A DNA stretch of 64,000 bases, from the NCBI GenBank assembly GCA_025360005.1, contig JANYDA010000042.1, positions 1 through 64,000 of the forward strand. Direction: 5' to 3'. The notes beneath the pieces were generated by a model. That model saw only the letters and a program-made list of their open reading frames with translations, was not told the origin of the DNA and searched no databases. Shown here piece after piece: positions 1 through 64,000 of this stretch. The stretch's first letter is position 1, and the number at the start of each line of letters is the position of its first letter. A program made the translations under genes and the position numbers. The stretch comes from Fibrobacteria bacterium (GTDB taxonomy: Bacteria > Fibrobacterota > Fibrobacteria > UBA11236).

Positions 1-73
1 CCACCTGCCAGGGATCGGGAAGAATCAGAAGCCGCTTATAGTGTTCCAGTACAACGGTGTCGGTCTGTTTCAT
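1..73 (-). CDS. Partial ORF, possible transposase N-terminus
   Basis: A minus-strand frame opens with ATG at 73 and runs off the left edge, giving 24 codons that begin MKQTDTVVLEHYKRLL and continue to a Pro-Asp-Pro-Trp-Gln-Val stretch. The tail resembles the N-terminal 'LLGLPxPWxV' stretch of ISL3-type transposases, but 24 residues are too few for a firm call. No good ribosome binding site precedes the ATG. If it is a transposase, its inverted repeat should lie to the right, within about 75-150. Confidence 0.35.
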   Translation of the reverse strand, partial: MKQTDTVVLEHYKRLLILPDPWQV

Positions 74-166
74 TGAAGGAAAAAGGTAGCCCATTTTCCC
101 CGAGGAAATCAAGCCTCTTCCACACACTTAGCGGTAGAGTCGATTAAATTGACTGGGAAAATTCGC

Positions 167-436
167 ATGCCTTTCTTGGTTGGCCTTTCTTGTTGCTTAT
201 TGTCATTTTTTTATCTCAGATATTTTGCAGACCTAACGTCTCGTTTTGTCGGGTACCCACTGGCCATTTTATTTGTCCCAGCAGTTTATTTTTCCATGGC
301 ATTCCTTTTCTTTTTTAGAGTAAGTAAAAACACGGGATTGAAAAAATATTTAACTAGCAATTATGGTTCCATAATTGTTGGTTTATGTTTAACCTATGTA
401 CCGGTTATCCTTCTTTGCGCCAACATTGACAATTAG
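167..436 (+). CDS. Small three-helix membrane protein, unknown
   Basis: This 89-residue protein has three hydrophobic segments (about residues 4-24, 30-50 and 70-86) and a short basic loop, so it is probably an inner-membrane protein. The ATG at 167 was preferred over an upstream TTG at 149 because a GGGA sits about 10 bases before it. I recognise no family. The surrounding DNA is AT-richer than the rest of the window, which fits an accessory or acquired strip. Confidence 0.45.
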   Translation: MPFLVGLSCCLLSFFYLRYFADLTSRFVGYPLAILFVPAVYFSMAFLFFFRVSKNTGLKKYLTSNYGSIIVGLCLTYVPVILLCANIDN

Positions 437-689
437 GCCGGAGCAATAATGGTTTTGTTCCGAAAAATTAGGAAGGTTCCTAAGAGTGTCTAGTTTTCAA
501 GCTACCACACATCTGCAACCGCTGCCATGAGCGGATCCAGAACCGATTTCCGTTCCCTTAGACTTTAGCCCCGTTTGCATTCATCGCCGCGAATTCCGTT
601 TCGCAGTATATCCTGCCTTGCGTGCAGATGATAAAGAGGAACGCCCTTGCTACAAACCGGATTCGAATAATACAATCAGAAAGCTATGA

Positions 690-1733
690 GTGGGGTATCT
701 GGTGAGCAGAGTTAAATCTGGTTTTGGCCATTGGCACCTGAGGATTCTGGTTCTGATCGGCATGTCTATGCTTTGCTCCTGCAAATTCCATAAGCCATGG
801 TCGCGGGAAACCAAACAGGTGATCGCTTCTTTCTCCCGTTTCGAAAAAGAATTCAGGATTCCCATTCCCGTGGCCGCAACGAATCTGGAGAAGGGCGCAT
901 CGCTGGGTTGCGTGGTCATAGAAAGTTTCGAAAAAAGGCCCCCTTACGATTCCGATTTCGTCATGCATTTTTATGCTGATACATTATCGAAGTTGGGATT
1001 CACCGTTCTCGTGCGGCAGCACCGCGTAGGCTGGTCGCTGGCTGATCCGATTTCGGGTAAGGGGAAGGCCGATACGATTTTCGGATACGCTGAAAAATTC
1101 CTGTCTCCGGACAAAAAAATTCGTTGCTTAGTAGAAACAATGAATAATTATCTCATCGAAGCGGGATCGCAATTAACGGACTTTCGGTGCATGCCCAACT
1201 TTCCGGACGAGTCGAATCCTTGCACCCTGGAAAGAAAAGCTAAAAAGCCCGCCGATAAATCGGCAACGCGCCCAAAGCCGAAAGAGGTGCCGAAAGCTGC
1301 GGTCCATTCAAATGTTCCCGTTCCAGATTCCGCGTTTGATGCCGTAAGCCTGGGCGAAGCCGCGTGCAATCCAGGATGGAAATTCGGGATGAAGCTCCCC
1401 TTTAAATCGCTGAAAGTGATCGACTTCTATACCCAAAAATACCGCCAGCGGGGCTATTCCAAACAACGGTCTTTCTTCAATGAAATCCAGCAATGGCAGC
1501 AAAACGTTTCAGAAGAACCGACCGACTCGGGCGGAATGCTCCTGGAAACCCAGGAAAGTTTTTTATCTCCGGACCGAAAGGTCGAGTGCAGCATTTCGAT
1601 CCGGTACAAAGAGGATAAGCGGCGATCGATGCTCGGGCACGTGGCGTGGGACGAGAGCGTTCAATCCGTTTTGGCTAAATGCGCGCCCAACTACAGAGTG
1701 TCCGTCACCCTTTGCTACGACGGCAGGAATTGA
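690..1733 (+). CDS. Putative lipoprotein with two related domains
   Basis: The 347-residue product starts with GTG and has a hydrophobic leader ending in Leu-Cys-Ser-Cys (Cys31), so it is probably a lipoprotein. The C-terminal third (about residues 225-335) is clearly related to the next gene's product. Both share an 'FKSL.V.(D/E)FY..K....G' block, a 'DSG.(L/M)(L/M)L.TQ' block and a final 'W(D)....V...C.P' block. The N-terminal part (about 68-150) repeats the same pattern more weakly ('HFYADTLSKLGF' followed by 'EKFLSPDKKIRCLVE'), so the protein appears to be an internal duplication joined by a Lys/Pro-rich linker. Function is unknown. Confidence 0.6.
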   Translation: MGYLVSRVKSGFGHWHLRILVLIGMSMLCSCKFHKPWSRETKQVIASFSRFEKEFRIPIPVAATNLEKGASLGCVVIESFEKRPPYDSDFVMHFYADTLSKLGFTVLVRQHRVGWSLADPISGKGKADTIFGYAEKFLSPDKKIRCLVETMNNYLIEAGSQLTDFRCMPNFPDESNPCTLERKAKKPADKSATRPKPKEVPKAAVHSNVPVPDSAFDAVSLGEAACNPGWKFGMKLPFKSLKVIDFYTQKYRQRGYSKQRSFFNEIQQWQQNVSEEPTDSGGMLLETQESFLSPDRKVECSISIRYKEDKRRSMLGHVAWDESVQSVLAKCAPNYRVSVTLCYDGRN

Positions 1734-1772
1734 TCCATTCAGGATGACAACTAGCATAAATAATTGAAAGCC

Positions 1773-2336
1773 ATGTATCCCAAATCCTTGATTAGGCTCG
1801 CGATCGGATTAGCCGCGTGTTCGTTTATCCTAACGGAATTATCATGCGGGAGGTCGGCTTCCATTAAATCCGAATCTTTAAAACCGAGCGACTTTTCGAT
1901 TATGGCCGAAAGAAATCCCATACCTTTTCCCGACTCGGCCTCCGATTTAATTGAGCTCAAGATTCCCGGCTGTAATAACGGTTGGAATTTCAAAATCAGG
2001 GTCCCATTTAAGTCGCTTGATGTTTTTGAATTTTACAAATCAAAATTCCAAAAAATGGGGTTGGATTCAAACACTGGTGCAACTGAAGGGGACTACTGGG
2101 CTCAGCTACCATTTTCGAATCATACCGATTCCGGCGCCTTGATGCTAACCACGCAAAGAGCTTTTTCATTAAGCGGAAAATCTGTAAAGTGTTCGGTTGC
2201 CCTATTTTATATGCAATCGCGAAAGAAGAGTCTTAATGGCGATTCCGTTATTTGGGACAAGGAGGCGCAGACCGTTTCAGCTGTATGTGGACCGGAATTA
2301 GATGCGTCGGGAAGTAGTTGCCCAGACAATAAGTGA
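1773..2336 (+). CDS. Exported protein, paralogue of the upstream lipoprotein
   Basis: This 187-residue protein begins 39 bases after the upstream paralogue, and the two probably form a transcription unit. ATG at 1773 was chosen over TTG at 1764. The N-terminus is a signal sequence with a possible Leu-Ala-Ala-Cys lipobox, though cleavage after the later Leu-Ser-Cys cannot be excluded. The mature part is a single copy of the domain found at the C-terminus of the preceding protein: the FKSLDVFEFYKSKF block, the DSGALMLTTQ block, and a conserved Cys before Gly-Pro-Glu. No known family was recognised. Confidence 0.6.
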   Translation: MYPKSLIRLAIGLAACSFILTELSCGRSASIKSESLKPSDFSIMAERNPIPFPDSASDLIELKIPGCNNGWNFKIRVPFKSLDVFEFYKSKFQKMGLDSNTGATEGDYWAQLPFSNHTDSGALMLTTQRAFSLSGKSVKCSVALFYMQSRKKSLNGDSVIWDKEAQTVSAVCGPELDASGSSCPDNK

Positions 2337-2387
2337 AAACCGTTTGGTGGCTCATTAGAATTTTTATCCCGTCGTCAAGCCCGCGCC

Positions 2388-2552
2388 ATGAATAAAATCG
2401 CCCCCTTATTTTTCATTTTTTTAACCTACTCCGGGATTCTCCACGCCCAGCCCGCCCGCTTCAACCCCGTCGACTCCAACCTTTACCGTGGCGCCGCCTC
2501 CGAGTCCATCGAGGAGTTCGCCTTCCTCAAACAGATAGGCGTCAAGACCATC
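2388..2552 (+). pseudogene. 5' remnant of a dual-specificity-phosphatase-like gene
   Basis: The first 55 codons encode a signal peptide (cleavage after HAQ) and then RFNPVDSNLYRGAASES and FLKQIGVKTI. This is the N-terminal signature of bacterial DSP/PTPase-like proteins ('LYRGgqPs...fLkklGvKTIinLR'). After Ile55 the similarity stops abruptly, and the frame continues only as antisense of the convergent propeller gene, which ends at 2610. The CX5R catalytic half is absent. It is best read as a truncated gene whose 3' part was deleted. Confidence 0.55.
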
Positions 2553-2609
2553 TCTCGGTCGATCGCGCCAAGCCCTCCAAAGGGTCAATTGAGGCTCCAG
2601 TTTTCCCCC

Positions 2610-4004
2610 TCAACGCTGCAAGTCCCCGTTTTCCGGAATCCCCGGTTCATCGAGCAGTTGAATAGCCGATGCGGTGTTCAGGTTGGGATCTTTCCACGAC
2701 TTCATGGCCCAGACAATCCTTTTTTCCGGCGTCACCTCAAGCACTTGCACCGAACCGGGTTTGTCCGCAGGAGTGATGTTCCCGACCCAATTGCATATGA
2801 TGGTATTCCCGTTCTCGAGCCGGCTCACCTCCTGGAAGATGTTAAGCTTATAAGCCGCCGGAAAATCCGTTTTGGTCATCTCCCATACGATTTGTTTTTG
2901 CGGATTGAATTCGCGCACATTGGCGCCGTTGCCGGACACTAAGGTGTTGCCGTTCTTGAGCCTTACGGCGCACCAGGGGCCGCCGGTGGCCACGGACCAG
3001 ATTTCCTTCCCGGTGGCGGAATCGTATTCCGCTACTTTGCTATTGTCCAGATGGGCGGCCAGGAAGGTCCCGGCCTTAGTCAGGGCCACGCGCCGGAATT
3101 GCAGATGCGGGGAATCCGGCTTCCCAACCGGCAGGATCATCTGCTTTTCGATCACGCCCGTTTTGATGTTGACGATCCTCAGGTAGGCCGGCTTGCCTTG
3201 CAGCACATATAGGACGCGATCCAATCCAATCGGCTTGACGGCATGGATTTCCGTTCCCGCGGGAGCATCGATGTTCCAGACGATGCGTTTGTCCTGGGTT
3301 ATCTCGCTCGCCCCGGTTTTGCGGCAAAAGACGATATTGCCGTTGGAGAGCAAGGTGGCCTCTCCCAATTCCCCGGCGGCCGGCATAGCATAGGACCAGA
3401 CGATTTTTCCGCCCTTCACGATGTACATGGTTTGGTTGGCGAAGGACGCGTTTTGCCACTCGCCCGCATACAGGAAGGGGTGCAACCCCGCAGTAGTATC
3501 CACGGGAGCGATGCGCATTTTCACGGCCATCCCGCTTTGGCTGCCGGCGATCGTCACCTCCATGGGCAGGAAGCCGGCCTGCTCGAAGCGCACTACGTTC
3601 GCGGCGGAGGTTGCTGCGCCTTTGATGAGGCCGTTGGGCTGTTCCCGATCCAAAGATGGAAGCGTGCCCTGGAAGAGCCGGGTGTTCATCGTCCGTGCAA
3701 GGGTCGCCTTCCGGCCCTGCGCATCCCAACTCCGCATGGGATCGTTTTCGCGCCCAAGCTTAGGCGTCTCGGCAAACACCCCGGTGGTAGATTCGGTGTT
3801 GAGGAGAAATCCTCCCGCCTTATCCGTATAGGTGAAACGGTTGGAATCGGCGCTGACTTTCACGCGGTAAATCGGGGCACCGGTCGCGGCATCCGTCACC
3901 GTTCCCTGCACGGTATCTCCTAGCGCAAGCGATGCCATCGCAAGGATCGGAATCAACGCGCTTACCACCAGATCCGTTTTTTCAATCATGATTGGGTTCC
4001 TCAT
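2610..4004 (-). CDS. Secreted regulatory-domain plus beta-propeller protein
   Basis: This 464-residue protein has a signal peptide (about residues 12-29, 'ALIPILAMASLALG') followed by a carboxypeptidase-regulatory-like beta-sandwich ('VQGTVTDAATGAPIYRVKVSAD'). A repeat region from about residue 160 has recurring 'LSNGNIVF', 'LKNGNTLV' and 'LENGNTII' strands and 'IVW' motifs, as in arylsulfotransferase-like or PQQ-like beta-propellers. No catalytic residues could be assigned, so it may bind a ligand or polysaccharide rather than act as an enzyme. It probably sits in the periplasm or on the surface, and lies in a block with the glycoside hydrolase genes. Confidence 0.65.
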   Translation of the reverse strand: MRNPIMIEKTDLVVSALIPILAMASLALGDTVQGTVTDAATGAPIYRVKVSADSNRFTYTDKAGGFLLNTESTTGVFAETPKLGRENDPMRSWDAQGRKATLARTMNTRLFQGTLPSLDREQPNGLIKGAATSAANVVRFEQAGFLPMEVTIAGSQSGMAVKMRIAPVDTTAGLHPFLYAGEWQNASFANQTMYIVKGGKIVWSYAMPAAGELGEATLLSNGNIVFCRKTGASEITQDKRIVWNIDAPAGTEIHAVKPIGLDRVLYVLQGKPAYLRIVNIKTGVIEKQMILPVGKPDSPHLQFRRVALTKAGTFLAAHLDNSKVAEYDSATGKEIWSVATGGPWCAVRLKNGNTLVSGNGANVREFNPQKQIVWEMTKTDFPAAYKLNIFQEVSRLENGNTIICNWVGNITPADKPGSVQVLEVTPEKRIVWAMKSWKDPNLNTASAIQLLDEPGIPENGDLQR

Positions 4005-4007
4005 CGC

Positions 4008-4409
4008 ATGGATATAAACCGCATCCCCAATCCGGCACTTGGATATATACCGATGGATTTGGATTTACAACGTCCTTCAAAAGGGTTTTACCTTACCTAC
4101 CTTCGGAAAACGGACCCAATGGGCGAATCGGAGCGCTTTTTTTCCAAAATCAGGATGCTTGGCCATTGCCCGGAGGGCAACACAACTTTTTCCGAAGCTA
4201 CCTGGGGGCCGGTCGCAGTCCGGAATTTTTGCCCCGCGTAATATTTACCGTTCCGGCGCGATACAGTCGGAAGCGTTAGCGGGAACAAGGATTTTGAAAC
4301 TGATACATGGATCACAACTTAGAATAGCGGCTTTGAGCCAATCGGAACACTGGAAGAGAGCAAGACCGATCCTGCCTGCAGGAAAAGCCGGGCCTGGTCT
4401 CGTCAGGCG
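4008..4409. other. Intergenic region, no gene seen
   Basis: About 400 bases separate the GH94 gene from the propeller gene, both on the minus strand. Short open frames on both strands here lack a ribosome binding site, a recognisable domain and neighbours' codon use. The region must hold the promoter of the propeller gene and the 3' end of the GH94 transcript, but I could not identify a clear hairpin plus T-run or -35/-10 pair. Confidence 0.4.
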
Positions 4410-6875
4410 TTAACCCATCACCACTTCCACCTGATGGGTTTTGCCATCGCCGAACGAGGGTACCAAGGCTCCCGCCGGAAGCGTTTTTCCGTCCACGGAA
4501 ATGGATTTCACTCCCTTGCTCACGCCTTGCGGGTTTTTCACCGTAATGGCGTAATTCGCTCCACGCCAGCGGCGCGAGGCGGAGTATCCGCCCCAAGCCT
4601 TGGGAATGCAGGGGTCTATGACTAAACCCGCATGCGAAGGGCGGATGCCGGCGATGTATTGCGTGGCGGCCTGATAGCTCCACGAAGCCGTGCCCGACAA
4701 CCAGCTGTTGCGCGCCAATCCGAACTGCGGATGTTCATCGCCCAATATGTTCTGCGGATAGACATAAGGTTCGCATTCAAAGGTTTCGATTTGTTCGTTG
4801 CGGGCGGCGGGATTTATTTGGTTGTAATACTGCCAGGCGCGTTCGCCGTTGCCTTGCATGCATTCAGCGATGATCACCCATGGGTTGGCGTGCAGGAAAA
4901 TGCCGCCGTTTTCCTTGGCGCCGGGCGGATAGGTGGTGACGCCGCCCTTGCGCGGGTCGAAGCCGTCATAGCCCGGCGCGCTAAGCTTGATCCCGGAGGC
5001 GGTGTTGAGCAGGCGATGCACCGAATCCAGCGCGGTCTTGGCGCGATCGGCAGGCGCGAAGCCGGACAGCACGGGCCAGCTTTGGCCATTGGTCCAAATC
5101 TTACCCTTCTCGTTCTTCTCTGAACCGATGGGGGAACCATCCCAATCAAACCAGCGCACCCACCAGGATCCGTCCCAGGCATGCTGATTCACCCGTGCGC
5201 GCATCTCCTCGTACCACGCGCGGTACGTATCCGAGGCGGTACTGTTTCCCAGGTATTCGAAAATCTCGATAAGTTCCAGCAGGGCTTTGCCGTAGAGGTT
5301 GGCGTTGAACAGCGACTCCGCTCCTTTACGCAGGTTAACGGTGTCGTTCCAATCGGCGAAGCCAAGGAGCGGAAGCCCGTGGGCGCCTACGTCTCCGTGC
5401 GTGAAGGCCACCGAGCGGCGCAAATGCTCCAGCACAGACGCCGGGGCCGTCTCAGCGGAATCTGCCGTTCCCTTGGAGGCGCCGTGGCCGCGGTAAATAT
5501 CGTAGAAGGGCAGGACTTCCTTCAGAAAAGCATAGTCGCCGGTTTCCTTCACGTAGGCGCAAACCGCCAGGACGATCCAAAGGTGATCATCGCCATAGTA
5601 TTGCGGCCTATCTTCACCCTCGCGGGCGTCGCCCATATTGGCCTCCATGGTGGAGGCGTAGAACTGGTGCATGGCCTTGCCTTCCGGCAATTGTACGCTC
5701 AAGAGCTTGGTCAGCAGGTCCTTGGCGCCCTCGGGCATGTGGCCCATTACGGCCATAGTATCTTGCGAGCTGTCGCGGAACCCGATGCCTCGCCCGCCGA
5801 AGCCCAATTGGTACAGGGAAAGATCTCGCGACCAGTTCTTGGTCATAAAGCATTGGCGGGGATTGTGGATGTTGACCATGCTGTTGAAGGCCGCGTCCGG
5901 GGTTTGCACCTGCATTTGTCCCAGGTATTTTTGCCAAGCTGCGTCCATGGTGGCTAGCTTCGCATCCACGGCGCCGGCTTTGAAATAGGGTTGCACGCGC
6001 GCGAAGGCGGTCGCGTCATCCTTCTCCTGCCCCAGGAACACGGTGAAGCGCAGGCTCTGTCCTTCGGCCAAATCCCCGAGCTTGAGCATGAGCGCGCCAA
6101 CATTGTCGCCGCGATGGGCTTCATAATTGGAAAAATCGTCTTGTTGCAAGGAAAGGGGCGCGGAAAAATCCCCGTATTCATTGTCCCCCAGGAAAACCTT
6201 GCGATCGGTTTCAAAACTGGAAATGGGCATGGAGGCCGTCATGAAGTTCACGCTGGTCTCACGCTTCATAAAGGCGTATTGGGTCAGCACACGCAGGCCG
6301 TCCGGCGCGATCTTGATGCGGCTTTGCATGGTTTGGGGCACCCAATCCGCGTTGGTGAATTGTTTCAAGGCGTCGAAATGGGTGTATTCCGCCACGGGAA
6401 TGGCGGCCACGCCCTTGCGCGCGCCTTTCTCGCAGGTGACGGTAACATCCATCAGATAGATGTCATCGTCCTGGGGCACGAACATCAGGGCTTCCACCTT
6501 GAGGCCTCGGTAACGGGAGGTAATCCGCGTGTATCCCATGCCCACCCGGCATTCGAAACTTTCCAGCGGTTTGAGGGTGGGCGTGAAGAAAGGGGAGAAG
6601 ACATGGTAACGATGGGCGCCGGGTTTGCCGTCCGATTCCTCGTCGCGCCAGCGTAGGTACAGGGTCTGACCCTTGAAATGGCTGGCCGGCGATTGCGGCA
6701 GGTATTTGGTAATGCGGTTCAGGGCCGGGTCTCCCTTGCAGAGCAACAACCCGCCGGTATGGTCCACGAACCCGCCGAATCGCAAGGTTCCCAGGTAGTT
6801 GATCCACTTGACCGGGGTTTTGGGAGTGGTGATGACGTACTCGCATCGATCGTCGTCGAAGTATCCGCAGCGCAT
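4410..6875 (-). CDS. GH94 cellobiose (cellodextrin) phosphorylase family protein
   Basis: The 821-residue protein matches the usual length of GH94 phosphorylases, which split beta-glucosides with phosphate to give alpha-glucose 1-phosphate, saving ATP during cellulose use. It opens with MRCGYFDDDRCEYVIT and PVKWINYLGT, typical of cellobiose phosphorylases. The N-terminal beta-sandwich (about 1-300) leads through a helical linker to an (alpha/alpha)6 barrel. The general acid is the first Asp of Ala-Asp-Trp-Asn-Asp (about residue 508), preceded by a Gly-Ile-Gly-Phe-Arg-Asp active-site stretch (about 363-368). No signal peptide is present, so it is cytoplasmic. Cellobiose versus longer cellodextrins or laminaribiose cannot be settled from sequence reading. 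Confidence 0.9.
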   Translation of the reverse strand: MRCGYFDDDRCEYVITTPKTPVKWINYLGTLRFGGFVDHTGGLLLCKGDPALNRITKYLPQSPASHFKGQTLYLRWRDEESDGKPGAHRYHVFSPFFTPTLKPLESFECRVGMGYTRITSRYRGLKVEALMFVPQDDDIYLMDVTVTCEKGARKGVAAIPVAEYTHFDALKQFTNADWVPQTMQSRIKIAPDGLRVLTQYAFMKRETSVNFMTASMPISSFETDRKVFLGDNEYGDFSAPLSLQQDDFSNYEAHRGDNVGALMLKLGDLAEGQSLRFTVFLGQEKDDATAFARVQPYFKAGAVDAKLATMDAAWQKYLGQMQVQTPDAAFNSMVNIHNPRQCFMTKNWSRDLSLYQLGFGGRGIGFRDSSQDTMAVMGHMPEGAKDLLTKLLSVQLPEGKAMHQFYASTMEANMGDAREGEDRPQYYGDDHLWIVLAVCAYVKETGDYAFLKEVLPFYDIYRGHGASKGTADSAETAPASVLEHLRRSVAFTHGDVGAHGLPLLGFADWNDTVNLRKGAESLFNANLYGKALLELIEIFEYLGNSTASDTYRAWYEEMRARVNQHAWDGSWWVRWFDWDGSPIGSEKNEKGKIWTNGQSWPVLSGFAPADRAKTALDSVHRLLNTASGIKLSAPGYDGFDPRKGGVTTYPPGAKENGGIFLHANPWVIIAECMQGNGERAWQYYNQINPAARNEQIETFECEPYVYPQNILGDEHPQFGLARNSWLSGTASWSYQAATQYIAGIRPSHAGLVIDPCIPKAWGGYSASRRWRGANYAITVKNPQGVSKGVKSISVDGKTLPAGALVPSFGDGKTHQVEVVMG

Positions 6876-7052
6876 GGCAATCCTTTGTCGGGCTGGAGCT
6901 CAATGTCCCCGGCCGATTTTTTCGGCTACCCGGAACGGAGTCCGGTTTCCAGACGTTAGTGGCGAAAATACTCCGAAGGGTGCGCCCTTAGTCGCAGGTT
7001 CCGGAACAGGGAACGAAGGACGGGACTGCGCTTTCGCGTTCCCAAAGCTGGC

Positions 7053-8495
7053 TTATTCCGCGGCCAGAGTCCAAGCGGCCTGACGATCAGGTCCGGCCAA
7101 GCGCACCAGGTACAGACCGGGAGCCAGTTTAGGCAAATAGATGACAGGCCGCTGGGAGGGGGCTACATCCATGGCGGTTATGGGCTTTCCGGCCGGCGAA
7201 TACAAGGTAAGCCGATGCGCCCGGTTCAAGGCGAAAGGCAGCAATAGGTTTTTCCCAACCATCCGCAGGAATCCTGATCCGGATTTCTCGCGCGCGACAT
7301 TTCTGATCCCGCTAAAGCCGGGACCGGGTCCCGCCACCAACGGGGCCTGATAGGGTTTAAGCAGATCGAGCTTCCATTGCTCCGGCGTCCGCCAATCGGA
7401 ACCCAGCAAACCGCCGGTATCGCCCGAGTTGGGATTAAGGCACCAGAAGGTCCAGGAGTATGCTGTCCCCATGTACTTGAGAAAGGAGTTCATCCAGACG
7501 CCCGCTTTGCCGTCATTGGACTTGGCGTCGCGGAGGCCGAACTCGCCTACGAAGACGGGACTCGTCCCTTCCTTGGCCAAGTAGCCGAAGTTGGCGTCCC
7601 AGATGGCGGGGAGATTGCCGGGAAAGGCCGCGTCCGTGAACCAGGGTTGGGCGAAAACTTCCGGACCGTATTCATGGGCGGAATAGACGAGCTTCTCCGG
7701 CTTGCTTAGGCGGATGGGCGCGCTCTTGGCGCCGGTAAGATTGCCTCCCCACCAATAGGATGTGGCGCCTACTTTTTCCACGCCTTCCACGATGATGAGC
7801 ACATCGGGATTGGCTTGCAGCACGGCGTTGCCGCATTTTTCCGCGGCCAGCCTCCAATCGAATGCGGCTACCCCGGTGCCCCATTGCGAGCCCGCTGCGG
7901 CGGGGCCGTGGGGTTCATTGTCCAGATCGCAGGCGATAACGGTGGAGTTGTCTTTGTAGCGGGCGGCCAGGGCGACCCAATTTGCGATCCACTTCTCTTC
8001 CGGAACCGCCGCCGTATACCAGACTTTTTCCTCGATGTACCCGTCGGGCCCGCGGGAATGGTTGTCCAGGATCACCTTGAGCCCAAGTTTGCCGCAACCG
8101 TCGATGATGATGTCCAGGATTTCCAGCGGCGTCTTGTTCTGCAATTCAGCGTTGATGGCACCGCTGCTGATCCCAAGGGCGGGTTCGCTTCCGAATGTCG
8201 TGATGCTGCTGGCCTTGGCGTCCGGTTCAAAGATCTTATCGCAGTAGGGGATGCGAATGCAGTTGAAGCCCATGTCCCGCACATCCAACAGCAAACCCTT
8301 CCAATCGCGGGCCCATAACCCATGGGGCGAGAGGTTGGAGGTTTCCAGCCCGAACCAGTTGACGCCCGTGAGGCGCACTTCTTTCCCGTTGGCGTCAAGC
8401 AGACGGTTACCCGCCTTATGCAGGTAGGTGGCCGATGCCAGCGAGGAAACGGAAAGGACACAGGCAATGAAATTGCGGAGACGGAAAATAGACAT
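7053..8495 (-). CDS. Secreted GH5 endoglucanase with C-terminal sorting-type tail
   Basis: The protein (480 residues) hydrolyses beta-1,4-glucan chains outside the cytoplasm. ATG at 8495 was chosen because it is preceded by GGAAG at the right spacing and begins a clean signal peptide ending at Ala-Ser-Ala; a frame open 32 codons further upstream is ignored. The GH5 catalytic pair is visible: acid/base Glu194 in Asp-Asn-Glu-Pro and nucleophile Glu318 in Gly-Glu-Phe-Gly. The catalytic domain ends near residue 375. A Gly/Pro-rich linker leads to a final beta-rich segment of about 70 residues ('LTLYSPAGKPI ... LAPGLYLVRLAG'), which resembles T9SS-type sorting tails. It lies 177 bases upstream of the GH94 gene in the same orientation. 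Confidence 0.9.
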   Translation of the reverse strand: MSIFRLRNFIACVLSVSSLASATYLHKAGNRLLDANGKEVRLTGVNWFGLETSNLSPHGLWARDWKGLLLDVRDMGFNCIRIPYCDKIFEPDAKASSITTFGSEPALGISSGAINAELQNKTPLEILDIIIDGCGKLGLKVILDNHSRGPDGYIEEKVWYTAAVPEEKWIANWVALAARYKDNSTVIACDLDNEPHGPAAAGSQWGTGVAAFDWRLAAEKCGNAVLQANPDVLIIVEGVEKVGATSYWWGGNLTGAKSAPIRLSKPEKLVYSAHEYGPEVFAQPWFTDAAFPGNLPAIWDANFGYLAKEGTSPVFVGEFGLRDAKSNDGKAGVWMNSFLKYMGTAYSWTFWCLNPNSGDTGGLLGSDWRTPEQWKLDLLKPYQAPLVAGPGPGFSGIRNVAREKSGSGFLRMVGKNLLLPFALNRAHRLTLYSPAGKPITAMDVAPSQRPVIYLPKLAPGLYLVRLAGPDRQAAWTLAAE

Positions 8496-8657
8496 GCGCA
8501 CTTCCATGAATAGCGGCCGGCTGCGGTCCGGCGTCCGGTCAACCACAATATAGGCTGGGCGAAGCCGCTGCACGTGGGGATGTTGCCGCAAACTTCCCTA
8601 GGAGGGCGGACTTTACCAGACGCTGACCCGTGAGGATTGCCAGGTAGCGTTCCGTTC

Positions 8658-9065
8658 CTACGGCAGCTTTGGCTTCATCCAGGCAAAAGCGTAAGCGCCG
8701 AGCAGCGCTCCCGCCAAGGTGAACAAGGCCCAGAATTCACCCGACCCTATCTGCGCGTAGATGGGTCCGGGGCAGGTGCCGGTGATGAACCACCCCAAGC
8801 CGAACAGGAATCCTCCCAGATACGTTCCCGGAGTCAGCGGCTTGCCGGGTATCTGCAAAGGTTCGCCCGCCAAAGTCCTGGGATGGAATTTCCGGATCAA
8901 CATAATGGACAGCATTCCCACCAGCACGGCCGAACCGATGATGAGGTAGAGATCCGGTTCCCGGAAGAAAAACATATTGCGGATCTTGTACCAGGAAATC
9001 ACCTGCGCCTTGGTGAGCACGATTCCGAAATAGGTTCCGATGAAAAGGAATTTCACATTGCCCAT
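8658..9065 (-). CDS. YeeE/YedE family transporter half (C-terminal type)
   Basis: This 135-residue membrane protein has about four hydrophobic helices and the family signature 'GLGWFITGTCPGPIYAQIGSG', whose Cys lines the pore in YeeE/TsuA-type thiosulfate or sulfur-compound importers. Its start lies 2 bases after the stop of the partner half-transporter, so the two are translationally coupled. In many bacteria one polypeptide carries both halves; here they are split. The substrate is inferred only from the family and from the adjacent cysK. Confidence 0.8.
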   Translation of the reverse strand: MGNVKFLFIGTYFGIVLTKAQVISWYKIRNMFFFREPDLYLIIGSAVLVGMLSIMLIRKFHPRTLAGEPLQIPGKPLTPGTYLGGFLFGLGWFITGTCPGPIYAQIGSGEFWALFTLAGALLGAYAFAWMKPKLP

Positions 9066-9067
9066 TT

Positions 9068-9559
9068 TTAACCGCCCAATCCCAGCAAGCGGTGCAGCGC
9101 CGCGGCCGTCAATCCGCCCGCGAAGAACGCCAGCGTCGCGATCAGGCTGGATTTTTGCAGGTTGGAAAGCCCCATTATGCTATGGCCGGAAGTGCAACCC
9201 GCCGCGTAACGGGTTCCGAATCCCACCAGGAAGCCGCCGCCCAGGAGTTGCAGCGCGCCTAACGCGTTGTGGTAGCCCGGAGGCAGCAGTGGACGGGCTT
9301 GCGAGGACAGCAGCCTGGTGGCCAGCAGTCCGCCCAGCACCAGGCCGGCCGTGAAAAAAAGATTCCAAGCCTGCTTGCGCCATTCGTCCTGCCGCAGGTA
9401 GGCCAGTCTGGAATTCGGCAGCACCGCCGCGCAGATGTGCCGGAAGCTGGAGCTGATACCCAGGTTCCGTCCGCCCACCAGCAGCAGCAGGGGAACCGTA
9501 AGGCCGATCAAAGGCCCCGCTATGTACCATGGCCAGGGAGCCAGGATGGCCGCGGTCAT
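9068..9559 (-). CDS. YeeE/YedE family transporter half (N-terminal type)
   Basis: The 163-residue membrane protein carries the motif 'GFGTRYAAGCTSGHSIMGLS', diagnostic of the YeeE/YedE (DUF395) family, including the conserved Cys and His. ATG at 9559 was chosen; a longer frame would overlap the cysK stop. It is followed after 2 bases by the second half and preceded by cysK with a 16-base gap. The three genes form a probable operon for import of reduced sulfur and its fixation into cysteine. Confidence 0.82.
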   Translation of the reverse strand: MTAAILAPWPWYIAGPLIGLTVPLLLLVGGRNLGISSSFRHICAAVLPNSRLAYLRQDEWRKQAWNLFFTAGLVLGGLLATRLLSSQARPLLPPGYHNALGALQLLGGGFLVGFGTRYAAGCTSGHSIMGLSNLQKSSLIATLAFFAGGLTAAALHRLLGLGG

Positions 9560-9575
9560 GGGTAACCTGGATGTT

Positions 9576-10538
9576 TCATGTCGCCAAGCCTTCAAAGAGG
9601 ACCGAAGTGAGATAGCGCTCTCCCGAATCGGGGAGCACTACAACTATGGTCTTGCCGCGATAGGCATCTTGTTTGGCCAGCCGCACCGCAGCGGCCACGG
9701 CCGCTCCGGAGGAGATGCCCGAGAGGATCCCCTCTTCGCGCGCCAGCCGCCGCGCGAAAGCGATGGCCTCTTCGCTGCCCACCTGTTCCACCTTGTCGAT
9801 GATGCCGAGGTCCAGGTTTTCCGGGATGAAGCCCGCGCCTATGCCCTGGATCTTGTGCGGACCCGGTTTCAACTCAAGGCCCGCGCGCTTCTGCGTGATC
9901 ACGGGGCTCTCCGCCGGTTCCACCGCCACCGATTCGAACCCCTGCTTGTTCTTGACGGTCTTGAAATACCGCGATACGCCGGTGATGGTGCCGCCCGTTC
10001 CCACGCCGGACACCAGCACGTCCGCCAGGCCATCGGTATCGTCCCAGATTTCCGGGCCGGTGGTGGCCATATGCACGGCCGGGTTGGCGGGGTTGTTGAA
10101 TTGCTGCGGCATGAAATATTCCTGGGGAGAGGACGCCGCCAACTCTTCCGCTTTGCGGATGGCGCCCTTCATGCCTTCCGGGCCAGGAGTGAGGACGAGC
10201 TTGGCCCCGAAGGCCGCCAGCACTTTCCTCCGTTCCAGGCTCATGGTTTCCGGCATGGTGAGGATGAGGGAATAGCCGCGCGCCGCCGCCACGAAAGCCA
10301 AGGCGATGCCGGTGTTGCCGCTGGTGGGTTCGATGATGGTCTTGCCGGGACCCAGCAGGCCGCGTTTTTCCGCGTCGTTGATCATGGCCGCGCCGATGCG
10401 GCACTTCACCGAGTAGGCGGGATTGCGCCCTTCTATTTTGGCCAGCACCGTGGCCTTGGCGCCGTCCGTGATGCGATTGAGTTTGACCAATGGCGTGTGC
10501 CCGATGGAAAGGGAGTTATCGGCATAGATGCGGCTCAT
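9576..10538 (-). CDS. cysK: Cysteine synthase A (O-acetylserine sulfhydrylase)
   Basis: The 320-residue PLP enzyme makes cysteine from O-acetylserine and sulfide in the cytoplasm. The PLP lysine is Lys45 in [11 protein letters not shown], the substrate loop is '[13 protein letters not shown]', and the phosphate-binding loop is '[16 protein letters not shown]'. ATG at 10538 was chosen because AAGGAA precedes it and family proteins begin just before '[12 protein letters not shown]'. It is the first gene of a unit with two YeeE/YedE half-transporters. A CysM-like activity on thiosulfate is possible given those neighbours, but the sequence reads as the CysK type. Confidence 0.93.
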
Positions 10539-10810
10539 GATTTTTCCTTGCTGCGAGCCGGCTCGTATCCCGAGCAGGCAGTGATACATATTAAATCTAT
10601 AGGCTTAATGTAAATTTTTCCAGATAAAGAATCAATAGGTTGCTCCAGCTGGTGCCGTGCTATTCGGTGCATAAATACGCGCCTAGGTGCCCTGTCGGTT
10701 CCGCGGCCCGGTCCGGGACTCTTCCTTCTCCGGAAACATTCTTTTTGAAAGGGGGACATATTCCCCAGCGGAGAAAAAAGCAACCCTCCGGCCCTACGAA
10801 AGGAATACCT

Positions 10811-11149
10811 ATGAAGACCTCGCAATCCCTGGCCCAACTCGCCCTGGTAGGCATCGCCGCCGGCTTCCTGTCCCATGCCGCCTTCGCGGAGGACAAGATG
10901 CCCGCGGCCTCCAAGGATCCCTCTATGAGCAGTCCCGCCGCCGGGGATTCGTCCGCCGCCATGGCGCCCAAAGCGCATGAATGCAAAGGCATGAACGATT
11001 GCAAAGGGATGGGCGGCTGCAAAATGTCCAAGAAGGATTTGAAGGCCGCAGCCAAGAAGGCGGGTGTACCCATGAACAAGGCCGGCAAGGCGCACGATTG
11101 CAAAGGCAAGAACGAGTGCAAGGGCCTGGGCGGTTGCAAGGGCAAGTAA
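10811..11149 (+). CDS. Periplasmic Cys-rich repeat protein, bufferin-like
   Basis: The 112-residue protein has a Sec signal peptide ending at Ala-Phe-Ala, an Ala/Ser/Pro-rich stretch, then two copies of a Cys motif (about residues 56-70 and 96-110). Each reads His-x-Cys-Lys-Gly-x-Asn-x-Cys-Lys-Gly-x-Gly-Gly-Cys. The six cysteines in C-x5-C-x5-C spacing and the 'CKGxN' words resemble the periplasmic bufferin-type (BufA2) metal-binding peptides. The usual partners (DUF692 and DUF2063 genes) are not next to it. AAGGA sits about 7 bases before the ATG and a good terminator follows. The gene is divergent from cysK. Metal or sulfide binding is inferred. Confidence 0.7.
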   Translation: MKTSQSLAQLALVGIAAGFLSHAAFAEDKMPAASKDPSMSSPAAGDSSAAMAPKAHECKGMNDCKGMGGCKMSKKDLKAAAKKAGVPMNKAGKAHDCKGKNECKGLGGCKGK

Positions 11150-11165
11150 CAGCAAGGTTACCCTA

Positions 11166-11204
11166 GGGGCGGAGTCCGTTTTTCCGGACCGAGCCCCGCT
11201 TTTT
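11166..11204 (+). terminator. Rho-independent terminator after the Cys-rich gene
   Basis: GGGGC and GTCCG (11166-11178) pair with CGGAC and GCCCC (11185-11197) around a T5 loop, with a 3-nt internal mismatch, and the stem is followed by GC and TTTTT. It lies 17 bases after the stop of the Cys-rich gene. Confidence 0.7.
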
Positions 11205-11249
11205 AAAGGCATGCGGCATCCGGCGGTAGGGGAAACACGGTAGCGACCG

Positions 11250-12440
11250 CTATTCTTTTTTAGTCTTTTTCTCGGCTTTCTTCTCGTCCTTGGGGGTGAT
11301 GCCGGATTTCTTTCCGCCGGTGACATCCTGGAAGCCTACCGAGTGGCTCAAGCTGGGGCTTAGGGCTTGAACGAACGCGTTACGCAACAGGTACCCCACG
11401 GATTTCCAGACGCCCGCGCTCGGGTTGGAAAATTTTCCGGCCAAAGGGATTTGCGTGGCGACCTGTTCCTTTTTCCGGTTTTCGAAAATGGTTACCACTC
11501 CCGCGACCATCAATTGCCATGCGGAGGAAAGCAAGCCGCCCTCATCTTTCTTCCCGGGCGAGAAGATTTTGACGTCCTTGAGAAGGGGTTTCACATATCC
11601 TTTGAAGTTGCCCCCGTTGGCCGCCATTTCCGTATACAACGAGAACGTCCCGCCTTCCGCATCCACTTTCGCGTACGCCTTCAGGAAATCATTAAGGGAT
11701 GGAAGGCGCAACTCCACCAACTCGCCATCCATATCGAAAGTCGGATCCTTGGCGAGCGGCGCCAGTTTCACGTCCAGGCGCAACTTGGCGTGATCCATGG
11801 CCCTGGCCGTGACATGGAAAGTGGCGGGCAGCGCTTCGTCCTTGCGAGGATGATTGGTAAGCCCCTTGGCCAGGGCTTCTATCCTATCCAGATGCACGTC
11901 CACCTTGGGCGTACGCGTAAGATCCCGGAAATGGATTTCCCCGTCGTGGATGGCGAACCTGTTCATGTCGAGCGGGAATAATTCCGTGACGCGATCCTGC
12001 CAGGAGGCATCGATACCGGTTTGCGATTCCTTCTTGGACGGCGCCACCAGGAAGTTCAGGCGCGGGCTGAACACTTCGATTTCGCCCACCAAGGCATGCC
12101 GGCGCAAGAGCGCCCCCCATTCCACCGACAGGTCCACCGCTTCCGCAGCGAAAAATGGAACCCGTTCCTGTCCCTCGATCTTCAGCAACCGCACATCCTT
12201 GATCTTGTAGGCTCCCCGCAACAGGGAGATTTCCACGGCGCCGATATGTCCTTTGTACTCCGGGATTTGATCGAGCTTCCGATTGGCGAAACGGAGGAGC
12301 AAGGGCGCCATCGCAAAATGCGCCGCGATCACCAGCAAGAGGATCGCGCCCGCCCAAATGGCCAAACGCCGGAAACGATGGCGGGGGACCGAAGGCTTGC
12401 GGGCGGATTTCACGGTTTCAACAGGGGTTTGCATTTCCAT
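11250..12440 (-). CDS. AsmA-like / DUF748-type membrane-anchored protein
   Basis: The 396-residue protein has one N-terminal transmembrane helix (about 24-46, 'LAIWAGAILLLVIAAHFAMAPLLL'). A periplasmic beta-rich body follows, with the 'VEISLLRGAYKIKDVRLLKIEG' pattern of DUF748/AsmA-like proteins. It ends in a Lys-rich tail. Members of this group are linked to outer-membrane lipid transport and assembly, which here is inference only. Two ATG codons (12440 and 12434) are equally plausible; no clear ribosome binding site supports either. Confidence 0.65.
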   Translation of the reverse strand: MEMQTPVETVKSARKPSVPRHRFRRLAIWAGAILLLVIAAHFAMAPLLLRFANRKLDQIPEYKGHIGAVEISLLRGAYKIKDVRLLKIEGQERVPFFAAEAVDLSVEWGALLRRHALVGEIEVFSPRLNFLVAPSKKESQTGIDASWQDRVTELFPLDMNRFAIHDGEIHFRDLTRTPKVDVHLDRIEALAKGLTNHPRKDEALPATFHVTARAMDHAKLRLDVKLAPLAKDPTFDMDGELVELRLPSLNDFLKAYAKVDAEGGTFSLYTEMAANGGNFKGYVKPLLKDVKIFSPGKKDEGGLLSSAWQLMVAGVVTIFENRKKEQVATQIPLAGKFSNPSAGVWKSVGYLLRNAFVQALSPSLSHSVGFQDVTGGKKSGITPKDEKKAEKKTKKE

Positions 12441-12565
12441 AAAAAACTTTTTTGGCAGACGAAAGCAAGCGCCGCGCATTTCGCCCAATAAGGACAGTCC
12501 GGTCCATAAAGTTCGCATTGCGGACAATACCTGACCTTTCTCTCGGTTTGGCAACGCCTCCAGCC

Positions 12566-13165
12566 ATGGCATGGACAATGCTCTACATTTCTCTTAACCA
12601 AACCGGAAAGGCGGAAAGCGTGGAGAGATTATTCCATTTCGTGGGGGGGATTGCCGGGCCCTGGACGGTGACCGGCACCAAGTCCGTGATCGGCGAGTCC
12701 TTGCGCGCGGTAGAGAGGCTGGCCATCGTCGGCGGTGGAACGGACCTACCCCAAGGCGGCGATTGGGTTCTTCGCGGTGTAGTCAGCAATGAGCGCTACG
12801 TAACCCACCAGGAACGGGAAGCCTTGCGGGCAACCCAGGCCGGACTGGGCCGGGAACATTCGGTGTTGGCGGCCTTGATCCCTATCCGCAAATCCCCTGC
12901 TTGGTGGGCCTTGGCCCAGGATGAACGGCGGATCATCGTCGAAGAGCAATCCCGGCATATCCATATGGGAATGAAGTACCTGCCGGCGATCGCCCGCCGG
13001 CTCCATCATTGCCGCGACCTGGGTGAACCCTTCGATTTCCTCACATGGTTTGAATATGCCGCCGCGGACGCCTCCGCTTTCGAGGAGTTGGTGGGGTTAT
13101 TGCGCTTGACAGAGGAATGGAAATACGTAGATCGGGAGGTGGATGTCCGTCTGATCCGGGCTTAA
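12566..13165 (+). CDS. Chlorite-dismutase-family heme protein homologue
   Basis: The 199-residue protein has the two-lobed ferredoxin-like pattern of the chlorite dismutase superfamily. The second half reads 'WWALAQDERRIIVEEQSRHIHMG' followed by 'FDFLTWFEYAAADASAFEELVGLLR' and 'EEWKYV', as in this family, where the His after the 'R...E..RH' segment can ligate heme. Family roles include chlorite breakdown and HemQ-type coproheme decarboxylation; neither can be assigned because the diagnostic active-site residues were not confirmed by alignment. ATG at 12566 is preferred; it stands alone, divergent from the AsmA-like gene. Confidence 0.72.
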   Translation: MAWTMLYISLNQTGKAESVERLFHFVGGIAGPWTVTGTKSVIGESLRAVERLAIVGGGTDLPQGGDWVLRGVVSNERYVTHQEREALRATQAGLGREHSVLAALIPIRKSPAWWALAQDERRIIVEEQSRHIHMGMKYLPAIARRLHHCRDLGEPFDFLTWFEYAAADASAFEELVGLLRLTEEWKYVDREVDVRLIRA

Positions 13166-13344
13166 GGGATGGGAAATGTTTCCTGTGACCCAATTGAGCG
13201 AATCTTGCGGGGGGTTCAATTGCAACCAGCATACTCCCCATTTGATACCCTGCCAATTCTTACTAAATATCCCTGACAGATTTCGAGTTCCCAGTCCTGA
13301 TTTTATACCTTTTTCGGGCCGGCATCTGGAAGGACATGAAATTC

Positions 13345-14016
13345 ATGGAACAAAGGTTCGTCACCACCTCGGATACCAGGGGGTGGTTATTGGACAAATT
13401 CGCGATGGGGACTGCCAATTATTGGTTCGCCTTCTTTGCTGATTTCGCCACCGCTATGTTCTTCCTCACCTGGGAAATCCGTTTCCAAGGGCGACACTAT
13501 TCCACGGCCGGATTGGCTTTCTTCTCGGGCTATCTGGCTTGGACCCTGACCGAATATGTTTTCCACCGTTGGGTCTACCATCAACCCCACGGCATTTTCG
13601 GGGTGGGGCATAATATCCACCACAAGGAAGCCCAGGTGCTCATCGCCATGCCATGGTTCATGACCACTCTGACCATGTTCGGATTGTGGCAGTTCTTGTC
13701 CCGCTATCTGGGTGTCCCGTATTTTTCCAGTATTTTGGCGGGATGGTTGTTAGGATTCGTCTGGTATTCCTTGGTCCATCATAGCCACCACCATTGGAAC
13801 ATCCGCAGCGGTTGGCTGCGCAGGTTAAAGGCCTTCCATCGCGTCCATCATCATTTCCCCGATTATAACTTCGGAGTGACCATGCGCTTCTGGGATGTCG
13901 TCTTCGGAACCACCTATCGCAAACCCGCCCCGGCAATGGAAGACCTGAACGGACGGGAAGCGGCTTCCCTCGGGACGGCTCTAAAACCCATTGCAGCGGT
14001 CCTGGCGGATGCCTAG
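13345..14016 (+). CDS. Fatty acid hydroxylase / sterol desaturase superfamily protein
   Basis: The 223-residue integral membrane di-iron enzyme has the full histidine set: 'TEYVFHRWVYH', 'GHNIHHKE', 'VHHSHHHW' and 'FHRVHHHFPDYNFGVT', ending 'RFWDVVFGTTY'. The order and spacing resemble the FA2H/Scs7 type, which 2-hydroxylates fatty acyl chains, more than sterol desaturases. About four transmembrane helices are visible. ATG at 13345 was chosen because AAGGA lies 10 bases before it, while the ATG at 13336 sits almost on top of the same site. It is convergent with an Mpo1-like gene whose yeast homologue acts on 2-hydroxy fatty acids. Confidence 0.85.
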   Translation: MEQRFVTTSDTRGWLLDKFAMGTANYWFAFFADFATAMFFLTWEIRFQGRHYSTAGLAFFSGYLAWTLTEYVFHRWVYHQPHGIFGVGHNIHHKEAQVLIAMPWFMTTLTMFGLWQFLSRYLGVPYFSSILAGWLLGFVWYSLVHHSHHHWNIRSGWLRRLKAFHRVHHHFPDYNFGVTMRFWDVVFGTTYRKPAPAMEDLNGREAASLGTALKPIAAVLADA

Positions 14017-14018
14017 TT

Positions 14019-14052
14019 CCGCGCTTATGGATGCCTGAAGCGGTAAGCGCGG
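14019..14052. terminator. Hairpin between convergent genes
   Basis: CCGCGCTTA (14019-14027) and TAAGCGCGG (14044-14052) form a perfect 9-bp stem with a 16-nt loop between the hydroxylase and Mpo1-like stops. There is no T-run, so if it acts as a terminator it is probably bidirectional and weak. Confidence 0.45.
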
Positions 14053-14055
14053 CGC

Positions 14056-14532
14056 CTAGCTCCCGCTTTCCCGGAACCGGCGCTCCAACACCGGGACCAT
14101 TTCCGCCAACAGGAACAGAGGTGCGGTGAAGACCGCTTGCGCGAAGTTGTCCAGGAGAGCGGGCCGCTTGCCTTCGATGGCATGGCCCAGCAACTGGAGC
14201 GTCCACCCCAGCGTGAACGCCAGCGCGAAAATAAAAACCGATGCCTTGATGGGAAGGCGCGCCGCCCAATCCGCCCCAAAAGTAGCGGGAACCATGATCA
14301 GGGCCATGCAAGTTGCCAAAATGGGTTCCAAGAGGAAATAATACACCAGGGTGCAGATGACGAAGATGAACGCCAAGGTAATCCTGTGCCCGGATAAATC
14401 GAAAGATAACCATCCCATGGGGATCAGGATGGAAAACGTCACCAGCGGTACGCCGAAAACGTGGGTTGCTTTGCAACCCGGGGATTTGTGATAGCTCCGG
14501 TAGAACGCCAGTTGCTCCGCGAGGGGTTTCAT
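14056..14532 (-). CDS. DUF962 / Mpo1-like 2-hydroxy fatty acid dioxygenase homologue
   Basis: The 158-residue membrane protein begins 'MKPLAEQLAFYRSYHKSPG' and 'ATHVFGVPLV', the N-terminal signature of the DUF962/Mpo1 (YGL010w) family, with conserved His15 and His24. Four to five hydrophobic helices follow. The yeast member is an Fe(II) dioxygenase that shortens 2-hydroxy fatty acids by one carbon. ATG at 14532 was chosen because the longer open frame upstream overlaps the divergent barrel gene. The gene faces the fatty acid hydroxylase; a joint pathway is inferred, not shown. Confidence 0.75.
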   Translation of the reverse strand: MKPLAEQLAFYRSYHKSPGCKATHVFGVPLVTFSILIPMGWLSFDLSGHRITLAFIFVICTLVYYFLLEPILATCMALIMVPATFGADWAARLPIKASVFIFALAFTLGWTLQLLGHAIEGKRPALLDNFAQAVFTAPLFLLAEMVPVLERRFRESGS

Positions 14533-14559
14533 GCTCCATAGTATAGCCGAAAAACCGGT

Positions 14560-15438
14560 ATGCTGACAGCGGCTTTCAAGCATGTCGTGCTGCTGGCCTG
14601 CCTGGCGCGGGGTTTCGCCTTTGCGATGAACATGCAGGATCCGGACACGGATTTCGCGTTCCTGGAATTCGAACCTTATCCCAGCGTCGGCGGCGATCGC
14701 TTCAGCGGCCTTCCCGTCGCCAAATCCAGCGAACATCGGGCTTGGCGCTTGGCCGGCCAGCTTTCGTTTCCGGCGGGCAAGGCGGGCGACAACCAGTTTT
14801 TCGGATCCTTTAAGTCCACCCTTCTGGATCGCGACATCATCTATGGCAACCGGATCCTGAACGACGGGGTTCTGCAGCGCTATTGGATGAGCGGCGGCTC
14901 CACGTGGCCGGGATCCGACGGGCAAAACTCGCTGGTACTGGCGGGCGTGGGGGTCAACAGCGACTTCGCCGACGTGAGTCTTTATGATTTCAACACCGAA
15001 TGGATCGCTTCGCATTCCTGGACGCTCAATCCCTCCTTAATTTTGGGCCTGGGGCTGGATGTACAGCAATATTTCCACAAGTACCAGCCGTATCCGCTTG
15101 TCTTCCTGGACTGGAAAGTCACCGATAGAACCAAGCTCAAATGGGATGCGGATTATCTGGAGATGCGCCGCTTCCTGAATCCATGGCTTTGTTTCACTGC
15201 CGGCCTGCGCTTAAACCTGGAATTCTTCGCCTTGAAGCAGGACGCGGATTTCGAATACCGAAGCATGGGCCTGGAAACGGGATTCCAATACGCCGTGGGC
15301 GGCAATTTCTACGCGCGCATCAAGTACAAGGAATTGGTTTATGGACGGGAAACCTTGGGCCTTCCCGACGGCAGCCATCATACCCGCGGCATGGACGCGG
15401 GCCGCAGCCTCCGCCTCAATCTCGCCTACGGCCTATGA
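14560..15438 (+). CDS. Outer-membrane beta-barrel-like protein, unknown
   Basis: The 292-residue protein has a signal peptide (to about residue 22) and then alternating amphipathic strands with many aromatic residues, such as 'WTLNPSLILGLGLDVQQYF' and 'NFYARIKYKELVYG'. It ends in Leu-Asn-Leu-Ala-Tyr-Gly-Leu, as expected for a barrel's last strand. No enzyme motif was found; DUF6268-like barrels are a possible relative. It is divergent from the Mpo1-like gene (27 bases apart) and ends 4 bases before the prolyl iminopeptidase start, so the two may be cotranscribed. Confidence 0.65.
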   Translation: MLTAAFKHVVLLACLARGFAFAMNMQDPDTDFAFLEFEPYPSVGGDRFSGLPVAKSSEHRAWRLAGQLSFPAGKAGDNQFFGSFKSTLLDRDIIYGNRILNDGVLQRYWMSGGSTWPGSDGQNSLVLAGVGVNSDFADVSLYDFNTEWIASHSWTLNPSLILGLGLDVQQYFHKYQPYPLVFLDWKVTDRTKLKWDADYLEMRRFLNPWLCFTAGLRLNLEFFALKQDADFEYRSMGLETGFQYAVGGNFYARIKYKELVYGRETLGLPDGSHHTRGMDAGRSLRLNLAYGL

Positions 15439-15442
15439 GCTT

Positions 15443-16390
15443 ATGACGCGGGACGCCCTTTTCCCGGAAATCGAAGCCTACCGCACAGGTAACCTGCGGG
15501 TTTCCCCGGTCCACGAGTTGTATTTCGAGGAAGCCGGCAACCCGCGCGGCGCGCCCGTCCTGTTCCTGCACGGAGGGCCGGGAGCGGGCATCAATCCCAA
15601 GCATCGGCGCTATTTCGATCCGACCCATTACCGCGCCATCCTCTTCGATCAACGCGGGGCGGGGCGCAGCCGTCCCCATGCGGAAATCCTGGACAACACC
15701 ACCGATCACCTGATCGGGGATATCGAGAAGTTGCGCGCGCTGGCAGGCGTGGAGAAATGGCTCGTGTTCGGCGGCAGTTGGGGCAGTACTCTCGCCTTGG
15801 CCTATGCCATCCGCCATCCGCAACGCGTTTCCGGCCTCATCCTCAGGGGAGTCTTCCTGGGACGGCCCAGCGAAGTGAGATGGTTGTTCCAGGACGGGGC
15901 ATCCCAGGTGTTCCCGGATTCCTGGGAAAGGTTCCTGGCCCCCATCCCCGTCTCGGAGCGAAATGACCTGGTGGCGGCCTACCACCTGAGGCTTACGGGC
16001 ACGGACGCGGCGGCGCGTTTGGCAGCGGCGCAAGCCTGGAGCGGATGGGAAGCCTCCGTATGCAAGCTCATCCCGGATGAAAACCTGATCCGGGAATCCA
16101 TCGCGGACAAGATGGCCCTGGCCTTGGCGCGGCTGGAATGCCACTATTGCCGGCATGGCCTGTTCCTGCCCACGCCGAATCACATTCTCGAGAATGCCAG
16201 CGTCCTTTCCGGCCTGCGCTGCCGCATAGTGCAAGGCCGGTACGATATGGCCTGCCCAACGGTATCCGCATGGGATTTGCACCGCGCCCTGCCGGGTTCG
16301 GAAATCCGCATAGTTCCCGATGCGGGCCATTCCGCCACGGAAACCTCCCTGGTACGCGAACTGGTGCGGGCCACGGAAGACTTCAAGTAA
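15443..16390 (+). CDS. pip: Proline iminopeptidase (alpha/beta hydrolase, S33)
   Basis: The 315-residue enzyme releases N-terminal proline from peptides. It has the S33 signature: oxyanion region 'FLHGGPGAG', 'LFDQRGAGRS', nucleophile Ser112 in Gly-Gly-Ser-Trp-Gly-Ser, Asp268 in Gly-Arg-Tyr-Asp and His296 in Asp-Ala-Gly-His. ATG at 15443 was chosen because the family starts with 'LFPEIEAYRTGNL' shortly after the initiator; the open frame further upstream overlaps the barrel gene. No signal peptide is seen. Confidence 0.9.
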   Translation: MTRDALFPEIEAYRTGNLRVSPVHELYFEEAGNPRGAPVLFLHGGPGAGINPKHRRYFDPTHYRAILFDQRGAGRSRPHAEILDNTTDHLIGDIEKLRALAGVEKWLVFGGSWGSTLALAYAIRHPQRVSGLILRGVFLGRPSEVRWLFQDGASQVFPDSWERFLAPIPVSERNDLVAAYHLRLTGTDAAARLAAAQAWSGWEASVCKLIPDENLIRESIADKMALALARLECHYCRHGLFLPTPNHILENASVLSGLRCRIVQGRYDMACPTVSAWDLHRALPGSEIRIVPDAGHSATETSLVRELVRATEDFK

Positions 16391-16523
16391 GCGGCTTTCC
16401 TCCGGCGGCGCGCGGAGATATGCCCACCCTCCTTCGCGTAACATATTTTCCCCATTGAGACCGTTGTGCTTCCGGTGGTTTCCGGACGCGGCGATGAGGA
16501 CTAAGGAACATCCGGAGGTTAGC

Positions 16524-16760
16524 ATGCCCAGAGGCGACAAATCAGTGTATACGGGTAAGCAGAAGCGGCAGGCCGAACATATCGAGGCAGGTTATAAGCA
16601 GCGCGGGGTGTCCACGGGCGAAGCCGAACGGCGCGCTTGGGCCACGGTCAATAAGGATACCGGGGGCGGGAAGAAAAGCGGATCAGGCCGCGGCAAGCCC
16701 GCGCGCGGAAAGAGCGGCCGGAAAACCGGCACGCGCGGCGCTGCCAAGAGCAGGACGTAA
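16524..16760 (+). CDS. Small basic protein, so-called plasmid stabilization type
   Basis: The 78-residue protein begins 'MPRGDKSVYTGKQKRQAEHI' and continues 'EAERRAWATVNK' into a Lys/Arg/Gly/Ser-rich tail. Similar chromosomal proteins of 70-90 residues are often labelled plasmid stabilization protein without experimental support. A strong GGAGG lies 6 bases before the ATG at 16524. The basic disordered tail suggests nucleic-acid binding, which is inference. Confidence 0.7.
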   Translation: MPRGDKSVYTGKQKRQAEHIEAGYKQRGVSTGEAERRAWATVNKDTGGGKKSGSGRGKPARGKSGRKTGTRGAAKSRT

Positions 16761-16871
16761 TGCTTTAGGCCCTTTGCACGTCGCTTTTCCGGATCCGCCG
16801 ATAGCATCCGGCGCTGGCGGGCGGAAATCTCCCGTTGGCGCCGGAACCCGCGCGGAAGTACAATTCACATC

Positions 16872-17378
16872 ATGCCCAAAAGCCCCCTATCCGCTTCGCT
16901 TCCCGTTTTGCTTTGCCTGGCCGCCTTGCTGGCGGCGGGCTGCCGGAGCGGAGGAGCCTCCACCGAACCGGTCTACGTGGATGATGGGATGTTGATCACG
17001 GATTCGGTTTTGACGCTCGATGAGTTCAACTTCACCACCGCCGCGTGCTCGAAAGTTTTCCCGGGCGGATCGGTCAATGTCGATACCGTCCCCTCGAATG
17101 CCGTGGCCCATATCCGCATCATCGCCACCGCCTGTTACGCCCTGCGCGTAAGCGTGGTATCCTCGGACAGCGATACGGTGCGTGCCTTTGCCACGCGCTT
17201 TGGGATCTTCAACCGCAGCGATGCGGAAAAAAACCGCGGAGTGGTTGGCTTCGTGGCCTGGAACGGCGAGGACGATAAGGGCGCGCAAGTGCCGCGCGGG
17301 GAATACCTGTGGCGGATGGAATTCGATTTCGGCGCGGGCCGCATCCGGAAGCTCCGCGCCCGCTTCGAGATTCCTTAA
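16872..17378 (+). CDS. Lipoprotein with FlgD-like Ig fold
   Basis: The 168-residue protein has a textbook lipobox Leu-Ala-Ala-Gly-Cys at about residue 24. Its C-terminal half ('GFVAWNGEDDKGAQVPRGEYLWRMEF') matches the FlgD Ig-like pattern 'W.G.dd.G..vpsG.Y.yr', a small beta-sandwich common in secreted proteins. Residues 35-110 are beta-rich and unassigned. It ends 7 bases from the convergent histidine kinase stop. Confidence 0.7.
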   Translation: MPKSPLSASLPVLLCLAALLAAGCRSGGASTEPVYVDDGMLITDSVLTLDEFNFTTAACSKVFPGGSVNVDTVPSNAVAHIRIIATACYALRVSVVSSDSDTVRAFATRFGIFNRSDAEKNRGVVGFVAWNGEDDKGAQVPRGEYLWRMEFDFGAGRIRKLRARFEIP

Positions 17379-17385
17379 ATCGGGT

Positions 17386-20300
17386 TTACTCTTCCCCTTC
17401 CCGGGGACGCGGGAAGTAGGCCGTGAAGGTGCTGCCGGCGCCGGGAGCGCTTTCCACTTCCACCCTGCCGTGATGCAGTTCCACCAGCTTCTTGGTAATG
17501 ACCAGCCCCAGGCCGGAGCCGGGGTAATGGCGCGCCGATCCCGAATCCAATTGCTGGAACTGCTGGAACAGTTTGCCCAGGTCCTCTTTGCGGATGCCGA
17601 TCCCCTGATCGATAACCTGCAGGCGGATGCCGCCTTCCGCATCCGAAACGGTCCTTACGTAAACCTCGCCGCCTTGCTTGGAAAACTTGATGGCGTTGGA
17701 GACCAGGTTGTAGAGCACCTGGCGCACCTTGCCTCCGTCCAGTAAACCCGTTTCCGACTCCGGGTCCGATGAGACATGCACGGTCACGCCTTTTCCCATG
17801 GCCATGGGCATCAGGATGTCGCACACCTCGCGCATGGCGGAGAGCACGTGGATCTCTTCCCGGAACAATTGCATCTTACCGGCCTCGATCTTGGCCAGGT
17901 CCAACACGTCGTTGATGAGCCGCAGCAGGTGCATGCCGCCGTCGAGGATATCGCCCAGGTATTCGGTCTGCTTTTCGTTGACGTGCCCGGCCTTGCGGTC
18001 GATGAGCAATTGCGAGAAGCCGATGATGGCGTTAAGGGGCGTCCGCAATTCATGCGACATGTTCGCCAGGAATTCGCTCTTCATGCGGCTGGCTTCCTGG
18101 ATGCGCAGGTTCTGCTCCGAGAGTTCCTGGTTCTTGCGGCTGGTCTCTTGCTGCCGCTGCCGCTCAATGGCGATGGCGGCCAGATCGGAAGCGGTTTCCA
18201 TCAGTTTCTGATCATAAGCGGCGGGTGGGCCGGGCTCCGGATAGAAAAGAGCGAATACTCCCAGCACCTGTCCGAAGGAGCCGCGGATGGGGCGCGCGGC
18301 ACAGGCCCGGAATCCATTGGCGATGGCTTCCTTCCCGCCCTGGCGCCAATCCGGATCCTTGCCGATATCCGGAATGCTGGCGTATTCCTTGGTGAGGGCG
18401 GATCGGCCCGGTACGCCGCCTTCCCCGTCGATGGGGAAGGAAGGGGCCTGCTCGCGGAAGGCGGGAGCGATATTGGGCGCGGACAGCCAGCGCAGGCGCC
18501 GGGTCTCCGCATCCAACTGCAAGACGCAGCCTTTGCCGCCCACGGATTCCTTTTCCACGTATTGGATCAGGTTGTCCAGCACGTCCTGCAGGTGCCGGCC
18601 GGAAGCCACCATGGCCAGCGTCCGCTTCTGGCAGGCGAGCAGGATTTCCGCCTGCTTGCGCTCGGTGATATCCGAAATGGTCCCTACGAATCCGATGACG
18701 TCCCCGTCCGGGGCCTTGTCGGCGAGGGCGTTGCCCATCACCCATACGGTATGGTTGTCGCCGCGGCGCATGCGGTATTCCGCCTGGAACGGCAGCCCGC
18801 GCGCGGCGGCGGTTTGCCACGAGTCCTTAACCCGGGCCATATCCGCGGGATGTACCAGGAAGGTTACCGTGGTCCCCAATACCTTATCCTGGGACAAGCC
18901 GAGCAGCCCGCAAAGATAGTCGTTGACGTAGGTGCATCGGCCGCGCACATCGGCGCGGTACAGCCCCACCGGGGAGACCGCGGCCAGGGTGCGGTAGCGT
19001 TCTTCGCTGTGGCGCAGCCTGTCGAGGGTTTCCAGCTTTTCCGTGATGTCGTTGGCAAGGGCGATGGCGGCGCCTTTCCCGGAAAGCTCGATGTAATGAT
19101 GGTACACTTCCGCGTGGATGATGGAGCCGTCCTTGCGCCGATGACGGCGGACGCCCTTGGTTTCCCGTTCCTCGATGAGCCGTTCCATGGCCGCGTGCAA
19201 CAGAGGGATGTCTTCTTCAAGCCAGAGATCCTTCATGGTCCCGGCCAGGAACTCGTCGCGCGTGAAACCGTATTTACCGATGGCGGCCTCATTGACGTCC
19301 AGGAACCCCAGGGTAGAGGTATCGTACAGCCACATGGGCTGGGGATTGTTCAGGAACAATTGCCGGTAGCGTTCCTCCGAATCGCGCAGCGCGAACTCGG
19401 CCTGTTTGCGGGCGGTGATGTCCAGCATGGCGCCCAGCATGCGCACGGGCGCGCCCGCCTCCCCGCGCACCACGTAGCCGCGCTCGTAGATATGGCCGGT
19501 GGATCCGTCCTTGCGGCTGATGCGGTACTCCCGTACCCAGGTGTCCGTCCCGCCTTCCGAGACCTGCTGGAACGCCGTCAGCACACGCTCGCGATCTTCC
19601 GGATGCAGGCGCTTTTTCCAGGCGTCCATGCTGGGCGCCATGCGATCGGAATCGTACCCGAACATCTGGAAGGCGCGCTCGTTCCACCAGGTATCCCCGC
19701 TTACCGGCTTGTACTCCCACACGGCGTCGTTGGTGGCCTGCGCGATCAACTCGAAGCGCTCCACGCTTTGGCGCAGCACCTCGCGGTTGCGGCGCTCCTC
19801 GGTGACGTTCTCGAAAGCCACCGCCACGTTATCGTTGGGCAGCGGAATAATCTTGGCGGTGTAATGGCCGGCGGGATCGCGGCTGTCCCCGTAGGCGATT
19901 TCCCCCAGGTCCAGGGATTCTCCGGTAGCGATCACGTGCAGGCATTTGGCGGTAAGCCCCAGATCATAGATGGCCGGGAAGGCCTCCTGCATGGTTTTGC
20001 CGATCACGTCATCGATGGAGAGTCCGGTCATGCGCGCGGCCGCGGCGTTGGTGGCCAGGAGGCGGAAACGGGCCTGTTCGGTGGGGCCTTCCAACTGCCA
20101 CACGAATAATCCCGCCTGGATATTGCGGAAGATGTCCGCGAAGACGCGGATGCGTGCCTCCGCCTTCTCGCGCTCGGTGATCTCCAGGGAGATGCCGCCG
20201 ATGAGCCGTTGCCCATGCCGGCCCTGGAACGGGAATTTGCTCACCCACCAGGTCCGCATCACGCCGTCCGCGGTCGGGGCCTTCTCCACGAACTCCATTG

Positions 20301-21240
20301 TCCTTCCGCTCTCCAAAACGACGCGATCGGAATCGCTGATCATTTTGAGCATTTCCGGGCGGCATACTTCGAGCCTGCGCCCGATTTCCGGGTCCATGGC
20401 CTGGAAGCCGAACTTTTCCGACATGGAGCGGTTGAGGTAGAGGTAGTCGTTGTTCTCGTCCTTGATGAAGGCCATCAAAGGGCTGTGGTCCATGAAGGTC
20501 TGGAAGCGCTCTTCGCTTTCGCGCAGATTCTCCGCCGCCTCCATGCGGCTGGAAATGTCGCGCGCCACCACCAGGCGGCATTCCTCTCCGTCCAATGGAA
20601 TCGAAAGGGAGGCGACCTCCAGGGGGATTTCCATGCCGTCGTGCCGGCGAAAGCGCATGGTGCGCCGGACGGTGGCGAGTCCGCGCTGATAGAGATCTTC
20701 CACGCGGCCTTCCACCGCCTCCCGCGATTCCGGCGCGAACAGGCCGGCCACGGGTTTGCCCACCAGGAAGGAGGAGTCCGCGGCGGCGGAAAGCTTCACC
20801 GCGGCGGAATTGCCCCAGATCACCTTGCCTTTGGCGTGGATGAGGATCGCATCCGGGATCATCTCCAGGATGTCCAGGATCTGGTCTTCGATAGGAGACG
20901 ATTTGCGGGGGGAGCCGCCGTTCAAATGCACCAGGGCGGCGGCTTGGGCGGACAGGCCCGCCAGGATCGGGGCCTGCTCGGGGGACACCTCCGTGACCAT
21001 GCGGTTGAGCAAAGTAAGCGTCCCCAGCGGAGAACCCGCCTGATCGTCGATGGGGATGACGGTTTTATAGGGAAAGGTTTCGGGGGATTCCGGACCGGCC
21101 ACGGCCACCAGCCGGGAGATGCCGTCATCCAGGATATGGATGGTTGCGGAAGGAGTGCCGCAGATGCGGGCGGCCAGGACGGCGAGATCGGTAAGGGCTT
21201 TGTCGATGACTCCGGCGTTCGATCGGGCGGTTGCCGTCAT
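17386..21240 (-). CDS. Cytoplasmic multi-PAS/GAF sensor histidine kinase
   Basis: The 1284-residue kinase lacks transmembrane helices. It starts with a degenerate GAF-like region (1-115), then about six PAS domains recognisable from 'ESEERF', 'SVERFE' and 'DSEERYR' starts (roughly 125-870), a GAF domain (about 870-1035) and the kinase core. The phospho-acceptor is His1063 in Met-Ser-His-Glu-Leu-Arg-Thr-Pro-Leu-Asn; N, G1 and G2 boxes follow ('NLVSNAIKFS', 'DQGIGI', 'GSGLGL'). The gene lies 12 bases after the OmpR-type regulator and probably pairs with it. The signal is intracellular and unknown. Confidence 0.88.
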   Translation of the reverse strand: MTATARSNAGVIDKALTDLAVLAARICGTPSATIHILDDGISRLVAVAGPESPETFPYKTVIPIDDQAGSPLGTLTLLNRMVTEVSPEQAPILAGLSAQAAALVHLNGGSPRKSSPIEDQILDILEMIPDAILIHAKGKVIWGNSAAVKLSAAADSSFLVGKPVAGLFAPESREAVEGRVEDLYQRGLATVRRTMRFRRHDGMEIPLEVASLSIPLDGEECRLVVARDISSRMEAAENLRESEERFQTFMDHSPLMAFIKDENNDYLYLNRSMSEKFGFQAMDPEIGRRLEVCRPEMLKMISDSDRVVLESGRTMEFVEKAPTADGVMRTWWVSKFPFQGRHGQRLIGGISLEITEREKAEARIRVFADIFRNIQAGLFVWQLEGPTEQARFRLLATNAAAARMTGLSIDDVIGKTMQEAFPAIYDLGLTAKCLHVIATGESLDLGEIAYGDSRDPAGHYTAKIIPLPNDNVAVAFENVTEERRNREVLRQSVERFELIAQATNDAVWEYKPVSGDTWWNERAFQMFGYDSDRMAPSMDAWKKRLHPEDRERVLTAFQQVSEGGTDTWVREYRISRKDGSTGHIYERGYVVRGEAGAPVRMLGAMLDITARKQAEFALRDSEERYRQLFLNNPQPMWLYDTSTLGFLDVNEAAIGKYGFTRDEFLAGTMKDLWLEEDIPLLHAAMERLIEERETKGVRRHRRKDGSIIHAEVYHHYIELSGKGAAIALANDITEKLETLDRLRHSEERYRTLAAVSPVGLYRADVRGRCTYVNDYLCGLLGLSQDKVLGTTVTFLVHPADMARVKDSWQTAAARGLPFQAEYRMRRGDNHTVWVMGNALADKAPDGDVIGFVGTISDITERKQAEILLACQKRTLAMVASGRHLQDVLDNLIQYVEKESVGGKGCVLQLDAETRRLRWLSAPNIAPAFREQAPSFPIDGEGGVPGRSALTKEYASIPDIGKDPDWRQGGKEAIANGFRACAARPIRGSFGQVLGVFALFYPEPGPPAAYDQKLMETASDLAAIAIERQRQQETSRKNQELSEQNLRIQEASRMKSEFLANMSHELRTPLNAIIGFSQLLIDRKAGHVNEKQTEYLGDILDGGMHLLRLINDVLDLAKIEAGKMQLFREEIHVLSAMREVCDILMPMAMGKGVTVHVSSDPESETGLLDGGKVRQVLYNLVSNAIKFSKQGGEVYVRTVSDAEGGIRLQVIDQGIGIRKEDLGKLFQQFQQLDSGSARHYPGSGLGLVITKKLVELHHGRVEVESAPGAGSTFTAYFPRPREGEE

Positions 21241-21252
21241 TTGCCGGTTACC

Positions 21253-21996
21253 TCAGTTTTCGAATCGGTAGCCTAAGCCGGGCACGTTGACGATCTTCTT
21301 GCCCAATTCCGGACCCAATTTGCTCCGCAAGGAGGAAACGTGGACCTTGACCGTGTGCGAATCGACGGGAGCGGAAGCGCCGTAGCCCCAGACCGTGTGG
21401 TAGAGTTGGGTGGTATAGACCACTTGCCCGCGCTTGCGGAGCAAGGCGGTGAGCAGATCGAACTCTTTGCGGGTAAGCGCGATGGGCTGGCCGGAAACGA
21501 GCACTTTGCGGGCCTTGACGTCCAACGCCAGGCCTTCCGCCTGCAATACGTCCGCCAACTCCTCTGCGGAAGCATAGCGGCGCAGCACCGCGCGCACCTT
21601 GGCCACGAGCAGCTCATTCGAGATCGGCTTCAGGATATAATCGTCCGCGCCTTCCTCGAATCCCTGCAATTGGAATTCCTCGTCCGTCTGCGCGCCGGAA
21701 AGCAGGATCACGGGTATGGAGCTGGTGTAGGGCTGGGCCTTCAGCTTTTGCGTCAGGACGATGCCGCTTTGATCCCCCAAAACCACGTCCATGAGGATGA
21801 GATTGGGCTGATGGGTTTTCGCCAGATTGAGGACATCGTTCAAATCCTCGGCGGCGATGACCACGAATTTTTCTTCCTCCAACACCACCTTCACCATTTT
21901 TCGGAAAGAAGGATTGTCCTCGACGATGAGGATCTTGGTGTCTGGACGTGTGGCGCCTTCTTGGGGAGTTGTGCTGCCTTGGGGGTTCTGCGACAT
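21253..21996 (-). CDS. OmpR-family response regulator
   Basis: This 247-residue regulator has a receiver domain (about 20-135) with acidic pocket Glu26-Asp27, phospho-acceptor Asp70 in 'LILMDVVLG' and the Lys in 'YILKPIS'. It is joined to a winged helix (about 150-246) ending 'SSLRSKLGPELGKKIVNVPGLGYRFEN'. ATG at 21996 is preferred since AGGAAAG precedes it and the first 20 residues are a disordered Gln/Thr/Pro leader. It is the first gene of a two-gene unit with the PAS kinase. Confidence 0.9.
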   Translation of the reverse strand: MSQNPQGSTTPQEGATRPDTKILIVEDNPSFRKMVKVVLEEEKFVVIAAEDLNDVLNLAKTHQPNLILMDVVLGDQSGIVLTQKLKAQPYTSSIPVILLSGAQTDEEFQLQGFEEGADDYILKPISNELLVAKVRAVLRRYASAEELADVLQAEGLALDVKARKVLVSGQPIALTRKEFDLLTALLRKRGQVVYTTQLYHTVWGYGASAPVDSHTVKVHVSSLRSKLGPELGKKIVNVPGLGYRFEN

Positions 21997-22222
21997 TATA
22001 AAGCTTTCCTTGATCCTGATTTGGCGGAGAGGGAGATTGGGACTTGGGTCCACCGTTTATCCGCGCACGAGACCTGAAATTTAGTTGAATAAAAGCCCGG
22101 GTACCAACCTTTTGTCCAGAGCGTAACAAGCCTGACCATCTCAAGCCAGTGATAAAGAGTAAAGATACCTAAATGGATCCTACCCTGCGCAAAAATCCAA
22201 AAAGGCTGTCCCGCGGAACCGT

Positions 22223-25200
22223 TCAGGAGGCGGTCCTCAACCTGATTTCCGCTGCGCTGTCCAATGCGTGCCCCGGCAGCACCCGCATCTCGCCGCCTTC
22301 CAGCACCGCCACGGGTTCTCCGTCACGGAAGAGTACGCGGTTCTTGCGGGTGGCGGCGGCCCGCGGACCCGGCGTCAATATTCCCTGGAGATTGGCGGGA
22401 TCGGCGGCGCTCAAGGAGAGCAAGGCCCCCGTTTTTTCCTTTTTGCGCAATAGCCGCAGCATGCTGAGGGCCTCCGGCAGGGCGAACTGTTCGCCATAGA
22501 ATCCCTCCACAAAGCGGCCGCCGCGGATTTCACCCCTCGCTTCCAGCAATCGCAAGGCCCGGACCAGATCCCGCCAGGGCGGTGCCAGGTTTTCCCGATC
22601 CGCCAATTTTCGGAAGAGCACCCCGTATCGCCGCAAAAGGACGCGGGCGATGGCTTCGTTGCCGTCCGGTCCGGGAATTTTGGCAAGATCCTTCTGAAGG
22701 TTGCCGGTATGCCGCGATCGCCCGGTGTCGCCTCCATCCCTCGCACCCCGGCCATCCCGCAACAAGGACCAGCGACCCGATCGCTCCAGTCCGGCCGCGG
22801 TTTGTTGCCCGGAGCCGGACAGCAAGGCGCGCAATCCCCGGAACCCGTCCGAGGTCAGCCATCCCAAGGTCACCAGCTCGGCGATGGCCTCGCGCGCTTC
22901 CGCCGCGGAGAGTCCGGTATCCCAGAGCAGGTCCCGCCAAAAGGAAGCGCCGCGTTTGCGAAGATGTTCCAAGAGCCGTTGGGCCGGAGCGCCTTCCGGT
23001 TCCGGAAGCAGAGGTCCCTGCGTTGTCCGGCTTGCCCCATCTGCCACGGCCAGCCAATGTTCCAGGTTCTCCCGGCCCAGAAAAGCGATGGGCGTGGCCT
23101 TGACGGGCCCGGGCTTGCGGCCCTCCACGCCGTGCGGCTGCACTCCGGGCCGGATGCGTCCCCAGATGAAGTTGCCCGAGAGGGATTGCTGATCGAGCCA
23201 GCCGGGCTCGTACCGGGCCAGGCGGGCGGGCAGGATCTCCTTCTCCCAGGCCGCGCAAGGGGCCTCGAATCCTTCCAAGCGCGCCAGCGCCGTTTCCACG
23301 CCGTCCGGGCCGGCCGGTTTATCATGCGGATCCGCGTGGCCGGGGGCCGGAGCGTACCCTATCGGATTGGCGCTGCCGGTATCCAATCCTTGCCAGGAGA
23401 AAAGGAAGCGCAGATAGTCCGCGGTGGATACGGGTTCGATTTCCCGGCGCAGTTTGGCCAAGGTATAACGATGGATGCGGGCCAGCAGGCGGCGCTCGCA
23501 CCACTCCACGCCCGGCCCCGCTTCGGTGCCGCCTGGCCCCGCTTCGGCACCGGCCCGCTCGGCTTGCGCGCCTCCCATGCTTTCCGTAAACCTGCCGCGC
23601 AGGATGAAGCCTTCCTGCTCCAGCGCCAGCAGCGCCATCTCTACGCGTTGGGAGCGTATGCCCAGCGAGAGGGTAATGTCCGCGTTACGGGTGGGACCCA
23701 GGGACTCCATGCGTCCGCGCACCATTTCCACCAAGGCCTCCTCTTCCGTCCAGATCCTGCCGTTGGGCGGGAGCGCGGTCCCGGTCCATATCGGTTCCGC
23801 TCCCGGGAAGGCCGCCAGGGCCTGCTGCAAGCGTTCGGCGGCGACCCAAATGGAACCGGCCCCGGACGCTGCGCGCATGCATGCGACGCGGTTGTCCGCT
23901 TGCAGGATTTCCAGATAAGGGATCCATTCCGCGATTTCCTTTTCGGTGAGGAATCCCGTCAGCATCAGCGCATCGTGCAACTCGTCCGAGCCGCGCACCT
24001 GCGGCCAGGCTTCCGCGCGCACGGCCGCGATGGCCAACGGATCCAGGCGGCCCAAATCCCCGGCCTCGGCGGGATCCAGGTAGCGTCGGCTTTGGATGGC
24101 GCGCGTGCGGCGTTCTTCCAGGGGCGCATCGTCCAGGAAAGCATAGGGACGGGCGTTGATGATTTCCTGGGACAGGGGAGAGGGCTCCTTGAGATCGCGG
24201 GCTTCCAGCCCCAGGCGCCCCGCTTCGATTTCCTTCAGCAGGCTCTCCAGGCTTTCGATGTCCATGGCCTCGTGGAGGCAATCGCTGATGGTCTGCCGCA
24301 CCAGGGGATGATCGGGCACTTCGCGTTCGCCCTGGATGTTCTCGAAGCAGGCGCGTTGATCGGGGAAGACCAGCGCCACCAGATCCTCCGCTGCCATGCG
24401 CTGCAATTGCGGCGGCACCTTCTTACCGTTGCGGTTGCGTTGGATGGCCAGCGCGCGCGTGGCGTTCCAGCGCCAGCGCACCTCGAACATGGGCGCGTCC
24501 AGCAGGGCCTGGATCAGGATATGCCGCACGCTGCCGGAACGGAGATATTGGAACACCTCTTCCAGCGGGAAGCTGTGCGTGGCGCCCAGCGAGAGGATGA
24601 TGCCGTCCTCGGTGGCGGCGGCTTGCAATTCGAAATTGAATTTCTTGCAGAAGCGTTTGCGCAGGGCCAGGCCCCAGGCCCGGTTTAGGCGGCTGCCGAA
24701 GGGGGAATGCAGGACCATATGCATGTCGCCCGCATCGTCGAAGAAGCGTTCCAGGACCAGGGTTTCCCGGGTGGGCATCACGCCCAGGGAGAGTTTCGCC
24801 GAGGCCAGGTAGTCCAGGATCTGATCGGCCGCCTCCGTGGGAACGCCGATTTCCGAAACCAGGTATTCCAGCGCGGGGCGTTTCCACGCCGCTTCAGGCG
24901 CCGAGCCTTGGCTTTCCGCATGCGCCTGTAACACCGCGGTTTCCCCCAAGCGTACCGAAATCTCATGGCGCAGGCGCGAGACGGCCTGGGAGAATTCCTG
25001 GCTGCGGCCGGGCGCTTCCCCGAACCAGAAGGGTATGGTGGGCGGTTGCCCATGGGCATCGGCCACGCGCACGGTGCCGCCTTCCAGGCGGATGATTTGC
25101 CAACTGTTGTTGCCCAGCTGGAAAATGTCCCCGGCCCGGCTGTCGATGGCGAAGTCCTCGTTCACGGTGCCAAGCAAGGTGTTGCCGGGTTCCAGCTTCA

Positions 25201-26719
25201 CGTCATAGTCGAAGGTGTCCGGGATGGCGCCGCCGTTGGTCAAGGCGGTCAGGCGCGCGCCCGGTCGGCCGCGCAGAAGATCGTTCACGCCGTCCGCATG
25301 CACGTGGGCGGCGCGGCGTCCGCGCCGGGTGGTGAATCCCAGCGACAGCATCTCGGTGATTTCCCGGAAGGTGGCGATCTCCAGATCGCGGAAGGGATAG
25401 GCCTGCTTGAACAGGCGGAACAGATCCTCGCCTTTCCATTCCCGGCAGGCCGTCTCCGCCACGATTTGCTGGGCCAGGATATCCAAGGGCTGCAGGGGGA
25501 TGGTCAAGGTATCCAACTCGCCGCGGCGCACCGCGTCCAGCATGGCGGCGGCTTCGATCAGTTCATCGCGCGTGAGCGGAAACAGGCGGCCTTTGGGCGT
25601 GCCGCCCACGGCATGGCCCGAGCGTCCCACGCGCTGCAGGAAAGCGGCGATGGTCTTGGGGCAGGCGATCTGGATAACCAGATCCACCGATCCGATATCG
25701 ATGCCCAGTTCCAGCGATGCGGTGGCGACCAGGGCGCGCAAGGCGCCGGATTTGAGCCGTTGTTCGGCGCTGAAGCGGCGATCCCGCGAAAGGCTGCCGT
25801 GATGGGCCGCCACTTTATCCTCGCCCAAAGTCTGGCTCAAGCGATGGGCCACGCGCTCGGCCAGCCGGCGCGTGTTTACGAAAAGCAAGGTGGTCTTATG
25901 TTCGGAGATGAGCTGTTCGATGCGCGTATAGACCTCGTCCCACACTTCCGACGCCATGACGGCGGTGAGCGGGGAAAGGGGAATTTCGATTTGCAGATCC
26001 AATTGCCGGCGATGGCCGGTATCGATGACGGTACAATCCGCGCCGCCGGCGAGAAAGCGCGCGACTTCCTCGATGGGCTTTTGGGTGGCGGAGAGGCCGA
26101 TGCGGACCAACGGATCGCCCGCCAAGGCCTGCAGGCGCTCCAGCGACAGGGCGAGATGGGCCCCGCGCTTTTCGCCCACCAGGGCATGGATTTCATCCAC
26201 GATCACGGTGCGCACATGCTTCAGCATGTCGCGACCGCGCTTGCTGGTCAGGAGCAGGAACAGGGATTCCGGCGTGGTGATAAGGATATGCGGATTGGCC
26301 TTGATCATGGCGGCCCGTTCCGCCGGCGGCGTGTCGCCCGTGCGTACGGCCACCCGGATGTCCACCTTGCGCAACTCCGAGTCGAAAATGCGATCCTGGA
26401 TTTCCCGCAAGGGCCTGTTCAGGTTCTTCTCCACGTCATTGCTCAACGCCTTCAACGGCGAAACGTAAAGCACCGTGGTCGCCCGCTCCAAATCGTCCCG
26501 GCGGGATTTTTCCACCAGGTCGTTGAGGATGGTGAGGAATGCGGCGAGGGTTTTACCGGAGCCGGTGGGAGCGGCTATCAAGGTATGCGTGCCCCCGCGG
26601 ATGGCCTCCCAGGCGCGCTCCTGCACCGGAGTGGGAGCGCCCAAGTTGTCCTGGAACCAGGCGGCGATGGCAGGGTGGAACTTGGCGAAGGGATCGGCGC
26701 TGCGGACGGCTTGGATCAT
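22223..26719 (-). CDS. lhr: Lhr-family ATP-dependent DNA helicase
   Basis: At 1498 residues this matches long-form Lhr. The N-terminus has superfamily 2 motifs: Q region, Walker A 'APTGSGKT', 'VDEIHAL', 'GLSATQ' and the motif VI-like 'QRVGRSGHA'. The Lhr-core wedge and the long C-terminal extension with winged-helix segments follow. Lhr unwinds RNA:DNA hybrids and DNA and is damage-linked in several bacteria. A weak copy of the operator found at dnaE2 lies 22-37 bases before its ATG (26741-26756), hinting at SOS control. It stands between the two-component genes and a small unknown gene. Confidence 0.93.
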
Positions 26720-26740
26720 GCCCGGAAAATCTAAATAATA

Positions 26741-26756
26741 CTGCCCGGATGTACAG
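26741..26756 (-). promoter_or_regulatory. Weak LexA-like box upstream of lhr
   Basis: Read on the minus strand the site is CTGTACATCCGGGCAG, 13 of 16 identical to the dnaE2 box at 32761. It ends 21 bases before the lhr ATG, unlike the one-base spacing of the other three. One half-site (CTGTACA) is intact and the other is degenerate, so binding would be weaker if it occurs. Confidence 0.4.
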
Positions 26757-26758
26757 TG

Positions 26759-27160
26759 TTATTTGCCGTCGGCCATCCTTTTTTCCAGCGCCCGGAGGCC
26801 AGGATAATCGTTATCATAAAACAATTTCAATAAGGCCAGGGAATCGTCCAGGCTTACCAGGCCGAAATTGAGGGTGAAGGTCTTCTCCTTACTGACCAAT
26901 CCCAGCAAATTCCATTTATCCAGCACGCGGGCCGTCACCCGCATCCCTTCCGTTTCCGGCATGAGCATGAAAAAGGATTCGCCTTCGTCGAGGAACAGCA
27001 TGAAAGGGGCGATAGGCTCGCCGTCCTCATTGGTCGCAGAGGGTTCGGGGAGCTTCCAATCCATGCCTCGCAGCAGGCTCTCGGCTGCGGTAAAGGGAAC
27101 GGGGGACTGATCCTGATGGGTCTCATCGGACAATTCTAGGAAGTAACGCAATTCGCGCAT
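26759..27160 (-). CDS. Hypothetical protein, 133 residues
   Basis: This acidic soluble protein has no recognised domain. It has two halves of alternating hydrophobic segments ('PFMLFLDEGESFFMLMPETEGMRV', 'TLNFGLVSLDDSLALLKLFYDN') that suggest a small alpha/beta fold. It ends 40 bases before the lhr ATG in the same orientation, but the operator-like site between them suggests separate transcription. Confidence 0.5.
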   Translation of the reverse strand: MRELRYFLELSDETHQDQSPVPFTAAESLLRGMDWKLPEPSATNEDGEPIAPFMLFLDEGESFFMLMPETEGMRVTARVLDKWNLLGLVSKEKTFTLNFGLVSLDDSLALLKLFYDNDYPGLRALEKRMADGK

Positions 27161-27713
27161 GCCTGTCCAGGAAAGTTCGCCTCATTTTCTCTTTCGGAGG
27201 GAGGCAGCGTCAATGGCTTTCCATCTTTCAACTTGTAGGCGTCAAATTCAGGCCATTCCCAGCCTCTACGGGTGGCGGACCCTTTTCCGAATCCGGCGTT
27301 CGAGCTTGCTTTTTCGCGCGCGCCATCGGCGATCCCGCCCCCGGCGAGCAAACCACGGCCATGTGGGCGCGGGATTTTACTATTGCTTGATGCGATTAGA
27401 TGAAATGGATAATCCCATCCGGAATTGAATACTTCACCAAGCGTGTTCTCTTGTCCAAAAAAGTAAAACCGATCAACAGGGATGCGGTAAAGAGGCAATG
27501 AGGGGATTGTAGACTTTCCACTAATCGCAGCGATTATTTCGATCTTTTCGATTCCCAAAATCCCTTGGCAAGAAATATCGCGCCCGCAGCCGAAGACCAG
27601 TCGGTATTATGCATTATTGCCGCGGGGAAGAACTTTAGGACGAACCCATTCCCCTCGGGAGGCGATCCCCCGCCGGGAACGCCTGCAGTCACAGCCGATT
27701 CATAAGGATTTCC
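27161..27713. other. Intergenic region, no convincing gene
   Basis: About 550 bases upstream of the GH74 gene hold one minus-strand frame (27136-27558, 140 codons) that would overlap the preceding gene's start. Its composition (Arg/Gly-rich middle, Pro-Leu-Thr-Leu-Pro-Pro run) looks like translated noncoding repeat rather than a protein. The promoter for the GH74 gene should be here, but no clear elements were seen. Confidence 0.4.
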
Positions 27714-29057
27714 ATGCCATCGCCGTTCCGCGCTTCTTTCACGACCGTGTTTTCACTCCTATCGCTGCTGGCCGCTGTCCGGCCCGCGGATGCGGAGGCC
27801 CCGCCCGTATATCATTGGGGCAATATCGCCATGGGCGGAGGCGGGTTCGTTTCCGCCGTCATTCCCAGTACCGTGGAAGCGAACCTATTCTACGCGCGCA
27901 CCGATGTGGGAGGCGCGTACCGATGGAACGAACCGGCGCGCGCTTGGGTCCCGCTTACCGATTGGGTGGCCAATGATCAGGTGGGATTCCTGGGCGTGGA
28001 GAGCATCGCGCTCGATCCCCATGCGCCCGCCAAGGTGTACCTGCTGGCAGGCATCGATTATTTCAACAACGGCAAGACCGCCATTTTGCGCTCCCAGGAC
28101 TACGGCGCAACCTTTACGGTCACGGAAGTCACCGGCCAATTCAAGGCGCACGGCAACGGCAAGGGCCGGCAAACCGGCGAGCGCCTGGCCGTGGATCCCA
28201 ATGACGGCGGCATCCTCTTCTGCGGAACCCGCGCCAACGGCTTGTTCAAGAGCGCGGACGGCGGCGCCACCTGGACCCGCAACGCGTCCCTCGGCGTCAT
28301 CACCACGCCGAACGGGAACGGCATCGATTTCATCCTCTTCGACAAATCCTCTTCCCCCGCGGGCAAGGCCGTCCAGACCATCTATCTGGGGGTTTCCCGC
28401 ACGGGCGAAAATCTCTACGTCAGCAGGGACGGGGGCAGCAGCTGGAATCCCATCCCCGGCCGGCCTACCGATCTCATGCCCTGCCGCGCCGCCCTGGCCG
28501 GCGACGGTAACATCTACATTACCTATGGCAACGGCGCCGGTCCCGGTCCCGACGCTTCATCCGGGGAGCCGATGGATAAAGGCGCGATCTGGAGATACAC
28601 CCCTGCCGGCGGCACCTGGGCCAATGTCACCCCTGCGGCCAGCACGCGCGCTTTCTGCGGCATCAGCGTGGACGCAAAGGATCCCAAGCGCCTGCTGGCC
28701 ACCACCATCAACACCTATCTGCAGCAGCCCTGGGGCTGGGGCGATAGGATTTTCACGAGCGCGGACGGGGGAACCTCCTGGACGGATTTGTTCGATAAAA
28801 AGCAGATCACAATGGGTACCAACGGCATTCCCTGGATCGCCAACCACGCCATCCATTGGGCCGGATCCGCCGTGATCGATCCCTTCAATCCGCAACGCGC
28901 GTTCGTGACTTCCGGCAACGGCATTTTCATGACCGAGAACCTGGACGCCAGGCCTACCACCTGGAATTTCATGGCCAAGGGGCTGGAGGAAACCGTTCCC
29001 CTCAACCTGGTGAGCCTCCCGGGGGGACCCTGTGCTATCCGTGATCGGCGATTATGA
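27714..29057 (+). CDS. GH74 xyloglucanase, N-terminal part (frameshifted)
   Basis: These 447 codons encode a signal peptide (to about residue 27) and the first propeller of a GH74 enzyme, which cuts xyloglucan. The catalytic base region is 'YARTDVGGAYRW' (Asp64), and Asp-box repeats are visible ('FKSADGGATW', 'YVSRDGGSSW', 'FTSADGGTSW'). The frame stays homologous up to 'ETVPLNLVSLP', then ends in 12 out-of-family residues. Removing one G from the G6 run at 29021-29026 joins it to the next frame as '...SLPGDPVLSVIGDYDGF', exactly the family pattern. It is a real mutation or a homopolymer sequencing error. The joined protein would be about 837 residues. Confidence 0.88.
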   Translation: MPSPFRASFTTVFSLLSLLAAVRPADAEAPPVYHWGNIAMGGGGFVSAVIPSTVEANLFYARTDVGGAYRWNEPARAWVPLTDWVANDQVGFLGVESIALDPHAPAKVYLLAGIDYFNNGKTAILRSQDYGATFTVTEVTGQFKAHGNGKGRQTGERLAVDPNDGGILFCGTRANGLFKSADGGATWTRNASLGVITTPNGNGIDFILFDKSSSPAGKAVQTIYLGVSRTGENLYVSRDGGSSWNPIPGRPTDLMPCRAALAGDGNIYITYGNGAGPGPDASSGEPMDKGAIWRYTPAGGTWANVTPAASTRAFCGISVDAKDPKRLLATTINTYLQQPWGWGDRIFTSADGGTSWTDLFDKKQITMGTNGIPWIANHAIHWAGSAVIDPFNPQRAFVTSGNGIFMTENLDARPTTWNFMAKGLEETVPLNLVSLPGGPCAIRDRRL

Positions 29058-30228
29058 CGGTTTCGCGAATGCCGACGTGGACGCCTATGCGCCCGCCGGC
29101 CAATACTCGCCCTCCATCGGATCCACCTCCGGCCTGGCCTTTGCGGCAGCCAAGCCAACCTTCGTGGTACGGGCGGGCAACGACAACCAGGGCCAAAGCT
29201 TCCCCATCTACTATTCCGACAATTCGGGCGGCGGTTGGACCAAGTTCGCAAGTAAACCCAGCGATGGCGGCGCGGCCAGCTCCGGCCAGGTGGCGGTCTC
29301 CGCCGACGGCGGCGCCGTGCTGTGGAGCCCGGATGGCTTGAACAACACCTACCGCACCACCAATCTGGGCGCGACCTGGAAAGCGGCTACCGGCTTGAGC
29401 CAGCAATCCGCCGTACCCGTATCCGACCCGGTCAATCCGCAAAAGTTCTATGCCTTCAACCCCTCCTCCGGCAACGTCCTGGTAAGCACCGATGGGGGAG
29501 CCGCTTTCAATCAGGCCGGGTCCGCCGGCAACGGCGGCTCCAAGATCATGCGTGCCGCGCCCGGCAGGGAAGGGGACTTGTGGATCGCCAAGGGAGGGCT
29601 GCTGCGATCGACCAATTCCGGTGGTGCTTTCGCCGCCGTGGGAAACGTCAGCGGCTGCACGGCGGTCGGCTTTGGAGCGGCCGCGCCAGGCCACACCTAC
29701 CCGGCCGTTTACATCTGGGGCAAGGCCGGCGGCGGACCTTTGGGGATCTACCGCTCCGACGATATCGGGGCCACCTGGGTGCGCATCAATGACGACGCCC
29801 ATCAGTACGGCGGGCCGGGCAACGGGGAATTCGTGCAGGGCGATGCGAATGTTTACGGCCGCGTCTACATGAGCACGGCCGGCCGCGGCATCATCTACGG
29901 GGATCTCGGATCCAAGGTCGCCATCCGGGAGAGCGCACGGCCAGGCGCAGCCGGGCCGCTCATCAGGGTTTCCGGGGACCATGGCGGCGCTTTCACGTCC
30001 GAACTCACCTTCACTATGACCGGCATCCGCGAGACGGGTCCGGGCGGATCCCGTTTCAGCCTTATGGATTTGCGGGGCCATTTGGCGGCGTCGGGCCCGC
30101 TGAAAGTTTCCCGGGAAGGATCCGCGACCTTCGCCTATCGCGGCGCGCGCCTGGTAGCGGGCGCCTATATCGTCCAGTTGGAGATGGGAAGCGCGATTTC
30201 GCAAAGCAGGGTGATGCTCCCCAGATAG
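29032..30228 (+). CDS. GH74 xyloglucanase, C-terminal part (frameshifted)
   Basis: This 398-codon frame continues the GH74 enzyme. It begins with 'LSVIGDYDGF', which holds the expected general acid Asp of the second propeller, and ends the propeller near 'STAGRGIIYGDLG'. The nominal GTG at 29032 has no ribosome binding site and is only the point where the frame becomes open, so this is not an independent gene. The last 90 residues form a beta-rich tail ('FSLMDLRGHLAASGPL ... LVAGAYIVQLEMG') like the C-terminal tail of the GH5 enzyme, probably a secretion/sorting or anchoring domain. Confidence 0.85.
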   Translation: MLSVIGDYDGFANADVDAYAPAGQYSPSIGSTSGLAFAAAKPTFVVRAGNDNQGQSFPIYYSDNSGGGWTKFASKPSDGGAASSGQVAVSADGGAVLWSPDGLNNTYRTTNLGATWKAATGLSQQSAVPVSDPVNPQKFYAFNPSSGNVLVSTDGGAAFNQAGSAGNGGSKIMRAAPGREGDLWIAKGGLLRSTNSGGAFAAVGNVSGCTAVGFGAAAPGHTYPAVYIWGKAGGGPLGIYRSDDIGATWVRINDDAHQYGGPGNGEFVQGDANVYGRVYMSTAGRGIIYGDLGSKVAIRESARPGAAGPLIRVSGDHGGAFTSELTFTMTGIRETGPGGSRFSLMDLRGHLAASGPLKVSREGSATFAYRGARLVAGAYIVQLEMGSAISQSRVMLPR

Positions 30229-30313
30229 CCGGTCGCGGCACGGGAGCGGTAAAGCCATTTGGAAATCCGCGATAAACCGCCTCCCGAGACAGCGCCCCCA
30301 CACTCCTCCGCAC

Positions 30314-30679
30314 TCACGCCTTCACCAACGCCCCCAGCTTCTTAGGCGCAATCGCCACATAACTCTCCTTGATCCAACTCCCCAACAATGCCACCGGCAC
30401 CTTATCCTGCTTCGCAAATGTCGCCGTCACCCAACCGCTTTTCCCCAATCCATAGCCGGTGGACGAAGCGAAGGATTGCATCAAGGCGAAGTCCGCGGAG
30501 TCGGGGAGTTTCACGGAGAGGCTGAGTACATCGGCTTCCAGGGCCATGAAGACGAAGGCCTTGCCTTTCACCTTCAGGGCGCGGTGGCCCCAGGGGAAAT
30601 CTTCGCTGGCTTCCGGGAGGGCCATTCCGATTTTACGCAGGGCGGTTTCGGAATTCTTGAGAGTGGTTTTGGGCGGCAT
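30314..30679 (-). CDS. MmcQ/YjbR family protein
   Basis: The 121-residue protein carries the MmcQ/YjbR pattern: '[26 protein letters not shown]' near the start, 'LSLSVKLP' in the middle and '[14 protein letters not shown]' near the end. The fold is a small 'double wing' thought to bind DNA in some members, but the cellular role is unknown. It stands alone, 114 bases upstream of the SDR operon's end. Confidence 0.8.
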
Positions 30680-30793
30680 GGAAAAAAAAGTAATCTATTG
30701 CCGGCACAGGATGATGATGGGCAGGAAATGGAGGTAGCGCACGGATAAAGCCATGCTAGCGTCCTTTCTTCCGAAGCTTGGCGGAGGGCGCTT

Positions 30794-31531
30794 TCACGCG
30801 CCCGGATTCATCCGTTGGAAGCTCGCGTCCAACTGTTCCCGCGAAGCGCGGCTGGCCTCCGCGGCCATGCCGTAGGCGGCCTCCTGGCTGCCCGCCTCCA
30901 ATTGCTCCCAAATCGAATCGGTGAACTCCCGGAGCGGCGCGCCGAAGGTGTGCAATCCCACCCCGCCCAGATCCGTGTCCACCGCGGGCGGGATGATCTC
31001 CACTACGGATACGGGAGTCCTGGCCAGTTGATGGCGCAGGGAAAGCGTAAAGGAATGCAAGGCGGCCTTGGTGGCGGAATACACGGGCACCATGGCCAGC
31101 GGGGAGAAGGAAAGTCCGGACGTGACGTTTACGATGGCGGCTTCCCTGCGTTTCAGGAACAGGGGGATGAAAAGCGTGGCGAGATGGATGGGCGCTTCCA
31201 GATTGATGGCCAGCTCCTCGCGCAGGGACGCGATGGCGGGGGAACCCGTGAGCGCGACGCGCTTTTGGATGCCGGCATTGTTGATCAACACGTTCAGATC
31301 GGGGAATTCCTTCCCGGCCCAAACGGCCAAGGCTACGCGATCTTCCGAGCTTGCCACGTCGCATACGCGCGTATGCACGCCGGGATGTTTCGCTTTCGCC
31401 TCCCTGAGCTTTTCCTCCCTGCGTCCGCACAGGATCACGGTGTTGCCGGCCGCAAGGAATTTTTCCGCCAGCGCATAGCCGATGCCGGATGCGCCTCCGG
31501 TGATGAGTACGGTATTGCCTTGGGTTTTCAT
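30794..31531 (-). CDS. Short-chain dehydrogenase/reductase (DltE-like)
   Basis: The 245-residue cytoplasmic oxidoreductase has the NAD(P) loop 'TGGASGIGYAL', the 'NNAG' motif and the catalytic Ser...Tyr-x3-Lys ('VNVTSGLSF', 'VYSATKAAL'). The sequence resembles classical SDRs annotated DltE or YdfG-like; the substrate is unknown. ATG at 31531 is supported by AAGGCGG just before it. It overlaps the stop of the upstream phosphatase gene by 4 bases (ATGA), so translation is coupled. Confidence 0.85.
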   Translation of the reverse strand: MKTQGNTVLITGGASGIGYALAEKFLAAGNTVILCGRREEKLREAKAKHPGVHTRVCDVASSEDRVALAVWAGKEFPDLNVLINNAGIQKRVALTGSPAIASLREELAINLEAPIHLATLFIPLFLKRREAAIVNVTSGLSFSPLAMVPVYSATKAALHSFTLSLRHQLARTPVSVVEIIPPAVDTDLGGVGLHTFGAPLREFTDSIWEQLEAGSQEAAYGMAAEASRASREQLDASFQRMNPGA

Positions 31532-32091
31532 ATCCGCCTTCTTTCCTCTTCGCGAAGCTGGTACCAATAGGCGAGGTCCTTGCAGGGCCGCCCCGCCGAT
31601 TCCAAAAGTACTTGCAAGACCCAGGGATTGGGCGATATGCGCCGATTCTCCGCGAAGAATTCCGCTTCGTCCAAGCCTAGCCAGCGGCAGGCGAACAAGC
31701 CTACGGCTCCGGAGCGGGATACGCCGCCGTCGCAATGCAGGATCAAGGCCCGCGCGTCGGCTTTCACCGTTTCCAGGAACGCGATGATGCGGGCCGCTTC
31801 TTGCCCGGAGAAAAGGTAATGGGAAGGGATGGCGGCGGCATCCGCCGCGGCGACGGGAAGAATGTCCCCGAAGCAGCATTGCAGGCTTCCAACGCACCCG
31901 TTTCGCGAATGCCTGTCCGGCGCCTCGGCGCCGAACAGAACCGCGGGCCCTTTCCGGGTCCACCCCACAATGGAGATCAAAGCCCAGGGCGCCCCGGCAT
32001 CTCCCTCCGGCGCGAGCCCCGTGAAGGCGGAACCGTCCCCCAGCAGCCTTTCCGCTTCGTCCCGCGCCAGGATCAGGATGCGTTCAAGCAT
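31528..32091 (-). CDS. Tyrosine/dual-specificity-phosphatase-like protein
   Basis: The 187-residue protein contains the CX5R phosphatase loop in 'LILHCDGGVSRSG' (Cys120, Arg126), followed by a Leu/Ala-rich helix, as in bacterial PTP-like proteins. A candidate general-acid Asp lies upstream but was not placed with certainty. Its substrate could be protein, lipid or a small molecule. It is coupled to the downstream SDR (4-base overlap) and preceded by a DCC-family gene after 33 bases, giving a three-gene unit. Confidence 0.75.
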   Translation of the reverse strand: MLERILILARDEAERLLGDGSAFTGLAPEGDAGAPWALISIVGWTRKGPAVLFGAEAPDRHSRNGCVGSLQCCFGDILPVAAADAAAIPSHYLFSGQEAARIIAFLETVKADARALILHCDGGVSRSGAVGLFACRWLGLDEAEFFAENRRISPNPWVLQVLLESAGRPCKDLAYWYQLREEERRRI

Positions 32092-32124
32092 GGCGGCGGT
32101 TCCCGGTCCGCGGAATTGACGCGT

Positions 32125-32532
32125 TCATGGCAGGAAGCGCCCGCGGATTTCCGGGTTGGGTAACATGCAGGTTTCCCGTTTTCCGAAGATGCGGTAACGG
32201 TTGCGGGCGATAAAATCGTACGCCAGGTCCCGCAAAGGTTTGGGCACCGCGATAAGGATGTACAGGCCGCGCCAGGGCCAGCCCAGCATTTTCAGAGTGG
32301 TGAGGCCCGCGCTGGATTTGTCCAGGCATCGGCCCTGGTGGATAAGAAGGTAGGAGTTCAGCTCCAGCCTGGGCCGGCCGAAGCGCTCCAGCAATTCCTG
32401 GCCGGAAGCCGATTGCAGGGAGGCAAAGCGGAACAGGCCCGCGCGATCGCGCTTCAGGGCGAAGCGGACGATCCAATTGCACAGGTTACATATGCCGTCG
32501 AAGAGGAGGATAGGATGCTCCTCGCTATTCAT
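32125..32532 (-). CDS. DCC-family thiol-disulfide oxidoreductase-like protein
   Basis: The 135-residue protein has the family signature 'LLFDGICNLCNWIV', with a Cys-x2-Cys pair in the Asp-x-x-Cys-x-x-Cys context that names the DCC (DUF393) family. The rest follows the family pattern: 'FRFASLQSASGQELL', then 'LGWPWRGLYIL' and 'YDFIARNRYRIFG'. A redox role is presumed from the motif. It heads the DCC, phosphatase, SDR unit. Confidence 0.85.
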   Translation of the reverse strand: MNSEEHPILLFDGICNLCNWIVRFALKRDRAGLFRFASLQSASGQELLERFGRPRLELNSYLLIHQGRCLDKSSAGLTTLKMLGWPWRGLYILIAVPKPLRDLAYDFIARNRYRIFGKRETCMLPNPEIRGRFLP

Positions 32533-32739
32533 GGAGCATCTCTATGTATAAGGGGCGGCTTGGGCCGGGCATCCTGATGGAAAGATATTCAAGAAACGGG
32601 TGCGCGCATCTTCTGGCAGGGCTTGAAAGTCCTTCTCAGCAAAGCAATCAACTCCGCCGGCAGAAAGTAGCGGGGGCTTCCTGAATTCTATATAAGCTCA
32701 AATCCTGGTCGCGATTCCCCGATAATAGGCTTAATTCGC

Positions 32740-32777
32740 TTGAATCAGGTTAGAAAATAACTGTACATTTGTGCAGT
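32740..32777 (+). promoter_or_regulatory. SOS promoter/operator of dnaE2
   Basis: The 16-bp box CTGTACATTTGTGCAG (32761-32776) is an imperfect palindrome and matches the remembered Fibrobacter LexA motif TGC-N-C-N4-GTGCA at all but one fixed position. TTGAAT (32740-32745) and TACATT (32764-32769) form a -35/-10 pair with an 18-bp spacer. The -10 is inside the box and the ATG starts 2 bases after the box ends (one base between), predicting a leaderless, LexA-repressible transcript. Confidence 0.7.
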
Positions 32778-35700
32778 ATGCCGCACCCCTTCACCCATCT
32801 CCACGTCCACTCCGAATTCTCCCTGCTCTCGGGCGTCCCCAAGATCAAAGAGCTGGTCGCCCAGGCCAAATCGCTGGGCATGAAGTCCCTGGCCCTCACC
32901 GATACCAACCGCATGAGCGGCCTCATCCTCTTTTACAACGAATGCATCGCGCAAGATATCCATCCCATCCTGGGCGCGGAACTCAACGAGGCTTCCCGCC
33001 CGGGGGAAACCTTAGTGTTACTGGCCCGCGATGCCACCGGCTACGGGGACATCTGCGAACTCATCACCCGCCGCCAGAAGGATGGGGCCGCCTTCGCTTT
33101 CGCCAAGGCCTTCGCCCGGGAATGGCCCCATCTTATCCTGCTCACCGCCTTCCCGCGCCATCTCAAGACCCTGGCGGAAAGCCCCAACCGTCCGCATCTT
33201 TACGGAGAGCTGCTGCGCCATTCCGCCGAAGCGCGCGAACGAGGCAAAGGCATCGAGGCCCTCTGCCGGACCTGGAACCTGCCGGTGGCGGCCGCCGGCG
33301 ATTGCCGCTTTCTTATGCCGGCCGATTTTGAAGTGCATCGCATCCTGCGCGCCATCGATCTCAACTCCACCCTCTCGCGCCTAAAGCCCGGGGAAACCGC
33401 GCCCGAAGGCGCCTGGCTGCGCTCCGGGGAGCAGATGGCGGAGCTGTTCCATGACCGTCCGGACGCGTTGGAAAACACCGCCCGCATCGCGGCCGAGTGC
33501 GATGCGAAACTGGAACTGGGCAAATGGATCATGCCCAGGATCGATGTGCCGGGAGGCGATCCGGACAAGACGCTGGCCAGGCTCGCTTTGTCGGGCCTAT
33601 GCCGCAAGTACGGCAACACGCCCCAGTTCGAGGCCGCCCGCAAAGTCCAGGAAATGGAACTCGCCACCATCCGCAAGCTGGGCTACTCGTCCTATTTCCT
33701 AATGGTCAAGCAAGTGCGCGACTGGGCCAGCCGCACCCTGCGCGGCAAATACCGCCGCGCCCGCGACTGCAGCATCCTGCGCGGCAGCGGCGCCAACTCC
33801 ATCACCTTCTACAACCTGGGCGTATGCAATCTCGATCCCATCGCCCTCAAGCTCTATTTCCAACGCTTCCTCAACGAAGATCGTGCCGCCCCGCCCGATG
33901 CCGATCTCGATTTCGGCTGGGACGAGCGCGACCGCGCCCTGAAATGGATGGTCGATCATTTCGGACGGGACCGCGTGGCCATCACCTGCACCACCAATAC
34001 TTTCCGCGAACGCGCCGCCTTCCGGGAAACCGCCAAGGTGTTCGGCTACGCGGACGATCAGGTCACCGCCGTGCTGGACAGTTTTGAAACCAAGTCCCGC
34101 CGCCTGGACGACAATGAAATCCGCCGCATCCTGTCCTGGTCGCGGCGATTGCACGGCAAGCCGCGTTTCCTGGGCCAGCATCCCGGCGGCCTCATCATCA
34201 CCAACCAGCCCATCTGGCGCCATGTGGCTTGCGAGTGGAGCCGCCAAGGTAACTTGGATGGTACGGGGGAAGGAGCGGGCCGGCTTATCACCCAGGTGGA
34301 TATGCATAACGGCATCGACGATCTGGGTCTCATCAAATTCGATTTGCTGGGCAATGGATCGCTGTCGGTATTGCGCGACACTCTTTTCCAGATCGAGGAG
34401 CAAGGCCTGCCGGACCCGGAAGTATGGGACGTGCAGAAATGCTTCCGCGATCCCGCCATGCCCAGGATGATGGCGGAAAGCAGGACCCGCGGGGTGTTCT
34501 ACATCGAAAGCCCGGCGCAGATGCGCCTCAACCAAAGGGCCAAGGCGGAGACCTTCCCGGAAATAGTCATCACCTCCAGCCTCATCCGGCCCGCCGGCAC
34601 GGCCTATTGCAGAACCTTTGTGGAAAGGCACCGAAAGATGAAAGAGAACCAGCTTACCGGAAACATCCAGGATTGGGAATTCCTGCACCCTTCCCTGGAG
34701 CCGCTGTTGGAAGAAACCCATGATGTCTGCGCATTCCAGGAAGACGTGATCCGCATCTGCGCCGAGGTGGCGGGGCTTTCCTATAAACTGGCCGATCGCA
34801 TCCGCAAGATGATGAACAGCCAGCACGAGGGCGCGCCCGATGCGAGCGAATGGGGGGCGGTGCGGCGGCAGTTCATCGCCGGCTGCATGGATCCGCAGCG
34901 GCACCAACCCCCGTTCACCCCGCTTCAGGCCGAAGAGCTCTGGAAGCGCATCTCTTCCTTCACGGGCTTCTCCTTCTGCAAATCCCACAGCGCCAGCTAT
35001 GCGGAACTATCCTTCCAATGCGCCCATCTCAAGTCCCGCTACCCGGCCCAGTTCCTCTCTTCCGTCATCTCCAACCGCCACGGCTTCTATAACCGGGACG
35101 TATACCTGGACGAGGCTCGCCGCTGGGGCCTCAAGATCCTGCCGCTGGACGTCAACGCCTCCCGCCTGCAATATCACGGTCGCGACAATTGGATCCGCCC
35201 CGGCCTGATGCCCGTGCGCGATTGCCGCGAGGCCGCCCTCAAGGTGCTGATCCAGGAGCGCGAAGCAAATGGCCCCTTCAAGGATCTCGTCGATCTCTTG
35301 CAACGCGTGCCGCTCCACAAGCGCGAAGCCGAGAATCTGATCCTGGCCGGCGGCATGGGCTGCTTCGATCTGACCCAGCCGGAACTGCTTTACCTGCTGG
35401 ACGCGGCCTACGCCAAGATCCGCCCCGCCCAGGGCGATTTGTTCGCCGGCTTCGGGGACGCGTTCGGCGCGGGCGGACTGATCGCCTCCGCGGGCCCTGG
35501 TTCCCCGGCCGAGGCGGGCCGCCGCCAGGCGGGCATGCCCGCGGGTTTCAACCTGGCGGGCCTGCGCGATTATTCGCTGATGCAGAAATGCATGAACGAA
35601 CTGCGCATCCTGGGCTACGTGCTCTCCGCCAACCTGCTGGACGTGGTGGAAAACCATGCGCTGGCCCGCGACGCGGTGCGCGCCGCCGATCTGCGCCACC

Positions 35701-36089
35701 ACGTGGGCCGCCGCGTCAAGGTGATGGGCGTACCCGTAACGGACAGGTTACATCCGGTGGCCGGCACGCGCGGCAACCCGGAAGAACGGTACATGAAATT
35801 CGTGACTGTGGGCGACAATACCGGATACCTGGACATCATCTTCTGGCCCAAGCAATTGGAGAAATGGGGCGACACCCTGGCCGGGCAGGTTCCCTTCAGC
35901 GGCAACCTCCTGGAGGTGTGGGGCAAGGTAAGCGAGGATTGGGGCACCTTTTCCGTGGAAGCGGATTCGGTGCGCATCGCGCACTGGCTGCCCAACCAAG
36001 TGGACTTCGCCATCGCGTCGCGGCGGCTGGGCGAGGGGATGAGGAATTATCCGGCTTATGCGGATGGGGCTGGGTTGTTGGCGGCGTAG
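32778..36089 (+). CDS. dnaE2: Error-prone DNA polymerase DnaE2
   Basis: The 1103-residue C-family polymerase copies damaged DNA during SOS mutagenesis. The PHP domain opens with 'HLHVHSEFSLLSG'; the polymerase carboxylates are Asp374 and Asp376 in 'PPDADLDFGWDE' and Asp522 in 'LIKFDLLGNGSL'; 'GQHPGGLII' is also typical. A clamp-binding-like Gln-Gly-Asp-Leu-Phe lies at about 885, and an OB fold follows. ATG at 32778 is used because family proteins start at 'FTHLHVHS'; no Shine-Dalgarno precedes it, as the operator occupies that space. The partner imuB-like gene is about 2 kb downstream with the same operator. Confidence 0.95.
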   Translation: MPHPFTHLHVHSEFSLLSGVPKIKELVAQAKSLGMKSLALTDTNRMSGLILFYNECIAQDIHPILGAELNEASRPGETLVLLARDATGYGDICELITRRQKDGAAFAFAKAFAREWPHLILLTAFPRHLKTLAESPNRPHLYGELLRHSAEARERGKGIEALCRTWNLPVAAAGDCRFLMPADFEVHRILRAIDLNSTLSRLKPGETAPEGAWLRSGEQMAELFHDRPDALENTARIAAECDAKLELGKWIMPRIDVPGGDPDKTLARLALSGLCRKYGNTPQFEAARKVQEMELATIRKLGYSSYFLMVKQVRDWASRTLRGKYRRARDCSILRGSGANSITFYNLGVCNLDPIALKLYFQRFLNEDRAAPPDADLDFGWDERDRALKWMVDHFGRDRVAITCTTNTFRERAAFRETAKVFGYADDQVTAVLDSFETKSRRLDDNEIRRILSWSRRLHGKPRFLGQHPGGLIITNQPIWRHVACEWSRQGNLDGTGEGAGRLITQVDMHNGIDDLGLIKFDLLGNGSLSVLRDTLFQIEEQGLPDPEVWDVQKCFRDPAMPRMMAESRTRGVFYIESPAQMRLNQRAKAETFPEIVITSSLIRPAGTAYCRTFVERHRKMKENQLTGNIQDWEFLHPSLEPLLEETHDVCAFQEDVIRICAEVAGLSYKLADRIRKMMNSQHEGAPDASEWGAVRRQFIAGCMDPQRHQPPFTPLQAEELWKRISSFTGFSFCKSHSASYAELSFQCAHLKSRYPAQFLSSVISNRHGFYNRDVYLDEARRWGLKILPLDVNASRLQYHGRDNWIRPGLMPVRDCREAALKVLIQEREANGPFKDLVDLLQRVPLHKREAENLILAGGMGCFDLTQPELLYLLDAAYAKIRPAQGDLFAGFGDAFGAGGLIASAGPGSPAEAGRRQAGMPAGFNLAGLRDYSLMQKCMNELRILGYVLSANLLDVVENHALARDAVRAADLRHHVGRRVKVMGVPVTDRLHPVAGTRGNPEERYMKFVTVGDNTGYLDIIFWPKQLEKWGDTLAGQVPFSGNLLEVWGKVSEDWGTFSVEADSVRIAHWLPNQVDFAIASRRLGEGMRNYPAYADGAGLLAA

Positions 36090-36295
36090 GGAGTGGAGGT
36101 GGGGGGGGAAGAACGGTATGTGCCAGGGAGACATGAGACTACACTTAGTCCAAATTTAGAGTAGAAAGTCGGGGTCTTCTGTGTCAATGGGCTAGGGGAA
36201 GCTTGCATCAAGTGCCGGGAAGGGGAATGGTTCCAGATCGATGCGAAAGGCATTGTCGTGAATCGGATCGATAAAATGAGATAGCTTCGCCATCC

Positions 36296-36919
36296 TCAAC
36301 TTTCGGAAATCCACCACCCCAATTGGGTGAACAGGTAGAGCAGCCCCAGCCCTATCATGATCGACACTACCGGCCCACGGTAACTCACGTGGAACGGTAA
36401 TTGGAAGGTTACCTGAAGATAGCCTTCCGGCCCCGTTTTCCTCTGGAAGGCCAGGGACAAGGTATCCATCCTGCCCCAGGGCGGATCATAATCGCGGCAA
36501 TAGATGGCGAGGTCGATGCGGCGCTTCCCGCCCCGGCCGGGGGAGAACACCATGGCGCCGGCGGAATCGGACAGTTTCATGGCGATGGCGGCGGAATCCA
36601 GATCCGCAGCGGCGGTATCGACTAGGCATTCGTTGGCGGGGCCGGGAGCGCCCGCCTGCACGGAAACGTCCCCGCGCGCGAAGCGGAGCGTATCCTGTTT
36701 GCCGGCGTTGAAGTATACGGGCAGCCGGAACGAGAAGAATCCTTTCGCCCGTTGCCCGTATACGCTTTTGCTTTGCAGGAAGACGGGATCGTCCAGGTAG
36801 ATGAAGTCCCGATCGGCGGTCACGCGATCGCCGCGGAAGAGGGATGCGGGCGCGGTGCCGCAGGCTTGCAGCAATATGGCCGCCAGGAGGGCCGCGGCCG
36901 GGAGGCGGGGGATTCTCAT
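36296..36919 (-). CDS. Lipoprotein with C-terminal membrane helix, unknown
   Basis: The 207-residue protein starts at ATG 36919 with a signal peptide and lipobox Leu-Gln-Ala-Cys. The body is beta-rich with no recognised domain. Near the C-terminus a hydrophobic segment ('VSIMIGLGLLYLFTQLGWWI') suggests a membrane helix, unusual for a lipoprotein. It overlaps the stop of the upstream barrel gene by 4 bases (ATGA), so the two are coupled. Confidence 0.6.
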   Translation of the reverse strand: MRIPRLPAAALLAAILLQACGTAPASLFRGDRVTADRDFIYLDDPVFLQSKSVYGQRAKGFFSFRLPVYFNAGKQDTLRFARGDVSVQAGAPGPANECLVDTAAADLDSAAIAMKLSDSAGAMVFSPGRGGKRRIDLAIYCRDYDPPWGRMDTLSLAFQRKTGPEGYLQVTFQLPFHVSYRGPVVSIMIGLGLLYLFTQLGWWISES

Positions 36920-37977
36920 CGGCTGCGGTTGAGCCCTTGCACAAAAGTTTCCACCGCGCTCAGGATCTTCCCGGGCTTCTCGATGTCCCAATGGAAGCGC
37001 CCGCCGAAGGAGGGCCCGAAGTCCGTCCCGCCCAGCATGTCGTTGAAGGCTTCGAAGTAGAAGGAATCGATATCGATGCCGATGGTCCAGAACAATTCCC
37101 GGATCTCCCGGCCCTGATCGTCCACGAAAAGCCCGGAGTGGTAGGTGAAGTTGTTGCTGAGGACTATCCGGTAGATCTTTTCGAACAGGATGCTTTCCAG
37201 CCCGCCTTGCACCAGGTAATAGCCGGGGGCGATTTTCCCGAAGCGCGGATCCTGGAAGGGCGGTTGCAGGTTGCCGCCCACCCGTATCATGCCCGCTACC
37301 CTGATGCCCAGGTATTCCGTGGTCACCAAGGTGGGGAGCTGGGTGACGCCCAGTTCCACGTAGCCTTCCAGCAGGGGCGTTCCCACGGACGTGCCTACGC
37401 CTACGAAGAAATTGGAGCTGTAGAACTTGAGCTTGTCTTCCAGTTCCATGTTGGTGAAGCGGTAGAAGATCTCGCCGCCCAGGGCGAATTCGGCGCAGCC
37501 CAGCCGCAGCGGATCGTCGCAGCGTACGCGGTCGCGCGGTACCGGGTCGATGTCCCGATAGCCTTTGTGGACCACCTGGTTCTGGTAGAACTCCGTGAAC
37601 CGATCGGAGTTGAGTCCCAGGGAGGCGGTATAGCGGTACATCATGTTGGAGAGCTCAGTGGACTGGGAGTTGACGTGGTTCCCGTAGGCCAGGGACAGGA
37701 AATTGAATCCCATGGTTTCCGGATAGGGCGGTTCCGCGTTGGCCAGGACCGGATCTTTGGCTTGCGCGGCCAGGCCTTGCTCGGTTTCGCCGAAACGACG
37801 GCGCTTGGAATCGTATTCCGTGAAGGAGAGGAAGGTCATGCCGGATTGGAAACCGCGTTTGAATTCGGGATAGTCGGCGGCGCCCCAGTGGGAAGCCAAC
37901 GGCGAGCTGGTCTGGGCGAAGCAGGGTCCCAATCCCAATACGAACAGGATCAGCGCGATTGGGAGCCGGGAATCCAT
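36916..37977 (-). CDS. Secreted outer-membrane-type protein, unknown
   Basis: The 353-residue protein has a signal peptide ending at Cys-Phe-Ala-Gln and alternating strands rich in Phe, Tyr and Gly, such as 'SSNFFVGVGTSVGTPLLEGYVELGV' and 'FGPSFGGRFHWDI', consistent with a beta-barrel or large beta-sandwich. No family was recognised. Its start is 60 bases from the imuB operator and it is divergent from imuB. It is the first gene of a two-gene unit with the overlapping lipoprotein. Confidence 0.6.
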   Translation of the reverse strand: MDSRLPIALILFVLGLGPCFAQTSSPLASHWGAADYPEFKRGFQSGMTFLSFTEYDSKRRRFGETEQGLAAQAKDPVLANAEPPYPETMGFNFLSLAYGNHVNSQSTELSNMMYRYTASLGLNSDRFTEFYQNQVVHKGYRDIDPVPRDRVRCDDPLRLGCAEFALGGEIFYRFTNMELEDKLKFYSSNFFVGVGTSVGTPLLEGYVELGVTQLPTLVTTEYLGIRVAGMIRVGGNLQPPFQDPRFGKIAPGYYLVQGGLESILFEKIYRIVLSNNFTYHSGLFVDDQGREIRELFWTIGIDIDSFYFEAFNDMLGGTDFGPSFGGRFHWDIEKPGKILSAVETFVQGLNRSR

Positions 37978-38017
37978 CGGAGGAAAGATAATTCCCCATA
38001 AATCGGCGCTTCGATGA

Positions 38018-38054
38018 TTGCTGGCTCGGATAAATAGCTATACATTTGAGCAGC
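38018..38054 (+). promoter_or_regulatory. SOS promoter/operator of the imuB-like gene
   Basis: Box CTATACATTTGAGCAG (38038-38053) is 14 of 16 identical to the dnaE2 box. TTGCTG (38018-38023) and TACATT (38041-38046) are spaced by 17 bp. Exactly one base separates the box from the ATG at 38055, the same geometry as at dnaE2 and the DUF72 gene. Confidence 0.65.
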
Positions 38055-39248
38055 ATGCATCAGCTTCCCTCCCCGTTGTTCCTGGCTTTGGAGGCGGAAG
38101 ATTTTCCGGCCCAAGCCATCCTCGCCTGGGACGGAACCTATCGGGATAAGCCTTTTGTGGTGGTGGATCAGGATCCGGAGAACCATAAGACCTTCGCGAT
38201 CGCCTGCTCGCCCGCTGCGCGCGCGCTGGGTATGCAGGCGGGCATGGCCATGGCGGCGATGCGCCGTCGTTGCAAGCGCGTGCTGCCGGTGTTCCGGAAC
38301 CTGTCCTGGGAAACGGCATTGGGCGAGGAGTTGCGCGCGCTCTGCCAGCGCTATACGCCGGAGTCCGTGGCGGCGGCCGGCCGCGCCGTGCTGGATATGA
38401 CAGGCACGCCCGCCGCGCGCGCCTTGCAACCGCAGGCATTGGCGGCCAAGCTGCGCCGGGACGTGCTCTATGCCACCGGTCTTACCGATGTGGCGGTGGG
38501 CGCCGCGGGTACGCGCCTCATGGCCAAGGTGATGGCGCGCCAGGCGCGGGGGCGGAACGCGGAAACCGGTTTCTGCCCCTTGGGCGCGGAAGCGGAAACC
38601 CTGGCGCCGCTGCCGCCCGCCTGCCTGCCCGGCCTTTCGCCGCAATGCCGCCAGCGCATTCTCCGCTATGCGCTGGTTTCCGTGGGTCAGATCCGCGGGC
38701 TGGGGCGTACGGCCCTGGCGGCTCGCTTCGGTGGGGAAGGGGAAAAGCTGTATACGCTCGCCTGCGGCCTGGATCTGGAAGAGATCCGCGTGGTTAACCT
38801 GAGCGTTACCTCGGAAACCGTTCTTAAGGAAGACATCAACGATGAAGACGGTCTCGATCGCAAGGTACGCCTCACGGCGGACAAGCTGGCGTTCCGGCTG
38901 CGGGAGGCGGGCCGCCAGGCCGATAAGCTGGTGATGACCATCCGCTATGCGGATGGAAAGGCCGCGCGCAAGACCGTGATCATCCGCCCCCGAACCGATG
39001 AGTTCCATATCCTGGCCGGCAAGGCGGGGGAAGCCTTCCGCGCTCTCTATCAACGCCGGGTGGCCTTGCGCTCCATCGCGCTGACGGTTCCCACGCCCAA
39101 GCAGGACAGCGGCCAAACGGATCTCTTAGCCTCCCTGGCCGATCACCGCCGGCAAGCGTTGGGGAATGCTTTGGCGAAAATCCGCGCCCGCTCCGGTTTC
39201 GGAATCATCCTGAGCGGCGCCAACGTAGAGGTTGGCGATGCGAAATGA
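38055..39248 (+). CDS. imuB: ImuB-like inactive Y-family DNA polymerase
   Basis: The 397-residue protein follows Y-family organisation: an N-terminal palm ('ACSPAARALGMQAGMAM'), 'VLDMTG' after the active-site strand, then a little-finger region ('KVRLTADKLAFRLREA'). Aligned by eye to DinB, the first catalytic Asp is Ala11 ('FLALEAEDF') and the Asp-Glu pair is Gly109-Arg110, so it cannot be an active polymerase; ImuB proteins show the same loss. Gln-Thr-Asp-Leu-Leu at about 354 fits a beta-clamp-binding motif. With DnaE2 it would form an SOS mutasome. No imuA is in the window. ATG at 38055 is used, immediately behind the operator. Confidence 0.75.
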   Translation: MHQLPSPLFLALEAEDFPAQAILAWDGTYRDKPFVVVDQDPENHKTFAIACSPAARALGMQAGMAMAAMRRRCKRVLPVFRNLSWETALGEELRALCQRYTPESVAAAGRAVLDMTGTPAARALQPQALAAKLRRDVLYATGLTDVAVGAAGTRLMAKVMARQARGRNAETGFCPLGAEAETLAPLPPACLPGLSPQCRQRILRYALVSVGQIRGLGRTALAARFGGEGEKLYTLACGLDLEEIRVVNLSVTSETVLKEDINDEDGLDRKVRLTADKLAFRLREAGRQADKLVMTIRYADGKAARKTVIIRPRTDEFHILAGKAGEAFRALYQRRVALRSIALTVPTPKQDSGQTDLLASLADHRRQALGNALAKIRARSGFGIILSGANVEVGDAK

Positions 39249-39323
39249 CTAATTTTGGGACAGGCGGGAAAATAAGAATGCCGGCCAGCTCCGCCGGAAG
39301 AATTTCGCGAAAGACGAAGTGCC

Positions 39324-39836
39324 ATGAATTTGAAATTGTTTTTGATCCCCATGCTCTTGCTGCTGGAGAGTTCGCAATCGATCGAGTTTTCCCAGGCGGA
39401 ATGGAATAATCCCAGCCAGGCCGGCAGCTCGCTCTGGTTGAACAACCGGAAGCGCAAGCCGGTTACCATCGAGGCTTTCTACGTGCGCAACAAGGGTTTC
39501 CAGATCTCGGATGAGATGGCCCTTACCATCGGCCCCCGGAAATATTTCTTCGTCGCGGAGAAGGTGAAACGCGGCCAATGGACGCGGCTCCGTCCCAAGG
39601 ACAAGAGGAAGATCCGGATCAAGGCCAAGGACAGCCTGATGGTGAACGGCTTTGAATACGGCAGCCGCCTCAAAGCCAAGAAGGCATCCAAACTGCTTAG
39701 CGAAGAATACGTGCTGGATCTCAAGCTGGTGGACAATACCGGGGACTCCTCCATCGTCAAGGTTTCCGAATCGACGACCAAGTACTACATCAATGGGAAC
39801 CTGGACGCGAACGGCCCCGCGCCCGCGCCGAAATGA
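39324..39836 (+). CDS. Exported hypothetical protein
   Basis: The 170-residue protein has an N-terminal hydrophobic leader ('LKLFLIPMLLLLESSQS') and a basic, Lys-rich beta-strand body ending in an Ala/Pro tail. No family recognised. It starts 75 bases after the imuB-like gene in the same direction and is followed 18 bases later by a FUSC-like membrane protein, so it may be part of a unit with it. Confidence 0.55.
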   Translation: MNLKLFLIPMLLLLESSQSIEFSQAEWNNPSQAGSSLWLNNRKRKPVTIEAFYVRNKGFQISDEMALTIGPRKYFFVAEKVKRGQWTRLRPKDKRKIRIKAKDSLMVNGFEYGSRLKAKKASKLLSEEYVLDLKLVDNTGDSSIVKVSESTTKYYINGNLDANGPAPAPK

Positions 39837-39854
39837 TCCGCTGCCGATAGCGAC

Positions 39855-40367
39855 ATGAAAAACGCATTCCGAATCGACGCGCAAAAGCTGCGCTTGCTCC
39901 TGTACGCGTTTAAATGCGTGGCGGGCTTATGCGTCGGCTATGCCTTGTACCGGCTTTTCCCCCAGCACCAATTCTACTGGAGCATCATCTCCATCCTGCT
40001 GGTGCTGGCGCCGGACAGCGGCGATTCCAATAAGCTGGCTTTTGAAAGGATGGGGGCCAACCTGCTGGGTTCCACCATCGGGTTGCTGATCTACCTGGTT
40101 CACAAGCCCAACCTTCTCTCGCTGTGCGTGGGCGTGGTCGCCACCATTTTCGTGGGCACCCGGCTCAAATTGGAAAATGCCATCCGCTCGGCGCTGGTGT
40201 CCCTGATCGTGGTGATGATCAACGAGCAGCAGAACAATTCCGGGAAGGCGGCCCTGGAGCGGATCGGGTGCGTGATAGCGGGCTGCGTCATCGCCATGCT
40301 GATCACCCTGGCGTTCAATCTGCTGTCCCCCAAGGGCGCCGCGGCGGCGCCGATAGCGGGGGAGTAG
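39855..40367 (+). CDS. FUSC / aromatic-acid-exporter-like membrane protein
   Basis: The 170-residue protein has about five transmembrane helices. Its start 'LYAFKCVAGLCVGYALYRLFPQHQFYWSIISILLVLAPDSG' and then 'ERMGANLLGSTIGLLIYL' match the membrane half of FUSC/DUF939-type proteins, in which an 'R..G...G...G' element recurs. It lacks the cytoplasmic part of long members. The substrate is unknown. It ends 8 bases from the convergent pirin gene. Confidence 0.7.
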   Translation: MKNAFRIDAQKLRLLLYAFKCVAGLCVGYALYRLFPQHQFYWSIISILLVLAPDSGDSNKLAFERMGANLLGSTIGLLIYLVHKPNLLSLCVGVVATIFVGTRLKLENAIRSALVSLIVVMINEQQNNSGKAALERIGCVIAGCVIAMLITLAFNLLSPKGAAAAPIAGE

Positions 40368-40375
40368 CGCAGTCC

Positions 40376-41254
40376 TCAGTCGTCCAGGGAACCGAACTTG
40401 CCGGAGTTGAAATCGTCGACGGCCTGCATGATTTCCCGCTGGGTGTTCATGACGAACGGTCCGTAGGATGCGATGGGTTCATCGATGGGCGCGCCGCTCA
40501 GTATCAGGACTACCGCGTCCGTATCGGCCTTGAGAGAGATCGCTTCGCCTTGGTTGGCGAACAGGACGAAGTGATCCGCGGGCGCTTTGGATGCGCCGTT
40601 CACGGTCACCGATCCCTCGATCACGAGTATGCCGGTATTGTGCGTTTCCGGAAAAGAGAACCCGGCAGTGCCGCCTTGTTTGAGATGCGCGTTGTACATC
40701 TGGATGGGAGTGAACGTGGCGGCCGGGCCTTTGGTCCCCAGGTATTGCCCTGCTATGACTTCCACCCGGCCGGAGCCGTCTTCCAGCATATGCAAGCCCA
40801 TGCCCGCATGCGTCAGCTCCTGGTATTTCGGCGCCGTCATCTTATCCTTGGCGGGCAGGTTGACCCACAATTGCACCATCTGCATCAGCCCGCCCGTGCG
40901 GCTGAATTCCTTTTCGTGGTACTCCTTGTGCAATATGCCCGCGCCCGCCGTCATCCATTGCACGTCGCCCTCGCCGATGATGCCGCTGTTACCGGCGCTG
41001 TCATGGTGGGATACGCGGCCATGGTAGGCGATGGTCACGGTTTCGAAACCGCGATGCGGATGCGCGCCCACGCCGCGGGGCGAGGGACTGGGCGGGATCA
41101 GGGTCTTGGAGCCGTAGTCCATCATGAAGAACGGGCTCATCCTATGGCTGCCGATGCGTTGGCCGCCGGGAAAGAAGTTGTGCACCTTGAAGCCGTCGCC
41201 GACCATATGCGCGGCCGGCGGGGCCATAACCGTTTCAACCGTTTTCGTTTCCAT
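40376..41254 (-). CDS. Pirin family protein
   Basis: The 292-residue bicupin shows the pirin signature: 'GAHPHRGFETVTIAYHGRVSHHDSAGN' with metal-binding His residues, 'GEGDVQWMTAGAGILHKEYH', and 'LWVNLPAKDKMTAPKYQEL'. Bacterial pirins include quercetin dioxygenases and redox regulators; the role here is open. ATG at 41254 is preceded by AGGA. It is divergent from an FMN reductase gene, a combination that suggests quinone or aromatic stress, which is inference. Confidence 0.9.
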   Translation of the reverse strand: METKTVETVMAPPAAHMVGDGFKVHNFFPGGQRIGSHRMSPFFMMDYGSKTLIPPSPSPRGVGAHPHRGFETVTIAYHGRVSHHDSAGNSGIIGEGDVQWMTAGAGILHKEYHEKEFSRTGGLMQMVQLWVNLPAKDKMTAPKYQELTHAGMGLHMLEDGSGRVEVIAGQYLGTKGPAATFTPIQMYNAHLKQGGTAGFSFPETHNTGILVIEGSVTVNGASKAPADHFVLFANQGEAISLKADTDAVVLILSGAPIDEPIASYGPFVMNTQREIMQAVDDFNSGKFGSLDD

Positions 41255-41381
41255 ATTCCTAATGTACGTCTTAACGGTATTTGTTGCAACGGATATAATC
41301 GAAGCAAATCCCTTTGATCCAGCCCCAAATGCTAGATTCGGGTTGCTTTCTGGAAACCATTTTGGAGCGGGACGGACGGAC

Positions 41382-41927
41382 ATGAATATTCTGGGGATCT
41401 CCGGGAGCTTGCGGCAGAACTCATCCAACACCGCCTTGTTGCGGATTCTGAAATCGTTCCCGCATGCCGAAATCAATTTTGAAATCTTTCCGGACCTGGG
41501 GAGGCTGCCGCATTTCAGTCCGGAGTTGGATGATTCGGATGCTTCCCTGCAAGTGCGGGCTTTCCGCGCCGCGCTGTCCGCCTGCGACGGGGTGGTCCTT
41601 TCCACGCCGGAATACGCTTTCGGGATGCCGGGCGTCCTCAAGAACGCGCTGGACTGGACGGTGTCTTCCGGCGAGTTCGGCGGGAAACCGGTGGCCGCCA
41701 TCAGCGCTTCGCCCACCTTCGCGGGCGGAGACAAGGCCCATGCCTCTCTATTGCTTGTATTGAGCGCGCTGGCGGCCGAGGTGGTCCCAAAAGCGTCCTT
41801 TCCCATTCCGATGATTTATAAGAAGATATCCAAGGCCGGTGAAATCATCGATCCGGCCATCGTGGATCTGCTCTCCGGCGTGCTGTCGGAACTGGCTGCG
41901 GTCGTGAATGCCGGAAAGGCGGAATGA
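41382..41927 (+). CDS. NADPH-dependent FMN reductase
   Basis: The 181-residue flavodoxin-fold protein has the FMN phosphate loop 'GISGSLRQNSSNTALLR' and the ring-binding segment 'STPEYAFGMPGVLKNALDW', as in the NADPH_dep_FMN_red family (chromate/quinone/azo reductases). ATG at 41382 has a purine-rich GGAG element upstream. It overlaps the next small membrane gene by 4 bases (ATGA). Confidence 0.88.
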   Translation: MNILGISGSLRQNSSNTALLRILKSFPHAEINFEIFPDLGRLPHFSPELDDSDASLQVRAFRAALSACDGVVLSTPEYAFGMPGVLKNALDWTVSSGEFGGKPVAAISASPTFAGGDKAHASLLLVLSALAAEVVPKASFPIPMIYKKISKAGEIIDPAIVDLLSGVLSELAAVVNAGKAE

Positions 41928-42136
41928 ACATAGAACCGGGAAAACTGTTCATCGAATTCCTGTTCGGCCTGGTGGGCACGGGCTATTTCATCTTCGGGAG
42001 GAAGCAGGGACGTTACCTGTTCCTGGGTTGCGGGCTGGGCCTGGGGCTGTTCCCGTACTTCGTCGACAGCATTTGGGCCATCCTGCTGGTGGGCGCCGCC
42101 CTCACGGCCGTTCCTTTCTTTATCCGAGGCGATTGA
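41924..42136 (+). CDS. Small two-helix membrane protein
   Basis: The 70-residue protein has hydrophobic segments 'LFIEFLFGLVGTGYFIFG' and 'LFLGCGLGLGLFPYFV' plus 'IWAILLVGAALTAVPFFI', so two or three helices. It overlaps the FMN reductase stop by 4 bases, supporting translation of this frame rather than the competing one at 41908. Its function is unknown. Confidence 0.6.
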   Translation: MNIEPGKLFIEFLFGLVGTGYFIFGRKQGRYLFLGCGLGLGLFPYFVDSIWAILLVGAALTAVPFFIRGD

Positions 42137-42181
42137 GCCCGGTCCCGGCTTTCCATCCCTAGCCATCGCAAAGGAGTTCCC

Positions 42182-42934
42182 ATGACCATCCGCAACCAGT
42201 TCGATATCGAGGCGCTCAGGAAAATCGGCCACATAGTCGCCGAGACCCTGGAGCTGATGAAAGAGGCCATCGAGGAAGGCATCATGACGCGGGATCTGGA
42301 TGCGATCGCGGAGGCGAGTTTCAGGCGGTACGGAGCGGTATCGGCGCCGAAAAAGGTGTACGGCTTTCCCGGTCATACCTGCATCAGCGTGAACGAGGCC
42401 GTGGCCCACGGCATCCCGGGAAAGCGGAAAATCCGCGCCGGCGATCTGATCAACCTGGACGTGTCTGCGGAGTTGGACGGGTATTTCGCGGATACGGGCT
42501 TCACCGTGGCTTTCGCCAACGGGGACAAGCGGATCGAAAAGCTGTGCGCCTGCTCGCAACGCGCCCTGCGCGAGGGGATAGCGGAAGCCAAGCCCGGCGC
42601 GAAGCTGAACCTGGTGGGCCGCGCCATCGAGAGGGAAGCCGAACGTAACGGCTTCGCTACCCTCCGCAACCTGACCGGGCACGGTACCGGCGGCGCCTTG
42701 CACGAGTATCCCGATCATATCTACAACTATTACGAGCCCAGGCAGAAGGGCGCGTTCGCGGAGGGCATGGTGGTGGCCATCGAAACCTTCGTATCCACGG
42801 GCGCCGATTCCGCGGAAGAAGACGGGGATGGATGGACGCTGACCACCTTGGACGGAAGCCTGGTGGCGCAATACGAGCATAGCCTTATCGTGACGGGGGA
42901 CGGGCCCATCATCCTTACTCAGGTGATGCGCTAA
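42182..42934 (+). CDS. map: Type I methionine aminopeptidase
   Basis: The 250-residue enzyme removes initiator Met. All five metal ligands are visible: Asp93 ('NLDVSAELDGYF'), Asp104 ('ADTG'), His167 ('TGHGTGG'), Glu201 ('AIETFVSTG') and Glu232 ('QYEHSL'). The substrate His is in 'GFPGHTCISVNE'. AAGGAG lies 5 bases before the ATG. It is monocistronic in appearance and sits away from the ribosomal operon, so a second map copy may exist elsewhere. Confidence 0.95.
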   Translation: MTIRNQFDIEALRKIGHIVAETLELMKEAIEEGIMTRDLDAIAEASFRRYGAVSAPKKVYGFPGHTCISVNEAVAHGIPGKRKIRAGDLINLDVSAELDGYFADTGFTVAFANGDKRIEKLCACSQRALREGIAEAKPGAKLNLVGRAIEREAERNGFATLRNLTGHGTGGALHEYPDHIYNYYEPRQKGAFAEGMVVAIETFVSTGADSAEEDGDGWTLTTLDGSLVAQYEHSLIVTGDGPIILTQVMR

Positions 42935-42990
42935 AGTATCATTCCGCCTGTTCCCGTTCGTCCTTTCCGTACACCGCTTGGGAGCCGCCC

Positions 42991-43605
42991 ATGTCCAGTT
43001 CCGCCGGAACCGCGTTCCGGGTTCCCTTCCGCTTGCGCTTTGCCGCGCTGGCTTTGCTCGCGCTGGTTTCCTGGCCGCGCATGGTTCGCGCGCAACCCTA
43101 TCAATACCCGCCGGGCCCGGCCTTGGCCGATGAGCGCGTGGCCTATGCCATGGCGGTGGGAGCCACCGCCGTTCCCATGGCCGCGGGCGTACTCCTGGCG
43201 CGCAACGATTGGCAGGGGATCGGCATCGCGCTTTTCACGGCGGGATTCGCCATCGGTCCTTCCGCGGGGGAACTCTATTCCGGCTCGGTGGGCCTGGGCT
43301 TGGGCACGGCGGCCACTCGGCTGGTGGGCGCTTTGGCTTTGGTGTTGGGGTTTTGGGATCAAGGCTGCGCGGATTGCGATGTAGATGCCCGCAGCGATCG
43401 CCGCTTGCTCCTGGCAGGCTGGGCCTTGCTGGGCGGAGGCACGGCATTGAGCCTGATCGATACCCACTTCGCGGTGCATCGTCACAACCGCACCGTCACC
43501 GGGCGCAGGTCCACGCAGGGACAGGAGTTACGGCTGGATCCTGAATTGATCTTGGACCAACAAGGTTTGCTCGCCTCCGGGGCCAGGTTGCAACTGCGTT
43601 TCTGA
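42991..43605 (+). CDS. Membrane/exported hypothetical protein
   Basis: The 204-residue protein has a signal-like N-terminus ('FAALALLALVSWPRMVRAQ') and several Gly/Ala-rich hydrophobic stretches ('AVGATAVPMAAGVLLA', 'LLAGWALLGGGTAL'), with 'CADC' between. It ends with a strand 'GARLQLRF' typical of secreted proteins. No family recognised. Confidence 0.5.
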   Translation: MSSSAGTAFRVPFRLRFAALALLALVSWPRMVRAQPYQYPPGPALADERVAYAMAVGATAVPMAAGVLLARNDWQGIGIALFTAGFAIGPSAGELYSGSVGLGLGTAATRLVGALALVLGFWDQGCADCDVDARSDRRLLLAGWALLGGGTALSLIDTHFAVHRHNRTVTGRRSTQGQELRLDPELILDQQGLLASGARLQLRF

Positions 43606-43694
43606 GTCCCTCCTCCACTTTCAAGTATCGATTCCCCCAAAATCCCAACTTCCGTCCGCGATTCCGGCGCGTTTTCGGCAGTCGCGAAAATCGG

Positions 43695-43732
43695 TTGATG
43701 GGATTGCCAAATATGCTGTACGTTTGTGCAGC
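43695..43732 (+). promoter_or_regulatory. SOS promoter/operator of the DUF72 gene
   Basis: Box CTGTACGTTTGTGCAG (43716-43731) is 15 of 16 identical to the dnaE2 box. TTGATG (43695-43700) and TACGTT (43719-43724) are spaced by 18 bp. One base separates the box from ATG 43733. Confidence 0.65.
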
Positions 43733-44776
43733 ATGAATGATTGGACCCCTGCCAAAGCCGCTCCTCTGCAGTCCCCGGAGCCGCGAACCCCCGCGCATGC
43801 CAGGGTATCTTCCATGTTACCTGGCGGCAGCGGGACCGCGCGCGGCGGAACCGGGTGGCGGCCGTTGGCGGTGCCCCCGGATCTTTCCCGCCTGGGCCTT
43901 CGCGTGGGGACGAGCGGTTACCGATTCCAGGATTGGGCGGGGCGTTTCTACGCCCCCGCCGCCTCCGGGTCGGTACGGGAAGGGGGTAACTCCGAAGTTT
44001 CGGAGGGAGGAGCGGCGGCAAGGTGGTTTCCCTTCTACCAACTTTATTTCTCCTTCCTGGAATTGTGCCATACCTTCCACCAGGAACCCCAGGCCAGGCA
44101 ATTCGCGGAGCTGGAGCGGCGCAGCAAGCCCGGCATGATGTTCTCCGTGAAGGTCCATAAGGACATCTCCCACAAAGGCGCATGGGACGCGGCGGAAGGC
44201 CGCGCGCTAATGCGCAAGCATGCGATGGCGGTAACGCCCTTGGCGGACGCGGGACGCTTCTATTCCTTCCTCATCCAATTGGACGAAGGCGTGGAGCGGG
44301 GCCGCAGGGTGCTGGACTACCTGCTGGAAACGGCTTCAGTAGCGGTGGGGGAGGGATTGGACGTGCACGTAGAGTTCCGCAACCGCACCTGGCACCAGGA
44401 GTCCGTGCTGCAATCGCTCAAGGACGCGGGCGTGGGCATTTGCAATACGGACCTGCCGGATCTGCTGCACGCCTTTCCCCTCAAAGCCTACGCCACCACG
44501 GGCAAGGCCTACGTGCGCTATTGCGGCCTCAACCTGGCGGGCTGGCTGGCATCCGGCCCGGAAGGGGGGAGCCAACGGCCGCAAGCCCGGAACGTCCGTT
44601 ATGATTATCTGTATTCCCGGGCGGAGCTGGAGAAGCGCGTGCGCGGGCAACTGCTGCTGCTGGAGAAGACCGGCGCGGTGGCGGCGGTATTCAACAACCA
44701 TGTGGGGGGCAAGGCGGCCATCAACGCCGTGCAGGCCATCCACCTGCTGGGCAGGCGGATGGCCGCGGAACCCTGA
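43733..44776 (+). CDS. DUF72 (YecE-like) family protein under SOS-type operator
   Basis: The 347-residue protein contains the DUF72 TIM-barrel pattern: 'LRVGTSGYRFQDWAGRFY', 'FSVKVHKDISH', 'DVHVEFRNRTWH', 'GVGICNTD', 'AYVRYCGLN' and 'VFNNHVGGKAAINA'. Residues 1-55 are a disordered Pro/Gly-rich extension. The function of DUF72 is unknown; an enzyme of nucleic-acid or cofactor repair is often suspected. Its promoter carries the same operator as dnaE2 and the imuB-like gene, with an identical one-base gap to the ATG, so it is probably a damage-inducible gene. Confidence 0.85.
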   Translation: MNDWTPAKAAPLQSPEPRTPAHARVSSMLPGGSGTARGGTGWRPLAVPPDLSRLGLRVGTSGYRFQDWAGRFYAPAASGSVREGGNSEVSEGGAAARWFPFYQLYFSFLELCHTFHQEPQARQFAELERRSKPGMMFSVKVHKDISHKGAWDAAEGRALMRKHAMAVTPLADAGRFYSFLIQLDEGVERGRRVLDYLLETASVAVGEGLDVHVEFRNRTWHQESVLQSLKDAGVGICNTDLPDLLHAFPLKAYATTGKAYVRYCGLNLAGWLASGPEGGSQRPQARNVRYDYLYSRAELEKRVRGQLLLLEKTGAVAAVFNNHVGGKAAINAVQAIHLLGRRMAAEP

Positions 44777-44802
44777 ACCCTATCCGGGACAGGCGGCGGG
44801 AC

Positions 44803-46302
44803 TCAATGATGATCGTGCGCGCGGCCGTTGTGCGGCGTTGCGGCGTACGGGAATACCTTATTGTAGCCGATATCGTTCCCGTCCACGTTGTCGCCGGCGG
44901 GTCCGTTGATGACGGGCGGGCTCACGCGCAAATCGCTGATCAAAGCGGTCACGCCTATGTCCACCACGTCGTCGCCGAAGCGGCGGCCGTTGGGCCAGCC
45001 GCCCGGGATGAGCCCTTTGCCGTCGAAGCCCGGCTGCACCCTGCTGATCAATACGTCGCCGCCGAAGATGCCTAAGCGCGAATAGCCCGCATCGTTGGGG
45101 GCGGAAACGCTGCCACCGGCCAGGCGGGCCGGGGCCGTGGAAAGATCGATCTTGATCAAGTCGGGTATGAAGATGCCTGCCAGATCGGTGCGGTCGGTTT
45201 CCGGCGCGGGACCTTTCCCGCCGAAGACCAGGGCGTTGAGGAGATGGGCCAGTTCCGGCTTAAGCGCGTACTTCTTGAAGAGGCGGGCGTCCGTTTGCGG
45301 GCCGAGCTGGTTGTAGCGATCCTTATCCTCCAGGGCTACGAAGCCCTCGCAGAACAGGGGATTGCCCTGGCGGCCAACTTGCACGTAATACTTGTCGCGA
45401 TTGCGGCGGAAATCCTCCGCCCACCACTTGCCGCCCAGCACGGGAGGCCGCAGGCGGCTGGTAGTGGCATGCACTCCCACCACCTGCATGTCCCCGCCGA
45501 TACGCTCCACCGGGATTTCCAGCACCATGGTATGCACGTTGAAGCCCATCTGCGCGTCCTTACCGGGCTTGCGGAGCGCCAGCAGATCGAAGACGGCCTG
45601 GATGTCTCCGTAGAATCCGTCATCTCGTTGCCCGGCGAAGCTGCGGTATCCGTCCTTGAGGTTCTGGATGGTGGCCGCGGTATAAGCGTCGAGATCGGCG
45701 GCATCGGCTACGCCGTCCTTGGCGGGTTTTTCCCCGTCATTGCCCTGGTTGTAGAGGGGAGTGGCGATGCCCTGGTTGTTGGGAGGGACCATGCCTCTGC
45801 CCAGAGTGACGGCCCGGCCTTTGTGTTCATCGATCATGGTAACGGTATAGGTCTGGACCAGGTTCTGCGCTTCGTCCCCGGGCGCCTTGATCACGCCCAG
45901 GTAAGCCTGCAGGATGGTCTCACGGTTGCGGTAACGGGTCTGGAAATCAAAACGGTAGGTAAAGGTGGATCGGCCGCTCGCCACGTCGTCGCCGGTGGAA
46001 ACGTGAATTTCGTAACGCACGTTGTCGTCAAAGCGGAAACCGTTGGGGCCGATGCCGGGCTCTTCAAAAGGGAACACCGAAAGGGCGGCGGTGAGATACC
46101 GATGCCCGCCGTGCTCGTTGAGGAAAGCGTAGACGTCGGTGGTGTTGGCCGCGTCGTCCAGGGTGATGAGGGGCGCATCCATGTGGCTGGACGCGCGGGC
46201 CGGGGAGGGCGCGCCCAGCCCCAGGAAAAAGCAGCCGGTCGCGGCCGCCAATATGGCGGGAATACCGGGTAAGCGGGTTGCATGGAACGATGGGAAATTC
46301 AT
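44803..46302 (-). CDS. Secreted DUF4331 family protein
   Basis: The 499-residue protein has a signal peptide (to about residue 37) and begins the mature part with 'ASSHMDAPLITLDDAANTTDVYAFL', the hallmark of DUF4331, in which an Asp/His cluster may bind metal. Many 'DDNVRYEI' and 'TYTVTMID' strands follow. The biochemical role is unknown. It is followed in the same orientation by a TPR gene located 47 bases upstream on the map, so the TPR gene is transcribed first. Confidence 0.85.
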   Translation of the reverse strand: MNFPSFHATRLPGIPAILAAATGCFFLGLGAPSPARASSHMDAPLITLDDAANTTDVYAFLNEHGGHRYLTAALSVFPFEEPGIGPNGFRFDDNVRYEIHVSTGDDVASGRSTFTYRFDFQTRYRNRETILQAYLGVIKAPGDEAQNLVQTYTVTMIDEHKGRAVTLGRGMVPPNNQGIATPLYNQGNDGEKPAKDGVADAADLDAYTAATIQNLKDGYRSFAGQRDDGFYGDIQAVFDLLALRKPGKDAQMGFNVHTMVLEIPVERIGGDMQVVGVHATTSRLRPPVLGGKWWAEDFRRNRDKYYVQVGRQGNPLFCEGFVALEDKDRYNQLGPQTDARLFKKYALKPELAHLLNALVFGGKGPAPETDRTDLAGIFIPDLIKIDLSTAPARLAGGSVSAPNDAGYSRLGIFGGDVLISRVQPGFDGKGLIPGGWPNGRRFGDDVVDIGVTALISDLRVSPPVINGPAGDNVDGNDIGYNKVFPYAATPHNGRAHDHH

Positions 46303-46349
46303 GTTCTCTCCTTGTTGTGAACGGGATTGGGAAGCTTCGTCCGGGGGCG

Positions 46350-47663
46350 TTATGTCCCGGCCGAAGTGCGGTGCCCGGGCGCCAGGCGCGCCAGGGCTTG
46401 GTCGAGCAGCCTTCTTTCGGAAGGCAAAAGCATTTGTGCCAAGGCGTCCGCCGATCGCAAGCGATCGCGCGCTTTATCCCTGCGGCCGATTGATTCGGCG
46501 ATGAGCCCTGCATGGAGGTAGAGGCGGCCGTCGCGGGTGCCGCGCGCCAGGGCGCTGTCCGAATGGGATAGCGCGGTGGGAAAATCGCCGGCCGCATAAG
46601 CCGCCCAGGCCATGGCATCATGGGTGAAGATGTCCTCCCGGTTCTTCAACTCGCGGGCGGCATAGGCCAAAGCCCCGGCGGGGTCGCGTTTGCGGGTGGC
46701 CAGGAACAAGGCCAGGCCGCGGGGATCCTTGCGGGCCCCGATGGAGACCAGCATGGTTTCCACGCTGTCGGCGGAAGCGGCGCGGCCGGCCTGGCGCAAA
46801 GCGTCCGCGAAGGTCCACAGGGCTTCCGGAAGCGGGTTGGCGCGCACGGAGGCGCCCAGATCGGGTAACGCGGATGCTACCTTGCCTTGCGCTATGAGCA
46901 CCCGGCCGCGCAGCAACAGGGCTGGGGCGTAGCCGGGAACCTGGCGCAGGGCGGAGGCGCAGGAGGATTTCGCCTCCGTCTTGCGGCCCGCTTGCAATTG
47001 GTAGGCGCCCAATTTCGCATAGGCCCAGGCCAAAGCTTCCGGATCCCGGGGGCTGCAGGCGGATACGGCCATGATCATCATGCCGGTGGCGCCTTGCACG
47101 TCCCCGAAAAGCCAACGCATGTGCGCGGCGCGGGCGTAAGCCTGGTAACCCGGTTTGCGATCCATCATGGCCTGGTAGGCGGTGACGGCGGAGTCCAACT
47201 TGCCTTGTTCCATCAATGCATCACCCAATAATCCGAAGTCGAAGCCCAGGCCGCGCTCCGTCGCCAGGGTTTTACCGGCCGCTTCCGCTTCGGCGAAGCG
47301 ATGCATGCTTTCCAGGACATGTCCCTTAAGCAGCAGGGCCGCGGCCGATCCGGGCTGGGCCGCCTCCAGAAGCAGCGCGCAATTCTCGGCCTGGCGGTAG
47401 TAGCCTTCGTCGAAGGAGGCCCGCGCTTTGGCGATGAAGAGCCACCCCAGCTCTTCCAGGCGCGGGCTTCCCGCGGGAACGCCGCGCAGAGTTTTCTGCA
47501 AGGCCGTGATTTGCCGGTCGAGGGGAGTATCGCCCATGGGCGCGCGGAGCACGAATTCGGAGGCGTCCGGGGCCGGCACGGTCACTTGCGCATGCGCGGC
47601 CGCGGCAAGGAAGAAAAAGCCATAGCAGAGCCCGATGGGGCGAAGGCGGATTCGGCGCATCAT
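46350..47663 (-). CDS. Exported TPR-repeat protein
   Basis: The 437-residue protein has a signal peptide ending at Ala-His-Ala-Gln and repeated TPR-like helices ('GYYRQAENCALLLEAAQPGSAAALLLKGHVLESMHRFAEAEA' type units, about 8 from residue 70 on). It probably scaffolds protein contacts in the periplasm. It lies 47 bases upstream of the DUF4331 gene in the same direction; pairs of DUF4331 and TPR genes are a recurring arrangement as far as I recall, which suggests joint function. Confidence 0.75.
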   Translation of the reverse strand: MMRRIRLRPIGLCYGFFFLAAAAHAQVTVPAPDASEFVLRAPMGDTPLDRQITALQKTLRGVPAGSPRLEELGWLFIAKARASFDEGYYRQAENCALLLEAAQPGSAAALLLKGHVLESMHRFAEAEAAGKTLATERGLGFDFGLLGDALMEQGKLDSAVTAYQAMMDRKPGYQAYARAAHMRWLFGDVQGATGMMIMAVSACSPRDPEALAWAYAKLGAYQLQAGRKTEAKSSCASALRQVPGYAPALLLRGRVLIAQGKVASALPDLGASVRANPLPEALWTFADALRQAGRAASADSVETMLVSIGARKDPRGLALFLATRKRDPAGALAYAARELKNREDIFTHDAMAWAAYAAGDFPTALSHSDSALARGTRDGRLYLHAGLIAESIGRRDKARDRLRSADALAQMLLPSERRLLDQALARLAPGHRTSAGT

Positions 47664-47756
47664 GTTGGTTCCGTTGGAAAGGTGGCGGGTACGCTTGCGC
47701 TGACCCTAGTGTTCAGGTTCAGCCATAGATACGGAAGTGGAGGAGTTTTGGATGGG

Positions 47757-47963
47757 TCAGGATGCGCGATTTGTTTCGCCGTCCAAAACCACCACGCGCT
47801 CGAAGAAGAGGCACACGGATTCCATCAGCTTATCGGTGTCCGCGCGCAGGAACACCCAGCCTTCATCCCACCACTTTTCCACTTCGCGCTCGATGATGCG
47901 CGCCATAGCCTCGGGTTTCCAATCGGGGGGGATGGGGATCAGGGATTCGCGCCGTTCCTTCAT
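47757..47963 (-). CDS. Small hypothetical protein, DUF4177-like pattern
   Basis: The 68-residue protein begins at ATG 47963. 'IEREVEKWWDEGWVFLRADTDKLMESVCLFFERVVV' resembles the 'LN..g.eGW.lv......iFER' pattern of DUF4177-type small proteins, but weakly. It lies between the TPR gene and the AI-2E permease gene, all on the minus strand. Confidence 0.45.
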   Translation of the reverse strand: MKERRESLIPIPPDWKPEAMARIIEREVEKWWDEGWVFLRADTDKLMESVCLFFERVVVLDGETNRAS

Positions 47964-48013
47964 GCTCCCATTATAAGGAACATGCGAGGCGGGGAACAAG
48001 AAAGGCGCGCGGA

Positions 48014-49246
48014 TCAGTTTTTTTTAGGGGTGTCCGACTTCCCGGGACCGGGGGATTTTTCGGCGTGGGCGGATTTCGCGGGCTTGCCGGATTTAACGGC
48101 AGCGTCGATGGCGGAAAGCCGGGAGGAAGGATTTTCCTTCAGCAGGCGCGCGATTTTCCCCGTGCGGAATCCCGAGAAGCGGTTGGCTTCCAGCTCGTCG
48201 GCGAAGACCTCCTCGAATATGTTCCAGATGCTCAGGAACAAGGATGCTATGATGGGGCCGATGATCAGGCCGGGCAGCCCGAACACGCCCAGGCCGCCCA
48301 AAGTGCTCAACAGGACCAGCAGATCATGCATCTTGATATCCTTGCCTACCAGGATGGGGCGGACGAAATTGTCCACGGTGCCGATGACGGCTCCTCCCAC
48401 GAAGACAACCGTCAACGCTGCACCCCATCGCCCGCTGATCAGTAGGACAATGGCCGCCGGCAGCCAGATGGTGGCCGAGCCCAGAGCCGGGACGATGCTG
48501 GCGAATACCATCAAGGTCCCCAGGAAGATAGGGGAGTGCAGCCCCACGGCCCAGAACATCAGGCCCCCGATGGTTCCCTGGATCATGCCGATGACGGCGA
48601 TCCCCTTCAAGGTGCCTTTGCTGACGGATACGAATTTCTCGATCAGGATCCGTTCGTACTCGTCCTTCAAAGGAGACCAGCGGATCAGCCGCTCCAGAAT
48701 GCGCTCCCCGTCCATGTAGAAGTAGAACATGATGAAAAGCATCAGGAAAAAGCTGAGCAGGTTGTTGGCCAGGGAAAGGGAAATGTCCGCGCTGTGCTTG
48801 AGGATGAATTGGAAGCCGTTTTGCAGCCCGTTGATGGCCATGCCGGGGAGGTTATCGGTATTCACCCGCTGCATCAGGCCGGGAAAGCGTCCCCGCAGGG
48901 ATTGGATCGCGGTTTCCAGATGGGTCCGCCATGTGTTCACGTCCAGGGACCCGAAGAATCCCACCGCTTCCTGATAGGCGACGGCGCCCACGGCGATGAG
49001 CGGCAGGACCAACACCAGCAGGATGGAAAGCAGGGTCAACAGGGCCGCGATCACGGGCTTGTGCACGCGGGCAAGCAGATTCTTGTAAATCGGGAAAGTG
49101 AGCCCGGTGAAAACCGCAGCCAACAACATAGGCATCAGGAAGTTCTGCAGGAGATAAATGAAGGCGGCGGATACCGCCAGCAGGTAGATGAGGAAGGAGG
49201 CTTTTTGGAAAGGGGTCTGCAGTGAGGCCGTCGGCGCTTTATCCAT
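48014..49246 (-). CDS. AI-2E family permease (YdiK/PerM-like)
   Basis: The 410-residue inner-membrane protein has about eight helices and the family core 'AVGLHSPIFLGTLMVFASIVPALGSATIWLPAAI' and 'LVLLSTLGGLGVFGLPGLIIGPIIASLF'. Despite the family name most members transport unknown small molecules or ions. ATG at 49246 is preferred; the longer frame would start in a region without leader features. The C-terminus is a Lys/Ser/Pro-rich tail. Confidence 0.87.
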   Translation of the reverse strand: MDKAPTASLQTPFQKASFLIYLLAVSAAFIYLLQNFLMPMLLAAVFTGLTFPIYKNLLARVHKPVIAALLTLLSILLVLVLPLIAVGAVAYQEAVGFFGSLDVNTWRTHLETAIQSLRGRFPGLMQRVNTDNLPGMAINGLQNGFQFILKHSADISLSLANNLLSFFLMLFIMFYFYMDGERILERLIRWSPLKDEYERILIEKFVSVSKGTLKGIAVIGMIQGTIGGLMFWAVGLHSPIFLGTLMVFASIVPALGSATIWLPAAIVLLISGRWGAALTVVFVGGAVIGTVDNFVRPILVGKDIKMHDLLVLLSTLGGLGVFGLPGLIIGPIIASLFLSIWNIFEEVFADELEANRFSGFRTGKIARLLKENPSSRLSAIDAAVKSGKPAKSAHAEKSPGPGKSDTPKKN

Positions 49247-49373
49247 CCAGAGAAAATGGATAACTATCGGGGTAAATGCAACGTCGGCGTGCTTGGAGAG
49301 GAAGAAGGCGCGGGGCCTGCAAATCATAGGCCCGCGGCTTTTACTAATTTTTTTGCGGGAGAGGAGGGCGGAC

Positions 49374-50459
49374 ATGCCATCGGAGGCGCGGCCCGCGCCA
49401 GCGAAAGCCCAGCCGGCTTCGCGGCCGGTCGATTTCGTGAAAAAGGTGGGGAAGGGCCGGACCTTGTCCGCAGACCTGTCCGCGCAGGAATCCCGCAGCG
49501 CCTTCGATCAGTTGCTGGACGGGGCTTTCCTGCCCGTGCAGGCGGGCGCGTTCCTGCAGGCCTTGCGCATCAAGGAGTTGACGCAAGCCGAGCTCGACGG
49601 GTTGGCCGGCAGCTTCGGTAACCGCCTGGTTTCCCTGCCGCCGCTGGCCGGCCGGCATACCTTGGTCCTCAATCTCGCCTCGGACACCCAACGGAAGGGC
49701 GGACTCGCATGTTTGCTGGCCGCCCATCTGCTCCGGCGCTTCGGCGTCGCCGTGGGCATCGTGCGCAGCACTCCGGTATTGCAGGGCAACGCGGCCTCCT
49801 TCGACGAAAGTTGGGAGTTGGCCAAGTTGCTGGATCCGGATGGTCCCGTGTTCCCGGCCAAGACGGCCAGCGGGGACCTGGAGCCGGCCGGGAAGGTATT
49901 CGCGCCCGCGCCTGTGAAGGCGGATTGCGGCGACCTGATCGCGGGGCTGGCCTCCTTGGACGCCCTCCGTTCCCAACTCGGCTTCCGATCCTGCCTGCAC
50001 ACCGCGGAGAAGCTGGTCAACCCCTGGCCCGCATCGCCCATGCTGCTGGGGATTTCCCATAAGCATTATGCCTTGCGGCTGGCGCAGACCATGGTGAGCG
50101 CGGGACTGCGCGGGAAAATCCTGCTGGGCAACCACGGAACCGTGGATCTGGTTCTGCATAAGGAAACGGAAATGGTTTCCGTGGATGGGGGATTCCGGGA
50201 GGATTCCGTATCGCCCGCGGCCTTGGACCTGGATCTTTCCGCCGAGGTATACTCCCTGGGCAAATTCCCCCAATGGCGCGGATGGCTGGGGGCGATGGGC
50301 GGGACCCAGGCGCCGGATTCCCCCGGCGCTCGCGACAACGGGCTGCGCGGAGCGATACAATACCATTTGGCGGTGCTGCTGTGGGCGGCCGGGGCCGAGG
50401 CGGATCCCGCGGCCGGATTGGCTTCGGCCCGCGCGGCAATACCTAGATTGTTCCAGTAA
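49374..50459 (+). CDS. TrpD-like (glycosyltransferase family 3) protein
   Basis: The 361-residue protein resembles TrpD2/YbiB-type relatives of anthranilate phosphoribosyltransferase: helical N-terminal domain ('DGAFLPVQAGAFLQALRIKELTQAEL'), then 'LVLNLASDTQRKGGLACLLAAHLLRRFGV' and 'LGISHKHYALRLAQTM' followed by 'LLGNHGTVDLVL'. The canonical Gly-Thr-Gly-Gly-Asp PRPP loop of TrpD is missing, so catalysis of the tryptophan step is unlikely. GGAGAGGAGGG precedes ATG 49374. The next gene (argA) is 25 bases away, so they may be cotranscribed. Confidence 0.7.
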   Translation: MPSEARPAPAKAQPASRPVDFVKKVGKGRTLSADLSAQESRSAFDQLLDGAFLPVQAGAFLQALRIKELTQAELDGLAGSFGNRLVSLPPLAGRHTLVLNLASDTQRKGGLACLLAAHLLRRFGVAVGIVRSTPVLQGNAASFDESWELAKLLDPDGPVFPAKTASGDLEPAGKVFAPAPVKADCGDLIAGLASLDALRSQLGFRSCLHTAEKLVNPWPASPMLLGISHKHYALRLAQTMVSAGLRGKILLGNHGTVDLVLHKETEMVSVDGGFREDSVSPAALDLDLSAEVYSLGKFPQWRGWLGAMGGTQAPDSPGARDNGLRGAIQYHLAVLLWAAGAEADPAAGLASARAAIPRLFQ

Positions 50460-50484
50460 CCGCCGGTTTTAGGAGAAGGAAAAG

Positions 50485-51855
50485 ATGGAAGGCAACGGCA
50501 AGAAGAAGACCGCGAAACCGGCGAACCAGGCCCAGGCGGGCATGGCGGGATTCCCCATGCAGGGGATGCGCGAGGTTTTCGGGTACCTCCGCCGTTACCG
50601 GGAGCATGTCTTCGTCCTCAAGATCGATGATCACCTGATGAGCAAGCCCTTGTTCTCCTTGCTCATCAAGGACATCGTGCTGCTCCAGAAGATCGGCATC
50701 CGCATCATCCTGGTGCCGGGCGCCAAGCATTCCATCGACAAGGTGCTCAAGACCTACCGCGTCAATTCCACCATGAAAGACGATGTCCGCATCACTACGG
50801 AAGAAGCCATGCCCCTGGTGAAGCTGGGCGCTTCCAACGTCACCAATGTGCTCATCTCCCTCTTGACCGAGAACGGCGCCAACGGCGTGGTCGGCAACTG
50901 GGTGCGCGCGCGCGCCATGGGAGTGCTCAACGGTCTGGATTACCAGCATACCGGCCGCGTGGAAAAGGTGGATGTCAACCTCATCAACAATATGCTGGAA
51001 GACGGCCTCATCCCGATCGTGCCGAACATCGGTTGGAACATGGTGGGCAAGGATTACAACCTTTCCAGCAGCGAACTGGCGGTGGCCATCGCCAAGGCCC
51101 TCAAGGCCACCAAGCTTTTTTTCATTGGCGTGGATACGGGCATCCCCGTGGTGGCGGAGTGCGAGTTCGCGGACGCGGGCGAAAAGGCCAGCGGCTTTTT
51201 CTCCAACCTCGATCTGGAAGAAGGCAACATCCTCCTCAGGGATTTCTCCCCATCGCTCAAGTCCGAGCATCGGGAGCTGGTGTCCCTGGCCATGGACGCA
51301 TGCGCGGCCGGCGTGGATCGGGTGCATTTCATAGACGGCTCCCTGGACGGCATCCTGTTGCAGGAAATCTTCTCCAGCGCGGGCCACGGCACCATGTTCT
51401 ACGCCAACCAATACGATAAAATCCGCACTGCCAGGCCCTCGGACATCCCCGAGATCCTGCGCATTATGCAGCCATACGTGGAGGACGGCATCCTCATCCA
51501 GCGTTCGGCGGAAACGCTGGCCGCGGAACTGGAGAACTTCGTGGTTTTCAAGGTGGACTCCACCATCCACGGCTGCGCCGGCCTGAGGATCTATCCGGAA
51601 AAGAAGGCGGAGCTTTATGCGGTGGTGGTCGACTCCGGCTTCACCGGCCAAGGCACCGGCCGCAAGATAGTATCCTTCCTGCTCGACAAAGCCCGCAAGG
51701 CGGGGGTGAAAAGCGTGTACCTGCTCACCACCCAGACCAGCGATTTCTTCATGCGCAATGGCTTCCGCGAGGCGCCTCTCACCGTCATGCCCGCTGATCG
51801 CCAGTCCAATTATAATCCGGATCGCAATTCGCGGGTCTTGGCCGTCAATTTATAA
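50485..51855 (+). CDS. argA: N-acetylglutamate synthase (ArgA type)
   Basis: The 456-residue enzyme acetylates glutamate to start arginine synthesis. The N-terminal amino-acid-kinase fold covers about 30-300 ('FVLKIDDHLM', 'IILVPGAKHSI', 'IPIVPNIGWN'), and a GNAT domain covers 310-456 with the acetyl-CoA loop Gly-Gln-Gly-Thr-Gly-Arg in 'VDSGFTGQGTGRKI'. AGGAGAAGGAA precedes the ATG. The arrangement (kinase then GNAT) is that of ArgA rather than ArgJ or ArgB. Confidence 0.88.
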   Translation: MEGNGKKKTAKPANQAQAGMAGFPMQGMREVFGYLRRYREHVFVLKIDDHLMSKPLFSLLIKDIVLLQKIGIRIILVPGAKHSIDKVLKTYRVNSTMKDDVRITTEEAMPLVKLGASNVTNVLISLLTENGANGVVGNWVRARAMGVLNGLDYQHTGRVEKVDVNLINNMLEDGLIPIVPNIGWNMVGKDYNLSSSELAVAIAKALKATKLFFIGVDTGIPVVAECEFADAGEKASGFFSNLDLEEGNILLRDFSPSLKSEHRELVSLAMDACAAGVDRVHFIDGSLDGILLQEIFSSAGHGTMFYANQYDKIRTARPSDIPEILRIMQPYVEDGILIQRSAETLAAELENFVVFKVDSTIHGCAGLRIYPEKKAELYAVVVDSGFTGQGTGRKIVSFLLDKARKAGVKSVYLLTTQTSDFFMRNGFREAPLTVMPADRQSNYNPDRNSRVLAVNL

Positions 51856-51914
51856 CCGGAGCTACTTCGCTGCGGTCGCAAGCCCCGCCGAAGGCGGCTT
51901 GCGGGCCTCGAGAC

Positions 51915-52439
51915 TTATCGGAACTCCCTTTCCAAAACCGACGCGATGAAGCGTTCCAGGCTGATAGGATAGAAGCGCGGCTGCGGGCACCAGATCACGC
52001 CCATGTTTATGATCTCCGCGCGGCTCAGTTCGTTCAACACGCCGGCGATCAGTTCCTGGTCCGGGTCCGGGAATGCCTCAACGGAGAGATGCTCGTTGCG
52101 GATGCGGTAATTCTTCTTATAGGCCGTGCTGAAAGAAAACATGCGCGCCACGATGCTCTTATCCATGAACGGCTCCGCCTCCGGGAACATATCCGAAAAA
52201 TGCTCGTCGCCGGGAGAAAGCGAGAGCAGGAGCTTGGGGCCGACCATGATTTTGCCGGTCAGCTTCAGGGACCCGGGATTGGCTTTGCCGGAATCGGTCT
52301 CGTCGTTGGGGCCCACCAAAGTGAAGGGCAGGGCATGGTACCCGGCCACGATACCGGTGAGGGGAAGGCGCCGCACATCCGTTGCCTTGTAGATGTGTCT
52401 CAGCTTTTCCTGGTCCGCATTCCCGTATAAGTCCGACAT
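51915..52439 (-). CDS. Hypothetical protein, 174 residues
   Basis: This soluble, mixed alpha/beta protein has no signal peptide. I see no known motif; 'LPLTGIVAGYHALPFTLVGPND' and 'GKIMVGPKLLLSLSPGDEHFSDMFPE' are its most distinctive stretches. It ends 60 bases from the convergent argA gene and starts 10 bases after the stop of comEC, so it could be cotranscribed with comEC. Confidence 0.55.
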   Translation of the reverse strand: MSDLYGNADQEKLRHIYKATDVRRLPLTGIVAGYHALPFTLVGPNDETDSGKANPGSLKLTGKIMVGPKLLLSLSPGDEHFSDMFPEAEPFMDKSIVARMFSFSTAYKKNYRIRNEHLSVEAFPDPDQELIAGVLNELSRAEIINMGVIWCPQPRFYPISLERFIASVLEREFR

Positions 52440-52448
52440 CGTACCAAT

Positions 52449-54947
52449 CTACATATCCCTCCGGCTTCCCGCCGTCCCTCGATCACGCGTTCCGCCAAGG
52501 CCGCCGCGACGCGGATGCCGGGAGTTATTGGCGCGGCCCGCGAAAGAGGAAATATCGGCAGGCCCATCCGGACCGGGCGCAAGGAAGGTGGACCATTTTT
52601 CCCCTCCGCGATCGCAGGCGAAGGCGACCGCGCCGTCCCGAGCCGTAAGGAACAACGAGGCGTCCAGGTTTTTCAAGGCGGCCACCGTCAGCGCTCCGGG
52701 ATGGCCGAAGCGGTTTTGCCGGCCGGCGGACAATACCGCGATGGGCGGCCGCACCGCCGCCAGGAAGGACGGCGAGTTGGAGAGATCGCTGCCGTGATGG
52801 GGCACCTTCAGGACGGCGCCTTGCATGCGCCCATCCGCTTGGGCCAACAGGCGGGCTTCGGTGAGCGGACCCATATCTCCCGTGAAAAGGAAGCGCCGGC
52901 CGCGCAGTAACAGCAAGGTTACTACGGAATTTTCGTTGCGGTCCGGGAATTGCCCGGGGTATTCCGGAGACAATACCGATAGGGTCGCGCCTTCGCTCGA
53001 GTACAGCCCTTGCCCGCGCGCGGCCTTGACCATGGGCACTCCGCGCCCGGCCAGGCAGGCGCGCAAATCCTTCCAGGCATGCGTGTCCGCATCCTCCCCC
53101 GAATATATCACTTTCCCGATGGGGATATGCGCGGCCACATAGGCCAGGCCGCCGTAATGATCCAGATCGGGATGGGTGATAATGGCCAGATCCAATCCAT
53201 TGATGCCTTGTTGCCGCAGATAGGGGAGGATCACGCTGCGTCCCGCCTCCGGCGGGCCGGCGTCGATGAGGATCACCGCTCCCGGGAGCTTAAGCACGGC
53301 GCCGTCGCCTTGGCCCACGTCCAGGTAATTCACGGATGCGGGGTTCCTCCAACCTCTCCATGCCTGCTGGCAAAACCAGTTTCCGGAAAACGCCGCCGCG
53401 CCCAATAGGATCAGGTGAAATCCCCGCCCGGTCCGCGCCGCATAAGGGAACGCGCAGACCAGGAAGATCAGCGCCAGGCTCCAGAACAACGGCAGTGCGG
53501 GAACCGAGAGGGCGGATCCGGGCCAATGCGCCAGCATGCGCACGCTGCCGGCCAGCAGGGAGGCCAGACCCCCGGCGCTTTCACCGAAGCAGGCGGCCAG
53601 CGGCGGGACGGGTTGCGCAAGCAGGGAAAGGCAAGCGGACACCAGCATGGCGGAGCTTAGACCCACCGTGGCCAGGTTGCCGAGGATGGAAGCGGGCGCG
53701 GCGGCGTGTACGGCCGCGGCCAGAATGGGATAAACCCCCAGGTAGATGACGACGGAAAGGACGGGCGTGGAAACGAAATAGACCGCCACCGCATTTTGCA
53801 CGCGCATCCGTTTCAGCAGGCGGGCCATGGGACGGGAATAGAGGATCAGGAAAAAAGTGGCCGCGAAGGAAAGTTGGAAACCCAGCGACAGGATTTGGTA
53901 CGGCATGCACAGCAGGCTGGCGGAGGCGGCCCAACCCAGGTTGTTGGCGACGAAGGCGGGCCTTTCCCAAATCACCGCAGGAAGGCAAGCCCAGAACATG
54001 ATGGCGGCGCGTAGCACGCTGATCTGGCCGCCGCAAATAGGGACGTACAAACCCAGTGCGATGCCGGTTGCGAGGAAGGCGGCCTTGCGGGGGAGGCGCA
54101 GCAAAGCGGACAGTTGCAGGAGGATAAGCGCGAATATCCCTACGTGCTGCCCGCTGATGGCCAGGATGTGCAGCATGCCGCTGGCCTTGAAATCCTCCAC
54201 CAGGGAGGGATCCAGATCGTCGGTATCGCCCAGCAGGGCGGCGCGCAGCAGAGGGCCTTGCGTTCCGGGCACGTAGCGCGTCAGCCCGTTTTCCAGTCCG
54301 GCACGGAGGCGTATGATAAGGCGATCGAACCGGCCCGGCGGCCGTTCCAGCGTCAATGCTTCCGCCTCCAGCACGCCGGCCAGCCCCTGGGAGCGCAGGT
54401 AGGCGGGGTAATCGAATTGACCGGGGTTGGTGACGGCGGCGGGCGGAACCATGCGGAAGCGGCCGCGGATGCGTTGTCCGGGCAGGATGGGGAAGGCGGG
54501 CGGAAATGTCTGCACGCGAAAGTCCCCGCGCTCGCTGAGCAAGGAAAAAGCCAGTTTGCGTTTCAGGGATGGGAATCCGGAGACGGTGCCGGACATCTCG
54601 AAGGCGGTCTCCGCATCCCTTGCGCGAATGGGGGACGATGGAGCCTGCCGCGCATCCGGATGGACCGAACCCAGGAACAGGGTCCAGGCCAGAAAGAGCA
54701 GGGATTGCCCGGCCAACCGCTTACCGGGCCTGCCTTCCAGAAACCAGGCCATGGCGAAGAAGCCCGGCGCGGCGCAAAAGGGGATCGCATAGGCATCCAG
54801 GCAGCCCCAGACAATAGGCAGGGTTGCGAACAGGCCGGGTTGGCGCCGATAGCCGGACGCAGCCGCCCTCCGCCAACCCGAGATGAACGCGCGTGCCGCG
54901 ACCATTGCGCCTTTTGCGCGCAAAACCGTGCACGGGAATTTCCGCAT
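52449..54947 (-). CDS. comEC: ComEC/Rec2 DNA-internalisation channel protein
   Basis: The 832-residue inner-membrane protein passes single-stranded DNA inward during transformation. It has N-terminal hydrophobic helices and an OB-like segment, the competence domain ('SGMLHILAISGQHVGIFALILL' region) with about ten helices, and a C-terminal metallo-beta-lactamase-type domain with 'THPDLDHYGGL', 'LKVPHHGSDLS' and a last 'RFGHPG'. GGAGG lies before ATG 54947. No other competence genes are visible nearby. Natural competence is inferred from the family only. Confidence 0.92.
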   Translation of the reverse strand: MRKFPCTVLRAKGAMVAARAFISGWRRAAASGYRRQPGLFATLPIVWGCLDAYAIPFCAAPGFFAMAWFLEGRPGKRLAGQSLLFLAWTLFLGSVHPDARQAPSSPIRARDAETAFEMSGTVSGFPSLKRKLAFSLLSERGDFRVQTFPPAFPILPGQRIRGRFRMVPPAAVTNPGQFDYPAYLRSQGLAGVLEAEALTLERPPGRFDRLIIRLRAGLENGLTRYVPGTQGPLLRAALLGDTDDLDPSLVEDFKASGMLHILAISGQHVGIFALILLQLSALLRLPRKAAFLATGIALGLYVPICGGQISVLRAAIMFWACLPAVIWERPAFVANNLGWAASASLLCMPYQILSLGFQLSFAATFFLILYSRPMARLLKRMRVQNAVAVYFVSTPVLSVVIYLGVYPILAAAVHAAAPASILGNLATVGLSSAMLVSACLSLLAQPVPPLAACFGESAGGLASLLAGSVRMLAHWPGSALSVPALPLFWSLALIFLVCAFPYAARTGRGFHLILLGAAAFSGNWFCQQAWRGWRNPASVNYLDVGQGDGAVLKLPGAVILIDAGPPEAGRSVILPYLRQQGINGLDLAIITHPDLDHYGGLAYVAAHIPIGKVIYSGEDADTHAWKDLRACLAGRGVPMVKAARGQGLYSSEGATLSVLSPEYPGQFPDRNENSVVTLLLLRGRRFLFTGDMGPLTEARLLAQADGRMQGAVLKVPHHGSDLSNSPSFLAAVRPPIAVLSAGRQNRFGHPGALTVAALKNLDASLFLTARDGAVAFACDRGGEKWSTFLAPGPDGPADISSFAGRANNSRHPRRGGLGGTRDRGTAGSRRDM

Positions 54948-55277
54948 GGTGGCCTCCGCGCGGAAAAATACCCAGGCCGGAAAAAGCCGTCGTGAGGCCT
55001 GTCACGGTTATCCGGCAAATAAAGGACGGGCGGGATGGGTGCGAGCATCGGGGGGCGGATGCCCGAAAGCCCCATGATCCCGGTCACGGAAACGGCGGAC
55101 CAATGCTTTCCGCCGTTTGAATGCGGCGGTTATCGCGTGAAAGGCCCGTAAACGCGTGTCGAAAACCTTCAGGGTTGGGACGGAAGAGAGAGGTAAAACC
55201 GGGAGGCGGAAGACGCGTGAGCGGGGGAGGAAAGAGAAGGGGCCGGTCCTTTTAACGGAGACTGGCCCCGACGAAGA
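54948..55277. other. Intergenic region between HU and comEC
   Basis: About 330 bases hold the end of the HU transcript (hairpin at 55239-55269) and should hold the comEC promoter. Open frames here are antisense or have no translation signals. Confidence 0.4.
55239..55269 (-). terminator. Hairpin terminator after the HU gene
   Basis: GGGGCCGGTC (55239-55248) pairs with GACTGGCCCC (55260-55269), 9 of 10 positions matching, 8 bases after the HU stop. Downstream on the minus strand the sequence is pyrimidine-rich (CTTCTCTTTCC) rather than a clean T-run, so efficiency is uncertain. Confidence 0.5.
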
Positions 55278-55598
55278 TTACTTCTTGCCTTTTTTAGCCG
55301 CCTTCTTGGGGGCAACGCCGCCGATGGCTTCCTTCGCGGCCTTGGCCACGCGGAACTTCACCACCTTCTTGGCGGGGATCTTGATCGCTTCACCCGTGGC
55401 CGGATTGCGGCCCATGCGGGCTTTCCGGTTCACAAGCACAAGCTTGCCGAGGCCGGGAATGGTGAAACCATTCTTGGCGTTCTTGTAGGCAAGCGCGGAT
55501 TGGCTCTCGAGGAAAGAGCGGACCTGCACCTTGGTGAGGCCGTTCGCCGTCGCGAGCTGATCCACGATTTGGCTTTGGGTTAGGGATTTATCTGCCAT
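55278..55598 (-). CDS. HU/IHF-family DNA-binding protein
   Basis: The 106-residue histone-like protein begins 'LTQSQIVDQLATANGLTKVQV' and carries the DNA-arm signature 'MGRNPATGEAIKIPAKKVVKF'. A Lys-rich C-terminal tail ('PKKAAKKGKK') is added, as in some environmental bacteria. GAAAGGATG runs into the start codon. It compacts the chromosome and stands alone upstream of comEC. Confidence 0.93.
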   Translation of the reverse strand: MADKSLTQSQIVDQLATANGLTKVQVRSFLESQSALAYKNAKNGFTIPGLGKLVLVNRKARMGRNPATGEAIKIPAKKVVKFRVAKAAKEAIGGVAPKKAAKKGKK

Positions 55599-55739
55599 GA
55601 GACATCCTTTCGTATGGGTGAATGAGCAAAGGAAAAAAACACATAAGCACAGTCTTTATATAAAAAAATATCGGTGCGGTTCAACTAATATCGCTTCCGG
55701 ACCCGATAAAGATTGCCTCCCGTAGGGGTAAGAGGCTCT

Positions 55740-56138
55740 TCACTTGGACAGGTCCCCGACCACGCGCACCAGGGTATCGCCCTTGAAAACCATGCCCCGC
55801 TTGATCGAAACGCTGTCCGCACCGAAGTAGTTCCACAGCGAATCCCTGATGTCCACCACGGCAATGGAGTCGAGATCGCCGCCGTTCCAGTTGATTCCGT
55901 AGCGGTTGTTCTCGGTGCGATCGGGTTGCCCGTAGAGGTAGACGACCATTTCCTTGGTCATGCCTTCGGCCGCTTTGCCCGCGACGAAATCCTCCTTAAG
56001 CCGTTGTGGTACAAGGGCTCCCGTCTGTTCCACGTACTCCCGGCGCTCATCGGAAGTGAGCGCGCCCTTGACCATGGCGCGGCTGGAACAGCCGATACAG
56101 ACGATGGCGAAGAAGGAGTAGGAAATATGGCGGCGCAT
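55740..56138 (-). CDS. Putative lipoprotein, 132 residues
   Basis: The protein starts at ATG 56138 (an ATG at 56153 is also possible) with a hydrophobic leader ending Cys-Ile-Gly-Cys-Ser-Ser, a possible lipobox. The body has 'GMTKEMVVYLYGQPDRTENNRYGINW', resembling the SmpA/BamE-like 'G.t..eV...lG.Pd......G...W' pattern, so it may be a small periplasmic assembly or regulatory lipoprotein. It is divergent from the DUF4416 gene. Confidence 0.6.
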   Translation of the reverse strand: MRRHISYSFFAIVCIGCSSRAMVKGALTSDERREYVEQTGALVPQRLKEDFVAGKAAEGMTKEMVVYLYGQPDRTENNRYGINWNGGDLDSIAVVDIRDSLWNYFGADSVSIKRGMVFKGDTLVRVVGDLSK

Positions 56139-56339
56139 AAGAATTGGGATCATTCTATCATTTTTTCCCAGCAATGCTTGGTATTTTTGCATCGATGCGG
56201 ATTTATTCGAGACTAACGCGCCTCTCCGGCTCCCGTCCTTTGGGCTCCGGGGCGGGGTGGTGCGCATCGGACCTTGCCCCGGGCCCGTCCGCGCGCGCAA
56301 AAACGCCCAAGCCCGGCATTTCCTGTTACTTTTCCTCCC

Positions 56340-56912
56340 ATGCAATCGTCTAATGAGCCCGCGGAACTTCCGCGGGAAGCCCTTTGCAAGCGTGTCATCG
56401 CCTTGCTCGCCCCCGGCCAAGGCCCATTTGAAGCTCTCTGGAAGCGGTTGGAAACCGAGTTCGGCGCCATCGATTATAAAGGCGAACCCGTCGCTTTCGA
56501 TACCACGGAATATTACCGGGATGAATTCGGATCCGGATTATACCGCGGCTTTATCGCCTTCCGCGGTTTGGAAAGTCCCGCCGGGCTGCCTGAACTAAAA
56601 CACGCCGCCGCCCGCCTGGAGCAGGCCCTGGCCCGGGAAGGCAAACGCGTTTTCAATCTGGATATCGGATACCTGGATCCTGACAAGCTGGTGCTTGCCT
56701 CTTTCAAGCGCGGACCCTGCAAATTGTATCTTAGGGATGGCGTTTACGCGGACCTCTTGTTAAGATATTCCAAGGGCCGTTTCGACCCGTTCCCATGGGC
56801 TTTTTCCGACTTCCGGGACGGACGCTACGGAAAGAGCCTCTCGGTGATCCGGGAGAAGTTGAAGGCCGAACTGCGTAAGGTCCGGGAGCATGTACCCGGA
56901 GAACCGGAATGA
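56340..56912 (+). CDS. DUF4416 family protein
   Basis: The 190-residue protein has the DUF4416 pattern: 'FDTTEYYRDEFGSGLYRGFIAF', 'NLDIGYLDPDKLVLASFKRGPCKLYLRDGVYADL' and 'FDPFPWAFSDFRDGRYGKSL'. Such proteins are widespread in spirochaetes, delta-proteobacteria and related phyla but have no assigned role. ATG at 56340 has no clear ribosome binding site. Its stop overlaps the start of the downstream peptidase lipoprotein by 4 bases, so translation is coupled. Confidence 0.85.
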   Translation: MQSSNEPAELPREALCKRVIALLAPGQGPFEALWKRLETEFGAIDYKGEPVAFDTTEYYRDEFGSGLYRGFIAFRGLESPAGLPELKHAAARLEQALAREGKRVFNLDIGYLDPDKLVLASFKRGPCKLYLRDGVYADLLLRYSKGRFDPFPWAFSDFRDGRYGKSLSVIREKLKAELRKVREHVPGEPE

Positions 56913-58138
56913 TGCGAATGCTCCCAAAATTGTCCGCTGCGGCCGTGGGCGCTTCGCTTGCCGCTCTGCTCTTGACGGCTTGCGGCACCTTCACCCTGGA
57001 CGATCCACCCTCTTCCACCAATGTCAGCCGTCGCATCTACGTAAACGATCAGGCCGCCAACGATTCCCTGACGCCGGACCTGGTGCGGAACGGCATCAAA
57101 TTCATCCTGCAACCAGGCCGCAATTATGATCTGACCCTGGAAGCCACGAAGCGGACTTCGGACAAGCTCTCGGTCTATTACTTCAACGACGGCACGCCGC
57201 GGCTCTACAAATCCCTGGGCGCGGGCAGCGATGGCGCCCAGGAGATTTTCTCCTTCGCTTCCGATCAATCCACGGCCCAATTCTTCATGGCCCAACTGGA
57301 GCCGCCGGATGGCTCCCAGGCCGTTGCCAGCCTCCACCGCGTCACGCTGGCTTCGGCCGGCGTGGTGGCGGCGGATACCGTGCACGTCCGCCTGCTGTTC
57401 ATCCGTTACCTGCGTTCGCTACCGGACTCGGCCGCCAAGATCGCTTTCGCGAAAAACCTTTTTTCGGAGATGGATAAGATCTACTCGCCCCTGGGGATAG
57501 CGCTGGTGGGAACCTACGATATCGTGGAACCGGCGGGCGGTTCCATGATTTTTCCGTTCAGCAACACTTTTGTGGCGCTGCCGGGAAACCGCGTGCTCAA
57601 CAACGCGCATCTCTACATGGTCGACAGCATTTCCATCGGCGATCCGGGTTCCGGCCTGGTGGGCGAGGTTTTGGGATTCGCCCCGCGCGAAGTGGTGGAT
57701 CTGGATACCCACCGCGAAAGCCGCGTCCTTTTGTCGTCGCGGGTGCTGCGCGGCCTGCCGCCTGCCGCCGCGGCCACCAGCCTGGCCATCACGGCCACCC
57801 ACGAGCTCGGACATTTCTTCGGCCTGCGCCACACCGTCTCCACGCGTCATGATCTGCTCCAGGACGACGATTTCAGCAATGTCGAAGACGGGTTCACGGA
57901 TACGCGCTTCTGCCAGTTGGACATCGCCCTGGCCAAGACAGCGTCCCCGGCCGCCGCCTGGATCGAGACTACCCATAGCCCCTATTGCCTGCGCATGGCG
58001 GACAATTCCTGTTCCAATTCGGACTGTGAGTTGAAGAACCTGATGTATCCGGTCGATTGCGGCACCGGGAACCAGACCCACCTCTCGGCCCAGCAGATTG
58101 CCTTCCTCAAGAAAAACCTGGCCACCTACCGCCACTGA
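56909..58138 (+). CDS. Lipoprotein with metzincin-type zinc peptidase motif
   Basis: The 409-residue protein has a lipobox Leu-Leu-Thr-Ala-Cys (Cys25) and a zinc site 'THELGHFFGLRHT' (His298, Glu299, His302, His308), matching HExxHxxGxxH. A Met in 'NLMYPVDC' about 70 residues later could be the Met-turn. Cysteines cluster near the C-terminus ('YCLRMADNSCSNSDCE'), suggesting disulfides. It probably acts at the outer membrane or surface. The first 290 residues are a beta-rich unknown domain. It is coupled to the DUF4416 gene and is followed by tandem repeats. Confidence 0.75.
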   Translation: MMRMLPKLSAAAVGASLAALLLTACGTFTLDDPPSSTNVSRRIYVNDQAANDSLTPDLVRNGIKFILQPGRNYDLTLEATKRTSDKLSVYYFNDGTPRLYKSLGAGSDGAQEIFSFASDQSTAQFFMAQLEPPDGSQAVASLHRVTLASAGVVAADTVHVRLLFIRYLRSLPDSAAKIAFAKNLFSEMDKIYSPLGIALVGTYDIVEPAGGSMIFPFSNTFVALPGNRVLNNAHLYMVDSISIGDPGSGLVGEVLGFAPREVVDLDTHRESRVLLSSRVLRGLPPAAAATSLAITATHELGHFFGLRHTVSTRHDLLQDDDFSNVEDGFTDTRFCQLDIALAKTASPAAAWIETTHSPYCLRMADNSCSNSDCELKNLMYPVDCGTGNQTHLSAQQIAFLKKNLATYRH

Positions 58139-58154
58139 TGTGGCTCGTCGCTCT

Positions 58155-58175
58155 AGAGTTTGCAAGGCAAACTCT
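58155..58175. terminator. Perfect inverted repeat after the peptidase gene
   Basis: AGAGTTTGC (58155-58163) and GCAAACTCT (58167-58175) form a perfect 9-bp stem with an AAG loop, 17 bases after the stop. No T-run follows directly. The stem also forms the start of the tandem repeat. Confidence 0.4.
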
Positions 58176-58370
58176 ACGCTCCTCGCTTTTAGAAGTCCGC
58201 CGGCTTCCGCTGCGCGGTTCGCCAGGCTGGGGGTGGGCGTTTCGCACAAGGGATTGCAAGGTAAACTCTAGGCTTCTCTCTTTTTGAAGTCCGCCTGCTC
58301 CTGCTTCGCGGTTGGCCAGGCTGGGCTGGGGGTGAGCGTTTGGCACAGGGGATTGCGAGGCAAATTCACA
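58160..58370. repeat. Imperfect tandem repeat, about 2.2 copies
   Basis: A unit beginning TTGCAAGG and ending near GCGTTTCGCACAAGGGA (94 bases, 58160-58253) is followed by a 99-base unit (58254-58352) with the same order of blocks: GAAGTCCGCC, GCGGTT.GCCAGGCTGGG, GCGTTT.GCACA. The second unit has a 5-base internal duplication (GGCTGGGCTGGGG). A third partial copy begins at 58353. Both strands are open in places but no gene is supported. Confidence 0.65.
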
Positions 58371-58388
58371 AGCGACGGGCCATCCTGC

Positions 58389-58814
58389 TTATTCCATAGC
58401 CAGCGGTTGCAGCGAATTCACGATGTCGTAGAAGGCCTGCACCCGGGACTCCATCCCGTCCTTGCGCGCACCGTGGTAACGGATGAAGGCGCAGTAATTG
58501 TTCCAGAAGGCATGGCAGACGATCCAATAGCGTTCGTCGATCCCTATGCCGCGCGTTACGATAGTGATGATCTTATAGGGGTTTTCCGTCATCACGGTCT
58601 TGAGCGGTTGGATCTTCTCCTCCTGCAGGTAGTTCTCGTGGAAGTCGGAGATCTCCACATCCTCGGCCTTCTTGATCTTACGGGCCGCGATCAATTCGAT
58701 GAAGCAGGAATTGTCCATGGCCGTCACCATGGTCTTATCAGGGAGATCCTTGACGTTCCAGCCGGTGCTGTCGGCGAAGTCGAAGCAATACCATGCGCAG
58801 GGGGAGATATGCAT
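58389..58814 (-). CDS. Hypothetical protein overlapping ruvX
   Basis: The 141-residue soluble protein begins at ATG 58814, which overlaps the ruvX stop (TGATG), so its translation is coupled to ruvX. It contains 'PDKTMVTAMDNSCFIELIAARKIKKAEDVEISDFHENYLQEEK', 'YKIITIVTRGIG' and 'IVCHAFWNNYCAFIRY'. The alternating strand/helix pattern suggests a small alpha/beta domain. I do not recognise the family. Confidence 0.55.
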   Translation of the reverse strand: MHISPCAWYCFDFADSTGWNVKDLPDKTMVTAMDNSCFIELIAARKIKKAEDVEISDFHENYLQEEKIQPLKTVMTENPYKIITIVTRGIGIDERYWIVCHAFWNNYCAFIRYHGARKDGMESRVQAFYDIVNSLQPLAME

Positions 58815-59266
58815 CAGGCCGACGCTCTTAGGCTGTCGAGATAGTCCTGGAGGATGAAGCAGGCGGCCACGCGATCGATCTCGGCTTTGTCGCGGCCATA
58901 ATCGCGCCGGCCTTTTTTCTTCTTGCCGCGCGCCTGGAGGCTTTGCGAGGCCAACTGGCTGGTGAAGCTTTCGTCCTCGCGGTGCACGGGCAGGCGGAAC
59001 GCGGCCTCCAGCTTGTCGATGAACGCGTCCACGGCCTCGGTCTTGCCACCCGCCGCCACCTTGCCGTCCGTGCGCAGGGGATAGCCCACCACGATGGCTT
59101 CCACATCCTCTTCGCGGATGATCTCGGCCAGGGCGGAGAGGTAATCGGGATTCCGGCGGCAATCCAAGGTAGTGAGTCCCGTCGCCAGGATTTTTCCGGA
59201 ATCGCTGAGGGCCACGCCGATGCGCCTTTCCCCGAAATCAAGTCCTAGAATGGTGGTTGCTCTCAT
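58814..59266 (-). CDS. ruvX: Holliday junction resolvase-like RuvX (YqgF)
   Basis: The 150-residue RNase H-fold nuclease has the signature 'ILGLDFGERRIGVALSD' (Asp10), 'IVVGYPLRTDGK', 'DESFTSQ' and 'DRVAACFILQDYL'. The family processes pre-16S rRNA 5' ends and can act on Holliday junctions. Its start overlaps the end of the upstream SH3/DUF4388 gene by 29 bases and its stop overlaps the next gene by 3 bases (TGATG), giving a tightly coupled trio on the minus strand. Confidence 0.92.
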   Translation of the reverse strand: MRATTILGLDFGERRIGVALSDSGKILATGLTTLDCRRNPDYLSALAEIIREEDVEAIVVGYPLRTDGKVAAGGKTEAVDAFIDKLEAAFRLPVHREDESFTSQLASQSLQARGKKKKGRRDYGRDKAEIDRVAACFILQDYLDSLRASA

Positions 59267-60419
59267 CCTGTTTCTTAGCCCAATCCATCAGGATCTTCTG
59301 GGTATGCAAAACGCCTTCGGCCTTTCCGGTCCCCGCATCCGGCTTCGCCTTCTTCTCGTGGAATTCAAAAGACCCCGAGCTCAGGCTCAATATAGCATCC
59401 ACCGCCTCCCTGCCGGAGAGCGCCGCCAGGGACGCTTTGGCTATATCGCCGTTGCGGAGAGCGAGCTCCCCATTGGCAGCGGCCGACTCGCATAGCAAGC
59501 GGCCGGACTTCTTCACCGCCGCCAGGAAATGCAACAGGTCCAGCAAGGTCCCGGGATGGATGCCGCCCTTCAAGGCCACCGGCTTCACGGAATAGAGGAT
59601 CTTATCCGGCGACTTCTTGAGGCATTGCGCGATGGCGTCGCTGAGGTCCTTTTCGCCGGCGTTCGTCTCCAGGTAGGCCCGCACGCGCTTGGCGGCGGTG
59701 GGAGGCACCTTGCCGCTTTGCAGGTAGATGACGGGGGTGTTTATCAGCATCGCGTCCGTTTCCACAAGCTTTTCCACTGCGTCGTGGAATTCGAATCCGG
59801 CCAGGATCAGATTGGGCTTGAAGGCCTTGCAGGAGGCCATGAACTTGTCTTTGTCGTTTTCGATATTGGCCACGTAGCCGATGCCCTGCAGGAAGGCCTT
59901 CACGTCCACGTCATCCATCACCAGATGGGAGCGGATACGCGGTTCGGCCCGGAACAGGAGCTGGATCTTGTTCTGCAGGCGCCGTTTGGCATCCGTCTGC
60001 GCCTGGCGCGTCCGTTCACGGCTTTCCCCCCGGCGCTTGATTTGCAAGGAGACGGCCAGGAAGAGGAAGGCGCCGATTCCTATGCCCGCCGCCCCGCCCA
60101 GCACACCTTTCACGTAGCCGGGATCCAGGTTCACGGGCGGACCGGAAGGCGATACGGAAGCCGAGGGTACCCATCCCTCCAACGTGTCGTTGACGCGCAC
60201 CTTGATCCAGTTCTCCGCGTTCCTTTCCACCGCCAGCACCTGGCCCTTGCGCGCGAAGCCGCGGATGACCGCATTCCGCGTGGTGTTCTCGCGGATGGGG
60301 ATGACGGTCTCCTCCACTTGTATCCAGGTATGCTGATCGGGCCTAACGGTCGCGGCCGCAGCGGGAAGACCGAGGGCCAATACGAGCGCGGACAAGAAAG
60401 GAAACGGGGCCTTCCTCAT
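59238..60419 (-). CDS. SH3, membrane helix, degenerate receiver and DUF4388 protein
   Basis: The 393-residue product (ATG 60419) has a signal/hydrophobic leader, an SH3-type region ('TTRNAVIRGFARKGQVLAVERNAENWIKVRV') and a transmembrane helix ('GVLGGAAGIGIGAFLFLAVSL'). After these come a receiver-like stretch ('HLVMDDVDVKAFLQGIGY', 'KPNLILAGFEF') where the phospho-acceptor Asp is missing, and a C-terminal DUF4388 (PatA-type) domain ('GTLLDLLHFLAAVKKSGRLL ... SSGSFEF'). A sensor of wall state coupled to a cytoplasmic output domain is one reading. Alternative starts at 60479 and further upstream exist. Confidence 0.68.
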   Translation of the reverse strand: MRKAPFPFLSALVLALGLPAAAATVRPDQHTWIQVEETVIPIRENTTRNAVIRGFARKGQVLAVERNAENWIKVRVNDTLEGWVPSASVSPSGPPVNLDPGYVKGVLGGAAGIGIGAFLFLAVSLQIKRRGESRERTRQAQTDAKRRLQNKIQLLFRAEPRIRSHLVMDDVDVKAFLQGIGYVANIENDKDKFMASCKAFKPNLILAGFEFHDAVEKLVETDAMLINTPVIYLQSGKVPPTAAKRVRAYLETNAGEKDLSDAIAQCLKKSPDKILYSVKPVALKGGIHPGTLLDLLHFLAAVKKSGRLLCESAAANGELALRNGDIAKASLAALSGREAVDAILSLSSGSFEFHEKKAKPDAGTGKAEGVLHTQKILMDWAKKQDESNHHSRT

Positions 60420-60723
60420 CCGGAAAGCCGTGAGCGCCCATAGCTTGCGGGTTGCCCGTCCATGATCGAAAAGTAACATATAACGATTGTATAACCTGGA
60501 ACGCATCGGTGCCCAATCGGGCGAAGTGCGGGCAATCATGGCGCAATGGCGACCGGAAACGAAATCCCGGCTGAAGCGGTTCATACGAACCGGGTTTGCG
60601 GACCCCCGGCCTGCAGCGCTTGGCGCGCAAGCCGCCGCTGGCCGGGCGGTTTACCCGGCGCGGGCGCGCCGGATGTCGCGAATGAAATCTACCCGGCGCG
60701 GAGGCGCTTACCGGGTCCAAGGA
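60420..60723. other. Intergenic region after typA
   Basis: The region holds two exact copies of TACCCGGCGCGG (60652-60663 and 60690-60701). The second copy forms ACCCGG/CCGGGT arms (60691-60696 and 60711-60716) close to the typA stop; it might end the typA transcript but lacks a T-run. The upstream part should hold the promoter of the DUF4388 gene. Confidence 0.4.
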
Positions 60724-62529
60724 TCAACCCGCGCGCTTGCGTTGGTTTTCTTCCAGCAGGATTTTCCGGATGCGGATGTTCTTGGGAGTGATTTCCAGGG
60801 CTTCATCATCGTTGATGAATTCCAAGGCCTCTTCCAAGGACAATTGCTTGTGGGGCGTCAGGATGGTGGCTTCGTCCGAGGACGTGGTCCGCATGTTGGT
60901 CAGCTGCTTGCCCTTATTGATGTTGATGACCATATCCTCGCCGCGGTTGTTCTCGCCGACGATCATGCCGGTGTAGACGTCCACCTGCGGGCCGATGAAC
61001 ATGGTGCCGCGTTCCTCCAGCTTCCACAGCGCGTAGGCTACGGAAACACCGCGCTCCTTGCAGATGAGGGCGCCGTTGACCCGCTGCTCGATATGGCCTT
61101 TCATGGGTTCATAGCCCTTGAAGATCTGCTGGAACACGGCGTAACCCTTGCTCAGGGACATGAGCTTGGAGCGGAGGCCGATGAGGCCGCGGGCGGGCAG
61201 ATCATAGATGAGCTTGACCTGCGTGCCTTCCAGCTGCATATCCTTCATCTCGCCCTTGCGCTTGTTGATTTCGTCGATCACGGCGCCGGAATAGTTTTCG
61301 GGCACATCGATGGTAATGGATTCCACGGGCTCCATCTCCACGCCGTCCTCTTCATGAGTGATAACACGGGGACGGCCGACGGTGAATTCGTAGCTTTCGC
61401 GGCGCATTTTTTCGATGAGCACGGAAAGGTGCAGCACACCCCGGCCGGAGACGATGTAGGCGCCGGCTTCAGGGGATTTGGCGACCCGGAGGGCCACGTC
61501 CGAAACGGCTTCCCGCTCCAGGCGCTCGGCGATATGGTTCGAGGTGAGGAAGCGTCCGCCGTCCTTGCCGCAGAAGGGCGAATCATTGACGGAGAAGCGC
61601 ATGGAGATGGTGGGCGGATCCACCTTGATGCGGGGCAGGGCCACCGGGGGATCTTCTCCGGTCAGGGTATCGCCCAGGGTGAAATCGGGAATGCCGGCGA
61701 GGCAGACGATTTGGCCGGCGATGGCCTCGTCGACTTCCTTCAGTTTCACGCCTTCCGGGAACAGGATCTTGGTGACGCGCACCTTCTTGGCCTGGCCTGC
61801 TTCGTTGATATGGGTGACGGTCTGGTTGACCTTGAGGCTGCCTTGGCGCAGGCGGCCCACGGCCAGGCGGCCCATGAACTCCTGGAAGTCCAGGCTGGTG
61901 ATCTGCAAAAGCGGATTGGGGGAAATCCCGATGGTGGGAGGCGGGATCCGGTTGACGATCATTTCAAACAAAGGCATGAAGTTGGAATCCGGATCCGTCA
62001 TCTCGCGGCGGCAGGTGCCTTGGCGGCCGGAAGCGAAGATATGCCCGAAATCGAGCTGCTCATGCGTGGCTCCGAGTTCGCCGAACAAATCGAACACCTT
62101 GTCCAGGGCTTTATGAGGCTCGCTGCCGGCGCGGTCGATCTTGTTGATGACCACGGCCAAAGTAAGCCCCATCTCCAACGCCTTCTTGGTCACGAAGCGC
62201 GTCTGCGCCATGGGGCCTTCAAAGGCATCCACGATCAGCAATGCGCCGTCTACCGTGCCCAGCACGCGCTCCACTTGCCCGCCGAAATCGGCGTGCCCGG
62301 GGGTGTCCACGATATTGATGAGGTAATCCTTATACTGGACCGAGGCGTTCTTGGATAGGATGGTGATGCCACGTTCCCGCTCCTGATCGTTCGAGTCCAT
62401 GACCCGCTCCGTCATTACGGAGCCTTCGCGGAACACGCCGCTCTGCCTCAGGAGGCCGTCTACGAGGGTGGTCTTGCCATGATCAACGTGTGCGATGATG
62501 GCGACATTGCGGATATGGGAACTTTTCAT
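60724..62529 (-). CDS. typA: Ribosome-associated GTPase TypA/BipA
   Basis: The 601-residue translational GTPase has G1 'AHVDHGKTT', switch I '[13 protein letters not shown]', G3 '[10 protein letters not shown]' and G4 'INKIDR', the elongation-factor-like domains II-III-V and the BipA C-terminal domain ('[30 protein letters not shown]'). It modulates ribosome assembly under stress and cold. It is apparently monocistronic, with about 680 bases of noncoding DNA upstream, shared with smc, which is divergent. Confidence 0.95.
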
Positions 62530-63206
62530 GGAACAACTCGATGAATCGCCTGGAGGCGTGGGGTGGGAAAGGAAAGTTTCTGTTTGCCGGCTTGTATTAC
62601 GGGGCTAGGCCTGATAGTGTACTGTTTTTCCGAAAGCCGAGCAAATAAGAGCAGAAAACGGGATTTCTGTCAACTAAACGGGTATTAATCCATAAAATCA
62701 AGGTCCGAAGACATGGCCCTTGCCCCAAATAACCGAACTGAAACCGGTTTACGAAACGTTAACCCGCTTCAGAGTCGCGGTTATTCCCGGGTATGAGGAG
62801 CCGGATCCGACCGCCCAGGGCTTTCCTGGAGACGATGGGCTATGACTTGGAGTCCGCGTCCGGACCGTTCCTATCATCCTGCTCCGGAAAAGGCGGCATC
62901 TTGGATGCGACCATGGCGCGAGAGCGGAGACGGTAGCTTGCCGGTTACGTGGTGGGCGAATAACATTGTGCCGGAGAGGGACTTGGGAAACTAGTGGTTG
63001 GCAATATGTTGGCAACCGGGCAAGGGGGTCGGGAATAGCCGTGGATAAAATGTTTGCAACATGGCTAACCCGATAATCCTGATGAATTTATGCCGGCCTG
63101 GCTCCCACCGGTCTCTAGGAGCCGGATTTCCGGATCCCGTTGACTATCTTTTTCCTCTGTTTCTCAAGCCGTGGGGCAGTTGAGGCCCCTTTCCATAAGG
63201 AAATAC
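62530..63206. other. Long intergenic region between typA and smc
   Basis: About 680 bases separate divergent typA and smc. No open frame has a plausible start. The segment 62990-63062 carries three related words: GTTGGCAA at 62997-63004, GTTGGCAA at 63008-63015 (direct repeat, 11-nt period) and GTTTGCAA at 63052-63059. No tRNA or known RNA was recognised. Both genes' promoters must be here. Confidence 0.5.
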
Positions 63207-64000
63207 ATGTACTTATCGAAGTTGCGGATTTTCGGATTCAAGTCGTTCGCGAACAAGGTGGAAGTCAACTTCCCCGGCGAAGGCATCACCTCCGTGGTGG
63301 GCCCCAACGGCTGCGGCAAATCCAATATCATCGATGCCATCCGCTGGGTGTTGGGCGAGCAACGCGCCAAGGTATTGCGATCCGGCAAGATGGAAGACGT
63401 CATCTTTTCCGGAACCGCCGAGCGCCCGCCCCTCAACATGGCGGAAGTCTCGCTCCTCATCAACAACGATTCCGGCGTACTGCCTTCCGAATACACCCAG
63501 ATCATGATCACGCGTCGCGCCTTCCGCAACGGCGAAACCGAATACCTGATCAACAATACGCCTTGCCGCCTCAAGGACATCCATAACCTGTTCTACGATA
63601 CGGGAATGGGAGCCGCTTCCTATTCCCTGATCGAAGCCAAGATGATCGACAGCATCCTGTCGGACAAGGCGGAAGAACGCCGGGTGATGTTCGAGGAAGC
63701 TTCCGGCATCAGCAAGTACAAGCAACAGCGCAAGGAAACCCTGCGCCAATTGGAGCGTACCGCCCTGGATCTGGCGCGCGTGGAAGACAACCTCAAGTTC
63801 GTCCAGCAGAACGTGAATATGTTCGAGCGCCAGGCCAAGAAGGCGGAGAAATGGCGCGAGATCAAGAAGGCCTATGTCTCCCTGGAATTGAGCTACAACT
63901 ACGATTCCTATATCCAACTGGAAGAGCGCTTTGGAACCTTCTCCGCGGAAGCGGAAAAGAACTTGGATCGATCGGGCGCGGTGCAATCCCAGATCACCGT
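63207..64000 (+). CDS. smc: Chromosome segregation ATPase SMC (partial, 5' end)
   Basis: The frame opens at ATG 63207 after AAGGAA and continues past the right edge, giving 264 codons of a protein normally about 1100-1200 residues. The N-terminus is the SMC ATPase head: 'YLSKLRIFGFKSFANK', Walker A 'GPNGCGKSN' (about 32-40), 'DAIRWVLGEQRAKVLRSGKMEDVIFSG', 'NTPCRLKDIHNLFYDTGMG', and 'IEAKMIDSILSDKAEERRVMFEEASGI', then the start of the first coiled coil. It compacts and segregates chromosomes. Confidence 0.95.
   Translation, partial: MYLSKLRIFGFKSFANKVEVNFPGEGITSVVGPNGCGKSNIIDAIRWVLGEQRAKVLRSGKMEDVIFSGTAERPPLNMAEVSLLINNDSGVLPSEYTQIMITRRAFRNGETEYLINNTPCRLKDIHNLFYDTGMGAASYSLIEAKMIDSILSDKAEERRVMFEEASGISKYKQQRKETLRQLERTALDLARVEDNLKFVQQNVNMFERQAKKAEKWREIKKAYVSLELSYNYDSYIQLEERFGTFSAEAEKNLDRSGAVQSQIT

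Follow-up and report, generated by a model that had tools for sequence, protein, structure and literature searches.

An inactive Y-family polymerase homologue of Fibrobacterota as the likely organising subunit of a damage-inducible, ImuA-less DnaE2 mutasome with a recurrent DUF72 neighbour

DnaE2B-iPolY-RecA systems, described by Timinskas and colleagues in 2019 and 2026, combine DnaE2 with an inactive Y-family polymerase (iPolY) that carries a RecA N-terminal (RecA-NT) motif, and contain neither ImuA nor ImuB-C (PMC6511836, PMC12926913). Confident AlphaFold models of the DnaE2B-iPolY-RecA complex have been reported (PMC12926913). The RecA-NT motif of Mycobacterium tuberculosis ImuB is reported to mediate ImuA' binding (PMC11791113). 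DUF72 genes are enriched near polB2, and the TIM barrel of DUF72 has been likened to UV-damage endonuclease (PMC11791011). The main texts of PMC6511836 and PMC12926913 do not name Fibrobacterota, DUF72 is absent from the main texts of these two papers and of PMC3765255, and our literature search found no report that links DUF72 to iPolY or to a DnaE2 mutasome.

Here, we describe a probable system of this kind in a 64,000-nucleotide stretch of contig JANYDA010000042.1 (the window), which belongs to a Fibrobacterota metagenome-assembled genome of 4.98 Mb that is 98% complete and has Fibrobacteria MAGs as its nearest named relatives. The window holds a cassette in three pieces, each with its own operator:

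32761..32776, + strand: LexA-type operator CTGTACATTTGTGCAG, 1 nt before the dnaE2 ATG
32778..36089, + strand: dnaE2 (DnaE2B-like), 1103 aa, polymerase aspartates intact, PHP site altered
35430..35444, + strand: clamp-type motif QGDLF inside DnaE2, present in the window's genus
38038..38053, + strand: LexA-type operator CTATACATTTGAGCAG, 1 nt before the iPolY ATG
38055..39248, + strand: iPolY, catalytically inactive Y-family polymerase homologue, 397 aa
43716..43731, + strand: LexA-type operator CTGTACGTTTGTGCAG, 1 nt before the DUF72 ATG
43733..44776, + strand: DUF72 TIM-barrel-family protein (Pfam DUF72, 7e-32), third member of the split cassette, adjoining iPolY in relatives

The iPolY reading frame is unbroken and encodes a Y-family fold. 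Pfam IMS (E 1e-19) and IMS_C (5.5e-13) match above their curated cut-offs, the latter bearing out the little-finger domain named in the initial annotation of this DNA, and hhalign aligns the protein to DinB with an E-value of 5e-31 over 377 columns. Its score lies far under all NCBIfam polymerase IV and V cut-offs, as expected of a diverged, inactive member. The sole further Y-family gene in the genome encodes a DinB whose active site is intact. A phylum-wide search identified 23 iPolY orthologues in 22 of 168 Fibrobacterota genomes, a count that leaves out a second match in G093 (L123), which is a normal DinB relative. A plasmid search with the window iPolY as query gave no match, and a sequence search of the PDB found no ImuB structure. 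An AlphaFold2 monomer model of iPolY, built from three sequences, reached a pLDDT of 40 and is unusable.

The register of iPolY against active Fibrobacterota DinBs is the same in MAFFT, in hhalign with two profiles and in Pfam coordinates. It pairs LALEAEDF of iPolY with FHVDMDAF of the DinBs. The second Asp in DMD (Pfam profile position 4) falls at residue 15, which places the first catalytic Asp at Glu13. The Ala11 proposed earlier for this position is thus off by two residues; the assignment of the invariant Asp-Glu pair to Gly109-Arg110 is reproduced by MAFFT and by the profile alignments.

38091..38093, + strand: codon of Glu13, aligned with the first catalytic Asp (E. coli DinB D8) in the MAFFT, hhalign and Pfam register
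38379..38384, + strand: codons of Gly109-Arg110, aligned with the catalytic Asp-Glu pair

In place of the D, D and E of an active Y-family polymerase, iPolY has E13, G109 and R110. The loss of catalytic carboxylates therefore stands for two of the three positions, now Gly and Arg, and is qualified at the first, where an acid remains. The triad is missing from all 23 Fibrobacterota iPolYs in the alignment. Its first position is Glu in all six members of the window's genus and T, S, W, H, R, C, F, Y or N elsewhere in the phylum, with no acid in any of the 17 orthologues outside the genus. The Asp-Glu pair is never DE in the 23 proteins, and the second and third positions are Gly or Ser and Arg throughout the genus. 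Three orthologues (G012, G014 and G055) retain just the first Asp of the pair, suggesting that the active site eroded along different routes.

A Glu13 shared by all six genus members could point to an altered polymerase that stays active by using this residue and other carboxylates. The genus-wide Gly/Ser and Arg at the second and third positions argue against such an enzyme, as do the other genera, which lack an acid at the first, and the proline at the steric-gate position of the window's protein; we regard it as highly improbable. Loss of the catalytic residues, together with an operon that is broken up in the window's genus, might also be expected of a dinB relic in the course of decay. 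This is barely credible for a gene with a dN/dS of about 0.2 in two comparisons, whose operator, length, clamp motif and tail are retained across relatives and whose genome encodes a separate, active-looking DinB. Taken with the absence of the triad from every orthologue, the dN/dS indicates that iPolY is a maintained protein.

Two further elements characterize the C-terminal part of iPolY:

39114..39128, + strand: clamp-binding-type motif QTDLL (QxDLF in relatives), conserved in the alignment
39147..39218, + strand: RecA-N-terminus-like tail RRQALGNALAKIRARSGFGIILSG, a gap-free block in 24 iPolYs with weak scores against RecA

Nearly all iPolY orthologues share a Q-x-x-LF-type motif, and the window version, GQTDLL, contains the clamp-binding-like Gln-Thr-Asp-Leu-Leu first noticed by eye. 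The RecA-N-terminus-like block comes after it, and its resemblance is clear on visual inspection. A profile of this tail finds its best place at the RecA N-terminal motif in four of five Fibrobacterota RecAs, with modest scores, and its score on the genome's own RecA is not above that on shuffled sequences; the placement thus favours the motif, whereas the scores do not establish it. iPolY ends right after this motif, the point beyond which an ImuB would continue into ImuB-C. DUF6504, which we take to be the Pfam family corresponding to ImuB-C, was found neither in the window's genome nor in 20 related genomes, with a positive Caulobacter control. Searches for ImuA in the 98% complete genome with NF033429, PF00154 and a Cupriavidus ImuA protein returned RecA only or nothing, the NCBIfam model NF033429 picking up RecA below its cut-off and having no control match above it; the imuA or RecA-like ImuA' genes envisaged in the initial annotation were not among the matches.

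DnaE2 retains its polymerase aspartates (PDADLD and KFDLL). In a tree, it groups with the DnaE2 of Desulfosarcina (support 1.00) and Emticicia (0.68), apart from the imuAB-linked DnaE2A of Cupriavidus; a Streptomyces plasmid DnaE2 falls with DnaE2A. The presence of dnaE2 follows that of iPolY in a 21-genome set, in which genomes without iPolY also lack dnaE2, except G010 (79% complete), where a window-type DnaE2 occurs without a detected iPolY. The DnaE2 of the window's genus has a clamp-type motif of its own and may therefore reach the clamp without iPolY. This QGDLF is missing or altered in sister genera.

These observations bear on whether the window protein is a divergent but genuine ImuB of an ImuA-ImuB-DnaE2 cassette whose imuA was lost or missed. 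Such an origin would account for the dead Y-family fold, the clamp motif and the co-regulation with DnaE2. It is nevertheless improbable, and already largely refuted, given the missing ImuB-C and DUF6504, the ImuA searches and the position of DnaE2 in the tree, which together indicate that the protein is not ImuB. The ImuB-like condition put forward earlier is thus reasonable as a function for a dead Y-family protein, but does not extend to membership of the ImuB family. The short length relative to typical ImuB and the lack of imuA, also pointed out then, match the published DnaE2B-iPolY-RecA type. With an inactive PolY linked to DnaE2, and neither ImuA nor ImuB detected, the window system fits this ImuA-less type as judged from its sequence.

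The operator previously seen to be common to iPolY and dnaE2 is present at both (starting at 38038 and 32761), and DUF72 is a third gene with the same site. The window contains four operator sites at up to 3 mismatches, compared with 0.17 expected. Two of the six best matches genome-wide lie in the window, and another, with one mismatch, lies upstream of recA; lexA itself has no close operator match. Through the operator shared with recA, the three genes are predicted members of a LexA regulon. Except for one base, the window operator fits TGCNCN4GTGCA, presumably the Fibrobacter LexA box. In relatives, the operator is found at dnaE2, at the DUF72 orthologue, and at those iPolY genes that form a unit of their own. 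All five DUF72 orthologues in the genus carry it, and none of their paralogues do. The operators abut the start codons (operator plus ATG spans 32761-32780, 38038-38057 and 43716-43735) and leave no room for a leader, suggesting that the three mRNAs may be leaderless. An operator-like palindrome also separates a dprA-like gene from a divergently oriented mazG-like gene (L063, G000:C17:134664).

In relatives, the cassette order is lexA-dnaE2-iPolY-DUF72. Seven loci have the order dnaE2-iPolY-DUF72, termed type 1 (G094, G093, two copies in G062, G167, G092 and G091), with lexA just upstream in the four whose DNA extends far enough. Type 2, lexA-DUF72-iPolY(-dnaE), is represented by another five genomes and by a Desulfosarcina plasmid, where DUF72 lies between lexA and iPolY; type-2 loci have a different DUF72 and DnaE subtype, and the iPolYs of the five genomes have N and G-H at the catalytic positions. 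The dnaE2 gene directly adjoins iPolY in G001, G006, G009, G012 and G014 and in all seven type-1 loci. Within the window's genus, the two are adjacent in G001 and otherwise separated by unrelated genes, with an operator for each fragment. The initial annotation's statement that the gene is not in a cassette thus holds for the window strain and its closest relatives, but not for other relatives, which hold an intact dnaE2-iPolY(-DUF72) operon.

DUF72 adjoins iPolY in 12 of the 23 Fibrobacterota loci. For five more loci the genome encodes it elsewhere, preceded by the same operator and, in three of them, at a distance of 4 to 9 kb, and it is missing in six cases (G001, G006, G009, which has a generic paralogue only, G012, G014 and G055). 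Cassette DUF72s retain most of the polar residues conserved by the family and in this respect look like working members. DUF72 also lies next to canonical imuA-imuB-dnaE2 genes on four Burkholderiales plasmids (L125, 6022-6936; L129, 4995-5903; L135, 5995-6921; L136, 6001-6894); the carriers are Paraburkholderia sp. D15, P. acidisoli, Caballeronia grimmiae and Caballeronia SBC2. In L136, DUF72 is divergent relative to imuA-imuB-dnaE2. Together with the Desulfosarcina plasmid, these make five of 15 inspected plasmid DUF72 matches that stand beside dnaE2, iPolY or imuA, a fraction that is not a rate since the matches were picked partly for the label of one of them. On two Paraburkholderia plasmids, DUF72 (L128, 4998-5894; L134, 5998-6894) lies near genes for Ku (and ligase D), a further setting of DNA repair.

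DUF72 may, as a tentative proposal, be a general functional partner of DnaE2 mutasomes that joined the dnaE2-iPolY, lexA-DUF72-iPolY-dnaE and imuA-imuB-dnaE2 cassettes independently. It could, for instance, be a TIM-barrel enzyme resembling UV endonuclease, with the lesion or the primer end as its substrate. That DUF72 recurs next to DnaE2 or iPolY in three phyla and in three kinds of gene arrangement, and that the operator marks precisely the cassette paralogue, speaks against a co-regulated neighbour that has no role in the mutasome. Such a neighbour is also quite conceivable, given the six iPolY loci or genomes without DUF72, the many genomes with DUF72 but no dnaE2, and the Ku and ligase D associations on other plasmids.

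For iPolY, the evidence points to a non-catalytic organising subunit of a damage-inducible, ImuA-less DnaE2 mutasome, an assignment that we consider likely. Good support for a catalytically dead Y-family protein that serves DnaE2 as a scaffold, in line with the initial annotation, comes from the loss of the D103-E104 pair, the retained interaction motifs, the purifying selection on the gene, its occurrence together with dnaE2 and the operator that the two share. The points against it are the monomer pLDDT, the tail score on the genome's own RecA, the acidic Glu13, the clamp motif in DnaE2, and G010. The proposed mechanism builds on the loss of the iPolY triad, the DnaE2 polymerase aspartates, the motifs, operators, gene order and co-occurrence, and the undetected ImuA and ImuB-C; from these we infer its protein–protein contacts, LexA binding and any DUF72 activity. 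Firstly, LexA would repress dnaE2, iPolY and DUF72 through near-identical operators abutting their start codons, and these sites suggest that the three proteins are made together after damage. Secondly, iPolY would use QTDLL to bind the beta clamp and its C-terminal RecA-N-terminus-like motif to bind RecA. Finally, iPolY would position DnaE2, which is probably proofreading-deficient and would supply the polymerase activity, while DUF72 is probably a co-induced accessory acting on or near the lesion. iPolY is thus probably the platform on which an error-prone polymerase, produced in response to DNA damage, docks.

These results extend ImuA-less DnaE2 mutasomes to a phylum unnamed in the main texts of the published surveys, and the 23 orthologues document the decay of an active site by different routes. 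DUF72 is a very widespread family without known function, and its repeated link to DnaE2 mutasomes offers a concrete candidate role in damage-induced mutagenesis. The steady genetic link between DUF72 and iPolY appears to be unreported, whereas the protein class itself has already been described.

Compared with known systems, the window's is closest to DnaE2B-iPolY-RecA (the Streptomyces DinB2 and G. bemidjiensis DinB2 groups), in which an inactive Y-family protein with a clamp motif likewise accompanies DnaE2 and ImuA and ImuB-C are likewise absent; a RecA-NT-like motif, weakly scoring in the window's protein, is a further probable similarity. It differs in its split operon, with one operator per piece, and in having DUF72 as a regular member. 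The ImuA-ImuB-DnaE2 mutasome also pairs a dead Y-family scaffold with a damage-inducible DnaE2, whereas the window system is without ImuA and ImuB-C and has a shorter protein and a DnaE2 of another branch. In the Bacteroidota DnaE2B-PolY-RecA system of an Emticicia plasmid (L056), PolY lies directly upstream of a related DnaE2; unlike the window iPolY, it retains D and DE and so looks active. On a Thermomicrobium megaplasmid (L057, 1706-7171), three successive genes encode a RecA-family protein, a strongly reduced Y-family protein and DnaE2. PolB2 loci are also enriched in DUF72 near an error-prone polymerase (PMC11791011), but, unlike the window, they have a B-family polymerase and neither a Y-family scaffold nor DnaE2. 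The window iPolY is a new member of the published class, and its recurrent DUF72 partner goes beyond that class.
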